Positions 1-64,000 of a stretch of DNA of 64,000 bases are shown here, one piece after another (position 1 is the stretch's first letter; every line of letters begins with the position of its first letter). This DNA is from Phytophthora sp. 'mugwort' (lineage: Eukaryota > Oomycota > Peronosporomycetes > Peronosporales > Peronosporaceae), in assembly GCA_033558025.1 (NCBI GenBank), contig JAUCEF010000007.1, positions 1,426,001 through 1,490,000 of the forward strand. Direction: 5' to 3'. Under the pieces are notes generated by a model. That model searched no databases, was not told the origin of the DNA, and was given only the letters and a program-made list of their open reading frames with translations. Made by a program: the position numbers and the translations under genes.

Positions 1-541
1 TTTCGTCCCGCCGCGTCATTATTTACCTAAATTTGTCAAGCAGCTAGCTTCTGTTATTTAACGCGAGAGTGGCTACATCCTCTAGATGTAAGCTCTGCAT
101 TCACCGAGATTGGGGTTTTGCGCTCCCTATCGATCGAAGTAAAGCTACAGGCCTGCTTTGAAAAGAGCTGCAAAGATGACACTGAAAGCGGCAACGACGA
201 CATCGTGATTCAGTACACACAATAAATGTTTTAAAATGAGTATCTTAGCAAACTGAAGGCAGCGACTAAGTTAAGCAGCAGACGTTGAAGTGAACAACTA
301 TTTTGGTTTTGCGAAGACGAGAACCAGTGCATGGCTGCTCGGATCAGAGCCGTTCTGGTGCGAGCCAACACGAAGCAAAGACTGGCTTCATTGTCAACTC
401 CTATTCCGTGCCCTGGTCTCTCTCTCATCAAATCGGCGTTCGTCGAGGGATGTAATTGGGGCAACAAGAGCAAAGCACACCGCGCACACCAGCACTTTGC
501 CCGTAGCAGTGGCCGTGGCCCTGTCGTGCATGCTGCCCGTC
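1..541. other. Upstream region of the coiled-coil gene, no gene recognised
   Basis: No independent gene is recognised here. The reading frame of the downstream coiled-coil gene stays open back to an ATG at 290. The 84 extra residues this would add are of mixed composition and lack the charged, low-complexity character of the rest. This stretch is more likely leader or an upstream exon. Confidence 0.4.
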
Positions 542-2158
542 ATGACAGACCGGCGACGCAAGCGGAAAACTACCGACAGTTCCACCGATGACACGGTTAG
601 GGATTTCAATACTGTCGACCCCATCCAAGTTCGCAGACAGAGCGACTGCAGCGACCATGAGAGCAAAGTTCGACAAGAGTCATGGATGTCTAAAGTCTCG
701 TTTGCCATGAGCTCTCGCATCTTCTCGGGAGGGAAGAAACTCAGCAGTTCTCGTAGTACTCAAGTGATGCCGATTGGCGCTGTCCAAAGTGACAAGAGCA
801 AGGGGTCGATGGGGCGCATGTCTTCTTCGTCGTTGGTGGAAACGGAGTTGCTACAAGCGCCTCCCTCCACTTCATTCAGCGGTCAACAGGCATTGCGTCA
901 AGTTGCGTCAGAGAAAACTCTAGGGAGCTTCATTGATCCAACCAGCAATTCGTCACCGATATCGACGTTTGGTTCATGCTCAAGCGTAACTTGTGACGTT
1001 GCACCGGACGACAATGACTCCTGCTGCCAAGACGATGTAGACGTACATCGCTGGTCCTCAAACGGCTCGGAACATCGCCGTCTTGATAATCAGCAGCGGG
1101 GTAATGTTCGGCGACAACGCTTCAGCACCATGATACAAAAAGTGAGACCAGGAGATACCTGTGATGAAGACAACGGCGAAGAGGAGAATATGATGGTCAG
1201 ATCCTCGAAAACACGAGTGCCGTCAAACTCGACCGGAATGGTACGCTCACGGGAGACTCGTAAGGATGCCGACGCCGAGATTAATGTGCAGGACGCCACA
1301 CCGATTCTGAAAGGCTTTTTTAGCAAAAGCGTGTCAGTCAGTAAAGAGCAGCGTCAACAGCAGCGTCAACAAAGGAGAGAGACTCTCTATCGAGAAAGCA
1401 AACAGCGACAGGATAAACTTCGTGAGCAAACCGAGCGTGAACGAATAGCAAGCGAGGAGTCGACTCGTAAAAAGAAGGTGGAGCAACTCCGCCGACTCAA
1501 TCAACAACGCAGGGTGGAATTGCTGCGAAATGCTGCCAGCGTCCGAAAAGGTCTACTCGAACATATTCAAGAGGACAACAGCATGTACCAGGCGGAGCGT
1601 GAACGTTGGGAATATGACTTCGAGAGTGAGATGAGGGTGCTAAGTGTGGCATTCCGGAAAGCACGTACCTCTGATGAAAACCGCCCGATGACTGTTGCAG
1701 GACTCGCGGTGCCGGAAGCACTTTCGCAGTTAGAACGCGACGCATCTAACGTTGAAAAGCGGGCGAGGACAGCGCAGCCAACATTGGCTACTGTGACTTC
1801 TCTCCAGCGGAGTACAGAACGTCCCAATACCAGTGGGCCCATCCCAAGCAGCATTGACAACGATCTATTGTCATCCCCCTTCTTTGAGTTCAGCGATGTG
1901 TTAGCGCTAGAAGACTCACAAGACGTCTTCGACTTGTTCAGAAACGATGACCCTATGAGAGACGTATTTCCACCCAAGGACAGCAATGTATTGGATTACT
2001 GCAAGCAGCCCGATCTTGACATAAATCAATTGCTTGGCGAGCGCAAACAACTCCTCCAGCGCGTCGCTGCGATCGATCGCATTGTCCGGGCTCAGCAACA
2101 AGGGAAGCAGCAAACACCCAAGCGGCCTAGTTTCCATAGTAACACCGTTTTCCAGTGA
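542..2158 (+). CDS. Coiled-coil protein of unknown function
   Basis: Uninterrupted frame of 538 codons from ATG 542, ending in TGA at 2156-2158. I do not recognise the family. The N-terminal half is Ser/Thr/Asp-rich and probably disordered, with a basic RRRKRK patch just after the start. Residues about 268-366 form a strongly charged Gln/Arg/Glu-rich helix (QQQRQQRRE, KQRQDKLREQTERER, KKKVEQLRRLNQQRR) that should be a long coiled coil. It is followed by a conserved-looking segment (YQAERERWEYDFESEM) and an acidic, Asp/Phe-containing C-terminal part. The frame is also open upstream to ATG 290 (622 residues). ATG 542, or ATG 530 four codons before it, is preferred because the upstream sequence looks unlike the protein. 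It lies head-on to the CIA2 gene, with stops only about 75 nt apart. The undamaged frame and coherent composition argue for a real host gene; a structural or cytoskeletal role is only a guess. Confidence 0.7.
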   Translation: MTDRRRKRKTTDSSTDDTVRDFNTVDPIQVRRQSDCSDHESKVRQESWMSKVSFAMSSRIFSGGKKLSSSRSTQVMPIGAVQSDKSKGSMGRMSSSSLVETELLQAPPSTSFSGQQALRQVASEKTLGSFIDPTSNSSPISTFGSCSSVTCDVAPDDNDSCCQDDVDVHRWSSNGSEHRRLDNQQRGNVRRQRFSTMIQKVRPGDTCDEDNGEEENMMVRSSKTRVPSNSTGMVRSRETRKDADAEINVQDATPILKGFFSKSVSVSKEQRQQQRQQRRETLYRESKQRQDKLREQTERERIASEESTRKKKVEQLRRLNQQRRVELLRNAASVRKGLLEHIQEDNSMYQAERERWEYDFESEMRVLSVAFRKARTSDENRPMTVAGLAVPEALSQLERDASNVEKRARTAQPTLATVTSLQRSTERPNTSGPIPSSIDNDLLSSPFFEFSDVLALEDSQDVFDLFRNDDPMRDVFPPKDSNVLDYCKQPDLDINQLLGERKQLLQRVAAIDRIVRAQQQGKQQTPKRPSFHSNTVFQ

Positions 2159-2234
2159 ACAATATCATATTTACCCCAACTCGCAACACGCTTGCATCCC
2201 CAAAAGCTGTCAGATAACGTCAGCAGCTTCCTCA

Positions 2235-2872
2235 TCACTTGTCCGTGTTAGCAATGCACTTGTTCACGACCGTGAGCAGGTGCGAATTCTCGAGTGCGGC
2301 CGCCACGCGCTCCTTATCGTTGAGCTGCTTGTTCACCGCCGCCTCGGACGAGTGCGTGCCCGGCGTGATGAGGATGTCAACCTTAAAGCGCGGTGGCAGC
2401 GAGCGCAGCAGTTTCACGCGAAGACACAATCCGATCAGCGTCGCCATGCTGTCGTCGTAAGAAATTAATGTAGGACAAAAAATTAGCAAAGAAGCATCGC
2501 AGAAAAGAAAACTTGTCGAGCCGCACCTGCAATGCGGGATGGTAGGGGTAAAGTAGATTTTAATGAGCGAGTTGGCGTCGTCAACGTGGATGTTCTCGAG
2601 CGACATGACCTTAAGCTGCTCCAGTGTCAGCGGATGCTCCGGGTCGTTGATGTGCCGAAGGATTTCTTTCATAATAAATAACGTATACACAATTTTAGAA
2701 ACACTTTCGTTAGACAGACTGCATTGCAGCCCTACGCACCGAACACCTCGTCGGATTCGAACGGGTCGGCGGCGTCCTCATCGAGCGCCTCGTCCACGTC
2801 AAATTTCTTCTGCACCGGTGTAGCCACGGCGTACACCGTCGGGTTGGCGTTAATCTTCTCCTGTAGGCCCAT
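2235..2872 (-). CDS. CIA2/MIP18-family cytosolic Fe-S assembly factor (three exons)
   Basis: Best read as complement(join(2235..2448,2527..2665,2740..2872)), giving 161 residues. Both introns are short (78 and 74 bp) and have GT..AG ends: 2449-2526 and 2666-2739. The spliced protein carries family hallmarks: INANPTVY near the N-terminus, [18 protein letters not shown], the TPTIPHC block with its reactive Cys followed by SMATLIGL across the second splice, [36 protein letters not shown] and a C-terminal [11 protein letters not shown]18/CIA2 proteins (human FAM96A/B) work with CIA1 and MMS19 to deliver Fe-S clusters to cytosolic and nuclear apoproteins. Length matches the family (about 160). The start at 2872 is chosen because an Inr-like site lies 32 nt upstream; an in-frame ATG at 2929 would lie upstream of that site. 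An ORF reaching 3066 is open further upstream and could be an alternative first exon. Confidence 0.88.
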
Positions 2873-2903
2873 GCTCGTCTGCTTCTTCGCTTCGAACCGG
2901 TCG

Positions 2904-2916
2904 AATTGATGAGTGA
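2904..2916 (-). promoter_or_regulatory. Oomycete Inr-like element upstream of CIA2
   Basis: On the minus strand this reads TCACTCATCAATT, close to the oomycete initiator core TCATTYYNCAWTT (about 11 of 13). It lies 32 nt upstream of the chosen CIA2 ATG, a normal spacing for oomycete transcription starts. Confidence 0.5.
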
Positions 2917-3066
2917 CGCAGATAGGCACAAAACTGGGACTAAATCACCAATAGTACTATTTTCCGTGATGGCTTTACTTTGAAATTGTTGTTGTGCTTC
3001 CATCCCATATTTGCCAAAACTGCCCGATTGAGCGAATCGCCCAATAGAATCTTTCAGGTTGATCAT

Positions 3067-4990
3067 GCCTGGCCTATGCGCTCACAATAAATTTAATCGT
3101 ACTTAAAATTCTGTCATAGTGCACACAATCGTTTCGCGATTTGCTGGGTGATGAGTAGAAAGCACAATATTCTCATTAAAAATAATATTATGCTGCTTTT
3201 CAAAGCTTTTCGCGAATCATTTTCAATAGTGCGGCTAGGTGTTCACAATGACGTTAATCGACAAAGCTTACAAGCGAGAGAGACAGGAAAAGACTGTCTA
3301 TTTATCCTTACGGAGTAGAAGATGTTTGAAATTTTGTAAGCCAGGTTAGCGACGCCGGCGTCTATCGATCCGGTGGTTTTATGTGACTCACGACGTTCCG
3401 CATTGCCTCTTTGGGAGGTCTCTCAAAGAGATCGACACTTTAGAGTAATCTGGTGCCTTGGATTTTGATGTTGGAACGTCTCCTCTCACCCATTGCCTCG
3501 CCACCGCCTTGTCTGTCTCCGTCCTATCTGACAGTTTGTCTCCGTTCTATCTGGAGATATTTCTGACAGCTTGTATGCTTCAGTATGTCTTCTTGCTTGT
3601 GTAGTACCCGATTTCGATGTATCGATGGTACTGATGTGCAACTGAACACATTATCCACCAAAGACGCTTCCATCCCGCTTCTTATTCGGTTGTATCGTCC
3701 ACAAAAGCTGTTCGCAGCCTGGTTTTCAGGATTCTTAATATTGGCGGGGGCTTTCTCGATCAACAAACCCTGCTATTCGTTCCAATTGCGGGATCTCCCT
3801 GTATAGCCCGTCCACTGACTGATCAGTGAATGCCAACACGCCTGAGGACACGCACGCTCCCAGAGGATGTCTGCGAGTGTTACGTTGCAACCAGCGCAGC
3901 ATGTCAACTTCCAGCAGCTATATCGGCTCCTCGCCCCCTGATATAGATAGAACTATCGGCTGTCAATCTGTAGTTCACCCATACTTGATACTCCTTGACC
4001 GCATTCTGATGCTTCCACAATTGCGCGCGTGTCTCGTTCATCGCGTTTGTTGTACGCCCTCCCTCTCCACTGCAGCTGTCAGTGAGAATAGGACCGACTT
4101 AAACTCTTTTGCCCAGTTCCTTTTTGACTGGTTTGAGTGCTTGCGTATTCAAGGCCTTTACTACGTGCTTGTTCGCCATCCTGAATCGTACACGCCAAGA
4201 AACTTCGTGAACGGCGGGGTTTGCAACGAATACGAGTTGTTTATTCTGGTGAGCTTGTTTGTTTTAAGGTGAGGTACATTAATGTCATTTAGTTTGCCTA
4301 ACGCCACCTAATTTCCGTGTCCTTCCAATGCCATTAGTGCATTAGCTGGCTGCTGCAGTCAACTTCATACCCCATACAGGCGTTGATCGCTTGCTCTGCA
4401 GTTACACCGCGGTCCTGTCGGACCTCGAACAGTCCTCACCTCATCATCCACTGCTCCACGTCGAGTACGACTTAACGTGTGCTCTTTGCTCATTCCCCCC
4501 CCCATGCCATTGGTGTCTCTGCTGCATTCCATTCAATGTCCAGAGCCGTCGCCCTTCCACTCTTGCAAGCTCGTCACAGTTCGGTTCCTCTCCCTAGGAT
4601 GTTTCGTCCAGCTTGCTCCGAGTAGAGCATCCACTGCTCTCCGTGCTTTCCGATATGCTGACTTGAGTTCGCGCGCCCGTGGAGGGTTTTCGCTTGCGTG
4701 CTGTCTGATCATGACTGCATCATTTCCAACATTGGTGACCGCTGACCACCTGTGAGCCGCGCATTTACGCAGTCCTCGGAGCAGGCCCAATCGGATGAGC
4801 TTGGCGGAGTGATGCCAAATATGTTTTGCCGCTCTGTGTTGCCGCTGTACCCTCCATCATTTCCCAGTGTTAATGCCGTCACTAGTTGGGTCAGTAGAAT
4901 GTTGCTGGTGGATCGAATGGGCCTTCTATTTGGTTTTAGTTATGTTTTGTTTTGTGTTTTCTATAGAAGCCCGATAGGTAGTAAGAAGCG
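3067..4990. other. No recognisable gene
   Basis: Only short chance ORFs are present on either strand. The minus-strand ORF at 4533-4790 is Arg/Ala-rich and coding-like but was not recognised; it may be debris of the adjoining LINE. Confidence 0.4.
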
Positions 4991-7900
4991 AGACTACGTC
5001 TTGTGTCTGTCTGGGGGTGCCTGTAACACTCGGGGAGTGTTGCGGCACCATCTTTGAATATACTCGTCGATGACGCTCTGTTGGTTGTTCCGTAGGTCGT
5101 ATTCCTTGTTGACGCCTCTAGTTGCGAGGGATTTTGCGGCTTTGAGCCGGGCTTGAGTTGGTTGTTCCCACAGGATTCCAAATAGGTTGTTCATGGATTG
5201 TCGGAGAGCGTCCAACTTGCTGTCTTCTTGGTCCCCTTGTTTTTTTTTTGTGTTGTCCAGGGTATTGCTGCGTAAGAATACTTGCTGCACTGCCGTTTCC
5301 GTTGCTAGACTTTGAATGCCTTGGCGAATTACGTGTGCTGCAATCGCGGTCTGGTTGTCCGGGCTGGTTGTACAAACGGCTTGGGTGGCTTCCCACCTAG
5401 TATCAGTTGTATAATACCCAACCATCGTTCCACTTTCTGGTGCCGTTTGTCTTGTAGGCGGTGTCCAGAATCCACGCTGTTATGGTTGTCGGCGTTGGGT
5501 TCTATGCCACGGAGTTCATTATTTGTTGGGAGATATCCAGGCATAATCCTTGAGTTCGCTTAGCTGGGTTTCTCTTCCAAGCGCTGACCATTGCATGGAC
5601 TTGGTAATTGCCTGCAGTTTGGACTGCGGCTCGCATAATTTCTTCATTGCTGTGTTTATCGTTGAAAACAACATCCATCCGGAGTCTCCAAAGCATTGCG
5701 GGTGTTGTCATTGACCATATCTGCCACAGGACGTTCATAGTATTGGTATGCTGATATGTCTATCACCCGATACACTGGTGGGCTATTGAGAGGAAAGCAA
5801 TCGTAATTGGTGGCGCCACCCTACTGGCCACCGCTGATCGGAGTTGTTGTAGTTGAGTTTATGTACTTTGTTCTCTCTTTCACAAGCTTATCCATGACCG
5901 CCATGCCGTTTGTGCTTTCGCGCGATTCCAAATGACGTGGTCAATAGTTTCTTCCATGCAGCGGCATTCTGGATCTAGACATTGGAGGTCCTGTGGCCAT
6001 CCGTCATGTCTCAGGTTTAGTGCACCTAAAGCGATCCGATCGTCCAATTCTGGTAGTCAGTATACAGTCCTGCTCAATTCCAAAGTTGCTCGGGACTCTG
6101 TGTCAGGGCTGCTTGTCCCCAAGGCGAGTTTGATGCTCGAGTTTGAATCCGCCCAATTAAGGGTGTCAGGGTCGTAATAGCTGTGCAGTTTTGCTCGTTT
6201 GGTTCTCTGTTTCCGTAGAGCCTTTGCAATGTGAGTTGCATACGTCTCTGGGTGAGTGTTCCAAGGGTATACACTGATCCGAGGGTTCGCGGTGAAACTG
6301 ATTCCAACTGTTCGCTCCCATGCTTGTAATTCTCGACAATCACTACATTGTTGGTTATCTCCATCGATCCAGGCTAGTTTCCACGTCCAGCCATCCAGGC
6401 TCTTCGTCATGTGAAAAACAGGGTTGCCGGGTTGACGGTTTTCGTACGCGGCAATAATGGGTTTTCCTCTGGTCTCTTGCATTGTCCATCTTAAACCTTG
6501 CTTTAATTTAGGGAGAGCCATCGGTTTGGGGTCTTCCTCTGGGATATTTCATAAATTCCACGGCAATGTGTTGAGCACTCTACAACACCAGCTTTTGACC
6601 TTCGCAGGGTACTTGATTCTGCTCTGCGCGTCCAACAGTGGGGGCTTAATTTTAATACAGTGAATTCCGCAGTCGTTGTAGTCCCTACCGTTGTAGGTAA
6701 CGATTTCCCGGACGCTGCATATTCGCATCATTGCAAAGTCTTTTGTCGTAGTGGTTTACCCGTATTGTCTACTACAGTCGCATTGTCGTTCCACGGTGAA
6801 TGAAGTAAGAAGCTCGCTGCGTGTGGAAGTTGGGGATTCCACGGGTTGTCTGTTGTGGCGTAACCCAGAGTTCCATCATCAATCCAGTAACTTAGCTCAA
6901 GTTTCCCCAGACACTCTATCGTTACTCCGGACTCTTCTTTCCTTTTTATCATCTTTTTCCTAATCATTTCTGCAGTTGTTTTGGTCGATATCGGCAGCAG
7001 TATGGGGTTACTGCTAACCCGTGGTGCACGGCTATATGCCATGCCGCTTTGTACACATCGTCTGGGCCTGTTAGCCAGCGTTCTGCTAGATTACACCTCG
7101 TGACTTGAAGAGCCCTCGCAATATTCTGCAGGCCGAGACCTCCTGCTTTCACCAGCGCAAATATCACTGCAGGGCTTAGCTTATGCTTGGCTGAGTCAGT
7201 TCCTGTTTTTTCACTCCACATGAAATTCTTTTGGATGTGTTCCAGCTTCTTCAATATCTTCTGGACGGGATATATTGCTTCCCAGTGTACAAGATTGCGG
7301 GTAGCGTACTGCATTGAAAGCTGGATCCTCTGCATGACCGAGTTGCTCATTGTCATAGCTATCCGGAGTCTTCGTTGTATTTCAATACGTATGGCCCAGT
7401 TTTCTGTTGTAGTATCTCTGTTTCCAACCCAATAACCTAATTGTCGTGTTGTTTCGTGAGGTTGCAATACAGGATAGCCGTTCCATTTGGTGGGAGTATT
7501 GGCCGTATTGAACCTTATCAGTATATATTTCTGAGGTTGGACGCAAAGGCCCGATAGTTCTCCAAATCTCTCTAATACTTTCGTCACCGTGTCAATTTCC
7601 CTGATCGTGTTCATGAAAATGTGCTATCGTCCACAAAACGAATTTGTGGCGGAAAGTGTTGGTTCCTGCTATTGGAATACCACGTATCTTGGGGTTCCTG
7701 TTGATTGCTTGTGCCAGCATATCAATTGCGAGATTAAACAGCGGCGGGGCTAATGGGCAGCCCTGTCGAATCCCGGACTTAATTGTCCAGTCTTGGGATG
7801 TCATTCCGTTGACGAGGAAATGTGCTGTAGTGCCCTCATGTAGTAGAATGTTGCTGATGATCAGCCCACTGACCTCCTGTGGAATCCCCTGCACTCCTCC

Positions 7901-8060
7901 TCTTGGCAGGTCTTTTCACGCAAAGTCGCGCTCCATTTCCGGTGGTTTCATTAAGCTCACCCCTCTGTGGATTGCTAAAGCGCCTTTGATGGCAATCGGC
8001 GGACTGCCCATTAGTACTGCTAATGCCCATCTACATAGCTTGGGTGCTGTGCGACGTTTC
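4990..8060 (-). pseudogene. Decayed LINE ORF2, reverse transcriptase centre to C-terminus (copy A)
   Basis: Minus-strand frames spell the second half of a non-LTR reverse transcriptase. The palm segment [19 protein letters not shown] lies at about 7740-7790. An FVDD catalytic box at about 7630-7645 is reached only after a frameshift. The thumb block ends KAGGLGLQNIARALQ (7614-6964). A C-terminal region (6521-5880) ends in a zf-RVT-like CRCMEETIDHVIW motif. Further frames at 5738-5502 and 5425-4994 continue to the 3' end. Several frameshifts and stops separate the pieces, so no full-length protein is possible. The plus-strand ORFs of 250 and 242 codons over this region are antisense shadows. 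Confidence 0.8.
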
Positions 8061-8449
8061 TTTCCCCTATCAGTAGTGGTATCTTCATCGTGTATGACTG
8101 CAGCCCCGTTCTCTGAATTTACAGATCCTATGGTCTTTTTTCGTGAGTACTGCACCGGTGTGCTCCCTTATCCACGGATTATCCGTCCATTCGAACGTCT
8201 GCCAGAAACTGAGCATTTCTTCGGATCATTTCCGCGTCTGCTCAGGACGACGCAAGCACATGTTGAGTTCGACCGTGTTACCTTTTCCCAACTCATCGTT
8301 TGGGCGCCTAACCGAGATAATTTTGTCAGCACTCACGTTTGGAGCAGTTCGTTGCTTGCTCCCGTTAGTCCTATCCAGGCCCCCGCCATCTGCTGAAGGT
8401 CCTGACCGCGATATGGTTTGGTTTTTGCGCCTGTTTCTGACGTTTCTCG

Positions 8450-11260
8450 GGAAGGAATTCCCCTTCTCGCCCTCAGGTGAATGTGTCTACGCTATCCATG
8501 CTGTGAAATATCGATCTTCCTTCTGCGTGAGCCATAGGATTGCATGCTTCATTCTTTGTGCTTTTACCGCTATCCATCTTGATGCTAATCCGACGCGTCC
8601 TGCTTTGGACGTGTATAGCAATCTCGGATTGATTTTATGTCTGCTGCTTTCTGTTGAGGTGGAATGTCTCCACAGAAATTGTTTCTGGAGATTGCGCAAG
8701 GCGTGTTCTGCTCAGTGCGGGACGTCAAATAATGCAGCGGTGAACAGAATTGCTGATAGCACGATGACATTAAAAACCGTCATCCTTATTGCAACACGGG
8801 TCGCCGTTTGTGCTACTGTTGCCAACCGTCGTCTTGATTCCGAATTCGTATCACCCAATTATACTCCGTGAGCTCCCGGGCCCACTTCATACCCCAAGTA
8901 CTTTGTTGTATTTCCATGCTTTATCACCAGTAATTCGAAATATGTGTCCTTCATGATTACCGTGTTAAGGAATACGACTTTGTTTTTGGTTGGCTACACG
9001 TGGAGGACCGAGAGCTGTCTAAAGCGCTCTACAATTGCATGACTCTCGGCAAATGATGTGCTTCTTCTAAAACACGGCTGAGTCGTCACGAGGCCTGGTA
9101 AGGTATGTTCCGTCGCTGCCCGTCATGGCACCGGTAACCCTCTTATCACTTTATCTTGTGTTATTACCATTGCTAATATCTCCGTCGCCAACAAGAATAG
9201 CAGTGTACCCCCCCGTTTTCACTTCCAGCGGTTCAGACAAAAGGACGTTGACTAGAAACGTTGCCAATGTTGCTGAATGCAACTTTCGAATCATGTTGAC
9301 GAACTACAGAGAGAATCCAAACTTCAGCAACGCTAAGAACCGAATTTCCCGGGCCACCGTTTTGTACGCTTTGCGAACGCCAATTAGCAGTATCACCCTG
9401 CTGTTTGCCACTGCCAATTCCGGTTCTCCACTCGCCGTCGCTAATACAGCTAACATCATCATCGCCGCCTCCATCATTTGTCGGCCATGTATGAAACCTT
9501 GTTGCATATCGCCTATGGGTTTTACGAATTTTCTTCGTACTCGTTGAGCCAGGACTTTTGCGAACATTTTATACTGTTTTCATCATAGAGATTGGTCTGT
9601 AGTCCATGGCGTCTGTTGAGCCTCCTTTCTTGCTGAGCCGAATTTTCATGCGTTTTAAAATGGATGCGGATCTCCTCCTGTTAGCAGTTCATTTCCTATT
9701 GTCATTATTACCGGAGCGAGCAACGCTTGGTTGTCCTTAAAAACGTTATTGTTCAGTCTGTCATGCCCCGACCGCTTGTTGAGATCTGCGATCGCCTCCA
9801 GCACTTCTGGAAGCGGTGTCATCAATATCTCATTTTTCACTGTCGTTGGCTTTCGTTCAGGAATTATTTTTGTTTTCAACGAAATCATTAAATTCGGCTT
9901 CCAACCGATCACCTAGTACCTTACCATGGCTCCGCCTTAGTATGAAATTCCATTTAGATGCGATTTTTTCCGCTATACTCATACTACGACCAAATAGGTT
10001 CCAATGGATCATTTTAATATTAGGGAGCATATGATCTTTCTCGCAATGGAGATCTGATTGAGGACTCGTTCCGTAGTTCTCTCTAATCGCTGCCCCGCTC
10101 TCACCTATTGCTCCATCCCCATTTCTCTTGCTTGGTGTCAGCTAATTCGTTGCGGCTCGTCAGATGTGCTCTGGCTTGTGTTTGCAGCTTGTGGACGAAC
10201 CTATTTGTGCGTTGCCGCTTCTGTCTCTTCACCCGATTGATGCATTGAGCACACTTCTCTACAGTTTCATCCCATCCTGCTGCTGTGGCACCCTTCCCCA
10301 CTTCATTCAGGATCAGTTCATTCATGACATCTGCATGGACCCTCTCCCGTTGCGAAGTTAGGATCGGATATGATACGGCTTGTTGTTCGCTTGCTAGGGG
10401 CGATTCAGCTGCTGTCCTTTCGATAGAGTCGTACGGTTTGGTGGTCAGATCTTAGAGGCGGCTCCTGCACGATGACCCTCTGCACCACCAATGCCCATGT
10501 CAGTGGTACGAAGAACCGGTCACTTTTGCTCGCCATTGCCGAACTCCAGTACGTGCAATAGTCCAATGGTTCGTCTTCGCACGCGACCGGAGAGGCTAGG
10601 ATACAAGCATCTTTCGAGGCGCCCTGAGCGGTCCCCACCGCGTCTACCCATATGCAGGCTCTGCACGCTGTTTAGTAAAATCGCCTGCTATGATGATCTC
10701 TCCTGTTGTCATGACCAGTCTTTCATGGTCTGAAATAATTGCTCCCTCTCTGTTCTGTCTTTGGGGGCGTAGATATCCACACAAAAAACCATCTATCATC
10801 ACACTTATGGCTCGCCTCGACAACAATTATGGATGGCATGCTGTTGTCGCCCCTGCTCTTGTTGTTCCACCACATACCGACGCCTCCCGTCCTATCGGGC
10901 CCGTACTCCAGTATGATAACAGGGGATCGGTTTGCTTGTATTGACGACTCCACAGCACTTCCAAGTGTCCTCGACTTCCTGGGCCTCGTCCTCATTCACG
11001 GCATGGGTTTCTTGTTACACCAGGCTATTGGACCCAGGGCACGCGGTGTTCGTCTCCAGGCCTGCATCCGCCTGCGCCTGTCCTCCGGTTTGAATCCCCT
11101 CACATTTTTGCGATTCGACCGTATCACATCTGATGTTCTGACGATTGTGTCCTGCCCTTCTTCTGTCGGGCCTGACGCCTTCGACAGGTGATAGTAACGC
11201 CCGTAGACGTCTATCAACCCTAAGTCAGACTGCTCGAGAACGCGTAACTCGCACCGCATA
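8450..11260 (-). pseudogene. Decayed LINE ORF2, endonuclease to RT thumb (copy B)
   Basis: A second copy of the same LINE family in the same orientation. An apurinic endonuclease-like region is broken over several frames (about 11260-10400), with AGDF of the GDFN-type box at about 10695. It is followed by a basic linker (10325-10101) and the RT N-terminal part (9912-9655; 9567-9304, with [16 protein letters not shown] and an [11 protein letters not shown] block whose usual catalytic Asp is replaced). An RDDSAVF box lies at about 9070, where FADD/FVDD is expected. The thumb (8770-8487, LRNLQKQFLWRHST and KAGRVGLASRW) repeats the block seen in copy A. The thumb occurring twice, with a mid-palm start between, shows two tandem relics rather than one element. 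Confidence 0.75.
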
Positions 11261-11389
11261 AGTTCAAAGTGGAACCGAAATTATTAGGCAGCACCCGAAA
11301 TGTGGCGGAATGACACACGTTACGATAGAAACACAAAACGATTGTCGGGTCTTTGACATCTGCTCATTATCTGGACCAATGTAAAAACG

Positions 11390-13350
11390 AGCCGAGTGGG
11401 TGACCAAAGCAGCCAACCAGCGCTCGCGGAGGCAACATCTCGCAGCTGGCTACCAAACGATCGGCAGGCGGAGCTCGTCCTTCCAGACGGGAAAGCGAGC
11501 AAAATTCGCAAACTCATTGCTTGGCGAGAGGTGGCGCTCGACGTCGATGCGGGCGACGCGGACACTGTGCTGAACGAGATGAAGTCGTTCGAGATCACGA
11601 AGAGCAACGCCATGGCCTGCACAATCTGCTCAGGCTTCGAGCCACACCAGATGCGTTATCGATTGCTTGCGTGCAATTGTGATGGCTGCGATGCTGCTGG
11701 CGTGTTTGCCTGTCCATGGCGGGGCAAGACGATGACGTGCTCTGAAAAGTGCGAGGTATCTATCTACGAGTTCGGCGAGCACACCTCTGGGATTCCCACG
11801 GCAAAGAAGAAGAAGTTGACGGCTAAGCAAAAGGAGTTCTATCGCGAGCTGACTAAAACCACCTCCGCCCCATGAGGATTCGCCACGCAATGGCTCGGAA
11901 GTTTGAGACCTCTCTGGAGGAGCTTCCAGACATTGACCACAGTCCAAAACTCCGTCAGCCACTACCCACAAACGTATCTAGTGAACAATGACCGCGTCGA
12001 CGACCTGAGGGATTGTACCCATGCGAGATCTTTCACTGGAGAGGAACCAATGACGCAAGCTTTCACCTTCGGTTGGGATTTGGATCGCGAAGGCAAGCCC
12101 ACCGTTGGCAACGGCTCTGATGGTCGGCCATTCGTCATATCCTGACAACCAAAGCACTCGTTCTGAGGCTAATGGTCCCGCCCGAAGGTTTATCCTGCAC
12201 GTGGATGCCACGTACAAGATGAATTTCCGCGAGCACGGTGCTCGTGGTTGGGATGTCAGATCGCTCGCGTGGTTTCTATCTCGTGGCACTATTCATTGTC
12301 TCCCAGGAGACATAGTACGTTATTCAATGAACGCTGATGGCACTGCGAAGGTTGCACTTTTGGATCCGATCGCGCGGAATTGTGGTCAAGTACACCATGG
12401 CAGACGCTGACCAAGCCCAGTTTAACGCGCTGAATGCAGTGTTTGGAGGTACTGGACAACTTCAAACTCTGATGTGTGTTTTTTCAAGTAATGGAAAAAG
12501 TCCACAATGCGTCAAAGGACTTCCCGCGGTCGTGGCAAGCGCAATAGTCAAGGACATGTACGGCTTGCACTTTGCGGAGCGAGATGCATTTTTTTTTTTT
12601 TAGATGCGGGACAACATTGTACGCAAGTGGAGAGCTCAACCTTTTCTATAGAACTTTACGTAGTACATGTGTGCCCAGTGGCTATATGGACGCTTTAGTA
12701 CATGGCAGATTTACGCAACGTCTATTGGCTTTGCCTCTACAAACAATCCATGGAGACCTTCAATGCCCTCGTCAAGCGGGACTACACCCTTCGCCGACGA
12801 TTGAAAATGGGAGCGCTGCTCAGGGAACTGAGTAACTGCTGCGAGGACCAGTCGTCCAACGGTCGCCCGTTCGCTTTGAGGTTGTTCCACCAGTAACCCT
12901 CACGCGCCGAGCCTTGGAGATGGAACGCAAAAGCTTTTTGGGCATGCCGAACCAGCGGCAACTGGGTATTGTGGGTGCTGGAGGTCCCCGTACCCTTCAG
13001 GTGGAGTCACGGCTAATTGAGCGTGTCAGCGTTGCTCCGAACAAACGCTCTGAAGAGGCTATCGCAGTATCGGCTCAAATGGGCTCCAACTATGCCCGCG
13101 TGGGGGTGGAAGGTCAGAGTTGGGGTGGGTGGGGTGTTGGCATTGAGCGCAAGTGGTGCGGTTGTAGCTATGGGTTCGCGTTTGGAACATATGTCCACGT
13201 ACTGTATGCGATACGAAGATTGGGGTACATCGACAGCACCAGGAATGAGATTTTCGCGAGTCGGAAGAAGACGAAACGTACGCGGCAAAGCGACGACGTG
13301 TGTCAGGGAGGAAGACCTTTGTCCGTGGGTCCAGCGCTGACTTTCTGATC
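11390..13350 (+). pseudogene. Mutator-like (MULE) transposase relic
   Basis: The plus strand carries, in three alternating frames, a MULE transposase. The N-terminal Cys/Lys-rich part is 11396-11875 (LLACNCDGCDAAGVFACPW). A linking segment follows (about 11900-12145). The DDE core comes next: HVDATYKMNF with the first Asp at 12204-12206, then ADADQAQFNALNAVFG near 12400 with the second Asp. The C-terminal part ends in a SWIM zinc finger near 13155-13200 (WCGCSYGFAFGTYVH), where the third metal-binding Cys is replaced by Tyr. Stops and frameshifts break it at about 11875, 12145, 12400 and 12600, the last at a T-run. It abuts LINE copy B on its left. Confidence 0.75.
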
Positions 13351-13640
13351 TTCCAGAGCAATGTAAGCATTAGATGAGGGATGCTGTGCAAGCAAGGGTG
13401 TTGTCCTTGCTTACCGTCACTCCATACATGTGAGCGGTTGCTTCATATGTGTCCAGACACTGAGCATCAAGGATTCCAAGAGCGAACAGTCGCCAAGACG
13501 ATGATAGCAGCCAGGTCGTGCCAGAGCACACGAGGAAACGATGATCGGACGTTGCCGTCGCTTGGACAAGGAAGAATAGATATTCATGTCAATATGTATG
13601 CGATTCAAAACTTTGCGTTATTCTCCTTGTGCTAGATGTC
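13351..13640. other. Short intergenic gap, nothing recognised
   Basis: Between the MULE relic and the SET-domain pseudogene. Only short chance ORFs are present. Confidence 0.3.
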
Positions 13641-14850
13641 GAATAGCCAACTTTCTCTCGCTAACGTTTTCTCCCACTCTTCACTGTATTCCGCGTCGAC
13701 CCAGCACGAGTCACACGCACACTGGAACCAGATCTCGTCGCCGTAGTTGACAGTAAGCTGTGTCCCGGTTTAACGGTCTTGATCATCCTTGCAAACACCT
13801 TTACGTTGGTCCTGTTCTGCATCTTCACGAATTCCACATTGGGCTTGCAGGTGTGGCTCATGAATTGTATGATCGACCCGCAATTCAGCGCTTCAATATA
13901 GACGTACTGGCCCGACACCGATTTCGCGTTGAGCAACATAGTATAGCTGCTGTTCTGCTTCACAGCTTGCGCGGGCTGGCCCTCGATGATGGCGGGATAC
14001 TCGAAAAATCGACCCGCGTACTCGCCAACCACATCACCAACTTCGAGATATGAAGCGGTGTACACGCCCAGACCGACACGGCATGTGTCGTACAATTTCG
14101 GTGCCGCATGACTGCGCGGCGAGTTGCTGCACGCCCCCTCCAATCCGCAACAGTCGGGGGGGGGGGGCAGAAGATTGATAGCGTAGCATTCGAAATGAGT
14201 CCACGAAACAATCACCCATACACTGGTACGGTTCGCCGTCACCAATATCCACAAATTTAAGTCCCTCGGGAACCTGGCACTACCTAATGGGCAGCATGAA
14301 GGCTGGCCACTGCATATCCCTCAGAACTAGCGCACCTTCTGCGCTGGGCTCGACGAAGTCTGGTCGACGAATATGTAGCGAACGAAGGCGGTCCTTGATT
14401 CTAGGAATTTGTAGCGTCTCCTTGGCCGTCCGCGCCTTCACAGTATGCGCGTGGTAAATAGTCGTTCCGCTGCGGGTCACGGCGCACTTCTTCTGGTCTC
14501 GGCGCTTACGCGACCATGGAACGTGCCAGCCAGTAATTCTCGGCTTGGCCTGGTGGCGAATTTTCGCTCGCTTCAGGCGGGTCGGGATAGACTTCAGGTA
14601 ACCACTCACGGCAACCAATTGCGAGTCAGCCTGTGTCCGCTTGCTGGGGCTCGCGAAATTCATTACCAACCGAACCCTTGCTTGACCGGGGTTCGTCACT
14701 GCTTGGCCCTGCTTTTTCATTAGACCCTGGTGGCATGACAACCACTGCAGCACTACTGGACGCCTGCGCGACTCTGGGGCTCCGATGTCAGCGGATGCTT
14801 GCGTTGTCGCGACGTCCGGTTCGCCGGCTGAGAATTCGCGCACATGGTCA
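13640..14850 (-). pseudogene. SET-domain (lysine methyltransferase-like) pseudogene
   Basis: The minus strand reads as a SET-domain protein. A basic N-terminal part (14843-14280) ends at a single stop. A Cys-containing pre-SET-like stretch then starts YQCMGDCFVDSF. The SET core (about 14080-13780) has GLGVYTASYLEVGDVVGEYAG, MSHTCKPNVEF in place of the usual NHSCxPN, and KVFARMIKTVKPG. After a frameshift near 13770 the sequence continues in another frame with VNYGDEIW, the catalytic-Tyr motif, and a post-SET CACDSCW cluster. Breaks are a stop near 14280, a 12-nt G run at 14156-14167 that shifts the frame, and the shift at 13770. Intact members methylate histone or other protein lysines using S-adenosylmethionine. 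A further open minus-strand stretch (15400-15050) may be an upstream part of the same gene, but I do not recognise it. Confidence 0.75.
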
Positions 14851-15049
14851 TAAGCTCAAGGCTGTCTGTGCCTATTGCACCACTTGGCGGCAATACATCA
14901 GGCGTCCTGGGGCGCTGGACGCCGACACACCATGGGTCGGTTGCACCGCGTGCATGGTGCCGCTCATATCGATCAAATTAGAGGCAGTACGTGATTTTCC
15001 TCGCGTATAGCACCTTCGCCGATTTGGGCTGCAGCGAATACCTGCTGAA

Positions 15050-15400
15050 CTACACCTGGTTGAACGCGCTGGATCGTCTCGGAGCGTCATGCCTCCCTGC
15101 AACCAACGTATATATCCTCAGCTTGCGCCACAGCGCCTCCCCTTGAGCAATCTCTTCCTCCGAGCGGTCCACCAAGCGCTTCAGCATCATTGTGGGCGCA
15201 ATGATATCTCCAGTTTCGAGCTCGAGCGGCGTGTCCGGGCGGTCCGTGGCGTCGACGCGCAGTACGACTGATTCGCGATACCTTCTGGTGTCACCGCACA
15301 CGAATCTGGGGGATAATACGCTATCGTATATCGAATCCCCTGCATGCAGCTCCTGCGTGGCAGCTGCGATGCGGAACGAGGTGCCAGCGCACGGTAGCAA
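15050..15400 (-). pseudogene. Unrecognised coding-like remnant upstream of the SET pseudogene
   Basis: Open minus-strand frame of 116 codons with protein-like composition (LSPRFVCGDTRRYRES, TGDIIAPTMMLKRLVD). No domain was recognised. It is in the same orientation as the SET pseudogene and about 200 nt before its basic N-terminal part, so it may be an N-terminal exon or a separate relic. Confidence 0.3.
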
Positions 15401-16771
15401 GTGCTGGGCGCGTGCACAGCGGTGTATGGTATTCGTTTGTTATGGCGGGGTTGGGCGTCGAATGGACTTCCTCAACTGTCTCGCTCGCACCACCTTCGGA
15501 AGAGATCACCTTCGAAAAAGCTCGGATTTGTCTACGCCCTCCCGGCCGCACGTGGCGGCTGCGACAGCGTCGTCACAGAACCGGGCGACTGGACGCACCG
15601 GCGGTGCGCATGAAAAGCACTGGCGATGACTTTTTGTGCGATGCACATGGTGTATTTTTCAGACCCCAACGTCTGTTTCTAACGTTTCCTCGACTGCTCT
15701 GTGTTGACGATTTGCTGTTGTGAGCAGCCCTTAATACTGGATCGTGCATTGAATTGCGTCTCGCTTAAAAACTCCCGCAAAACAACATTCAATCCTTGCC
15801 CAGCCGTTCCGACGCTCCATTTCCCGGAACGCCTCTCGATACTTGCCATTTCCCCGTAATATCATTAGATGTCTGCGGACACGTACTGCCAATCCGTTGT
15901 CTTCAGCATATTTCGTGCCCGTTTGTACTTGGCTTTCCCTCGTATACGACGCGGCGCAAGTATATGTTAAGCTAACTTTCGCTTGTTATTGAAATCCCAT
16001 GGTCGTAACAGGCCGTCGCTTCGTATCAACGGTCCATCATCGTCGTCCAGTCATCACGGTTATTTATCAGTGGTGCCAACATGACGTCCCATGTAGCACA
16101 CGCACTGCGTTCTTTCCAGTTGTCCAGCCATTCGTTTGTCCCTCTGTCTGATGCATTGTTCCGATATACTACCAGACAAGAGTCCAAGCAGACTTGTCTC
16201 CAGGTTGCCGTCCGAGTCACTAGTACCTCCTCGTTGACACTTGCAGACTGTCCGCTGTGAATGTAACACGCTGTACCATGCGCAATAGTCGTCTTGGTTC
16301 CAACTGAGCCGCTCGTTTACATATGTCACTGCTGCTGGTCACAAACGGGAACAACGCGCGAGTTGCAGTTGGTCATTCCTCGTCCAATCCGTCCCACATC
16401 TTTTGCCAGGTCACTGATGTATTTCTGTGGACTCGCCATGCTCTCTCCGGAGCCATTGGATTTCGAGTACCTTAGACTTTTTTAACATCAACGCGCTGGG
16501 CTTGGTCCTGACTATGGCGCCCTTTGGTTCCCTTTCGTCCGATGTCGTGCCCGCCGCTGGTGTTTCGGGCGTCCTATATGGGGTAAAATGAATTAACATC
16601 AGTTGTGGTTCTCTTGGCTGATCCCACTAGGCGGCTCGAAGTCCGTGTCTGAGGCTATCAGTTGTGCTCTATCTTCGCTCGCTGTAGCACATTGGACGTT
16701 TCTTCGATTCGTTGTTCGTGCACCCACTGTTGGAGGTAGCCTTTCCACTGCTCCATCACGCAATGAGGGAT
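15401..16771. other. No recognisable gene
   Basis: Short ORFs in several frames, for example minus-strand frames at 16026-16329. None is recognised and none dominates. Probably decayed transposon sequence. Confidence 0.35.
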
Positions 16772-17203
16772 TTATGCTTTTTGATGCCGCTGCACTTCCC
16801 TATCTTCTGGATCAGGCATGTCGGTTGTCAGCATCTTTAGCTGCTCTTGCCAAGATAGCTCCGCTACTGTGTTTATTAGAAGCGCGAGAAGTTTTCGATA
16901 CGGACTGGGTTGCGCTAATCTGAGAATCATCTGCATGTCCTGTTTCAGCGCATGAAGGATGGTCATGCCCTGGTGACGCTGATACAACGCGTTGCCATTT
17001 CCGTTCCGTCGCTGCGGGGGCCCCGTCGTTTCTACGACGCTCCCACCAGGACTCGTCGTGGCTGCCCCTGGTGCGCTGGTCATCTTTTTGTCATCTTCCG
17101 ACATGTTTTCGTCTCGTTCTCCTTGTTCCTCTGCGTCCTCTGCTGACACCCTCTTGGCTTCTACGCGTCGGTTAAAACGCTTAATAGTGCCTGCACCCGA
17201 CAC
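16772..17203 (-). pseudogene. Retroelement ORF1/gag-like remnant, tentative
   Basis: Open minus-strand frame of 143 codons. It has an acidic and basic low-complexity N-terminus (EAKRVSAEDAEEQGERDEN), then a Ser/Pro/Gly spacer and a helical segment (ALKQDMQMILRLAQPSPYRK). The layout resembles ORF1 or gag proteins of retroelements, but no zinc knuckle or RRM is visible. It could be ORF1 of the LINE family at 5-11 kb, separated from it by later insertions; that link is inference only. Confidence 0.3.
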
Positions 17204-20050
17204 TGATTACCAATAGGTCCGGGCTCCGTTTGGCGGCGCGAATGCGCTGTACACACGCTTGGATCGTCAACATGATTTGCTCTCCTGTTTTAATCACTTT
17301 TTTGTACGTGGCATGGTGCTCGACCTGTAGAGACCGCAGTTGCACGTGTTAGGGCTATCCTTGTCGAGTTCCAGACGGTAAATCTTCCGTTTGAGGAAGT
17401 TCGCGGCCATGGACAGTGTTTCACAGCCCCCCCCCCCCCGCCACAGTTGAAGTGCTCTACTATTGTAGCTTTGTCTGATGCGCTACATGCGAAGCGACTC
17501 ATACAAAACTACAGTAGTCCTCAAGATACCACTTGTTTTTTTTTTTTTTTACTTCCTTCGCCGACATGCTCATCCATCCTCGTTTGGCGTTAACAAGTGT
17601 CGTCGGTTCGGTTGTATGGTTGGGCTGCACCCCGATGTGCAGTTGTACGGTATACCTGATAGCCATCTTCAGACTTTTTGTTGCGGTAATGAGAATATCA
17701 TCCGTTGCTGCTTAGTCGTGATCCGCCAACGCTTGGTCTGACATTGCAAGACAGTTTCCAGCCAATGGAGTATCGACTGCGCTGGTGCCGATCCGTTCCT
17801 CCGCTGCTTCAATGCTCGTCGGCTCCAACCATGCCATATCCGCCAATTTCGCTTTCGGGTCGTTTCTTTGCTGGATCGAGCTAATACAGGACTGAGTGCT
17901 TTCGTTCCCGTGGTTTCTGTGCCACCAACTGCAGTGTAGCTGGTATCTCCGGCGGATTTTGCATCAATACCCTTAGTAAGACCCTCTCCGCCGCTGCCGG
18001 CTCCCCTTTGGTAGGTTCTTCATTCCCCGAGGATATGTCAATAATGTCCTCCTTAATATCTTTTCCACTTCCGCCGGCTTGCCCGGTTCTTCCGCTTCAT
18101 CATCCGACTGTTCTGTTATCGCATCATAACGTGTCGTTGACTTAGCAGTAAGCTGCGGTAATGCTTTCTTGTGGGAGAATAAGGTTCTGACCGGACTATG
18201 ACCCATTGAGGCTACGGCTTTGGCGCTGATGCGGGCGCAGTCCGTTTCTCCCCTAGGACCGTGTTGTTCGTTTCCGTTCCTGTCGTCTGACTAGAGGGAA
18301 CCACCTCCTGACCTTGTCGACGTGGTAGTGTGTCCTGTACCTCTTTGGATAGCCCATAATACTGATGGCGTCACCACGGCCTCGGCTACTTCATCCGCAT
18401 GCTGTTGCAACTTTAGTCGTTGACTGGCTACGTGCCGTACCTCTTCCATACTGGTAAACGGCTTTGCTAGATCTTCTAGTTACACCACTGTCCACTGTTA
18501 CACCGCTGTGAACGTTCGTTTGGCCATTATATATATATTACCAAGGTTGCCACACTGCAGGCGTTATAGCATTTTGCATACTTCCAGATGTTTAATCACA
18601 ATGATTGTTCCAAACCACAGCAGTCTCATCACTCTCTCGTAAAATTCCGGACATCCAGCCTATATATTCGTTAACTTCCACACAATTGATGTCCTAGAAT
18701 CCGGCGTGCAGCCGTCCATGTCCTCCAATTTAAGTGCCGCATGTGTATTCTCTGTTAGAAACGTTTTGTTAATATCCAAAACGCGGGTACATTATATAGT
18801 CGATCTTCGTTCCGGCTGAGGCGCCATGCGGCCGCCATCCGCCGTGACCAGGCAGTCCCTGTTGAAGTCATGTGCTTGTTTACAGCCTGTACGTTTTCCG
18901 TTTGAAGGGATTAGCGTCATCTGGAATTTTTAGCCGTGTGCCGATCGAAAAGAAAACGTGGATTGACCTTCGCACTCTGTCGTAGCTGATCATTTTGGTT
19001 TGGCTGAGAAGGGCGTGCAGATCAGCCAAGTTCACCTTTGCACTCTACGCTGCCAACATTATGTCTCCTTCAACGCCATGATATGTTGCTGACTGGCCGG
19101 AACGGTGCCATACCCGGTAACGTGAATATGGGCTCTCCTTCGACTTGAGCTTGAATTCTGCTGTGAAAGCGTAGCCTCTCCTCGGAGTTGAATATTAACT
19201 TCAAGAAGGGCGGCAGTCTTTTTCCACCAATATCCCATCCACCATGCCTGCTCGAAAAAAACTGCTGCCCCCCCCCCCCCTTCCGCAACTTCGGGTAGCT
19301 CTGTTTATTGGGCGGGATCCGTTCTTGTTTTGCCGGTAATGCTGCAAAGATAACTGCAAACAGTTCCGACACCGTCACTTTCCACGACTCGATGCACTCT
19401 CTCCGCTGCTGCTCGCATATCCTGTATCGCCGCGTGAAATATTTGTCATTTCTTCTGGCCGTCGACCTGTGGCGTCGAACCCGACACCGACGCTTGCGCG
19501 CGCTACTCCTTCACTATTGATTCCTTTGTCGACATTCCGGGACGCTGGTTGCTTTCGGATTATCGTTACTGCTGCACCTGTCCCGTGCTGCCTCGCCTCC
19601 CGCCCGTTGATCCTCCTTCGTCTCAGTTTTCTTGTTTTCCCTCTCACGCACATCCCCGTTTTTCGGCTGTCCCATGACGTCTCGACAGCTTCTTCCCCCG
19701 GTTTGTGCATCCTCTGGCTAATACGGCTGCGCTTCCTCTACAATCGAGTCCTGGCTAGGAGCCCAGTGCTCGTTGCTTCTTCTACTGCCATCGCTGCCTT
19801 CTGCTCTTCCTTCCCCCTGGGCCGGACCCCCCTCCGACCACGGGGGTTTCCCCCCTCTGGGGCCTGGAAGGCCCTCCATGTGTCTCTTGGCGAAGTATAC
19901 AAACTTCAAGTTATAAAAATCATGTCCATTGTAATCTGTACTCACGATCCCTTCAGATGGTACTGGGCTGTCCGGGCTCTGCGCGCGAGTTAAGTATTAA
20001 TAAATCGAGAGTGAAAAAGCTTACAAGTTAATGTCTGGTATAGAAGTGGA
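17204..20050. other. Decayed low-complexity region with retroelement-like minus-strand frames
   Basis: Minus-strand frames at 18206-17973, 19710-19375 and 19945-19718 are Arg/Gly/Ser-rich and resemble disordered ORF1/gag segments, but none is identified. The region also holds two 13-nt C runs (17427-17439 and 19268-19280) and a 15-nt T run (17536-17550). Confidence 0.3.
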
Positions 20051-20058
20051 AATATAAT

Positions 20059-20340
20059 TCACCCAATTAGTGCGCCTACCTCAAGACTAGAGTACCACTC
20101 CGAGAAAATAATTGGATCGTGCAACAGAACTAGAGGTAGAGGGTCAAAAGTGTGAAGGGCTGTCATTGCCTCGGCAATTTGAGATTTCAGTGCTTCGCAG
20201 CAGTTTATAATCTTCTCAACAGACATATGTTGGTGAGTCGTCGTGTCCACGTACGTGTATTCAATTGATATAGCTACCGTATATAACGTTCTATAACTGT
20301 ATGAACTTAGCCTTAGTCGGTGGTATAAGATATTTCGCAC
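20059..20340 (-). CDS. Small hypothetical ORF
   Basis: Ninety-three codons on the minus strand, starting with a Tyr/Ser/Arg-rich stretch and continuing as a plausible helix (MSVEKIINCCEALKSQIAEA). No family was recognised. It is isolated, without a visible promoter motif, between decayed regions, and may be chance or a relic. Confidence 0.2.
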   Translation of the reverse strand: MRNILYHRLRLSSYSYRTLYTVAISIEYTYVDTTTHQHMSVEKIINCCEALKSQIAEAMTALHTFDPLPLVLLHDPIIFSEWYSSLEVGALIG

Positions 20341-20399
20341 TACAGAAAATGTATCGCAGGACGAGCGTCGAGCAAAAACCCTAAGGTGGCCCAGCCATG

Positions 20400-21140
20400 T
20401 CGGTGTGTTTGTTTAGGAGTATGTGGAGGCCCTCCCATATCCTACTCTACTTCGAAGGACTACGCGGTTAACTTCGTACTCGCTATGTAGATTCAATTGT
20501 GCCTCAGCCTCTACGATATGTCGCGCTTGCGCTTTGATCCCAAGCTTACCAGGAAGGCTTTAGCTAAGCGAGCACGGAGAGTCTGTCGCGCGATAGGTGT
20601 GAGTTCGTCGCTCGATTAGCTCCGTTCTACAGCGGACCTGACCAGCTCGTCTTCATTTGACGAGACTTCAACGACGCGATGTGTGTTCTCGTGCTATTGT
20701 TGTGATGCCTAGTGTTTTTTCAATGTAGCCCTTTGTTAAGGTATGTGCTTCGTCGCTGTGGCTGGGCGCCCAGGATCACACCAGCTCACGTCACGGTCCC
20801 ATTTAGCTGCGGAAAGCGCGCGCCAATTATTGCTGCTTTTTATGTCTTTTGATGTCTAGAGCTTTTCTCGTGGGGAAATGTAGAGGGAACATTCATGCGG
20901 ACGAGATTTCACGAAGTCTTCAAGACCAAAATCCTGTCATTTCTCAATCCATGGCAATTATCGTGCTCGATAGTAGTCATGGATAACGCGAAGATTCGCA
21001 TATACAAAGAGTTATAAGAGATGGTCCACTAGACAGAAGTGCTGCCGTTTTGTGCCACCGTACTCACCGGATCTCAATCCTAGTGAAGTAAGATTTTCGT
21101 ACCTTAATCGCTAAATTCAACACCACGCCGACATGAATTT
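20400..21140 (+). pseudogene. Tc1/mariner-type transposase relic
   Basis: The C-terminal half of a DDE transposase can be read in the plus strand. VVMDNAKIRIYKE gives the second catalytic Asp at 20982-20984. YSPDLNPSE gives the acidic residue at 21085-21087. An upstream segment (LTRKALAKRARRVCRAIGV, about 20545-20605) resembles the helix-turn-helix part. Many stops and shifts lie between, and no terminal repeats were found. Confidence 0.6.
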
Positions 21141-21359
21141 AGCAAAAAACCTTCGTAGTGCTTACTTCGCCATGCATTAATGTACCAGACAAAAGGGCGC
21201 AGAAGGAGAGAATCTGTATCGACACTGCGATTATAGTCAAAGTAAGCTCTTGATAAATGAAGTATACCATCGCTAGCTCTGCTCTTCCTTGAAATACGAA
21301 CCTTGTTCTTCAGCGTGGTCTGTGTCTAGCATATTTCCTGCTGGAGCTTGGGTGCTGAC

Positions 21360-21920
21360 CTTTATCGTCCCACGTAAAGAAGGACGCAAGCTGGAAGTGG
21401 GGCCCAAATACGGTGCGCATGTCCGTGGCATTTAATTGCGTCGCAACTGAAACGTCGTGGATTTTGTTCCTCATGCGTGGATACTCTGTGTTGGCTTACA
21501 GTTGGCCATCCTGCATAACGTCGGCGACAGCTGCTTGTTGCGCATCAACATGCTGTAGTTGGCGAAACACCGCATTATCAGGCATCGTCACTGCGGCATC
21601 TTCTGGCAGTCTTGCCTGCGTGACTGTCATATACGTACGTGTTGCATTTCCTGTATCGACAGCTTACGCGCAAAGCATCTCGGCACCCATCGGCATCCGC
21701 TCTTGAATGCGCGCTGCCGTCGCTCAACTCACCATCATCGTCTGCTACGCAGGCTTAGTTACGTAGACGTATAGGTCGAAGCCAAACCCTACCTGGCCAT
21801 TTTGGCGACGCCTCGCCTTTTGCAATACTGTATCGAGTTGAACTTGCATTGCCTGGTTGTCTTTCCGAACATCAGGAAGTCCTTCTGGTAAGCGTTGTTC
21901 TTCGGCTTAAAATAAATATC
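21360..21920 (-). pseudogene. Decayed unrecognised protein-coding relic
   Basis: One minus-strand frame stays coding-like for well over 150 codons with only a few stops: pieces such as EEQRLPEGLPDVRKDNQAMQ, AVTMPDNAVFRQLQHVDAQ and FQLASFFTWDDKGQHPSSS. The consistent composition across stops suggests a former gene. I do not recognise the family; the Gln-rich helical part and the surroundings suggest a transposon protein. Confidence 0.35.
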
Positions 21921-22239
21921 GGCGTTCCGCTGCCAGGTAACTAACTCTTGTAGTGCTCACCCAAGGTAGCTCTCAGTACGCGGCACCCCGGTGCTATAGG
22001 GCAGGCGAAAGCGGCTTTTTGTTACAGCATGAGGAATAAGGCTGGTCATTCTTGATAAACCGGTATATTAAATTATCAGGGAGAGACACTGCTTTTTCCA
22101 TTAATATGCCGCAAGTGCCCTTGTATTCCCTTATCAAAGAGTCCAAACTCCTGTTGTTCCTTCATCCCCGGTGAAACAGCTACTACAGATCGACAACAGT
22201 TAGAGGAGTTCATGGTTCGGACAGCTACGGGAGACGAAG

Positions 22240-22631
22240 GGCATGGGTGATACCACTTCTGACATCACAGACGAAGACATCGAGCTGACAGAGGCGGAGC
22301 TTCTGCTTCGGCGGATTTTCGTTCTACTGTGGATATGACCATCTACCGCCGGTTCGAGTTAGCTTTCTAGTGCACAACGTTCTTTACAAATATGAGACGG
22401 GGTTTGACGAAGAAAACAAAGCGTTGTGTTTCTCATTCTTCTCACAACCGACTCTTCCGTCTCGAGGATACACCTTCGCCGTTTGCACCCATGAGTTGGC
22501 GACCAAAGGTATGGCAACAAGGCCTCGTGTTGTTCAAAATTGAGGGAGACAAGGAGGTGTTCCGACGAGACTTGAAGATGAAGCGAGGCACCGATGCACG
22601 CAAGGTTCAACTGCAGATCGCGCTGATTTGA
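22240..22631 (+). pseudogene. Unrecognised two-frame coding relic
   Basis: The plus strand starts MGDTTSDITDEDIELTEAEL at 22242, breaks at a stop near 22338, and a second frame continues at 22392-22631 with basic, protein-like sequence ending QLQIALI. The acidic start followed by a basic DNA-binding-like part would suit the N-terminus of a MULE/FAR1-type transposase, but this is not proven. Confidence 0.3.
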
Positions 22632-22860
22632 ATCGGTGGCTGCGCTAACGTTGTCTCATTGACGTGGTGTAGATTTACAGGAGGACTCTAAAGGTTGTGA
22701 TAGCTTTCAGGTATCGAGATGTATTGTTCTCGCACTGGTTAGCGACTTCTAATGCGACTCCGTCTCGTTATACGTCCCTTCCTTAGGATATCCAGCTTGA
22801 TATCCTTTTCTGCTCTACTCGTCGTCAACATCTCCGCCGAGCGCTTCAGCACATATGTAG

Positions 22861-24480
22861 TCACTCGCAAGCTTCCAAAGGGCAACACCCAACAACATAG
22901 TATGGCAACCATCCATGATCTTGACCAGTGGACGAGCAGGTCACGACGTTATGTCCCGGTTTACCGTAGCGGCTGCAAGAGTATTTAGCTCTCTTCACGA
23001 CCGCTCTTGCTGAAATCTGAGTGGAGAAGAACACATTAATTGCGTCTGGCTCATCCTCGCCGACGAGAAGACTGGCATCATTTCCATCGAGACTAACATG
23101 TTTTGATCGGTGCTGGTTCGATGCTAGTTCTTCTCCTCTACTTAGATACCGTTTCGCGCCTCTATCCATATCGTCGACTTGTGTTTTACGCGACCCACCG
23201 GCCTGGCGGTACCTTGGAGAAGGCAGGATGGTGCTCATTTCTGCCAAGGTGTCCACTTGTGGCACGCTAATGTCTACCTGTCCTATTGCAGAGTTGATGC
23301 TGGCCACTACGTAAGCCAAGTCAAAATACTGAAGTACATTGTACATCGGCGGCACACCTGGATTCAAGGGCTCCAAGAAGAACAACACAGCTTGGATATG
23401 GCGACATGGAATACCTAGTTTCTCTGAGGGTCTGCAAGGCCTGCAGGTCCCTTTCGGCGTATCCCGTCTCGAACATGACCGTGCTGGAAGCAATACCATT
23501 GCGATGGAATGCGCCGAAGACGTAAAATCTCGGTACCTTTGCCGCTATCACCGTGAGATTCGCCACATGCTTCTTCTCACGGTCGAAGAGCTCTTGAGCG
23601 TGTGGGGGTAATGTCGTAGTTTCGAGCTACCCAGTCATCCGTAATTGTTTTCACTTTAGTAGTGATTTCAATCGACCGCTTGCAGAACGCCATCAAAGCC
23701 TTAAGAGGTAAGTTATTTCGACAGCGATTCCACAGCATGCCGTTGTTGTCGCCTGCAATACCGCCAGTTAAGCCGAACTCCAAAGAGAGGTAATTTCTCA
23801 CCGTAACTTTCCGCGCTGGACCAACTACGCCTCAGCCAGAGTTCTTCTTCCTCATTTAGACGGCTGTTTCCGAGACGCTCCAACTTGTGGGGTGTATGTT
23901 CAGCAAAGGCGACCAGACAAACTCTTCTTTTTGAGCGCGGCCTGCTCCAGTTACCACCAATATTGGGAATCACCTCCGTAGCATTTCGATAACTTGCTCA
24001 TATTCTGACGTCGTCTTTGACGCCTGCAGTGACATGATTAGGTCGTGCACGTTGCTCTTCTTCACGTTTAACTTCTTAAACTTGTCGAAGGTGTTGAAGA
24101 ATGTGCACTGCGCAAAATTTAAGATGAATCACTAAGCCTATGTGACGGAGCGCAACTTGGGCCGACAACTGCTTGCCACGGTCCACAAACGTAGGCCGAT
24201 CCTGCAGACGAATTCCACCGGCAATGCAATGTGCAAAAAAAAAAACAGACGAAGTTGCCGGTGTTTTCTTTGTGGATAGATGCCACAGTTACAGGCACGA
24301 TATTCTCGTCGCCGCCCTTACCAACCAGTGTGACGCATATACCATTGTATTGGTCATGTTTCATATGGGTCCCGTCACATTGCCATACAGGAAGATACAT
24401 TGCTTGTGCTTTCACGAGCGGGCCACTGAGAGAAACGATCTGAAAAAGCGACCTGATCGATCCACTTGGCAGCATACGTG
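22861..24480 (-). pseudogene. MULE transposase relic with SWIM finger and zinc knuckle
   Basis: Read on the minus strand from 24475 downward. The DDE core has CDGTHMKHDQYNGICVTLVG near 24390-24320 with the first catalytic Asp, a frameshift at the A/T-rich run near 24235, then FVDRGKQL with a second Asp near 24180. Middle segments are at 23801-23577 and 23566-23321. A SWIM-type GIPCRHIQAVLFFLEP lies near 23415-23365. A C-terminal zinc knuckle (CSRYGKPGHNVVTC) lies near 22970-22930. The order transposase core, SWIM, CCHC is typical of MULE proteins. Several frameshifts make it inactive. Confidence 0.75.
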
Positions 24481-24779
24481 AGAGCCAGGATTGTTTTCAG
24501 CGAAGCGCGTCAAGTATGCCGGCAAAGCCTTAAATTCAGCCACAGGGTCAGTTGCCATTCAGGTTTTAGTCTCTTGAATTGTGCGATACAATGTAGCCGA
24601 CTTGTTCGATACATCGACGCCGTCTATACGCTTCAAACCGCTAACTACACGAGCCTTTGACGTTTTGTGACCCTCAATCACCGCAGCCTCAAATCCAGGT
24701 AGTCGCATGAGCTGAGCCCCAGTCGGATTAGCTTGACTGCAACAGCACTGCTTGTGTTGAAGATTAAACTTGAATATGT

Positions 24780-25530
24780 ACTCTCCGTTTACTCCGGACC
24801 AGGGCTTCCGCGTTGCAATTAACGTGCCAACGACAAATTAACTTGGCAGCAGAGGGAAACACGGCGTCTGTAGCGCTCATACATGCAAGGTCTCGGTCTG
24901 TCGCATTTAACCGTAGTAAATTAATGTCGTTCTCGATCAGAAGTCGATTTAGCCTCTACTGGCAACCAACAGCGCGCAATCAGTAAAATTGTGTTCATGC
25001 CAGTTATTGTTATGATATCTAGCAAAGGGGGTATTCGAACTTATTAGTTTTGTACTCACAATCAAGCACCAGTACGTCCAGAAAATCTTTTGCCAGAACA
25101 AGCGTATTTGGGTGTGCCCAGAACAAGTAATGCAGCCGATTACAGGTTGCCTCACGCACGTAGTAGTAGTGAAATCTAAGAGTATCGAATAGTGTCTTGA
25201 TCGCACCCGTCGACGAAAGTAATTGTCGGTGGTGAGTGCATTTTGTTTATATGTCTTATGGGATCCCTCAGGTCTGCTTATCCCGTGAAGTAGGGTAGCG
25301 TATGTCTTGCAGTGCAGATGCCTGCAGCACCGTGAGCGATTAAGTTCGTGAACACTTTGAACATCATCAGTCTTCGCGAGTTGAGCAGCAAGCTGGTGGT
25401 GCGTCACGTGAACACGTATATCGAGAAACTTTCGGTGGTTATGATTGAGACTACCGTCTCGTGTGTACATGATCTTCCATCGACTATCATAATTGCTAGC
25501 GTCGATAGTCACAATTTTGATACTCATCAG
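24780..25530 (-). pseudogene. Second, distinct MULE/FAR1-type transposase relic (N-terminal half)
   Basis: The minus strand begins at 25527 with a zinc-binding-like N-terminus ending in HNHRKFLDIRVHVTHHQ, typical of MULE/FAR1 proteins. In a shifted frame it gives FHYYYVREATCNRLHYLFW and LVLDCEYKTNKFEYP with the first DDE Asp (about 25080-25020). ATDRDLACMSATDAVFPSA with the second Asp follows near 24890. The core motif differs from the relic to its left (DCEYKTN against CDGTHMK), so these are two different elements lying end to end. Its C-terminal half is missing. Confidence 0.65.
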
Positions 25531-26188
25531 ACCCCTCGACCAAATTGAACGACGGCCTAGACGAACTCTATCTTCGGGACGCAGGCCGCGATTATCCCTT
25601 AGTTTTCCCCTCTGATCACGTGCAAAGGTCCTGTAAATAATAGCTCCGCCACTATTTCCTCTAGCCCACCTTGGTTACATTGAGTCTATGCCAATGTCGA
25701 TGCATGAATTGCTGCTGGCATCTGCCTCAGAGCGATACTCGAGTTGGGGCGGCGGCGGGATGATGAAGTCTTCGGCCGATGTATTTTGTACGATGTGATC
25801 CGCTTCCGAGGTTTCCACGTTGGTCTCCGCCACACCACAGAGGTCTGGACGTTCTGCCGCGATCAAACTTTTTACGGACGGCTTGCTCGCAGCGACGGTT
25901 GAGCGGGAAACACTTGACGGATAGGCTCCATTTTACTCAGTTGTAGCTATTCTTGATTTTCGTTGTTTGCTGGTTGAGGCGGCTTATGTGACGCTAGTTA
26001 AAGTGGGCGCGAGGTATCCAGCGGTTCACCAGACTGTTGTGTATTTTTGTTTTGGCTTTGCATCGCCGTCGGAAGCTTAGTTTAAGACGTCGTGTTTAGG
26101 AACCTGCAGCTTTACTTGTACTGCATCTGGTTGCACCATTTTCACCTCCGAAGCTCTATGTTCCTAGAGTCTCTCGCCAATAACGCTA
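25531..26188. other. No clear gene; small acidic minus-strand ORF
   Basis: A minus-strand ORF at 25866-25675 (63 codons, acidic, Pro- and Ser-rich) could be the N-terminal leader of the adjoining MULE relic. Nothing else was recognised. Confidence 0.25.
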
Positions 26189-26242
26189 GACATTCGGAGG
26201 AGACGACAGTTTTCCTGTAAACTGTCGTCTCCCCCGAATGTC
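26189..26242. repeat. Near-perfect 24-bp inverted repeat (hairpin)
   Basis: Left arm 26189-26212 and right arm 26219-26242 match at 23 of 24 positions, separated by a 6-nt loop (213-218). The arm begins GACATTCGGAGG and ends ACGACAGTTT. It could be two transposon termini joined head to head, or an RNA hairpin. Confidence 0.8.
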
Positions 26243-27040
26243 CGCCCTCACATAAAAGACCATACATTTTCAAATCCAGCCGGTTTTACCGCCGGCTATC
26301 GGTCTTTCCTAATCTAAACAGATTTCCGGTGAGCTCACATCTTGTCCCGGCAAATCATTCGATAATTAGGAGCATACCAACTCGGTAATCGGTCTAGTAG
26401 ATCGGGTGGTAATAGTAATGGTGCGGCGACCAACACTATTGCGTCGTGCGACGAGGAGCAAAGCAATTACCCGGCGACGATATGGTCGGCGGCAAAAGCT
26501 TACAAGACTTTAAGTCGCATTGAACATTTATCAATGTATATCGTTGATCCAGCGGCAAAGGCAAATCAGAGAACGCCGCCACTGCACTCCGGAGGTGTCA
26601 CCATCACTACCAGCACAGTGCAGTCGCCGCCGCCCTCACCCACACCGAGTCGGGGGCTTGTTTCTATTGGTGTCACCACCGAAACATGGCCGGATCTGTA
26701 CCGCATGATTGGGGGATCTTGTTCAGCCATCCACCCCTCGGTGGGTCCCACAAATAAACGTGTGTACAGTAACGTAGTAAACGGGGTGACAGTCGATCTG
26801 TGCAGATCCGAGCGCATGCCTTCCTCCAGTCTTATGGGATAAATTGGCTCTTGCTTTCACCCAGATGCTTGCATGTACTAGCTCCCATGGATGCGTACAA
26901 TCTGTAATACCGCCGCGCGCCAGCGTCCTACTGGCCACCGTGGCCGGCGGGGCTACCGTTAATTGCATTGTTATCAATTGCATGATCATACAGGGGATAG
27001 TTTATTGATGCTGCAAGCAAGCAGAAAACAATATGCTATC
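26243..27040. other. No recognisable gene
   Basis: A plus-strand ORF at 26534-26842 (102 codons, Thr/Ser/Pro-rich) is the only sizeable frame and is unrecognised. Confidence 0.3.
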
Positions 27041-28920
27041 GAACATGCCAACGGCAGCAAATAGATTATATTGAACGATTACCATCCTGTTGATCGTGTT
27101 TTTCACTGTGTCCGCAGTGCGATGATCCCAGAAGACCGAATTTTCGCGCAAGAGCAAAAGCATCTCCATCGTGAACGGGTGCAGCGAGTGCCGCTGCTGC
27201 CCGAACGTGGTACGAGCAACACTGAAAAATCGCTTGACCACGTTCCACGGCGGAGGGATTCGACCGAGCAGATCGAACTCCGGCTGCTGCTTTTCGAGGT
27301 GCCGACGCTTCTGCAGCCGCTCCACGAATAAACCTGCAGCTTCGCCCGCTGTCTCCTCTTGACCTTCGTCCATCCACGGAACAGCACGAAAACGCTCTAG
27401 TGTGATCTTTTTCGAGCGGGTCAGGCGCCGGCTTGGCCTCGTAGAACGCGCACTCATTAACGGCCTCGAAACCGGGGCTGTGCACAACATCAGCTCGCGG
27501 ACCTGCATACAATTATTAAGTTAATCATAATGAGGCCTATATAGAGCATCAAAAATGGATTGACTTACCGATAATAGGGCTTCGACAAGATGAGGCCGTC
27601 GAATTATACTATCACATCGAAAAGATTCACATTCGATCCTTACAGCGCCATCAAAACGGACTCCACGTCCTTCGGCTCGCATAGAAGGGCCCGCGCCTGG
27701 CACTTGGACGTCATTGATGGCAACATCTCAGCCGGTCTTCCCCCCCCCCCCGTACAGGAAGGGAAGCAGCACGAAATAGCGATTGAGCATCGCAAATGTT
27801 AAACCCAGCGAGTATGTCGGTAAATGATTGGTCGATGTTTTGTCCTGAGTCTATAGCCATATCGAAAATGCAAAGATAAGGGTTTTAGCCGTCATCAAGA
27901 ACAAAAAGTTTCGAGAGTAGACACAAAACGTACCCGCGTTTGGTGGATTGCGACAACGTAAGCAGCTTCAGCATCAGTGACTAACGCATCTAGGTCTGTA
28001 GAGCACTAACTTCGTCTTTGCATCACAGCTCTGTTAAGCCGGTGGCTTGCGCACCTGACTAGCGGGGCACCCATCAACGTGGCAGGCGGCGGTTGACGGA
28101 GAAGTTGTCGCATACCAGAAATAGACAGTGCTCCACCCGCTCGTCCAAGTCGCGAACCAGCATCACCGCCAAGAAGTGGTGATGTATGGCTGCTGATAGG
28201 TCATTGGTCTCATCATTGACGAGTCCCCTGGGGTCATGTGCAACAGTGGACAAAATATTTCATCGTCCACTTCGTACCACGCCAATACAGCGATTAGGGT
28301 TCCGAGCCGGGCTCCACCCATAAAGTGTGAGGCCGAACCGATCTGGCATTTCTTATACGATTGCACGCTCTACAGTGCGCATACCGCCTCCATGATGCGC
28401 CGTAGCGCCTCAACGCAAACAGGCTTTAGGTTTGTGTACCTTACATACGTAAATGTTGGTCAGTTAGTCAATCAAATGTAAGTGCACAGTGACGAGCGTA
28501 CCGTCAAGTCAGCTCGCTCTCATAAACGAGAGCACGTGACGAGCCAATTCAGCCAGCCGAAAAGGTATTGAGTGGTGAACGTAATCCACGACAGCAGCGG
28601 TGTCGCCGAGTGTAGCTGCCAGCATCTCCTCGGTGGAGCTGGGGTGTTCATGCCTGATGTGCTGCAACAGGTTCGTGTACTCTGTGTCGATGACACGCTT
28701 CCGGACCGCGCCGCACCGTCAGCGAAAGTACTCTTGTATAAACTCGTTGTACTGGTCGCGGCACGGCCGGAAATAAAAGTCGGTGACCTGCTTGTTGGTG
28801 AAGGTGATGGGGGTGTTGGCTCGAGACACAGGAGCACCACATCTTTGAGGTTGGTGCGCGTTCTAGGTAAAATTGAGAGAGAGGAGAATCGTTCTGGTGT
28901 TGTTGTAAGCCCAACTTTCA
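27040..28920 (-). pseudogene. hAT-family transposase relic
   Basis: From its 5' end on the minus strand: a BED-finger-like N-terminus in mixed frames near 28780-28600 (KRVIDTEYTNLLQHIRHEHP), a middle region across 28370-27800 with stops, and a C-terminal hAT dimerisation domain in the open frame 27508-27002 (LLGRIPPPWNVVKRFFSVAR, TFGQQRHSLHPFTMEMLLLL, RENSVFWD). Intact members move DNA by cut and paste, leaving 8-bp duplications. Multiple stops and a 12-nt C run (27740-27751) interrupt it. No terminal repeats were identified. Confidence 0.7.
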
Positions 28921-28960
28921 AACACCAAAGGATGGATGGCCGCAGCGTCCCAATAGATTA

Positions 28961-29680
28961 TTGGAGTCATCACAGTCTGGTCGGGCATACCGAAACTTAC
29001 ATGATATCAATACTATTAAAAGCAAGCTTTGGGACATTTTCCGGAGTGATTTGAAGCCATTGGCTGTTCCGACTGGTTGGACAGTTGATGAGCATGACCC
29101 AATGATCGAGATGTTCGAGAAGTACACATCAATGCGGATTAACACCAAGGTGTTAGACCCATGGGCAAGCGCGAAGGATCGTCAATTTTGTCGCGTAATC
29201 AGCAAGAGACCGTCTTGCTGTCTGTCTACAAGTACGGCAATATAGAATTTATGGCTGACACCAGTTTGCGGAGTTTGAAGACAAAGGCATCAGTCCGACC
29301 GAAACAGATCGTGGTGGTGCTGCAACCGAAGAACTGCACCAGTTGATGATGAATGCATTGAAGCAAAAATGGATCGTCAAATTGACTGTCAAGATATATC
29401 ATGGCGTCTGTGGGCTTCAGTTATTCAGAGAAAGCCACGAATTCAGCATGACCGAGAAATTGCCAAAGGACCGCCACCAAGTCTGGTGACCCAGTTCAGA
29501 GCGGCCGCACACTCGAGTAATGAGCACCTACAGCGTGTGCAACGCAGCGTGAAAAAGGCCAAGAAGGTAGTTCAAGGTATGCAGGCCAAGGTGGGGCAAT
29601 TCGAGCGAACTGTCCAAGTTTTACAAAGTGCCATCACATCCATGAACCAAATGTTGGAATATCACATGGAGATTATTTAA
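28961..29680 (+). pseudogene. Unrecognised broken ORF with C-terminal coiled coil
   Basis: Plus-strand frames at 28961-29245, 29161-29346 and 29369-29680 appear to be one protein broken by shifts. It starts with an ordered-looking segment (LAVPTGWTVDEHDPMIEMFE), has a middle part, and ends in a coiled coil (QRVQRSVKKAKKVVQGMQAK, then VGQFERTVQVLQSAITSMNQ). Its stop overlaps the end of the oppositely oriented IS630/Tc1-like transposase relic, so it could be a second gene of that element. Function unknown. Confidence 0.35.
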
Positions 29681-31066
29681 GCGATGGATGAAGACGTGGC
29701 CATACCACACAATAGCACGGAAATTTCATCTGCATTGGCCACCATCCGAATCAAGAGGACATTGATCATGAGTGATGCAGTTGCCGCTGATCGGTGAGTC
29801 GAATATTCAGTGAAATAGTGGAAATCTAAGCCGTGAACCCCTTCTGATCGCTCAATCATCGTCGTCGTGGCCAGGATGGCCAGCAAGTCGTTCACACTGT
29901 GTTGTTCCGCAGGCAATGAACGCACATACGCGTCTTTGAGGGTCGATAAAGGGTCGAACTCACCCGTTGCGCGCCATCCGCAATGCTCAAAAATATTGGT
30001 GATGTCGTCATTTTGTGTTTGCTGGAGAACGTTCGCAACAAGCACCGCTTGGATCTGCTTGGATCTCTCAATGTACTGACGCTTGAATGTCTTTTTGGTC
30101 AACCCAAACAGTTATTCAATGGGGTTGTAGAATGGACAGTAGGCTGGGGGAAAGATGGGAATGATGCCCAGTTATCGCAGGTGGTAAACGATATCGGGGT
30201 GACAATGAATTTTGGCGCCGTCCAAGATCCATACCGAGCCTCTTCCCAGATACTTGCGGACCGTTTTTCTAAAATAGGCATGCGTACGACAATAATAGAT
30301 GAACTTGGTGCGGTCGAACGTTCCTTCCGTGTGAAACATTTCCACAAGGCCATCGACCGAATGAAGCAGATCAACGACACCCGTGCCTTTCGATTAAACT
30401 CGCCGCGAAACGCAAGTTTCTTTCCCTTCATGCAGTAGCCGCGGGAACGGGGCATACCTTTGTTGTCAAAACTGACTTCATCGAGAAACGGGATGTTCAT
30501 TGGCACCACTTGATCGAGCTGAGCTCTACCGTGCAGCGCACAATATCATTGACCTTGATATTCATTTCCCGGCGTTGCAACACCTTCCGAGAGTCCATGC
30601 TCCTGAAGAAGCCTCCACACCGATGAAATCGATATAAATCGGGCAAACTTGGCTTGAAATGAGGGCTTGGCTTCATCGAGAAACGCAACCGGGTGCTTCG
30701 TGTAGAAATCTAGCATCCACTGCCGCTGCTTTGCCGTTTGTTGGCACTTGAGATTTGCAGATCGTCGCTGGTAGTCATTGTCAGACTCGAAATCGCTCAA
30801 TCCAATTCGTAATGGTATTTGACGTGCTTGTTGTACAGTTGCGCCAGTCGCTCTTTCGATAAGCCCAAATAGAATAGCCGTAGAGTGCGTGCATAATGAT
30901 GTTGACGCATGGCGGCCGTTGACTGCCTGTTGGATGCTTGCCATGGGTGTTGATCGCTGACTGGACTGCGTTTTGAGAGTCTGATCTTCGTGCTAAGTGC
31001 ACGTGTGAGACACATCGTGAGAGAGGTGCTTGAGTACCCACTGTTGATTGGCTGATTATCAACCAA
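29677..31066 (-). pseudogene. IS630/Tc1-like DDE transposase relic
   Basis: Minus strand. An N-terminal helix-turn-helix-like part lies at 31066-30546 in two frames. A catalytic half lies at 30509-30099 with FLDEVSFDNKGMP carrying the first Asp. After a shift come WILDGAKIHCHPDIVYHLR with the second Asp near 30225, and PAYCPFYNPIE with the final Glu (PFYNPIE at 30117-30137). The C-terminal tail is at 30102-29677 (TKKTFKRQYIERSKQIQ). All three acidic positions survive, but the frame changes at least three times. Terminal inverted repeats were not located. Confidence 0.75.
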
Positions 31067-31130
31067 ATCGATTTGAAAACGATTTGTGAAAGCGATTCGA
31101 TTCAGGCTATCCTATAACTCAACACTAAGG

Positions 31131-31465
31131 TCCCTCCGTCCGTCCGTCCGTCTGTCACGCTATAACTTGATTTCTTACCGCAATCTCATTGGCTGCCGAG
31201 CGCAGCGAAGGCGGGCCGCCGTTGGCTAAAACAACATTACGCCGAAGGCGGCGACTGGTGGAAAATATAAATTAACGATTGGTTGAAACTTGATTTATAT
31301 TTTTAGCCGGCGTCCTTTCATTCTTGAAAATAGAGGCCGTCGAGGAGCGAGTGGTGTCGCTCCCGCTCGGTCTTGAGGGGATGGAACTGCAGCTGCGAAT
31401 AGGCAGGTCCACCTACTGGGACCAAAACTAAACCTACCGCCGCATAGGCGGCGGCGCTCAGCTAA
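31131..31465 (+). mobile_element. Possible short non-autonomous Helitron-like repeat
   Basis: Starts TCCCTCCGTCCGTCCGTC, a CCGT tandem tract like those near some Helitron 5' ends. It ends with a 7-bp GC hairpin (31437-31443 with 31448-31454), then a 7-nt spacer and CTAA at 31462-31465, which fits the CTRR terminus. It is short and non-coding. The flanking bases do not form the expected A/T insertion site, so this is tentative. Confidence 0.22.
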
Positions 31466-32919
31466 ACTTCAATACTAGTACAGTTCCTCAGAGCACTTGA
31501 ATGATCACAGAGGTCTGTAACAAGAAGATAGCAACAGAACTCAGAGACACGTGTTTTCCACTCAGTGAGACTGGAATCGAGGAGGAAAGCCAACGGCATA
31601 AAACCCCCTCTAAAAGTTAGAGCTATTGACCTCCTAACTGTCGATCCCTGTGCCAGGTCTAAAGGGACGACGCTCTTCGTTTAACTTCAACTTGATTAAC
31701 TTTCACGTTCACCACTCACAGTCCCCCTCGCAAGTTTAGTAGCTGTCCAAGATAATAATAACTTATCAAACCTAATACCTTGAGTCGTCTACCAACCTCG
31801 CTCCGTTTGTATGTTCAGTTCCGCTCTGATAGTTAATAAGTTCTTGAAATATACGAATAGCTTCCACCGAAGGTATTAAATTCGCGAGGGGATCTGCAGT
31901 AGATTATCGGTTCACATCTATTGCAAATATTTGTCACCCAATTTTTTTCGGCAGCCCTGGCGGCCGCCACGCGGATGCTGCAACAGTCTGCCCGATCAGC
32001 ACTCCGGTCCTATACCCGTGGGATATCATAACCGTTTCGGACAATGGAATGATTCATAGTCCACGACTGCGCCGGTTACTCGGGTGGATTAAAATGTGTG
32101 CTTAAGTAGTGTGTTGCCTGTCAGCCCGTTTCGGTGTACATTGTGTACATTGTACAGGTGCCGCCAGAACAGCCGAACATTTTTTAATCGCGCCTGGCTC
32201 ATTTATCCGGCTCCGTCAAATCGTCCATGCTTGACAGCATCTCGGTAGAAAGAAACCCCGGATAAGGAATACCATCACCGCTATGAATAAATATAAAGGC
32301 GTGGCTAAATGCCCCCGGCGGGTGTCCTTGAGTGTGGGCTCGCTCACTGATTGGTATGTCGACTCCTCATGGGGCACAGTTCAATCGATTGGGCCCGGCT
32401 AGCGGGTCGCAACGAGTCGAAAGAGATCAAACAAGGCGGGTGCCTCGCCTCCATTCAGCGACGTTCTCTGATGTGATTGGCCTGGTGCACGCCCTGGTGG
32501 ACGGTGCAGCTGAGCCGGAGCAATTGTGAAACTGCGTTTTGGTGCACGTCCGAGCCGCTGTTCCTGCAAGATCGCATTCGTATTAAATCCGCTAGTGAAC
32601 GCATTATAACAGGTCTTGAGGTATTTGAACAGGTTTCAGAGAGGCAACGCGTGATATTGAGATTAGCGGATATCGCAATTGTTATTCACCAGGTATGGCA
32701 TTAGCACCATGATGACCCATCCACAAGATTTTAGAGGAGACTTGACAGTGCACCTCCGACGAGGGAAGTGGCCGCGCTCAGCCCGTCCATGGGCGGCCAG
32801 AGTAATTCTGTTTCCGCTGCCGTGGCTCGCTTGAGTGCACGCAAGTGTATTAACCCGGTCCCGTCCTACCAATGGCTGCCGGTCGCCACTCACTTCCACT
32901 CGACAAGTCTCGCTTCTCG
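31466..32919. other. No recognisable gene
   Basis: Upstream region of the first oxidase-transporter gene. The ORF of that gene is open back to 32768, but the sequence before 32975 looks like leader. Nothing else was recognised. Confidence 0.4.
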
Positions 32920-32935
32920 TCTCATTCTGCCATTC
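32920..32935 (+). promoter_or_regulatory. Oomycete initiator (Inr) of the first oxidase-transporter gene
   Basis: Reads TCTCATTCTGCCATTC, about 13 of 16 to the oomycete core GCTCATTYYNCAWTTT. The ATG at 32975 lies about 40 nt downstream, which decides the start against the upstream in-frame ATG at 32768. Confidence 0.65.
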
Positions 32936-32974
32936 ACAGGCTTCCGAGCACTCAACCACCTCGAAATTCCAGCC

Positions 32975-35749
32975 ATGCTCAGTCGCCCCCCGCTGTCGGC
33001 TGCCGTGGTGGTCGCTGTCACGGCCGTCTTGGCTCCCACCGAAGCGCTCAAGAACCTCAAGACCGATTGGGACGCCTATGTCAATGAGCTGCCCATTCCG
33101 GAGGTCATCGACCTGACCGCCGGAGGTGCCATCGACATGCAGATTGGCCGCGCCACGCACAACTGGACGGCGGACGGCTCCATCTCGGGCGACATCTATG
33201 GCTACGCGCTCAAAAACTCGACGCCCACTATGCCTGGCCCGACTATCAAAGTCGCCAAAGGGGTGCCGATTACCATCACCTGGTACAATGAGCTGTCCCA
33301 GCCTCACCTGCTGCAAGACTCAGTCGAAGACTCGCTCAACAATGTCGAGTCCTCTTGCTACCCGTACTGCGGTGTACCCGTTGTCACACACGTGCACGGA
33401 CTGGAGTCTCCTCCTGAATACGACGGTCTGCCATACCGGACCATCTACAAGAATCAGTCACAGGAGTTCCACTACTACAACAACCAGTCTGCGTCAACTA
33501 AGCTCTATCATGACCACTCCAATGGCCTCACACGCCTCAACACGTGGGCCGGTCTCATGGGCGCATACATCATAACCGATGACGAGCTCGAGGCGTCGCT
33601 CAACATGGACATTGAAACGGACATTCCGCTGGTGCTAACTGACCGTTTAATCAATACTACGGGTTCACTCCTCTACTCGGACGACAACTGCAATGCCGGC
33701 TCGACGAAGTGGGTGCCCGAGTCTTTCGGTTCTGTCAACCTTGTGAATGGCGTGATCATGCCGTACGTCGCGGTGCCGCCTGCTCAGGTGCGCTTCCGCT
33801 TGTTTAACGTCGCCAACGCTCGTCACTACAACATCTCCGTGCCGTTCAAGGACAAGTGCCAGATCGTCGCCACCGACTCTGGCTTCGTTCAGAAGCCCGA
33901 GTCGTTCGAGGATTACCTCGTCCTCTTCCCGTTTGAGCGTATCGAGTTCGTCTGCGACTTCACTAACGACACCAGCGGCACGACATACGACTTCGAGGAT
34001 AACCAGACGGCTGACCAGCCTACGGTTTACGACGAACGTATTATGCAGATCCGTGTTGTGGAGAGCCTCAAGACCGGCACGATGGAGTACCGCGAGATCC
34101 CACGGACCCTTGTCACGTACAAATCGCTGAAGGAGCTGTACGAAGCCGGTGGAAAGGAACGTACTGTCATCCTCGGAGAAATGGACACGGCACTCCAGTG
34201 CCCCCTGTACGGCATGATCATGTACCGGTCGCAGCAGATCAACATGACGAGTATCACGGGAAGTCTACACTGCACGAAAGGCAAAGTGGAGAAATGGAAT
34301 TTCCAGAACCCGACCGATGATCCGCATCCATTCCACTGGCATTTGGTGAACGCGCAGTGTGGTGAGACGGAGGAAACCATCGACATGAACCACCTGAAGG
34401 ATGTTGCTAAAATCCCAAACGCCGGGGACCGTGCCACGGATACTATTACCCAGGTTTGCTACGTCGCTTGCACCCCAGATGAGTACCTTATTGCTAATAG
34501 CACTCGTGGTGCCAAGGACTTTGGATTTGACACAACGGAGCCTTACGTTGCTCATTGCCACATTCTCGAGCACGAAGAAAATTCCATGATGAGCTGGTTC
34601 AAGATCATGGACGTGGACGATGGATACGCCGATGACAACGGCATAACCGCAGGCACCGAGATTACCAACACAGTTATTGCCACAGCTATGGGCATGAGTG
34701 TGCTAGGTGGTATTGCCACGACATTGTCGGTACTGGTGATCTCGGTCGAGCGCTTGAAATTCCTCGCCGATCCGCGTTCGCTTTCAATCGCCTTTGCGCT
34801 CTCTGCCGGTGTCATGATCTTCATCGCTTTTGCCGACTTGTACGCTGAAGCTCTGACCTACTACCGTGCTGCGTTTACTCCTGGTACGAGTGACCCCGAG
34901 GCTTACGAGCACGGTGGAAGCACCACGTCCACCGGAGTGTGCGACGACACGTGCAACGGAAACACGTACTTGGCGGCTACGGGCGTCTTCTTCGTTGGCA
35001 TGGCGATCATTCTGTTCGTGGAGTGGCTGGTGCACTCCGTCTTCGAGCACAAGGACCGAGCTGCCGCTAAGGCCGCAGCCAACGGCGACTTAGAGCTCGC
35101 TCATGCTGACGCTGAGAAGGCCTTGATGATGGATGATGGGTCTGAAAAGCCCAATGGTCTCCACATTGCTTCACCGTTGCCAGGGACCCCTCTTCCAGAC
35201 GATACATCCCGGCAAGAGCTTGCCAGTCCTGTTGGCGAGGAGTCTAAAGCTCTTTTAGAGGAAGAGATGAAGGTGAAAGAAGAGTACCGTCGAGCTGGTG
35301 TTTTGACGGGCATTGCCATTGCTATTCACAACTTCCCTGAGGGACTGGCGCTGTTTGTCTCCTCGCTCGCTGGTCTCCGCACGGGCATCGTCCTTTCGGT
35401 TGGTATCATTCTTCACAACTTCCCCGAGGGTGTGGCTGTGGCTGCCCCCGTCTACTATGCTACGGGTAGTAAAATGGAGGCGTTCAAGTGGACGATCATC
35501 AGTGGGTTTGCCCAAGTTCTTGGTGCCGGCATCGGCTGGGCCGCTGTCTCAGGCGGTATGAGCTACGCTCTGGAAGCCACGCTGTACGCTCTCGTCGCAG
35601 GCATGCTGGTATGCATCACCGCTAAGGAGCTTCTGCCTGGTGCCTACAGGTTCGACCCGAGTGGAAAGCTCTTCGTGCCGTCATTCTTCATTGGCATCGC
35701 CATCATTGCGCTGAGTCTTGTGGCTCTCAACTACGCTGGATCAAGTTAG
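32975..35749 (+). CDS. Multicopper oxidase-ZIP metal transporter fusion (copy 1)
   Basis: Single exon, 924 residues. A signal peptide occupies about residues 1-25. Residues about 30-550 form a three-domain CotA/bilirubin-oxidase-like multicopper oxidase with all copper clusters: HVHG (H139, H141), HDH (H179, H181), HPFHWH (H451, H454, H456), and HCHILEHEENSMM (H527, C528, H529, H533) with a likely axial Met538. Residues about 560-924 form a ZupT-like ZIP transporter with about eight membrane helices. Its TM4 and TM5 carry HNFPEG twice (H785 and H814), followed by AAPVYYATGSK. The loop between TM3 and TM4 is acidic and lacks the usual His cluster. By topology the oxidase should sit outside the cytoplasm, tethered to the transporter. 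Oxidases of this class take electrons from metal ions or phenolics and reduce O2; ZIPs move Zn, Fe or Mn into the cytosol. Substrate is unknown. Start chosen from the Inr and from alignment with copy 2. Confidence 0.92.
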   Translation: MLSRPPLSAAVVVAVTAVLAPTEALKNLKTDWDAYVNELPIPEVIDLTAGGAIDMQIGRATHNWTADGSISGDIYGYALKNSTPTMPGPTIKVAKGVPITITWYNELSQPHLLQDSVEDSLNNVESSCYPYCGVPVVTHVHGLESPPEYDGLPYRTIYKNQSQEFHYYNNQSASTKLYHDHSNGLTRLNTWAGLMGAYIITDDELEASLNMDIETDIPLVLTDRLINTTGSLLYSDDNCNAGSTKWVPESFGSVNLVNGVIMPYVAVPPAQVRFRLFNVANARHYNISVPFKDKCQIVATDSGFVQKPESFEDYLVLFPFERIEFVCDFTNDTSGTTYDFEDNQTADQPTVYDERIMQIRVVESLKTGTMEYREIPRTLVTYKSLKELYEAGGKERTVILGEMDTALQCPLYGMIMYRSQQINMTSITGSLHCTKGKVEKWNFQNPTDDPHPFHWHLVNAQCGETEETIDMNHLKDVAKIPNAGDRATDTITQVCYVACTPDEYLIANSTRGAKDFGFDTTEPYVAHCHILEHEENSMMSWFKIMDVDDGYADDNGITAGTEITNTVIATAMGMSVLGGIATTLSVLVISVERLKFLADPRSLSIAFALSAGVMIFIAFADLYAEALTYYRAAFTPGTSDPEAYEHGGSTTSTGVCDDTCNGNTYLAATGVFFVGMAIILFVEWLVHSVFEHKDRAAAKAAANGDLELAHADAEKALMMDDGSEKPNGLHIASPLPGTPLPDDTSRQELASPVGEESKALLEEEMKVKEEYRRAGVLTGIAIAIHNFPEGLALFVSSLAGLRTGIVLSVGIILHNFPEGVAVAAPVYYATGSKMEAFKWTIISGFAQVLGAGIGWAAVSGGMSYALEATLYALVAGMLVCITAKELLPGAYRFDPSGKLFVPSFFIGIAIIALSLVALNYAGSS

Positions 35750-36703
35750 GTGGGTGGGAACCTATACGACGTAACAAACAATAACTGCAACCTGTCAATT
35801 GATTTTAAGTACACCTGCAAATGGTAATGATGTGACGGTGTAGTCATTGACACTCCTTTGTACTGCTTCATACCCATGACACAGTGTCATTGACACTGAA
35901 TGCGATCAATATGATATTGCCAAGGAAGAATGCAATCAATCACGAGCTCCTCCCCTTTCAAGGAACTCATAGGCTTCCTTGATCAGCCTTCACCGAGATG
36001 AATACTACAAGTAGTCTATGGTACGTGGTAAGCATCACAAAAGAACGTTAGGTCGTCCGCGTGATTTTGGAAGGTTTTATCTCTCCACTCCTTAGGATGC
36101 TGCGAGACGCTGCAGTTGTCGTTTAGTACAAAATCCTGTCCGAGATGGTGATGAATTTCTCTCTCAGCGCGAGCGGAATGTCGGTATTGTCGAGGTTAAA
36201 TTTTTTGGCGTCGGTATCAGCGATGTAGAACTGACCCACGAAGTGCTGTAGTGTTTTGTACAGTATGGGCTCCGATTGAATGTTCTTGTACATGTATATT
36301 GTGATATTCTTGCTTTTGATGCTTAGACTATCATATATTACTGGCAATTCATTCTATTTCCTGACAGCCACACATCACAGTGCGGGTATGTCTTGAAGCT
36401 TGACGTAAGGGCCAAGTGAAGGGTAGGTGTTGTAACCCGACAGTGTTGTATCCGACACTCTTTTAATAAGGAACAATACCGATAAGCTTTGTACGTTCTG
36501 GAGCGCCAATATTATTACATACTGTAGTGCCGAACTACCGGCAGTAGTACCTGACAATTAGCACGACAGTTGCAGCAAGTGCTAACGACATCTCTGAATT
36601 CTCTATTCTACACTATGCTTTAACTCTCGTCGGTAGTGATGAACAACAGTCTTTGAGCTAGGCTAAAATCTTTCACAACGACTGGGCCGACTACGCCGCG
36701 ATA
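35750..36703. other. Shared 3' intergenic region of the two fusion genes
   Basis: Holds the 3' ends of both convergent genes. The one protein-like frame is a minus-strand ORF at 36347-36123, listed separately. Confidence 0.5.
36123..36347 (-). CDS. Small hypothetical ORF between the two fusion genes
   Basis: Seventy-four codons with protein-like, AT-rich composition (LYKTLQHFVGQFYIADTDAK, PLALREKFITISD). I do not recognise it. It may be a fragment of a displaced gene or a 3' exon remnant. No promoter motif was seen. Confidence 0.25.
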   Translation of the reverse strand: MPVIYDSLSIKSKNITIYMYKNIQSEPILYKTLQHFVGQFYIADTDAKKFNLDNTDIPLALREKFITISDRILY

Positions 36704-39439
36704 TTAGCTCGAGCCGGCATACTTCAAGGCCATGACGCTGAGCGCTATCACAGCCAGACCACCAAAGAACGCCACCACGAACGCCTTGCCGCTCGGGTCG
36801 AACTTGTACGCCCCTGGCAGTAATTCCTTCACTGTGATGCACACCAGCATACCGGCCACGATTCCGTAGAGTGAAGCTTCCAGCGCGTAGCTCATACCAC
36901 CAGACACTGCAGCCCAGCCGATAGCAGCTCCAAAAGGCTGCGCGATTCCACTCAGGGCCGTCCATTTGAATGCCTCCAGCTTGCTTCCAGTGGCATAGTA
37001 CACTGGAGCAGCCACAGCAACACCTTCCGGGAAGTTGTGCATGATAATTCCAATGGAGAGCACAATACCTGATCGAAGTCCAGAGAGTGACGAGACAAAG
37101 AGAGCAAGGCCCTCGGGGAAGTTGTGAATGGCAACAGCAATGCCCGTCATAACACCAGCGCGGCGATATTCTTCCTTTTGGGTAGTGTTTTGTTCAAGCA
37201 GGTTGGACGATTCCGCGGTGGATGGACTTTGAAGTTCGTCGTGATTGGAGGCAGCTGGGCTTTCAGGGACCGGCGAAAACGCAAGCCCAGTCTTGTCACC
37301 TTCTTCCATCTCACCCGCATCTACAGGGACATTAGACTTTTCACCGACAGCTTTCTTTTTCCCGAATAACGAGTGTACCAAGAACTCCACTAACAAAATG
37401 ACAAGCACACCACCAAAAAATGCAGCCAACGTGGTCAAGTAGGCATTACCGTTGCAGGTATTGTCGCAAGTTCCGGTGCTGGCCGACCCACCCTTCTCGT
37501 ATGCCTCCGGGTCTACGTTGCCGGTCGTGTAATGAGCTCGGTAGAACGTCAACGCCTCACTAAAGAGATCTGCCAGGCCAATGAACAGCATTACACCCGA
37601 TGAAAGCGCGAACGCCACAGAAAGTGCCAACGGACTGGCAAGGAAATTCAAGCGCTTCACGGAAATCACCAACACAGACAGCGTCGTAGCAAGGCCACCC
37701 AGTACACTCATGCCCATAGCCGTCGCGATCACGGTGTTCGTGATGGTAGTGCCTGGAGTGATACCGTTGTCATCCGCATACCCGTCATCGACGTCCATGA
37801 TGTTGAACCATGCCATCATTGCGTTTTCCTCATGCTCAAGAATATGACAGTGAGCAACATACGGCTCCGTGGTGTCGAAATTGAACTCCTTGGCACCACG
37901 TGTACTTCCCTCAAGAAGATAATCGCCTGGTGTACAAGCTACATAGCACACCTGCGTAATGGTATTCGACGCGCGGTCGCCAGCATTCGGGATCACGACC
38001 ACGTCCTTGAGCTCGTTCGTGTTGACGGTTTCCTCGGTCTCACCACACTGAGCGTTGATCAAATGCCAGTGGAATGGGTGCGGGTCATCAGTGGGGTTCT
38101 GGAAGTTCCACTTCTCAACCGTTCCCTTGGTGCAGTGCAGATTTCCCGTGATACCGGACGTGTTCACCTGCTGCGAACGGTAAAGCAGAATGCTCATGGT
38201 AGGGCATAGCACATCCGTCTCCATTTCACCTAGAATTAACGTGCGCTCCTTGCCACCTGCCTCGTACAGCTCCTGGAGGGACTTGTACGGGGTCAGTGAA
38301 GATGGAATTTCTTTCACCTCCATCGTGTCGGTCTTCAGACTCTCTAGGACTCGGAACTGCATTACACGGTTGTCATACGGGAAAGCCTGATCCGACGTCT
38401 GCTTGTCCTCCAGATCGTAGGTCGTGCCATTCTTGTCACGACTAAAGTCACACACAAATTCCAAGCGCTCGAAGGGGAAAATCACGAGGTCCTCACTCAA
38501 AGCCTTGGGTTCTCCGACAAAGCCCGAGTCGGTAGCCACGACTTGACATTTGTTTGCGAACGGCATCGTCAAGTTGTAGTGACGAGCATTGGCGGCATTC
38601 ACCAAGCGGAAGCGCACCTGAGCAGGCGGTATCTCGACGTACGGCATCACAACACCGTTCACCAAATTCACCGACCCGAAAGACTCGGGCACCCATACGG
38701 TGGCACCATCGTTGCAATTGTCATCGGAATACATGATCTTGCCGGCGTTGTTGATGAGACGGTCCGTCAAAATGAGTGGAATATCCGTCTCGATATCAAG
38801 GTTGAGCGAGGACTCAAGTTCCTCATCACTAATGATGTACGCGCCCATGAGACCAGCCCACGTGTTGAGACGGGTGAGACCGTTCGCGTGGTCGTGGTAC
38901 GTCTTTGTCGATGCCGACTGGTTGTTCAGGTAGACGAACTCTTGTGACTGGTTCTTGTAGATCGAAAGGAACGGGAGACCGTCGTATCTTGCAGGTGACT
39001 CCATGCCGTGGACGTGTGTTACGACAGGTACGCCGCAGTACGGGTAGCACGCAGATGCATGCTGCGTGAGTGTGTACTGCACGCTTTCTTGGAGGAGGTG
39101 CGGGGCCTCGAGCTCGTTATACCAGGTGATGTTGATCGGCACGCCCTTGGCGACCTTGATCGTAGGTCCTGGGGACGTGGGCGTGGAATTCTTGAGAGCG
39201 TATCCGTAAATGGCACCAGAAATGGACCCGTCTTCGGTCCAGTTATGTGTCGAGCGGCCAATTTGCATGTCAATAGCGCCTCCACCAGTCATGTCGATGA
39301 CCCCCGGAATGGGGAGCACGCTGACATAGGCGCTCCAATCGGTCTTGAGGTCATTGAGTGCGTAGGTCGGGGACAAAAGAGCTGCGGCGCCTAGCGCCAA
39401 AGCTATTGCCGACGGTATGGACGATCGAGGGGAAGGCAT
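36704..39439 (-). CDS. Multicopper oxidase-ZIP metal transporter fusion (copy 2)
   Basis: Single exon, 911 residues, similar to copy 1 along its whole length and in opposite orientation. A signal peptide (about 1-28) is followed by the oxidase with HVHG (H142, H144), HDH (H182, H184), HPFHWH (H454, H457, H459) and HCHILEHEENAMM (H530, C531, H532, H536, M541). The ZIP part begins near residue 563 and has the two HNFPEG motifs at H772 and H801. Divergence is greatest in the TM3-TM4 cytosolic loop (about 693-760), which shares little sequence with copy 1 and is shorter. Every catalytic and transport motif is kept, so both copies are probably under selection. The tail-to-tail layout suggests an inverted local duplication, after which the genes diverged. 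Several antisense ORFs over this gene are shadows. Confidence 0.92.
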   Translation of the reverse strand: MPSPRSSIPSAIALALGAAALLSPTYALNDLKTDWSAYVSVLPIPGVIDMTGGGAIDMQIGRSTHNWTEDGSISGAIYGYALKNSTPTSPGPTIKVAKGVPINITWYNELEAPHLLQESVQYTLTQHASACYPYCGVPVVTHVHGMESPARYDGLPFLSIYKNQSQEFVYLNNQSASTKTYHDHANGLTRLNTWAGLMGAYIISDEELESSLNLDIETDIPLILTDRLINNAGKIMYSDDNCNDGATVWVPESFGSVNLVNGVVMPYVEIPPAQVRFRLVNAANARHYNLTMPFANKCQVVATDSGFVGEPKALSEDLVIFPFERLEFVCDFSRDKNGTTYDLEDKQTSDQAFPYDNRVMQFRVLESLKTDTMEVKEIPSSLTPYKSLQELYEAGGKERTLILGEMETDVLCPTMSILLYRSQQVNTSGITGNLHCTKGTVEKWNFQNPTDDPHPFHWHLINAQCGETEETVNTNELKDVVVIPNAGDRASNTITQVCYVACTPGDYLLEGSTRGAKEFNFDTTEPYVAHCHILEHEENAMMAWFNIMDVDDGYADDNGITPGTTITNTVIATAMGMSVLGGLATTLSVLVISVKRLNFLASPLALSVAFALSSGVMLFIGLADLFSEALTFYRAHYTTGNVDPEAYEKGGSASTGTCDNTCNGNAYLTTLAAFFGGVLVILLVEFLVHSLFGKKKAVGEKSNVPVDAGEMEEGDKTGLAFSPVPESPAASNHDELQSPSTAESSNLLEQNTTQKEEYRRAGVMTGIAVAIHNFPEGLALFVSSLSGLRSGIVLSIGIIMHNFPEGVAVAAPVYYATGSKLEAFKWTALSGIAQPFGAAIGWAAVSGGMSYALEASLYGIVAGMLVCITVKELLPGAYKFDPSGKAFVVAFFGGLAVIALSVMALKYAGSS

Positions 39440-39495
39440 CGTCTGCCGGAATATGTCGATTGAGTATTTGGTCCGAGGTGCGTCGTGCGGCAGGC

Positions 39496-39511
39496 AAATT
39501 GCAGAATGAGA
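39496..39511 (-). promoter_or_regulatory. Oomycete initiator (Inr) of the second oxidase-transporter gene
   Basis: On the minus strand reads TCTCATTCTGCAATTT, about 15 of 16 to the oomycete core GCTCATTYYNCAWTTT. The ATG at 39439 lies about 57 nt downstream. Confidence 0.75.
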
Positions 39512-40982
39512 TCGACATACAAGTCTCCGCGGAAACGGAGACTTGTGTTGCCCATGGTGCTCGCGCTCAGGTTGACCTGGACATCTTTTTCACGTCCAGT
39601 GCCAACCAGTCTGGGAGTTCCAGATGGCAACGGCTGCTGCAAATTAATTGGTGTACCGCTTCTCTACAGTAGGAAAGGGTCATGTTGGCGCGTGCCTCGG
39701 GCCAATGCACTGGTCGAAGGGAACCCATTCTCTTCTCTATAGAGTTGACGTCACTGAACCGTTTTTTGCGCAACATTTTATTGTTAGAAACGGCAATGTT
39801 AATCCCATACCCGTCCCACTGGCATCGGCGCACCGGCCCAAGCAAGCGTTACAATGCAAGGCGCGCGCGTGCCTTGCGCAGCGTCGTACAGCAGGCAGGC
39901 TGTCAGGGGCGTTATTAACACGCCGAGCTGCGGCATGCATTGATGATCGATCGATCGATATCGCTGGTGGGTGGCGACACCGTGGCGTCGATTGCGCAGT
40001 TCCCACGGGTTACAATGAGACTTGGGTAGGGAGTGAATCACATGAAAGTGAATACGCATACCGTCTAGGAAGGAGAATATGTAAATCACATAGAACCATC
40101 TCATAAACCAATTAAATATTTAACAGATTTATCAAATATATACTATTAATAAACTAATTGGAAAAATGGATGACAGAGCGCAAAGCCATAGCAAACCCGC
40201 GCGGGGTGCCCGCGAAGGGAGGCGGGCTCAGCGCCGATTTTTCCAGCGAGCCGAGCACTGTAGTCGGCCGAGCTTATAATCTTTCCTCGCAGGAGCGCAG
40301 CGACTGCCTTTGCGAAGCAAATCCCAGCACCGCGATGCCATCTGTCCGCTGGGAGGCTAGGTGTAAAGCGTGGAGGATCCCTCCTTTACAAAAGTAAGCT
40401 TAAACAAAAATGTGACGAGGCGAGATGGTACAGTATGCGTATTCTCTGCCGGATTCACATCGAGGGGATCACCTGCATTTATTAATACTAAGTAGGGAAA
40501 AAGGTCAAAAGAGTAAGTAAGGCAGTTGCTGTCCTTTAAAAGCGACTATGTCTTAATTTTTTTAAATAGCGTCACAGCGCGAGTGAAAGAGGGGGCAACG
40601 ATTGCAACAAATGAATGTCACGATGAATGACTACATGCTGGACCCAAAACCGAAATTGTTATATTGTAGCAGTACATTCTAGTAGAGAGAGACAAAACAG
40701 GCCCCCGATGACCGGTGATATACATGTATACTAGAGCAAGTCAATGTGCAGCTATCCTGGTTACGATTTGTAAAACAAAATGCGGGATTATTACTGAACA
40801 GGGGTGTATATTTATCGCGGTGGTAAAAGCTCCATACAAATTGAGCTCTGCTATCGGCCAGACGAAAATCAGCCAACCCACATGATTGGCTGGAACTCAT
40901 ACTATTGTCAAATTACATACGATTTACTATTATGCCTTTCCGATATTTTGTCTGATCTGAGTATAAAGGTAATAAAAAAGGA
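39512..40982. other. No recognisable gene
   Basis: Upstream of copy 2 and left of the mariner element. ORFs are short or antisense to each other. A GC-rich patch at about 40190-40340 may be repeat-derived. Confidence 0.35.
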
Positions 40983-41008
40983 CTCCCTCTGTTTCACTGT
41001 GTTGTCCA
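40983..41008 (+). repeat. Left terminal inverted repeat of the mariner element
   Basis: Pairs with 42895-42919. The first 18 bases are identical, followed by a one-base insertion. Confidence 0.8.
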
Positions 41009-41450
41009 TTTTTTGGAAAACGAGTAGACAAGATCAATTTTTGTAGCATGGCTGCCTACAGTACTACGAAATAAAGCACATTCTGGGCACTTTCGTCCAA
41101 TCCTGGTTGCACATTCAGTTTGTTTTTTCAAGCTGTGTAGTTGACCAATCAAAACTATCCTTTTTTGAAGGGGATTATGCAAATGGCTGTTTGAAGCGTG
41201 CCAGCCACCAATTTTCGCCTTTGCGGGTTTAAACGACAGCTTGAAGCATGCAGATCATGAGTATATATGCCCAGGACGCTGAATTACCTTTAACAAAGCA
41301 TACTTGTTGCGCAAACCCGACGCTTCATTCAGCTCAAATCACGCCATGCTTTCCGCTATAAACGGCATACCTTTATGATTGGATACAATCACATGTATCA
41401 TTTTACACACCACTCACCATTTGCATGGTTGGTGGTTATCATTGCCAAAG

Positions 41451-42671
41451 ATGAGTACCAAGACCAAGCGCCGATAGAAGAACCTTGCGGACAGCGAACG
41501 CACTGGAATCATGTGCATGCTTCTTCAGTGTGTTGGTGGTAGCACGAGTAAGTCACGCTGACATCAAGTCAGTGGCACTGGCATATTCATGTTCTCCTAA
41601 AACGATCATGAGGGTCTGGAAGCGGGCCGCAACACCATGGCCCGCTCACCGGACCTGTTGGATGTGCGGTCGAAAATTAAGGGAAAGAAAGGCAAGGAAC
41701 GAATTGATGAAAGTGTTGTACAAAAGAAAATGGAGGCTGCGCCATACCGTAAGCGGTATACTCTGCGCTCTTTGGCACGTGTGACGGGGGCATCAGCCTC
41801 TACGCTCTGCAGACTTCGGAAGCGCAATGACATCGTAGCGATGACCAACGCAATCAAGCCCGTGCTTACGGACGAGAACAAGCGCGCGCATGGCTTTTCG
41901 TCGTCCGCTTCGTCAACGAGGCGACGCTACTTTACTCTCCAATGTACGATGTCATTCATCTGGATGAGAAATTGTTCTAAATGACGCGAGCGTCGCAGCG
42001 CATCTATCTGTCTCCTAACGAGCCGCCTCCACTACGGTATGTACGCTTCTCATTTGACATTTGTAACGCGTGAGTAATGTCAATACGTTTGACTGTGTTT
42101 TTAACGTTAGACAATGTAAGAGTAAGCGCTTCATCGGCAAGGTAATGGTTTTGGCAGCAGTCGCCAGGTCGCGAAAGGGCGATGCCAAGAATAGCTGGTT
42201 TGACGGAAAGATAGGCATCTGGCCTTTCGTGGAGCGAAAGCTCGCACAGCGAGCCAGCAAGAATCGTCCGGCTGGAACCATCGAAACTTAGCCTGTGACT
42301 GCTGTTACGAGGTCGGAGTACGTCGCTATGCTATTGGATAATATTCTCCCCGCTATTGCCGCCAAATTTCCGCGTCGCAGCCAACGCGACGCCATCTACA
42401 ACAGAACAATTCGAGACCACACATCAAGGAAGACGATCCGTTCGTAAGTGAGGCCGGCCGCCAGCTGCACCTAGATCTACGGGTACTCCGCCAGCCTCCC
42501 AATAACCCAGACTTTAACGTGCTTGACCAGGGCTATTTTCGGTCTATTCAAACGCTCCAACACGAAGAGGCGCCAAGCAGCTACGACGAGTTGGTCGCTG
42601 CTGTCGAAAAGTCGTTTTCGAATCTTAAAATCGAAAAACTAGACTATTCCTTTCACTGCAGTCGTGCATAA
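41451..42671 (+). pseudogene. Mariner/Tc1-like transposase, inactive
   Basis: Begins at ATG 41451 with MSTKTKRR, then a stop at codon 9. Later frames give a helix-turn-helix part (SVALAYSCSPKTIMRVWKRA), a linker (RKRYTLRSLARVTGASASTL) and the catalytic core. VIHLDEKLF has the first Asp at 41963-41965. LQQNNSRPHIK follows, in which the codon for the second catalytic Asp now encodes Asn (42405-42407). PPNNPDFNVLDQGYFRSIQ carries the third Asp. The frame ends at TAA 42671. With stops, shifts and a lost catalytic residue it cannot encode an active enzyme, although its ends remain recognisable. Confidence 0.8.
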
Positions 42672-42894
42672 CTGCAGCACTGACCACGACGGTGGCAATG
42701 CCTACGAGATTCCCCATTCGAAAAAGGCCACTCTGCGCCGAAATGGAGAGTTGCCCAGATCGCTTAGTTGGCCGTAGCGCTCTTTTGAAAAGGCGCGCTC
42801 TAAAACATTGAAATAACACATTTTAGGTGCTTTCCTCTATTAATTTATCTTGCCCAAATGGACAAACATTGTGAAACAACAAATCACTCATTTT

Positions 42895-42919
42895 TGGACA
42901 AACAGTGAAACAGAGGGAG
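42895..42919 (-). repeat. Right terminal inverted repeat of the mariner element
   Basis: Reverse complement of the left end, followed directly by the TA target dinucleotide. Confidence 0.8.
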
Positions 42920-42921
42920 TA

Positions 42922-43498
42922 TGTTTTTGTGGACGCAGTTTTACATTCTTACTTCTCTTCAGTTTAACTGTTCGGCTTTGCCTAGAAAAGTCCGTTTTGG
43001 CCTGTTGGTAAATGAGTCATGTCAGCAAGTCAAATACCCTATTGCCAATTGTCAACGACTAGTTCGGCACTCGGGCTTTCAAGCTCAGAAACGTAGTTTT
43101 CAGGTCTTTGCGCTGTAAACAATGACTTTTTCTCTTGATCTGAGGTGACGTGGCATTGTTCTCATCTATACTTATGATATACAGCTAAGCACGGTGGCTA
43201 CATAGCTATGCATCGATGAATGAAGTCTTACGAGATGGCATGAAAGGTTTCAACTGACAGGTAACGTAGACAAGAAGGCTGATATTGAGAAGTGGTCAAG
43301 ATGGCCTGAACCTGTGTGTACATTTGTATCTGATATGTAGAAAGTCGTGCATGTTCTAATTTTGAAGAGCTACGCGAAGCCATTTTAGCTAACTTTCCTA
43401 GTGTTTTTTAATTGTCGAGCGCTGCAATTTCCGTACACTGCGTTACGACCTTAAGTTGGCTGGCGAAATTTGGCGATGAGTGCATATGGTAGCCTTCT
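42922..43498. other. No recognisable gene
   Basis: AT-rich stretch with no coherent frame. Confidence 0.4.
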
Positions 43499-44790
43499 GG
43501 TGTGTCCTTCACTAGGGACCTTGATCTCTAAATCCAAACTGAACGTATAATTAAATGACTTAGGCCTCTTAGCCTTAGGTCTGCTCGTGGATGGCCTGCT
43601 CTTGTAGGTCCTGGTCCAGGCCCCGGCCGGCCTCGCGGTATAACTGCACACGCGAGGCGTGCCGATTGGTATCCGCATACGGTTCTACTAAGTCTTGTAA
43701 CTCAAACGTGCAATCACTGAGAGCTCGAAACAAGCGCTTTGGTCCTCTCCATATAAGAGCCAATTTGTTGCCGCTGCGGCAAGTCGCCGTGGCAGCAAGT
43801 ACAAATACCCTTCCTGGATCTTCTGGAGTTTTACTCCTTTTTTTGTGTGCGTGCCGTTCTCGGGTGGAGTGTTTCTTCTTCTCGCTCACGTCAGTCACTT
43901 CCAATGCATGCCGTTTAGGGCCTTACACACTTCCAGCAGGTGCGCTGCGATTTCCGATTTAACCCATTCAACAGTGGCTTCTCCAGGGTCCTGGGAACTG
44001 CAAATCGCGCCACCTGTCCACGTCCAGCTGCGCATTCGCCCGGGATTGCTGGCGGGTTCCAGCGCCTCCACAAGGTACTTGACCAAGTATCTTTGCTCAT
44101 TATCAAACACCGCATCTGTCATCCACGTGTGTGGCGATCTTAGCTTGCCGGAAATACTCATTCCGCTGATGCTCCTCGATTTCATGAGGAAGGCAAGCGA
44201 ACTCGTACCTAGCGATCATCCGTTCGTTACGAGTTTCTATGCACGAGCCTACTGGTATAGCGAACGAACTGCCCCATTGCGTCTGCAGGGCATTAACGGC
44301 GGACAGATACGTCTCGTACCGCCGCATACGTCTCGACGATCTTGCATCGTTTGACCATTATTTCAGAGGGCTGGGGAAGCGCGAGTGCCGCTGCCACGCG
44401 CTGGTTCGAGCCCTCTACCGGACTCGCTGTAGCCATGGCCTGATCTTCTTCTTGGCCTTCGTCGCCATCGGGGTAATCCGCACCGAAAGGGTCGCAGATC
44501 TGCGAATCTGCAGCCACAGTCCAGGCAATATTGGGTCTGCGCTTTCAAGCTGGATGGAGTCCGTCCGGGAAGCGAGGTCATCAGCATCGTCACCGCGCTA
44601 CTCAAGTATTCCCTTTACGCGTACGCTCACGCGGGGTTGCCTCGTAGCAGATGGGAAACTTAACTAAAACTGGTTTTGATGTGTCTTCCACTTGGGACCT
44701 TGATCTCTAAATCGAAACTGAACGTATTATAAACGGCTTAGACTTCTTACACATGATCCCCTTCTTAGGGCTGCTCGTAGTGCACAATTC
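43499..44790 (-). mobile_element. Internally deleted gypsy remnant between direct repeats
   Basis: A direct repeat of about 70 nt (43499-43570 and 44679-44750; both contain GGGACCTTGATCTCTAAAT and AAACTGAACGTAT) flanks about 1.1 kb of minus-strand retrotransposon coding sequence. A shorter match (GCTGCTCGT/TCTGCTCGT) continues the similarity to the right in both copies. The repeats could be LTR ends or duplicated 3' coding sequence. Confidence 0.45.
43560..44610 (-). pseudogene. Gypsy polyprotein remnant (integrase C-terminus plus upstream piece)
   Basis: Minus-strand frame 43904-43575 reads as the post-integrase region of gypsy elements: GNKLALIWRGPKRLFRALSD, FELQDLVEPYADTNRHASRV and QLYREAGRG. 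Upstream frames (44185-43895, 44327-44103, 44605-44293) contain coding-like sequence such as ARYEFACLPHEIEEHQRNEY, which I cannot place and which may be gag. Protease, RT and RNase H are absent, so most of the element is deleted. Confidence 0.6.
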
Positions 44791-45190
44791 TCACAATCTT
44801 TGCTCTCTGGGCTGGGTTTGACCCTGGCACTGGCCCGGGTTCCTGGTCAGCTGTCGCGGGACAGCTGTGGGCTTATTCTGCTCAGTGCTGCACCCGACAG
44901 ATCACCTTCCGCGCGAGCGACAAGTGTTTATTGCACGTCTTAGTCCGTTTTACGGCGGGCCTGATCAACGTGTGTTTGTAAATGAAACGTCATAGGGATG
45001 GAGATATATGCTGTCTATATTATTTCGTCTATTATACAGACAACGACGGATAAATGCAGCAGCGTAAAAGCCGGCATTTCATAGACATGTCCATACAAAA
45101 CATTCATGATTTTACCAATCAGATTTATTATTTACTTGTGCGCTGGCTTCTCATTCTGAGTGGTTCTGGTTAAAACAACGGAGACAACCG
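44791..45190. other. No recognisable gene
   Basis: Possibly LTR debris of the neighbouring gypsy remnant; no coding frame. Confidence 0.3.
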
Positions 45191-45199
45191 TCTAAGTGT

Positions 45200-46600
45200 T
45201 ACCTGCTCGTACATTCGGGCTTTGTCGCCATGGAGGTCATGGCGACTAAAAAACCAGAAAAGCTACACAGTCCGCGAGAAGCGTGTGGCAGTGCGATGGG
45301 TGGAAGAGGTCGGCGTCGAGGAGGTGGCCCGCGAGTTTCGCTTGCTCGCGATACTGCGCATGGGTGGTGAAAGCAAGCAGACAAGCTTCTGACCTTACTG
45401 GACATGCCACCTCCAAATCGCTGAAGGTCAGGGCCGCAGGGATATGTTTCCTGCAATCCCTGCGGTTAATACGTTTAGAAGGATACGCGAAGGGAAGAAA
45501 AGGGAAGAAATAATATGAGCTTTATGGTACTAAATGTATGTACTTGTCAGGTATAAAAAAAGAATGTGTAGGTTCTCACAACACGTGGAATAACGCGTTC
45601 ATGTAGAAGGTCGAGCCCGAGTGGATCGAACGCTACATGGATGAAAAGAAAAGTGGCATTCTTTCTCGGCAACGCATGTGTGAGAGACTTGCTCTCCGGT
45701 ATGTTTCTTTATTATATAAAAATGGAAAATATAAGCTAACATTTACGCAAAATATTTATATTTTAGTCATGGCTTTTGGTCTCAAAAACCACAAACGGCG
45801 AAAACAAGCTGAGAACCGCATTTCTTGAAGAAATGCGGTTCGAGTTCGTACTAGAATTCTGGAGGACATACGAAGCGTACGGACCGTAGGGCATCTACAA
45901 CGTGGATGAAAACAGATCAACTTTGACATGTCCCCGGGTCGAATGTGGGCGGGAAGAGGTCGCACGAACCCAGCGCGGATCGCGAATACAACGAAGCATA
46001 ATGGTCAATTTGCGGCGGTGCTAAGTATCCGAGCCGACGGTATGGTTTTTATTGTGTATTATGGCTATAAGTATTTTATTTTTAACTTATTATTAATATG
46101 TTAAGTAAATTCTATGTTGCTCAGTTTGCGTGGCAAGCATGGCGGTCGCATTGAAAATACCTAGTTGGACCAGTATCCAGCGGGTCACTTCTACACGATT
46201 CAAGAAAAATCGTGGATGGATACAGCAGCGTAGGAGTTATATGTAGAGCAGCTGTTAAAATATGAAGTTGACGGACCCGCTGTTCTTCGTCTTGACAATT
46301 TTGAATGTCACGTGTCGGAAGTAGGACAGCAGGTCGTATCTGAAGTTGCTAATGCTACTGTGGTCCCATTACCCGCAAATGTACGGCTCATTGTCGGCCG
46401 CTGGATGTTGGCGTAAATGGGACCGTTAAAAGCGAAAATGCGGACTAACTGGTCTGTCATCACCGGTATGACTACCAAGGCAAAGTGAATCCGGCCGTAC
46501 GAGCTACCATAGCGGCTTGGGATGCAATTCCAAGTAACACCGTATTTCGTAGCTTCGAAAAGCTATTCCGCAGTATCCTGAGATTAGCGTTTGAATGAAA
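45200..46600 (+). pseudogene. Pogo-like DDE transposase relic
   Basis: The plus strand in shifting frames gives a DNA-binding part near 45250-45420 (YTVREKRVAVRWVEEVGVEE, then VAREF and WKQADKLLTLL). The catalytic core has IYNVDENR with the first Asp near 45900 and VLRLDNFECHVSEVGQQVVS with the second near 46290-46350. A segment with VVPLPANVRLIV and MGPLKAKMRTNWS follows up to about 46450. The motif order fits the pogo/DDE_1 group. Stops are frequent; no terminal repeats were found. Confidence 0.65.
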
Positions 46601-47586
46601 GGCCTTTCGTTGCAAAACATACAAAAAGCTGAACGTTTTTAAATATGGCTGCTCATTAATTTAGCCAATAAAATATACTGCCGGATTTTCCGTCATGTTG
46701 CTTAAATATGGAGGAGGTCGCAAAGTCACGCCGCATTTATCCGTCGATTTCTGTACATGTCTGAGTTGTTTGTTGTTGCTATCTGTGTATAGGTCTGTGG
46801 TGCGCCAATGTTTTGGCGGTCTGCCCGCAACACGCCCGTGAACGAGAGCTTTCCTTTCTCTCGAGGAAAGCGCCATCGGTTTTTGCAGTCGTGGACGTAA
46901 CGGGCATCTCTGGTGGTAGTGGTGGTGGTGGGGGAGGATGGTCGACAACACCTTTGCAAGGCGCATCATTCACGACGTTTTCAAACTATACATATCAACG
47001 GAAGATATGGCCTATGGACAGAAACGTGATCCTACATAAATATCAGTATAAGCGCAGACTACAAAGGACGTTGGCTATGACCTATTTTCAAATTGGTTAC
47101 TACGGTCTCTTAGTTTTGACAAATAGGGGCAACAAGGTGGCCTCACTTCATAAATGAAAAAGACTTTATAGATCTCTGTATAAATACTTTTACAAAATTA
47201 TGGATTACTCGATCTCGGAGATACTCGGTACCGGTTTCATTCGCCATCCTGTACTATTACATAATATAATTAATCTTCGACATACATAGTTTCCTTTTAT
47301 AGTAATATCGTACCTAAATTTAAAATCGTTGCCAAAGCAGTCATGAGCTTCGAAGCTGAACAGCTTATGAATTCGTGTCATGGGTCGTATTTATGGGATA
47401 CTTTTGACAGCTCATTTGTTTCAGTTATTCCGTTCGGTACTGCCTTCAAAATGAAAAAATAAACAGTTTTGTTACTTGCATCAAAAACAATGTAAATTTG
47501 CAGCTAGAAACATGCACTTAAACATCTATGAACGCCACTTTTACCCTTGCAGACGCAGCATATTAAATTAAAGCATGACAGAACAA
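46601..47586. other. No recognisable gene
   Basis: AT-rich. The ORFs at 46661-46973 (minus) and 46813-47157 (plus) overlap each other around a GGT/GGTGG simple repeat and are not convincing. Confidence 0.4.
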
Positions 47587-47951
47587 TGTGATGGGGTTAT
47601 ATGAAGAGTTCCAAGTCACTCTTTAGAAGGTCTACCCAAGTATCCCTAGTGGTGTAGCCAACATAACTATGACGTCACGGGAATGACGTCGCGGGTGGGT
47701 ACCACACATATGGTACGAAGACCTCATTACCACCCAATATGATAGCATCTAAAATAATTTATAGTTGACTTATAGTTAGTATGTACACGCATTAAAAGGT
47801 GATCACCTATAAATATACTCAGTCTTATATCTGCCTATTTTGATAACAGTCCCCTCAGACAAGGGGCTTGTAAACTGCCGTTCGCTGAGAATTTGTATAC
47901 TTTCCGGAAGTCGCCACTTCCTGCGCGCAAGGTGTTGTGTACCCCGTCACA
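47587..47951 (+). repeat. LTR of a plus-strand retrotransposon
   Basis: A 365-bp segment starting TGTGATGGGG and ending CCCCGTCACA, which are inverted copies with one mismatch. It is followed after two bases by a primer-binding-like site and then by a gag fragment in the same orientation. A partner LTR was not found in the window. Confidence 0.6.
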
Positions 47952-47953
47952 TT

Positions 47954-47962
47954 TGGTAGCAC
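47954..47962 (+). other. Primer binding site of the plus-strand LTR element
   Basis: TGGTAGCAC begins two bases after the LTR end. It matches the primer site of the gypsy element at 55587-55595 and looks like the complement of a tRNA 3' end (..TACCA). Confidence 0.5.
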
Positions 47963-48289
47963 TTCTAGTCAATCCACGCCTACGCGGATTACTACCTGAA
48001 ACATCTGGGGCCTAGCAACATGGACCGGAAAAAAAGTCACCTCATCTGAATGACTCGCAGTTTAAGTCCGTTCATAACATGGTTTCCAACGACCGTCTTC
48101 TGTGGGGAACGTCATCACGTTGCCTTAACGGGGGCGGTGCGGCGGGTGGTCGCTACTGAGGAAATAGTGAATGACTACTCTACTCTACCACCGACTGCCA
48201 TCTTTGGCATGGATGCCGTACACAGCTCGGCGCGTCAACGCAATCTGAGCAGTCGAGCGCTTTACCGCGTTCGACATGTAGAGCGGGGG

Positions 48290-48860
48290 ATCATCGAACA
48301 CGTTCCGAGCAACCTGTAGATTCCATCCGCAGAGCCGAAACCGGTCTACCCCAAGCCGTTGAGGGTGAATGTAAACCCGTACGAGGGGAACGAAAGTGAA
48401 AACGTTCACGAGAAGTTGAACTCTCAATCGGTGCGGTTCTCATCCAATCCGAGCATCTCCGAGTGGCTTTCGCCCTCTCCAACCTTAGCGGGCGTGCTAA
48501 GAGTTGGGCGTACACGCGGGAAGCGACAGTTCCTGGATGCTTCGCATCCTGATCCCAGCTGTGTGAGCAGCTTAGTTCCTGTCGACAAATTATCGACCGC
48601 TAGCGGTCACGCTTCCTGTCATGCAAACAGGGAATACGTGAGCTGCACGAGTTTATCCAGGAGATGCGAGAGCTCACCGCATCCTCCGTGGGGAAACCAC
48701 TCCATGAATACATCAAGGCGACAGTGTTCATGGGCAGCATCAGCGTAGACTCGGGAAGAGGCTATCCAAGTCGCCCTCCAAGGGGAGTACAGTCACCGCC
48801 AGGCGCGCAAGTCGGCGGTGGCGTGGCCAAGGGCAGCGACACCAAATCGCGGGGCCCCCA
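48290..48860 (+). pseudogene. Retrotransposon gag fragment
   Basis: Plus-strand frames read as oomycete gypsy Gag: VNVNPYEGN (about 48368), FALSNLSGRAKSWAYTREA near 48470-48525, HEFIQEMRELTASSVGKPL near 48640-48700, IKATVFMGS, and QVALQGEYSHRQAR near 48770-48810. It is broken by several shifts and stops. It belongs with the LTR and primer site just upstream. The rest of the element is missing or displaced. Confidence 0.65.
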
Positions 48861-49414
48861 GCGGACCAGTTCCTATGAAACTTGGTGTGATGGGGGTCAC
48901 ACGCACTCTGGCCTAGGAATCGTAGCTTCTAACCGAGACAGACGCCCTGCATCTCTGTCTTCTTTTCGCCTGGCTTTCCGATAGTCCGTGAGACAGGATT
49001 CCCACGACTTGCGAACTTCTAGGTTAGATTTAAGCTGAGCTTTTATGAACATGCTACTACGTTCCTAGTTACTGTAAACTGCCTAATCAATATCATCTAA
49101 GCCACCGGTTTCTTAATGGGTGGTCCTCAATCCTTTTTAAGTGCGCTTCGTACCTAACTGTGGCTCTCGCCTAAGTGCGATCCGTACTTAATGGTGTGTC
49201 TCTATCATAGATACGATCCCTACCTACTGTATGGCGTTCTACCGTGTGTGGCCACACCATCTGGTCACGGGCCATCCATAGGAACACACCCACTAGACCC
49301 TCCCACACCCAACGGGAAACACCGTACGGGGAAGGCCCAAGCGGAATCCAGCGGATAATGTGCACATCGTGCCGCACCCGGAGGTTGACCTCATTTTCCA
49401 AAGCCCCGCCGACG
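48861..49414. other. Leader-like region interrupted by the gypsy insertion
   Basis: Non-coding. It contains degenerate repeats around TAAGTGCG and CGTACCTA (49135-49195). Before the gypsy insertion it was continuous with the ORF starting at 56157. Confidence 0.4.
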
Positions 49415-49419
49415 CCGAC
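49415..49419. repeat. Target site duplication, left copy
   Basis: CCGAC, identical to 56134-56138 on the other side of the element. Confidence 0.85.
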
Positions 49420-49955
49420 TGTAATGATGTGGGGCGGAGGAGAAGGAGAAGGAGTTGTCGAATAGGAAGGAAATTTGGAAGTGATTCATTTTGGGCGGTC
49501 CTTAGTTCGCTAGCGCTATATCTAAGCCGCCATGGAGGCTCTTGGGTGTCCTTTGTGCCACGCTGGATATTCTCCGCACGGTGACCAACCATTCCTCTAC
49601 ATCACATGCAAACCTACACGTCACACTCTATTGACTATCTGATTGGCTGGAGACTCTGGGACATTCTCTGGTTTCGTCATCATGATAATGATTGCGTGTA
49701 CCATGAGTGTAGTTCACATACGTGATCCTTGGAAGATGTCGTGGTGTCGCGCGGCGCCTCCTTATGTGCAATTTATGCAAAATATGCAAAATAAAATGTG
49801 TTATCGATGGGACTCGAACCCGTGACCTTTGACTTGGACGATAGAAACTTTACGTCTGCACCAGACTGTGCGTATATCGATTGTGTCGGGACCAAAGATT
49901 TTACCCAAACGTAACCGATGTAAAATGTGTCGTAATTGCAGACCACATCCTTACA
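49420..49955 (-). repeat. 3' LTR of the gypsy element
   Basis: Direct repeat of 55598-56133. Its inner edge supplies the stop codon of the pol frame (TAA complement at 49951-49953). Confidence 0.92.
49803..49881 (-). other. tRNA-like sequence in the 3' LTR
   Basis: On the minus strand: a perfect B box (GGTTCGAGTCC), an A-box-like GCACAGTCTGG, a GCA/TGC D-stem, ATCGAT at both ends that can pair as an acceptor, and a T-loop TTCGAGT. The anticodon arm has only a 4-bp stem and a 12-nt loop, and the T-stem is partial, so this is not a normal tRNA gene. Confidence 0.55.
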
Positions 49956-52900
49956 TCCTCCGGCGAGTGACTTCGAGTCGAAGCTTGTGGAACTCTTCGA
50001 CGAGAACCTTCCAGTGGGAGACGTGGTTGATGTCGCTTTCATATTCTCATGTTACCTCGTGGTCTGGGTATCCGTTCCACTTGATCAACCATTGTTTCTT
50101 GCGGTTCACGATTCCGTGTTTAAGAAGTTTTTCGACGAAATACATTTCTTCACCGGTGTTCTCGTCCACGACGACCCGCGATGTTTTGGGTATTGGTCGG
50201 CTCTTGAACCGCTCGTGATCTTGGACAAAATGCGCTAAAATATCCACATTAAATGTGGGGTTCATTCTCTGCATGTTTGCGGGTAATTGGAGTTTTGCGA
50301 CGTTTTCCCCGATCATTTTGACGATTTTGAATGGACCGATCTTCCTTGCTGCAAGTTTTGCACGTTTAACTTCCATGTCCTGTGCTGCGTGTCGAAGGGG
50401 AAGACGGCGAGTGTCGAGCATCACCAACTCGCCCACTTTGAACGCAACGTCATTGCGCTTTTGGTCATAATAGCGTTTTTGTGACTCTTGTGCGTGCTTT
50501 AAATGCACTCTTGCTTGTTCGACGAGCTTCTGCCGATCTTCGTGGAATGTTTTCGCGAATTCGGCAATGTCGGGTTCGGGGTTGTTAGCGCTCGCAGCTA
50601 GCGCTGTTGGGAGTCCGATAGGTAGTCGCTCTTTGCGTCCCGTGTCGATTTCGAACGGCGACAGTCCCGTTGAGGCACTAGTTAGAGTTGCGTGTGCATA
50701 CTCTGTCGTTGGTATTTCTGACCAATCCTGGCCATGATACGAAGTCATACAACGAAGTGCGTCTTCCAGAACGAGATTCTGTCTCTCTGTCTGGCCGTCA
50801 GCCTGAACTCGGTGCGCGGTTGTCATGTTCAATTTGATGCCCATAATTTTAGCGAGCGAACGCCAACATTTCGATGTAAATTTCGGGTCTCGATCGCTGA
50901 TGATGACTGCGGGTATTCCATGGTGTCGCACGACATTGTCGAAAAAGATGTGGGCAGTTTTCTCTGCGTCGTCCGTTGTATTCACTGCGATGTACTTGGG
51001 ACGTTTTGAGAGTTTGTCGACGACTGTTAGGATCGCATCAAATCCGTTGGATTCCGGTAAGCCGGTGATGAAGTCCATTGACACCACTTCCCAACATTCT
51101 TTGGGGATTGGAATAGGAACGAGTTTCCCATTTTTCTTGGCGTTGCTGTGTTTCCATCTTGCACATGTTTCGCAACTTGTGACGTAGTCGTAGATGTCTT
51201 TCTCCATGTTTTTCCAGTAGTACCATTGTGCAACCCGAAGGAATGTGCGCCGAACTCCGGGATGTGCTGCAATGGCTGCGTCGTGCAAACCCGAGATGAT
51301 ATTTGTGCGAAGTTGGTAGTCGTTCGGCACACAAAGTCGCAATGTCTTGTTTTGCGTGTGTAAATATACTAGCTCGTCGATTATCTCGAATTTGTTGGAG
51401 TTGATGCCTTCTTTGATGTCCTTGTCGCTTTTGTAACCTTGCACAAACATTTTTTGAACGGAAGGTGCGAGTGTCATAAAGCTTTGTGACACAGTCATGG
51501 CGGAGGAAATTTGAGGCAAAGACGCTCCCCCGACAATTTGCTTCGCCGTGGGTGTGGCACGAAAGCTTTCTTTATACGCAATTGCATGCGTTCTGCATTG
51601 ATCCGAGCAACGATGGAACTGGATAGAGCTGACGTCGGTGGGTTGTCGCGATAATGCGTCTGCAACCGCATTCAAACTTCCGCTAACATGATGGATCTGG
51701 AAGTTGAATTGCGCGAAAAATGTCAAATAGCGTGCTAACTTGGAAGACACTTTAGGATGGTGCAACAACCATGAGCATGCGCTGTTGTCGGTGAAGAGGA
51801 CAAAAGGCCGTCCGTAGAGGTAGTGACGCCATTTCTCGAGTCCTGTTTTGATCGCGAATAATTCCTTCTCGTGTGTGGGCCAATTCAGCTCGTGTGGTCC
51901 CAGCTTCTTCGAGTAGAACGCAATTGGATGGTCGTTTGTGCCATATTTTTGCGAAATAACTCCACCAACACAGTGTCCCGACGCATCCGTGGTTACAATA
52001 AATTCGCGTTCGAAGTCGGGCAATTTAAGCACAGGCGCAATTTGCAGAGCGTCTTTGAGTGCTTGAAATGCGTTGTTTTGCGATGCATGCCATTCCCATT
52101 TTGCATCTTTCTTGACTAACGCGCTCAAAGGCAGCGCTAGTGTAACAAGGTTGCAGATAAACCGACGGTAGTAGCCTGCAAGTCCTAGAAAGCGCTGAAG
52201 CTCTTTGGTGTTTGCTGGTGTCGTCCATTTGGCGATAGCCTCCGTCTTCTTCGTATTGACAGCGATGCCTTGTGCGGAGACGGTGTGTCCGAGGAAGTTA
52301 ACGATTTTGCGCCAAAATGACACTTGGTAACTTGAGCGTACAATTTCTCGCGTTGCAGTACTTGGAACAGCGTCTCTAGATGCCCAGTGTGTTCGTCCAT
52401 AGTCTTGGAGAAGACGCAAATGTCGTCAAGATAGACCACAATAAATGAGTATTTGCCAAACAGAACCCGCATGAGACGTGACCACACGCCCGGCATGCCT
52501 GCAAGGCCCATTGGTGCAACACACCATTGATATGTCTGTGTGTGTGTGTGCGGAATGCGGTGTATTTGCGAGACTCAGGGGATATGCGCATTTGGTGGTA
52601 ACCCTGCGCGAGATCGAGCACTGAGAACACCGTAGCACCGTGCATTTTGTCGAACAGCTCTTCCATTCGCAGTAAAGGGATTCTTGGAACTATGGTTTGC
52701 GAATTAACATACCGATAGTCAATAACCCAACGAATCGGTAGTGTTGCATTCCCGGATCGCACCCACTCCGATGGTGAAGGTTGTGTCCCTGTTTGCGGAT
52801 CTTTTTTGGGAATACCAAATACATTGGACACCCAGGGAGAATCGGAGATTTCAATCCATCCCTTCTTCAGCTTCTCTTCCACAAACAGGTCGAGAGCGTC

Positions 52901-54778
52901 TTGCTCCGTCTTGGACAACCGGAAAGGTGGACGATTGCTTTTTGCGTCTGGTTTTGTTGTCAACTCGAACTCGACGCGGCGGTGAGGTGGTAACCCGTCT
53001 GGTAATGCCTTGGGGAATACTTCTTGATACGTCGCAATTAGCGACTCGATGCGTGTTGGTATAGTTGACAGTTGCGTATCGACCTGGCACACCTTGACGC
53101 GGTAGACCTCTTCGTAGCTTTGTTGTTTGAGCCTTTTTGCAAACTCCACACTGGAGACTTGTGTCGCAATTTTTATCGCAATTTGTGTTGCGGGTTGCTC
53201 GTATTGTGGGCGTTCATGTTCTTGTCGTGATATTTCTGGTCGATGGTTGGATTCGATGTCCAAACTTGGCTTAGCGGTTGGTTGAGCAGGATTCAATACA
53301 CCTGGTGTGGGTTCGATTCCCAAAGGCCATCTTTTATTGTTGCCTTCCTCAAAGCTGACTTCGTGCGTCTGATAGTTGATCTGGGGATTGTACCGATGGT
53401 AAAAGGGCTTTCCCAGGATCATGTCTTGTCCATCGCCCATTTTCCACTCGATGACGCGGATGTTGAAACTTCGACCCCCTACCTCGAGGTCCACCAATCC
53501 ATGCTTGGCCTCTTGAGTCGTGGTGGTTGTGCCATCGAACCTCTTGACCTTGATGTGTTCGGAGGTGGCCAGGTGGCCGAGTACTCCAGGCTTCACAATG
53601 TTGTCGGTGGCTCCACTGTCGAACATAACTATCACGTCGTTGCCGTTGCACTTGGCAGGGATACGCACTAACTCATGTTCCCCGTATTCCTCCTTGGAGA
53701 TGGGGGCGTTGTGGTTAACTTCCACTACAGTCTCCTCTCTCGCACTTGGTGTTGGATCGACGACGAATTCCACGGTGTTGGTTTCCGTGTTGTGAGTGTC
53801 ATACTCTTCGATGTCGTGAGTACCATACTCCTCGGTGTTTCCCTCCTGTTCGAAGTAATTGACCGCCGTTCTGCGCCAAGGCTGATTTGCAGGGGCACCG
53901 TTGTTTTGTCTGCGTGCATCGCTGTTCTTCTTCTTGTAGCATTCGCTGATGAGATGCCCAGTCTTCTTGCAATACGCACAAACTTTCCGTGGCTGGTGTG
54001 ATGGTTGCGGATTATACCGAACTTGTGCGTTGTCGATTTCCATGGGTTCCGGACCCGAATTACGCGACTGGTATGGTCGACCAAACTTCGTGTTCCTGGC
54101 GAACTGGGGAGCTTGTTGCTGATACCTTGGTTGACTTGAGAACCTTTGTGGAGGTCGCTGGTGGCAGTCATATCGTTGATTGAACGATCCGCCGAAATGA
54201 GTGCGTTCGTACTCGAGAACTGCAAAGCACTCCGAGATCGTGTCGCATTGGCGGTATTCCACTTCGCGGCCTAATTGGGCGACAAGTCCACGCGTAAAGT
54301 ACGTGATTTTGTCCAGTTCACTAATGTCTTTGACTTGCGTCAGCAACATTCGGAACCTGCCAATGTAGTCTTCGAGGGACTTGCATCGATTCTGACGCAA
54401 CTGGTATAGTTGGTCACGCAACCGACGCTGATTGTCCCGAGGCACAAACTCATTCGTGGGTAAGTGCATGAGGTCTTGCACGTCATGGACATTGCTGCGG
54501 TTCAGCATGTACCACGCGGCTGCATTTCCTCGGAATTTTGCGCTCATCATGGCCACAATGCGTGAGCCGTTGACTGGGTCTTCCCAGTTGATGTTTTTGG
54601 CCTCAAGGAACCGCATGACTTGGTCAAAGTATAGATCGACCGATTCTCCAATCTCACCCGAAAAATGTGGGAGTGAGATGCTTTCGACTCGCGTTTCTTT
54701 GCGTGCGAGTTGCTCCATAAGTTGTTGCTGCCTTTCGGCGAGCTCTGTCATTTGTTTCACTAGATCGAGGATACTCAT
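49951..54778 (-). pseudogene. Gypsy Gag-Pol polyprotein, disabled
   Basis: From ATG 54778. Gag (about residues 1-260) is followed by a CX2CX4HX4C knuckle (CAYCKKTGHLISEC, C267 to C280), protease (FDSGATDN, Asp387), then RT from about residue 592. RT has FSVLDLAQGYHQM and, in another frame, VVYLDDICVF. RNase H follows (TTDASGH, THEKEL, FTDNSA, ADALSR). Integrase has an HHCC finger (CETCARW) and catalytic residues in VSMDFITG, IISDRDPKF and ADGQTERQN. A chromodomain-like end reads WLIKWNGYPDHEVT. There are three lesions. The frame shifts in the TG/CA dinucleotide run at 52534-52550 and again near the 4-nt T run 52305-52308. A TGA just before 50047 replaces the Trp expected in the chromodomain. 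The frame then runs on to a stop formed at the LTR junction (49951-49953). Confidence 0.9.
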
Positions 54779-54892
54779 TTTCCTAATTGCCTCTTTTGTT
54801 TGAATGTTCGTTTTTTTTTTTTTTCTTTTGTTTTGTTTTGTTGGGGCTCTGCTATACCAATTTGCTATACCAAAAAAAATGAGCGCTTATTA
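54779..54892 (-). other. Spacer between extra ORF and gag
   Basis: On the minus strand contains A-rich tracts (plus-strand T run near 54811-54824). No gene. Confidence 0.5.
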
Positions 54893-55453
54893 TTAAGCCC
54901 TATTAGAAGTTCCTGACTTGTTTCTGCGGATTTGCTTGTACGAGGTGATCTGCCGGTCCGTGAAAGCGGTGAGTAAGTCTTCGACCTGCTCGAGACGGTG
55001 ATTGAGGCGATCCGTCAGTTCTTGCAGCAGGTTGCGGGCGTCCGAGTCCTTGGCGTTGGGGATTTCGTTCCGAATAAACTTGACAAGCTTTTGTTGCTTG
55101 ACGAGGATGTCAAATAGGTCGTGGCGAAGCTTATCGATTTTAGCTTTGTCGCCAGGGTACTTAAAGAGATCCCCGGTACTTCTGCAAAAGCAGGCTTCCG
55201 TTTCCCGGGTTTTTCTCTTTCCCATACGCTTGGGGTCGAGAGGGGTGACCTTGCCAACCGTCCGGACAACTGTTGCGCAACCAGCTAGTGTACGACACGC
55301 TATAGGGAAGTTATCCTCCGTGTTAGCAATGGCGTGGCAGGCACACGGCACTAAACCACAGACCCAAAGCTTGGAGTTCCCTATGTGATGCGCGATTGTC
55401 ACCAGCAACGGCACAAACCAGTCCGAAAACCAGACAAGGATTTGTAGGAACAA
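54893..55453 (-). CDS. Extra ORF between the 5' LTR and gag
   Basis: Intact frame of 186 codons in the sense orientation, ending in two tandem stops 114 nt before the gag ATG. The N-terminus is hydrophobic and could be a signal or membrane anchor (FLQILVWFSDWFVPLLVTIA). A Cys-rich stretch follows (LWVCGLVPCACHAIANT). The C-terminal half is basic and helical, likely coiled coil (KLRHDLFDILVKQQKLVKFI, LLQELTDRLNHRLEQVEDLL). Ty3/gypsy elements normally have only leader RNA here. I do not recognise the protein. It could be an element gene for RNA or membrane interaction, a captured host exon, or non-functional. Confidence 0.5.
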   Translation of the reverse strand: MFLQILVWFSDWFVPLLVTIAHHIGNSKLWVCGLVPCACHAIANTEDNFPIACRTLAGCATVVRTVGKVTPLDPKRMGKRKTRETEACFCRSTGDLFKYPGDKAKIDKLRHDLFDILVKQQKLVKFIRNEIPNAKDSDARNLLQELTDRLNHRLEQVEDLLTAFTDRQITSYKQIRRNKSGTSNRA

Positions 55454-55586
55454 GTCACCTTCTGGCTATGCCACCAAGTAACTTGTTCGATGTGCGAGGA
55501 AGACCTTCCGGCGTATGCCACCCAGTCAACCACTCGCAATAGGACCTCTTGAGCAATTGCAGACCCTTCGGAGACTTGACCAACAA

Positions 55587-55595
55587 GTGCTACCA
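55587..55595 (-). other. Primer binding site of the gypsy element
   Basis: On the minus strand TGGTAGCAC lies two bases inside the 5' LTR (55598), as expected for a tRNA-primed element. Confidence 0.6.
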
Positions 55596-55597
55596 CT

Positions 55598-56133
55598 TGT
55601 AATGATGTGGGGCGGAGGAGAAGGAGAAGGAGTTGTCGAGTAGGAAGGAAATTTGGAAGTGATTCATTTTGGGCGGTCCTTAGTTCGCTAGCGCTATATC
55701 TAAGCCGCCATGGAAGCTCTTGTGTGTCCTTTGTGCCACGCTGGATATTCTCCGCACGGTGACCAACCATTCCTCTACATCACATGCAAACCTACACGTC
55801 ACACTCTATTGACTATCTGATTGGCTGGAGACTCTGGGACATTCTCTGGTTTCGTCATCATGATAATGATTGCGTGTACCATGAGTGTAGTTCACATACG
55901 TGATCCTTGGAAGATGTCGTGGTGTCGCGCGGCGCCTCCTTATGTGCAATTTATGCAAAATATGCAAAATAAAATGTGTTATCGATGGGACTCGAACCCG
56001 TGACCTTTGACTTGGACGATAGAAACTTTACGTCTGCACCAGACTGTGCGTATATCGATTGTGTCGGGACCAAAGATTTTACCCAAACGTAACCGATGTA
56101 AAATGTGTCGTAATTGCAAACCACATCCTTACA
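55598..56133 (-). repeat. 5' LTR of the gypsy element
   Basis: Direct repeat of 49420-49955 with the same TGTAA..TTACA ends. Confidence 0.92.
55981..56059 (-). other. tRNA-like sequence in the 5' LTR
   Basis: Identical to the copy at 49803-49881, in the sense orientation of the element. Confidence 0.55.
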
Positions 56134-56138
56134 CCGAC
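56134..56138. repeat. Target site duplication, right copy
   Basis: CCGAC, identical to 49415-49419. Confidence 0.85.
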
Positions 56139-56156
56139 AATACTCGCCCAACGGGC

Positions 56157-57650
56157 ATGACGAAGACCACGACATCACCGAGCCCCTCGGCGCCCAGCGC
56201 ACCCACAACACCCGCCGACACGTCCGTGTCCGAGGCCGCAGCATCCAATGCTGGCCCAACGAAGGCAAGGAGCCAGATAAAGGCGGACTCCGCCATCAAG
56301 AAAGCCGGAAAGGCGAAAGCCCCGCGGACTAGCACCACGCCGAAGACGGAGACCAAGAAGACCAAGACACCGGCTCGCAGAGCGGCTTTCTCTGCCGCAC
56401 GCCGTCGTAAACGGCACGAAGTGTCCGTGCAAGGCCCCGTGGGTTCGATGAGCGATGAGTCAAGCGGCGAGGGTGACGACGTGGTCAATCCTAACCTCGT
56501 CCTTCCTGACGAGGACATCCCTGGCAAAGCCACATCCGCCGATAAGACGAAGCCTCCTGCGCCTGCGAAGAGCCTGGCCCCGCCGACCACTCCGTCTACC
56601 GAAGCGGGCCCGCCGAGCACGCCGTCCGCCAAAGCGACCACGCCGGCCAGCACACCGGAGGCAACCACGGACTCAGAGAAGGGTATGGCCAAGGACCTGC
56701 GCGTCGATGCGCCTGTAGAGGTGGTCCCGTCCAAGCCTCTTGAAGAGACGCCCGTCACTGATGTGGAGGCGAAGGGCAAGACGCCTGCGGACCCCATATG
56801 GGACGTGCCGGTGACCCCAGAGATCTCGCTTCCCGAAGTTGTCTCCCACGAGGTGGACTACGAGTTGTCGGAGGACGATCACGAGTCGCCGTCGTCTTCT
56901 CCACAGCTCACTGAGCAGCACGTACCATTTATCCGGTAAGCCCTGCGAGTCCGCGCAGCACCGTTGTCGAACAAGGGCCCAGCTGGTGCCAAAGAGCCGT
57001 GAAGCCACGACTGAGCCTGCCACTCCTGCACCTCAGCTCAAGGAGACTCTCATCATCACCAACGCCGGTGTTGATGAAGGCTCGACCCCGCGCGTCTGCA
57101 GCACGCCAACCGTTAACACTTGCGCGATCGCGCGGACGCAGCGCGTCTCGACGCCGAACAATCGCAAGACCGCAAACGTGAACACGAGCCGTCGGCCCCG
57201 CGAAGTCGCGAGCAGCTGCTAGCCCATCGCATCCGGTCTCCGGAGGAGTTTTCATCGTATTTGCGGCGAAGCCGTCAGCCCGGAGTCACCGTAGCCAGCT
57301 GTGAGGAGTGTCCGATCGTCCTTGTGTGCGATACGCCTCTCGCTCGACAGACCAGCGAGGTTGAGTTCGAGGGATATCTCCGCCACGCCGGCTACCCCGT
57401 AGCTAAGTTACTGCGGTCGCCTCATCGGCAAGATTGGCTCGTGCTGCGACGTCTTCGCTTTCCCATGGCGAAGATGAAAGCTGACCGGACTTGGGATCGA
57501 TGTTGGGACGTCCGAGACTTGCCCACACCACAAGTTGTCCTCGAAGAGGTCGTGGAGAAGGTTCAGAAGCCGAGGCAGTCACAGCAGTTGAACCTAGGAG
57601 CGTTCGGGAGCCTGTTAGCGCCGACCGGCTCCGTGGGAACGCTTATAATC
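56157..57650 (+). pseudogene. Gag/ORF1-like protein relic, probably of a LINE
   Basis: From ATG 56157 an open frame of 260 codons runs to 56939. It is disordered, rich in Lys, Pro, Thr, Ser and Ala, with a basic ARRRKRHE patch and an acidic end. After a stop, coding continues in other frames: 56941-57220 and then 57120-57650, where an ordered domain appears (SPEEFSSYLRRSRQPGVTVA, CEECPIVLVCDT, YLRHAGYPVAKLL, RDLPTPQVVLEEVVEKV). The layout resembles ORF1 of oomycete LINEs; the C-X2-C pair could bind zinc. The LINE RT on the same strand at 62640 onward may be its separated ORF2. The young gypsy element sits in its leader, 19 nt before the ATG. Confidence 0.5.
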
Positions 57651-60600
57651 GTCCCAATGTCAGCGCAGTCCACCGCGAGGCGGCTTTCCGTCTCCCACGT
57701 ATTATTGGACGAGGGGTAGCCGCGCCACTTCACCAGATATTGGTCGACGCCCGCGCACCTCTGGTGTTCCACCATCTTCGCCACATAGAAGTACTGCTCC
57801 CCATCACTATCCAGTAGGTGTGGAGGAGGCTGGAGCGGCCGTTGCTGGGTCGTCGCGGCTCGAGTTGACGCCACCGACTGGTTCGGAGAAGTTTGCGGAA
57901 GCCATGGCAGGTTGTCAGATCCGTTTAGACGTTTGGAGAAGGACTTGACGCAGTCTGAGATGCGTGTCCGCCTCCTTTCGCTCGAAGAGCAGGTCGGGTG
58001 GATCCAGTATCGCTATGACCGCGTCCGACGTCTGGAGCGGCACCCGCCTGTCGAACCTGCGAGAGCTGCTTCTGCTGCGCGGCCGCCATCGGCGCCTGTG
58101 ACAGAGGAGGCGCTGATGCGAGTGATGCAGAGCGCTCTGCGTCGCTACACGGGGTCTCGGGCAGACTCGGCGGATGGCGCTCAGCCTCATGGTACGCTTT
58201 GAGCATGCCGACGTAGAACGATGGATGCGTCGCCATGGACGATGGCAGATCCAGCGGGTAGGCGTTGCCGTGGACACCGATGACCGCGAACGGCCCCATG
58301 CATCGTGGCCTGGGTTTTGTGCTCCCCACCGAAGCCACTGCGTGTATAGGAAGGATTTTGGCACTTAACGACATCAAATTTCCAATTTTAAACACTTGTG
58401 TTGTTGCGCCCTTGGCGGTCACTGTTTTCCTTTTGTAGGTTTTGGACGGCTGCCATTGCGTCACGACGCGCGCGGGCGAATCGCTGCTCAAGCCTCGATG
58501 GAGGAAAGAAGATTCCGTTTCACGGACGGACGGACGTCTTTGAGACCCATTGGGTCGTCGACGACAGACCTTCCGTCATTCAAATCAGAAGCCGGAGGCA
58601 ATGATAACGGCGTATGCGGATGCCGCAACCCGCTAACGTAGAACGAGGTGAACCGCGTTATTCAGCGCAAATTCCACTTGCGCCAATTGCGTGCTCCACT
58701 TCGTGGGTGCTGCCACGCAGACACTGCGCAAGATGTCTTCCAAGCCACGGTTAACACGTTCGGTTTGACCATCGGTGTGTGGATGGTCCGTCGTGGATAT
58801 CTCCAACTTCGTACCGAGAAGTCAGAACAGGTGTTGCCAGAAGTGAGACCAAAACCGAGGGTCTCTGTCACTAACAAATGCTTCTGGGAGGCGGTGACGA
58901 CGGAAGCCATTGTCAATGAAACGTTGTGCCGCCTGCGGCTCTGTCACACTCTTCTTCACAGACACCAGCCGTATCATCTTGCTCAGCCGGCAAACGAAGA
59001 CAAGATGCCAGCATGGCCTCGCCTATCGGGTGGCAACACGAAGATGAAGTCCAAACTCACCGAGCGCCAACCGTCAGGCGGAACAGCGTGCTCATCAGTG
59101 ACGCTGCGAAAGCGGGCGAGGGTTTCACCCGTTGGCACGTCTCGCACGTCTTGACGTAAGTGCGAACCCACTTGCACATGTGGGGCCACCAGAAGTCCCG
59201 TGTCACCGACGTGTTCGTCTTTTCTTGACCCAAGTGGTCGCTGAGCGCCGTGTCGTTTGTCTCAAACAGGATTAGGTGCCTCAGGGCGTCGCCGTTGGGC
59301 ACGACCAGGCGAGGATCGTTCTCTTTGTCTACTTAGTAGTAGAGAAGGCCCTGAGAGAGGGTATAGCGCTGCAACCGTGCGTGTTGACAAGTCGTAAGCT
59401 GGGCGTTCCCAGAGCCCGCGTGCAGCGCTTGTACCAAATCTCTGAGATCGTCGTCTTTTGCGTAAGCTTCACGGATCAGCTAGTGGAGCGGCGACTCGAG
59501 AAGCACAGCATGTGCTAGCTCGTAATCTGGTCTCCTGTAGAGCGCGTCTGTCAGGACGTTTTACTTGCCCGGCTTGTAAGCCACCGTGAAGTTGTATTCG
59601 GCGAAGAACGATAGCCATCGCGCCATGCGCTGAAGAGATGCGGCGACGAGGTCGCCGTCCTCAACGAGGCATAGTCTGTGTATATCACAAAGGGCTTGCT
59701 GCCCAGCCGATAACCCTGAACTTCACTAGCGCGTACTTCATCGCGAGGAGTTCCTTGTCATGGACAGGGTAGTTCTTTTCCGCAGCCTTCAGATATCACC
59801 CTCTCCCTGTCGGCATCAACTTGGAGCAGGGCACAGCCGATGGTAAAGTCAGAAGCGACACACATAACGCTAAACGGACTATCCTCGTCGGGAAGTGCCA
59901 GGATTGGGGCACTCTGCAGATTCTGCTTGATGGCGTCGAAGGCTCTCTGAGCCTCATCGGTCCATGACAATTCCGCTTCTTCTTTAGGAGGTTCGTCAAA
60001 GGTCTGGCCAACTCAGCGTAGTTCTCGCTATACTTGTGTAAGTACTTGGCGAGGCTGAGCCACTTGCGCAGATCCCGCTGGGAGGAACCATTGTGAGATT
60101 GCTTCAATTTTCTCGGGGTCAGCCCGGACGCCGTCCTTCCCAAGGAAGCACCCGAGGAATGGGGTTTCTTCCGCGCCGAAGATGCACTTGTTAATGTTTG
60201 CATACAGACGGTTCTCCCTAAAAACAAAAACCTCACGGAGGTGTGAAATGTGTATTTCGACGTCGGTTTTTCCATCCGCAGCACGGCTGTGAACGAAGAT
60301 ATCGTCGAAGTAGGTCTGCACGAAGTGCCGTAGCGGCAGGAATAGCTGTGTCACCAAGCGATTAAACGTCACTGGCGCGTTGGATAGCCCTTGGAGCATC
60401 ACCAACCATTCCCGCAACATCCCGCTGGGAGTCCTCACCGCTGTCAGAGGAATATCCCATTCCCGCATCAGTAGCTGATAGTACCCGTCAACCATGTCGA
60501 GTCGGAACACAGTGCAGCCTACCATGTTGTTCTGTAACACATTTTTCCGAGGAATAGGCGTTGCGCCGGGATGGTGGCCGTGTTCAGCTTGTTGAAGGCG

Positions 60601-62690
60601 TAAACCATACGCCACTTCCCGTTGGGTTTGCGCACCCAAAATGTCGGGGACGAATGCGGCGACATTGACTCGCGCACCATGCCGGCAGCATGTTTCGCCG
60701 CGAAGAACGCATCCATTACATCAGCTTGTTCCTGGCCACTGACGTGTGGTGCAGTAGTTGATACCAGGCTCCAATTCGATCTCGTGGCGAACGCCACGAT
60801 CGTGGAAATAAAGAAGTTTGTTTTTTCAGAGACCACATCCGAGTACTCCTTCAGCAGGGGATAATAAGGATCCGAGGAATCCCTTACAATGGTTGCGCCA
60901 TAACGCAGTTGTCTCTGCGAGGCCCTTTCCTCTTCTAGAACGTATGTGTCCATGACCGACGATCTATTAAGTTCTATCGAGTCCTGATCTCGGCAGAAAA
61001 GGACGAGGTCCCCACTTTCTCCCGCCTTTAATGACTTGAGGAACTCGACGTACGAGCGCTCTTCCATCTCCATGAGCTCCGACACACCGGGTAAGGGAGT
61101 TAGCTCAACACCCGCCTCGCTGTTTCCCGTGAGTATATCAACGACCACAGTGATGGACACCCCGCTCACTGGGCCAGCAGGTAGGGATGCAGCCTCGCTG
61201 CGAATCCCTTCATTTGTGGGAGTCTCTACTCGACCACCTTGGGTTGCGCGACGTCCGTTGCCAGCGTCTTCCTCATCTGCGTGAGCTGAACCAGCTCGGG
61301 CGCGTTGCGCTGTGGGAGCCTATGCTCGACCACCTTGGGTTTCAGAAACGACCACTCGTTCCGCATAGCCGGCGAAATGCCGTTCCCACGTGGCACTCGG
61401 TGCTCGTACACGAACCCGTCGCGAGATGAGGAGGGGACAAGACCCGCCAAAGCTCGATCCACGAGGGGTCTGTGACTAGCACCTACGGTGCGACTGCGCC
61501 AGTCAATCTACGGCTCATGCTTCACAAGCCAGGGCCTGCCGAGGATCAGGTCGTACCGATCGTCATTGTCGAGGACAATGAACGGTTCGACCGAGTTTTA
61601 AAGTCGTCAAATTGACATGCAAAGGGAGGAAAACTGAACTGGCAAATTGACATGAAAAGGGAGGAAAACCTTCCGCGTCGATACAATCGAACGGGTCGCT
61701 AGGATAACAAACACATTATGTTTACCATGAGAGTTTTCATAAGCTTTAGCATACAGTGTACTGTTCCTAGCAACGCTAGTTTGCATTGCGAAATTGTAGG
61801 ACGCTCCCGAATCGATCAGGATGGGCATAGACGCTTCATACCCTGGCAGTGACGGCCACGACGTTAGACCGCGTAGCGGCCACCGAGAGAAATAACAACG
61901 TTGTTTCAGGGATTGCTCTCCAGGGCGGAGAGGTGGCGTGGCCACCATAGACCGGGAAGGGGTCTCCCAGCAGGGCGTCCTGCACCTACTGGGGGGAGCA
62001 TTCGTTTCGACAAGTTGGAGTCAATCACATTGAGCGACGACGACGCCGAGGTGCCCTTGCCACGGTTGATTCGCCACGGGTTTGTCGGGCAATTGCGACG
62101 GAAGTGGCCTACTTCGTTGCAGCCGAAACAACGACCACTCGCTTGTGGTTTCCTCGAAGTGAGTCGAGCCGACTAGGCCGAACAGATCTCCATGGGGATG
62201 GGGCCCTTAGACGAGTCCGAAGGGCCAGCATGCCCTTGTGCAGAACGCACATAGTGGTGTTCGAGCAGAGCGAGGTGTACTGCCTCATTGAAGGTTTTGG
62301 GTTGACGCCGAAAGAGCTCCGTCTGCACCGGACCCGTGCGGACACCATCCATGAACACCGTGACCTTCAAGGCCTCCGAGAGGAGAGCTCCGGCCATAGC
62401 CGCTTCAAGGTTTTGCAGTTCCGTAACATAGTCTTGAAGGGAGTGCATGCTTGCTTGCTTCGCAAGAACAGGAGCGGTGGCGATACGCCACGTTGGCCAA
62501 CAGAAAATTCTTGCGGAGCTCCTGTTTCATGAACGACCGTGAGTGAACTACCCCAGAGACGTGGTCTCTCGAACCATGCCCGACCTCCCAGGTTCGACAG
62601 GGCGAAGGCGACTTGAGATCTCCGCTTCGGCGAAGTGTTTCGTCGCTGGGTACGCGTGATGTTTCCTGGGACTTTGGTGGCGCTACTATC
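57640..62690 (-). pseudogene. Older gypsy polyprotein relic
   Basis: On the minus strand, in order: Gag C-terminal half (62692-62173, with YVTELQNLEAAMAG and VTVFMDGVRTG); a zinc knuckle CFGCNEVGHFRRNC near 62065-62110; protease with MPILIDSGAS near 61800-61830; pol linker and RT start (61169-60519, with SSPTFWVRKPNGKWRMVYAF); RT core with FRLDMVDGYYQ and YFDDIFVHS near 60310-60290; an RNase H start (CVASDFTIGCALLQ, near 59860); integrase finger (59302-59057, CETCQRV); integrase DGQTERVNRG near 58750-58785 in a shifted frame; the post-integrase part (58491-57925); and a chromodomain (57810-57660, YLVKWRGYPSSNNTWETESR). Many stops and shifts are present and no LTR was found at either end. Both ends abut plus-strand LINE-like sequence. 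Confidence 0.8.
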
Positions 62691-64000
62691 AACGGTAGCC
62701 CACTTTCGCCCTTTGAATTAGGGAGAGGCCTGCGGCAAGGAGACCCTCTCTCCCCGGGTCTGTTCGTGCTTTACGCAGAACCTTTGCTGAACTTGATTCG
62801 CGCCAAGATGAAGGATGCTGGACTTCGGTGTGGAGACTCTTCGGTGGGCCATACAGTTATCAGCTTTGCTGATGACTGCACTGGACTACTGAGGGACCTG
62901 CAGGACACTCAGCGTCTACTGGACTTGGTGGAGCTCTTCTGTGAGGCATCGGGCATGGAGCTGAACAAGAACAAGACCGTGGTGCTGCCTTTCCACCCCT
63001 GGAACAGTGAAACCGACAGCATCCGTGAGGAACTACAGCAATTGGGACTAAAGGTTGTTGAGAACAACGACTCGGCCAAACTGCTTGGTATATACTACGG
63101 TCCCAAGTTCACAGACGCGGCACGGTTACAGCACATATTGGCGGACATGCAGACAAGGTGTTCACCGTGGAAGTACCGGGCACGTACTCTACGAGGACAA
63201 GTGGTCATCCTACAACAGATTATCTTGCCTGTTCTCTGGTACACGGCCAGTGTCTGCTACATACCTGAAACTGGTTTCCAAGACCAAGTCCAGGACATGA
63301 TAGTACGGTTCATGACCCAGTCTTCTGTCGAACATCATGCCCCGAGCTTGGTGGGCATTGCCCATGCACATGGGTGGCCTCGGCTTAGCGCCTATGACAA
63401 CGATGATCGAGGGACCCCAACTACACATGCTCTGCAAGCTGCTCATGGCCGTACGCCGGTCACCTGATGATGTACCCTCATGGGCCACTCCAGTCATTGC
63501 GCTGTTTGACTCTGTGATGAAACCTTGGGGACGCGACTTTGACATCCTGTACGCGCCGGTCTGGAACAGCCCTCATCATGTGGTGTCTCGACGGCTAAGA
63601 CGATGGAGACCGCTTGGTTTGTATTGGCACCATGTTCACTTCCTTTGGAACACCAAACTGCGCCCCAAGATCACTCGCAACATGACCAAGTTTGACAAGT
63701 TGACAATGCCGCTGCTGGACAATGTGGATATCACGACTGCAACCAAGACGCCCAAGACCCTGCGAGCCGCAAACCTGGGCATTGTCCAAGACCTTATTCG
63801 CTTAAAGGTTTATCGGATATCTGACTTGTTTGAGCTTAGTGGATACCCGCCTCAAGCCGCCAAGCTATCCCAAGTCATCCGTGAGCATGGCCAGCCTAGG
63901 AGTGCTAACAGCGTGAGCTTCTGCGGATCTTTCTTAACTAAGATTGACTCGCAGTTACGACCGTTGGCCAACATGCCCATTGGATCCCGCCCCAAGCCAC
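62640..64000 (+). pseudogene. LINE reverse transcriptase, truncated, runs off the right edge
   Basis: Plus strand. RT palm has RGLRQGDPLSPGLFVLYAEP and the catalytic VISFADDCTGLL near 62860-62895, then GMELNKNKTVVLPF and LLGIYYGPKF, and a thumb region (TLRGQVVILQQIILPVLWYT). One frameshift near 63355-63395 moves the frame; it then stays open to the window end (GGLGLAPMTTMIEGPQLHML onward, VMKPWGRDFDILYAPVWN). The 5' side starts in mid-palm next to the decayed gypsy gag, so the endonuclease and RT fingers are missing. The family differs from the LINE pair at 5-11 kb. Confidence 0.8.

Follow-up and report, generated by a model that had tools for sequence, protein, structure and literature searches.

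A conserved oomycete protein joining a probable ferroxidase to a ZIP metal carrier

Are a multicopper oxidase and a ZIP metal transporter encoded as one protein in oomycetes, and if so, what would such a protein do? The question is raised by a 64,000-nucleotide stretch of the genome of Phytophthora sp. 'mugwort' (contig JAUCEF010000007.1, positions 1,426,001 to 1,490,000, forward strand; hereafter the window), in which a sequence-only reading had noticed one frame running from a complete oxidase into a complete ZIP domain. That frame was confirmed as a single open frame of 924 codons from ATG to stop, gene 1, with three Pfam domains above cut-off: Cu-oxidase_3 (45.8 bits, cut-off 21, aa 136-203), Cu-oxidase_2 (43.0 bits, cut-off 20.4, aa 428-544) and Zip (105.5 bits, cut-off 35.1, aa 570-912). 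The frame is still open for 80 codons upstream of 32975, and the ATG at that position agrees with the start of relatives such as P0061. The oxidase is complete as described, with the copper motifs HVHG, YHDH, HPFHWH and HCHILEHEENSMM, and so is the ZIP domain, with its two HNFPEG motifs at aa 785 and aa 814. The fusion does occur twice in the window: gene 2, lying tail to tail with gene 1 and 72% identical to it over 905 alignment columns, has the same three domains, all above their Pfam cut-offs (Zip, PF02535, at 117 bits versus 35.1). The two genes and the parts of gene 1 are:

32975..35749, plus strand: gene 1, multicopper oxidase-ZIP fusion, 924 aa, single open frame from ATG to stop
32975..33049, plus strand: signal-peptide-like hydrophobic N-terminus, aa 1-25, hydropathy peak at aa 7-25
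33050..34615, plus strand: three-cupredoxin multicopper oxidase domain, aa 26-547
34616..34663, plus strand: inter-domain linker, aa 548-563 (about 16 residues), pN 0.08 between the two copies over aa 548-566
34664..35740, plus strand: ZIP transporter domain with eight main helices, aa 564-922
36704..39439, minus strand: gene 2, another multicopper oxidase-ZIP fusion, of 911 aa, converging on gene 1

Comparison of the two copies indicates that the frame is translated through the junction, because synonymous sites are saturated between them (pS 0.709) while pN is lower in the linker (0.08, aa 548-566) and across the junction (0.085, aa 540-600) than in the whole protein (0.173). The linker is, by this measure, under strong purifying selection; the most changeable parts are the loop between TM3 and TM4 (pN 0.45) and the signal region (pN 0.42). 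The homologues tell the same story. The check proposed with the first reading, a search for proteins matching both Pfam Cu-oxidase and Zip, found both domain types in 76 of the best 120 of 134 homologues, spread over the oomycetes, many of them 860-945 aa long and a few partial. That two separate products arise from one locus, or that the fusion is a prediction artefact, is thus very improbable. Some deposited gene models do lack one half or part of one (P0061, P0062), but selection across the linker and the many double-domain homologues speak against such a reading, as do two metagenome contigs that barely exceed their frames (P0036, 909 aa on 2947 bases; P0038, 908 aa on 2949) and that, from the size of contig against frame, look like single transcripts. 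A frame error or assembly join, which had been thought unlikely from the second copy in the window, is ruled out by homologues with both domain types from many species together with the selection at the junction.

Among the best 120 of 134 homologues, every fused protein with an organism assigned is from an oomycete (Phytophthora, Nothophytophthora, Globisporangium, Pythium, Lagenidium, Albugo, Aphanomyces, Saprolegnia, Achlya and Thraustotheca), and the rest are metagenome records. The search scored only the 7995 candidates sharing most words with the query; among the matches listed from this pre-filtered set there was no fusion outside oomycetes, and none from a fungus, animal or plant. The viral contigs scanned held no relative of the fusion. 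Paralogues often come from one species, probably from one contig, as for P0003 and P0019 of P. pseudosyringae and P0018, P0041 and P0082 of P. cinnamomi.

The oxidase also occurs in other company. Starting from the unfused protein P0094, a search found 61 proteins, among them unfused oxidases from Aphanomyces and from other records. In P0081, P0082 (P. cinnamomi) and P0083 (P. fragariae), the same oxidase carries a Ser/Thr/Asn-rich tail of 258-400 residues instead of a ZIP domain, and the ZIP has apparently been swapped for the tail, because these rows nest inside Phytophthora fused rows. The unfused relatives P0085, P0086 and P0251 carry a hydrophobic stretch at the C-terminus or close to it, of the kind expected for a GPI anchor or a single anchoring helix, which may be another way of tethering the same oxidase. 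An unrelated enzyme-ZIP fusion was also seen in the metagenome protein P0112, in which peptidase domains (PF04389, PF01546) are joined to a ZIP.

To what class does the oxidase half belong? Residues were counted in alignment A1, which holds 60 fused rows, 2 tailed rows that have no ZIP (P0082 and P0083) and 19 other oxidase rows. The HVHG histidines are taken here to be copper ligands by analogy with CotA. The sites of the oxidase half in gene 1 are:

33389..33400, plus strand: copper ligands HVHG, aa 139-142; His139 in 60/60 and His141 in 59/60 fused rows, the remaining row having a gap
33506..33517, plus strand: copper ligands YHDH, aa 178-181; His179 and His181 in 60/60 fused rows
33719..33721, plus strand: Glu249, aligned with iron-site motif 1 (E269) of LPR1, the motif being taken from an excerpt of PMC9168544; in 60/60 fused and 19/19 other rows
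34031..34033, plus strand: Asp353, candidate counterpart of LPR1 D370, the loop acid; Asp in 58 and Glu in 2 of 60 fused rows, Asp in 3/19 others
34307..34342, plus strand: NPTDDPHPFHWH, copper ligands and Asp449, the latter aligned with LPR1 D462; Asp in 58 and Glu in 2 of 60 fused rows, Asp in 19/19 others
34553..34591, plus strand: copper ligand block HCH-x3-H-x4-M, aa 527-539; H527, C528, H529, H533 and M538 in 60/60 fused rows

Set against the LPR1 triad E269/D370/D462, LPR1 being represented here by its published motifs alone, the fused rows have Glu249 in 60/60, Asp or Glu at 353 in 60/60 and Asp or Glu at 449 in 60/60. Glu249 and an acid at 449 are in fact present in every oxidase row of A1, whether fused (60), tailed (2) or other (19). 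Asp353 sits in a different loop from D370, and the published loop motif is unmatched; read strictly in 38 fused proteins, the published LPR1 motifs 1, 2 and 3 occur in 1, 0 and 37, respectively. At the two positions matching Glu249 and Asp449, CotA has Ala and Gly in the alignment. A loosely read motif-1 Glu is found in 22 of 73 readable bacterial loci (7 of the 80 had no frame bearing the HCH pattern), so that the iron site is not fixed across the wider oxidase family. LPR1 is reported, in the excerpts available of PMC9168544, to be a ferroxidase with an apparent KM near 2 uM, of which the E269A mutant lost about 80% of activity and the D462A mutant resembled control transfections. The oxidase half takes the CotA fold in the predicted model, and both window copies stay below the NCBIfam CueO equivalog NF008205 (158.5 and 159.1 bits versus a cut-off of 525). 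The earlier assignment to a CotA/bilirubin-oxidase-like class therefore stands as to fold and copper ligands, and is sharpened to CotA/LPR1-like with two iron-site acids absent in CotA; the oxidase half is probably a ferroxidase of LPR1/CotA-like type.

The ZIP half has the BbZIP fold in the predicted model, with the main metal site (M1) intact. The structure search with the whole model listed only oxidases, and the ZIP half was therefore folded and searched separately. Its features in gene 1 are:

35072..35272, plus strand: variable loop between TM3 and TM4, aa 700-766; pLDDT below 50 at aa 708-754, pN 0.45
35327..35344, plus strand: HNFPEG of TM4, main metal site; H785, N786 and E789 in 60/60 fused rows, aligned with BbZIP H177-E181
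35414..35431, plus strand: HNFPEG of TM5, main metal site; H814, N815 and E818 in 60/60 fused rows, aligned with BbZIP 207-211
35513..35515, plus strand: Gln847 where BbZIP has the second-site Glu, E240; Gln in 78 of the 79 fused sequences that could be read (80 found, P0055 being unreadable)

Among ZIP-only proteins, by comparison, the second site (M2) has Glu in 109 of the nearest 110 examined, drawn from the best 120 of 7828 hits; the other, P0167, is a fragment. Eleven of these hits were unreadable by pattern and were read by eye (10 Glu, and P0167). As a change specific to the fusion, the Glu-to-Gln replacement is weakened by three ZIPs of the same genome, L092, L094 and L097, which carry Gln too. 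The fused ZIPs of the window also fall below the NCBIfam ZupT equivalog NF003243 (183.5 and 181.6 bits versus a cut-off of 252). Elsewhere in the genome, a ZIP cluster on contig C9 (921800-938900; L092, L094 and L095) has HN[IL]AEG instead of HN.PEG in TM5; two of its members, L092 and L094, are among the ZIPs with Gln at M2.

The oxidase half probably lies in the lumen or outside the cell, because sequons are enriched in it and the N-terminus is signal-like. All 10 sequons of gene 1 fall in the oxidase half, as do 8 of the 9 in gene 2, the remaining one lying in the TM3-TM4 loop. Across 38 fused proteins, the oxidase halves have 266 sequons versus 150 expected after shuffling, and the ZIP halves 18 versus 35. 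From the extracellular machine first suggested, a non-cytosolic oxidase is the part that these features make likely. The predicted full-chain model has a pTM of 0.67, and closeness of the oxidase site to the ZIP pore is assumed in what follows.

The metal toolkit of the genome was surveyed by family profile searches in six frames of the assembly (86,260,535 bases, 154 contigs). Zip has 16 matches and Cu-oxidase_2 has 6, of which two in each case are the window fusions. Three of the four other oxidase matches have Cu-oxidase domains and no Zip hit, and the fourth lies in a 105-codon frame; by these searches, the two copies in the window appear to be the only fused ones in the genome. FTR1 (PF03239) gave 0 matches in six frames of the 86.3-Mb assembly, at a sensitivity that is uncontrolled for an intron-bearing genome; the same profile matched in 4 of 14 control genomes, all four prokaryotes. 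There are 12 ferric reductase matches, one with an internal stop, 7 whole or partial Nramp matches and 2 ferroportin matches. With no FTR1 match beside two ferroportin and 12 ferric-reductase matches, the iron toolkit looks unlike that of yeast. Elsewhere in the window, two long frames at 50047-54778 on the minus strand encode gag, protease, reverse transcriptase, RNase H and integrase with a weak chromo match, a Ty3/gypsy-like retroelement. A reverse-transcriptase fragment lies at 62613-63467 (plus strand) and a 622-aa open frame with no Pfam hit at 290-2158 (plus strand).

Phylogenetic analyses point to one old fusion. Trees were built with 38 fused proteins (13 in the tree with the genome's own ZIPs; A1 has 60) and midpoint roots; the tree program gave a long-branch warning, and P0256, with no readable HCH block, was omitted from the oxidase tree. 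The oxidase-half tree (78 rows) separates 63 oomycete or oomycete-like rows from 15 bacterial rows with support of 100/100. The outer rows among the 63 lack a ZIP, include one from EukProt, and are presumably eukaryotic. An inner clade of 51 (100/100) contains all 38 fused rows, 3 tailed Phytophthora-type rows and 10 unfused rows, five from Aphanomyces and five from other records; since these unfused and tailed rows sit inside the oomycete clade, the oxidase can exist without a ZIP. In the ZIP tree (70 rows), the 38 fused halves group together with 100/100 support, the single intruder being P0167, a partial gene model, and one old fusion is likely because the fused ZIP halves form one clade apart from that fragment. 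In a tree of 38 ZIPs that includes seven of the genome's own, 13 fused rows stay a clade and adjoin six of the seven together with P0131/P0132 (91/86); the seventh, L093, is on a very long branch. These trees suggest that a native ZIP was likely fused once with the oxidase before Aphanomyces and Saprolegnia split from Phytophthora, Pythium and Albugo, and we infer that this one fusion was followed by repeated losses of the ZIP.

Other origins were considered. Two independent fusions are not needed, the fused ZIPs being one clade, yet unfused oxidases occur in both oomycete oxidase branches. Transfer of the whole fusion finds no support, as the fused ZIPs group with six of the seven own ZIPs and P0131/P0132. 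The best bacterial-type match is P0096 (32%); proteins of its type occur in Acidobacteria, in Dyella and elsewhere among bacteria, many of them soil-derived judging by their record titles. A bacterial operon as ancestor was rejected, since the A2 ZIP profile (E 1e-3) matched a frame in 0 of 80 bacterial oxidase loci, searched with flanks of at most 4 kb (less where a contig ended), a negative that is weak because the profile missed 2 of the 13 Pfam-found ZIP loci of the genome (L086 and L088).

What, then, might the protein do? We tentatively favour, at somewhat short of even chances, a surface ferroxidase tethered to a divalent-metal importer, setting the redox state of iron at the pore mouth. 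Each gene would yield a single membrane protein residing at the cell surface or in the secretory pathway. Its signal peptide would direct the N-terminal LPR1/CotA-like oxidase away from the cytosol, and the linker, some 16 residues long, would tie this oxidase to the outward N-terminus of the ZIP carrier. At an acidic site next to the type 1 copper, the oxidase would take electrons from Fe(II) and pass them to O2, so that Fe(III) forms where the ZIP metal path begins. The ZIP, with its main site kept and Gln for Glu in the second, would bring a divalent metal, be it Zn, Mn or residual Fe, into the cytosol. The benefit would be an oxidative selectivity gate, by which Fe(II) from ferric reductases would be barred from following the other metal, or held to a safe dose. 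Ferroxidase activity, transport and its direction, gating and topology are all things that we infer from sequence features. In favour of this reading are the retained site residues of both halves, the two predicted folds, the ferroxidase activity reported for LPR1, the sequon distribution, and the 12 ferric-reductase matches beside 0 for FTR1. Counting against it are the strict LPR1 motifs 1 and 2, present in 1 and 0 of 38 fused proteins, the iron site that varies among bacterial relatives, the Gln shared with L092, L094 and L097, and the oxidases that occur without a ZIP inside the oomycete clade. A bolder and more doubtful form of this proposal is that oomycetes use the transporter-fixed ferroxidase to destroy competing Fe(II) at the pore mouth, so that a ZIP with a blunted second site imports another metal. 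We know of no transporter described as working by oxidation of a competing substrate at its pore mouth. On the side of the gate, Gln847 replaces the M2 carboxylate, and M2 of E. coli ZupT has, according to excerpts of a preprint (PMC11952358), been reported to prefer Fe2+; M2 disruption, according to the accessible part of PMC11549095, lowers zinc transport only modestly.

The same parts could be arranged otherwise. The main alternative, though rather unlikely, is Fet3-Ftr1-like iron uptake in one chain, with Fe(III) passed to the ZIP as an iron(III) or redox-gated iron permease. Yeast Fet3-Ftr1 is its precedent, the genome has ferric reductases and a role that may be vacant given 0 FTR1 matches, and the oxidase is ferroxidase-like by its site residues; yet the fused ZIP loses, rather than gains, a carboxylate, which makes it an odd Fe(III) carrier, and the REXXE pattern, which we take to be that of Ftr1, occurs in the ZIP half of only 2 of 76 scanned proteins having the ZIP motif. 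Furthermore, abstracts describe ZIPs as divalent-metal transporters. The original comparison with the yeast pair thus keeps the idea of an oxidase with its carrier and loses its detail, FTR1 being without a genome match, ZIPs being described as divalent-metal carriers and the second-site carboxylate being absent.

We regard as unlikely that the oxidase acts on another substrate, such as Mn(II), Cu(I) or a phenol, with the ZIP handling an unrelated metal or serving mainly as an anchor. Sequence is a poor guide to the substrates of multicopper oxidases, the fused proteins lack the LPR1 loop motif and P0081-P0083 have their Ser/Thr/Asn-rich tail in the place of the ZIP, but Glu249 and the acid at 449 in every A1 oxidase row (60 fused, 2 tailed, 19 others) argue against it, and the ZIP main site is kept in 60/60 fused rows, which a mere anchor would not need. 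Export and trapping, in which Fe(II) would leave the cytosol through the ZIP half or ferroportins and be oxidized to Fe(III) in the way that hephaestin works for ferroportin, seems more improbable still: the two ferroportin matches in the genome are consistent with it, and Drosophila Zip13 is described in an excerpt of PMC12218971 as moving iron from the cytosol to the ER/Golgi, whereas ZIPs as a family import and the sequence bears no sign of reversed transport.

The pairing is already visible in databases, where a JGI name reads 'FtsP/CotA-like multicopper oxidase with cupredoxin domain/zinc transporter ZupT'. No published description of the oxidase-ZIP architecture was found among the papers listed from open-access literature and judged by title and abstract start, most subscription journals lying outside that scope, and the terms multicopper and ZIP are absent from the main text of PMC2705460, PMC5023847 and PMC5176271. 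Oomycetes include major plant and fish pathogens as well as free-living relatives. Conserved among them, the joining of a probable ferroxidase to a ZIP carrier would open up their iron and zinc biology; if the protein is one machine, the coupling of oxidase and carrier could be tested in one molecule of fixed stoichiometry.

Both domains are well known, and ferroxidase and carrier partners are otherwise known as separate proteins. With LPR1 and Bacillus CotA, the fusion shares the three-cupredoxin CotA fold and the copper ligands, and with LPR1 also the iron-site Glu and Asp at matching motifs; unlike the fusion, LPR1 is described in the excerpts available as soluble and without a ZIP, and its strict motifs 1 and 2 are unmatched by the fusion. 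ZupT-like ZIPs such as BbZIP share the fold and the HN.PEG metal site in TM4 and TM5, but have Glu at M2 where the fusion has Gln and have no N-terminal oxidase, the fusion itself falling below the ZupT cut-off. Yeast Fet3-Ftr1 resembles the fusion in principle, as a surface multicopper oxidase beside a metal carrier, and differs in being two polypeptides, with Fet3 placed in another multicopper oxidase group in the excerpts of PMC9168544 and FTR1, which has no match in the genome, not being a ZIP. Hephaestin-ferroportin is likewise, in the partial accounts available, a membrane-tethered ferroxidase serving a metal carrier, but one of separate chains that works in export and has a six-domain oxidase, whereas the oomycete genes join a three-cupredoxin oxidase and a ZIP in a single frame.
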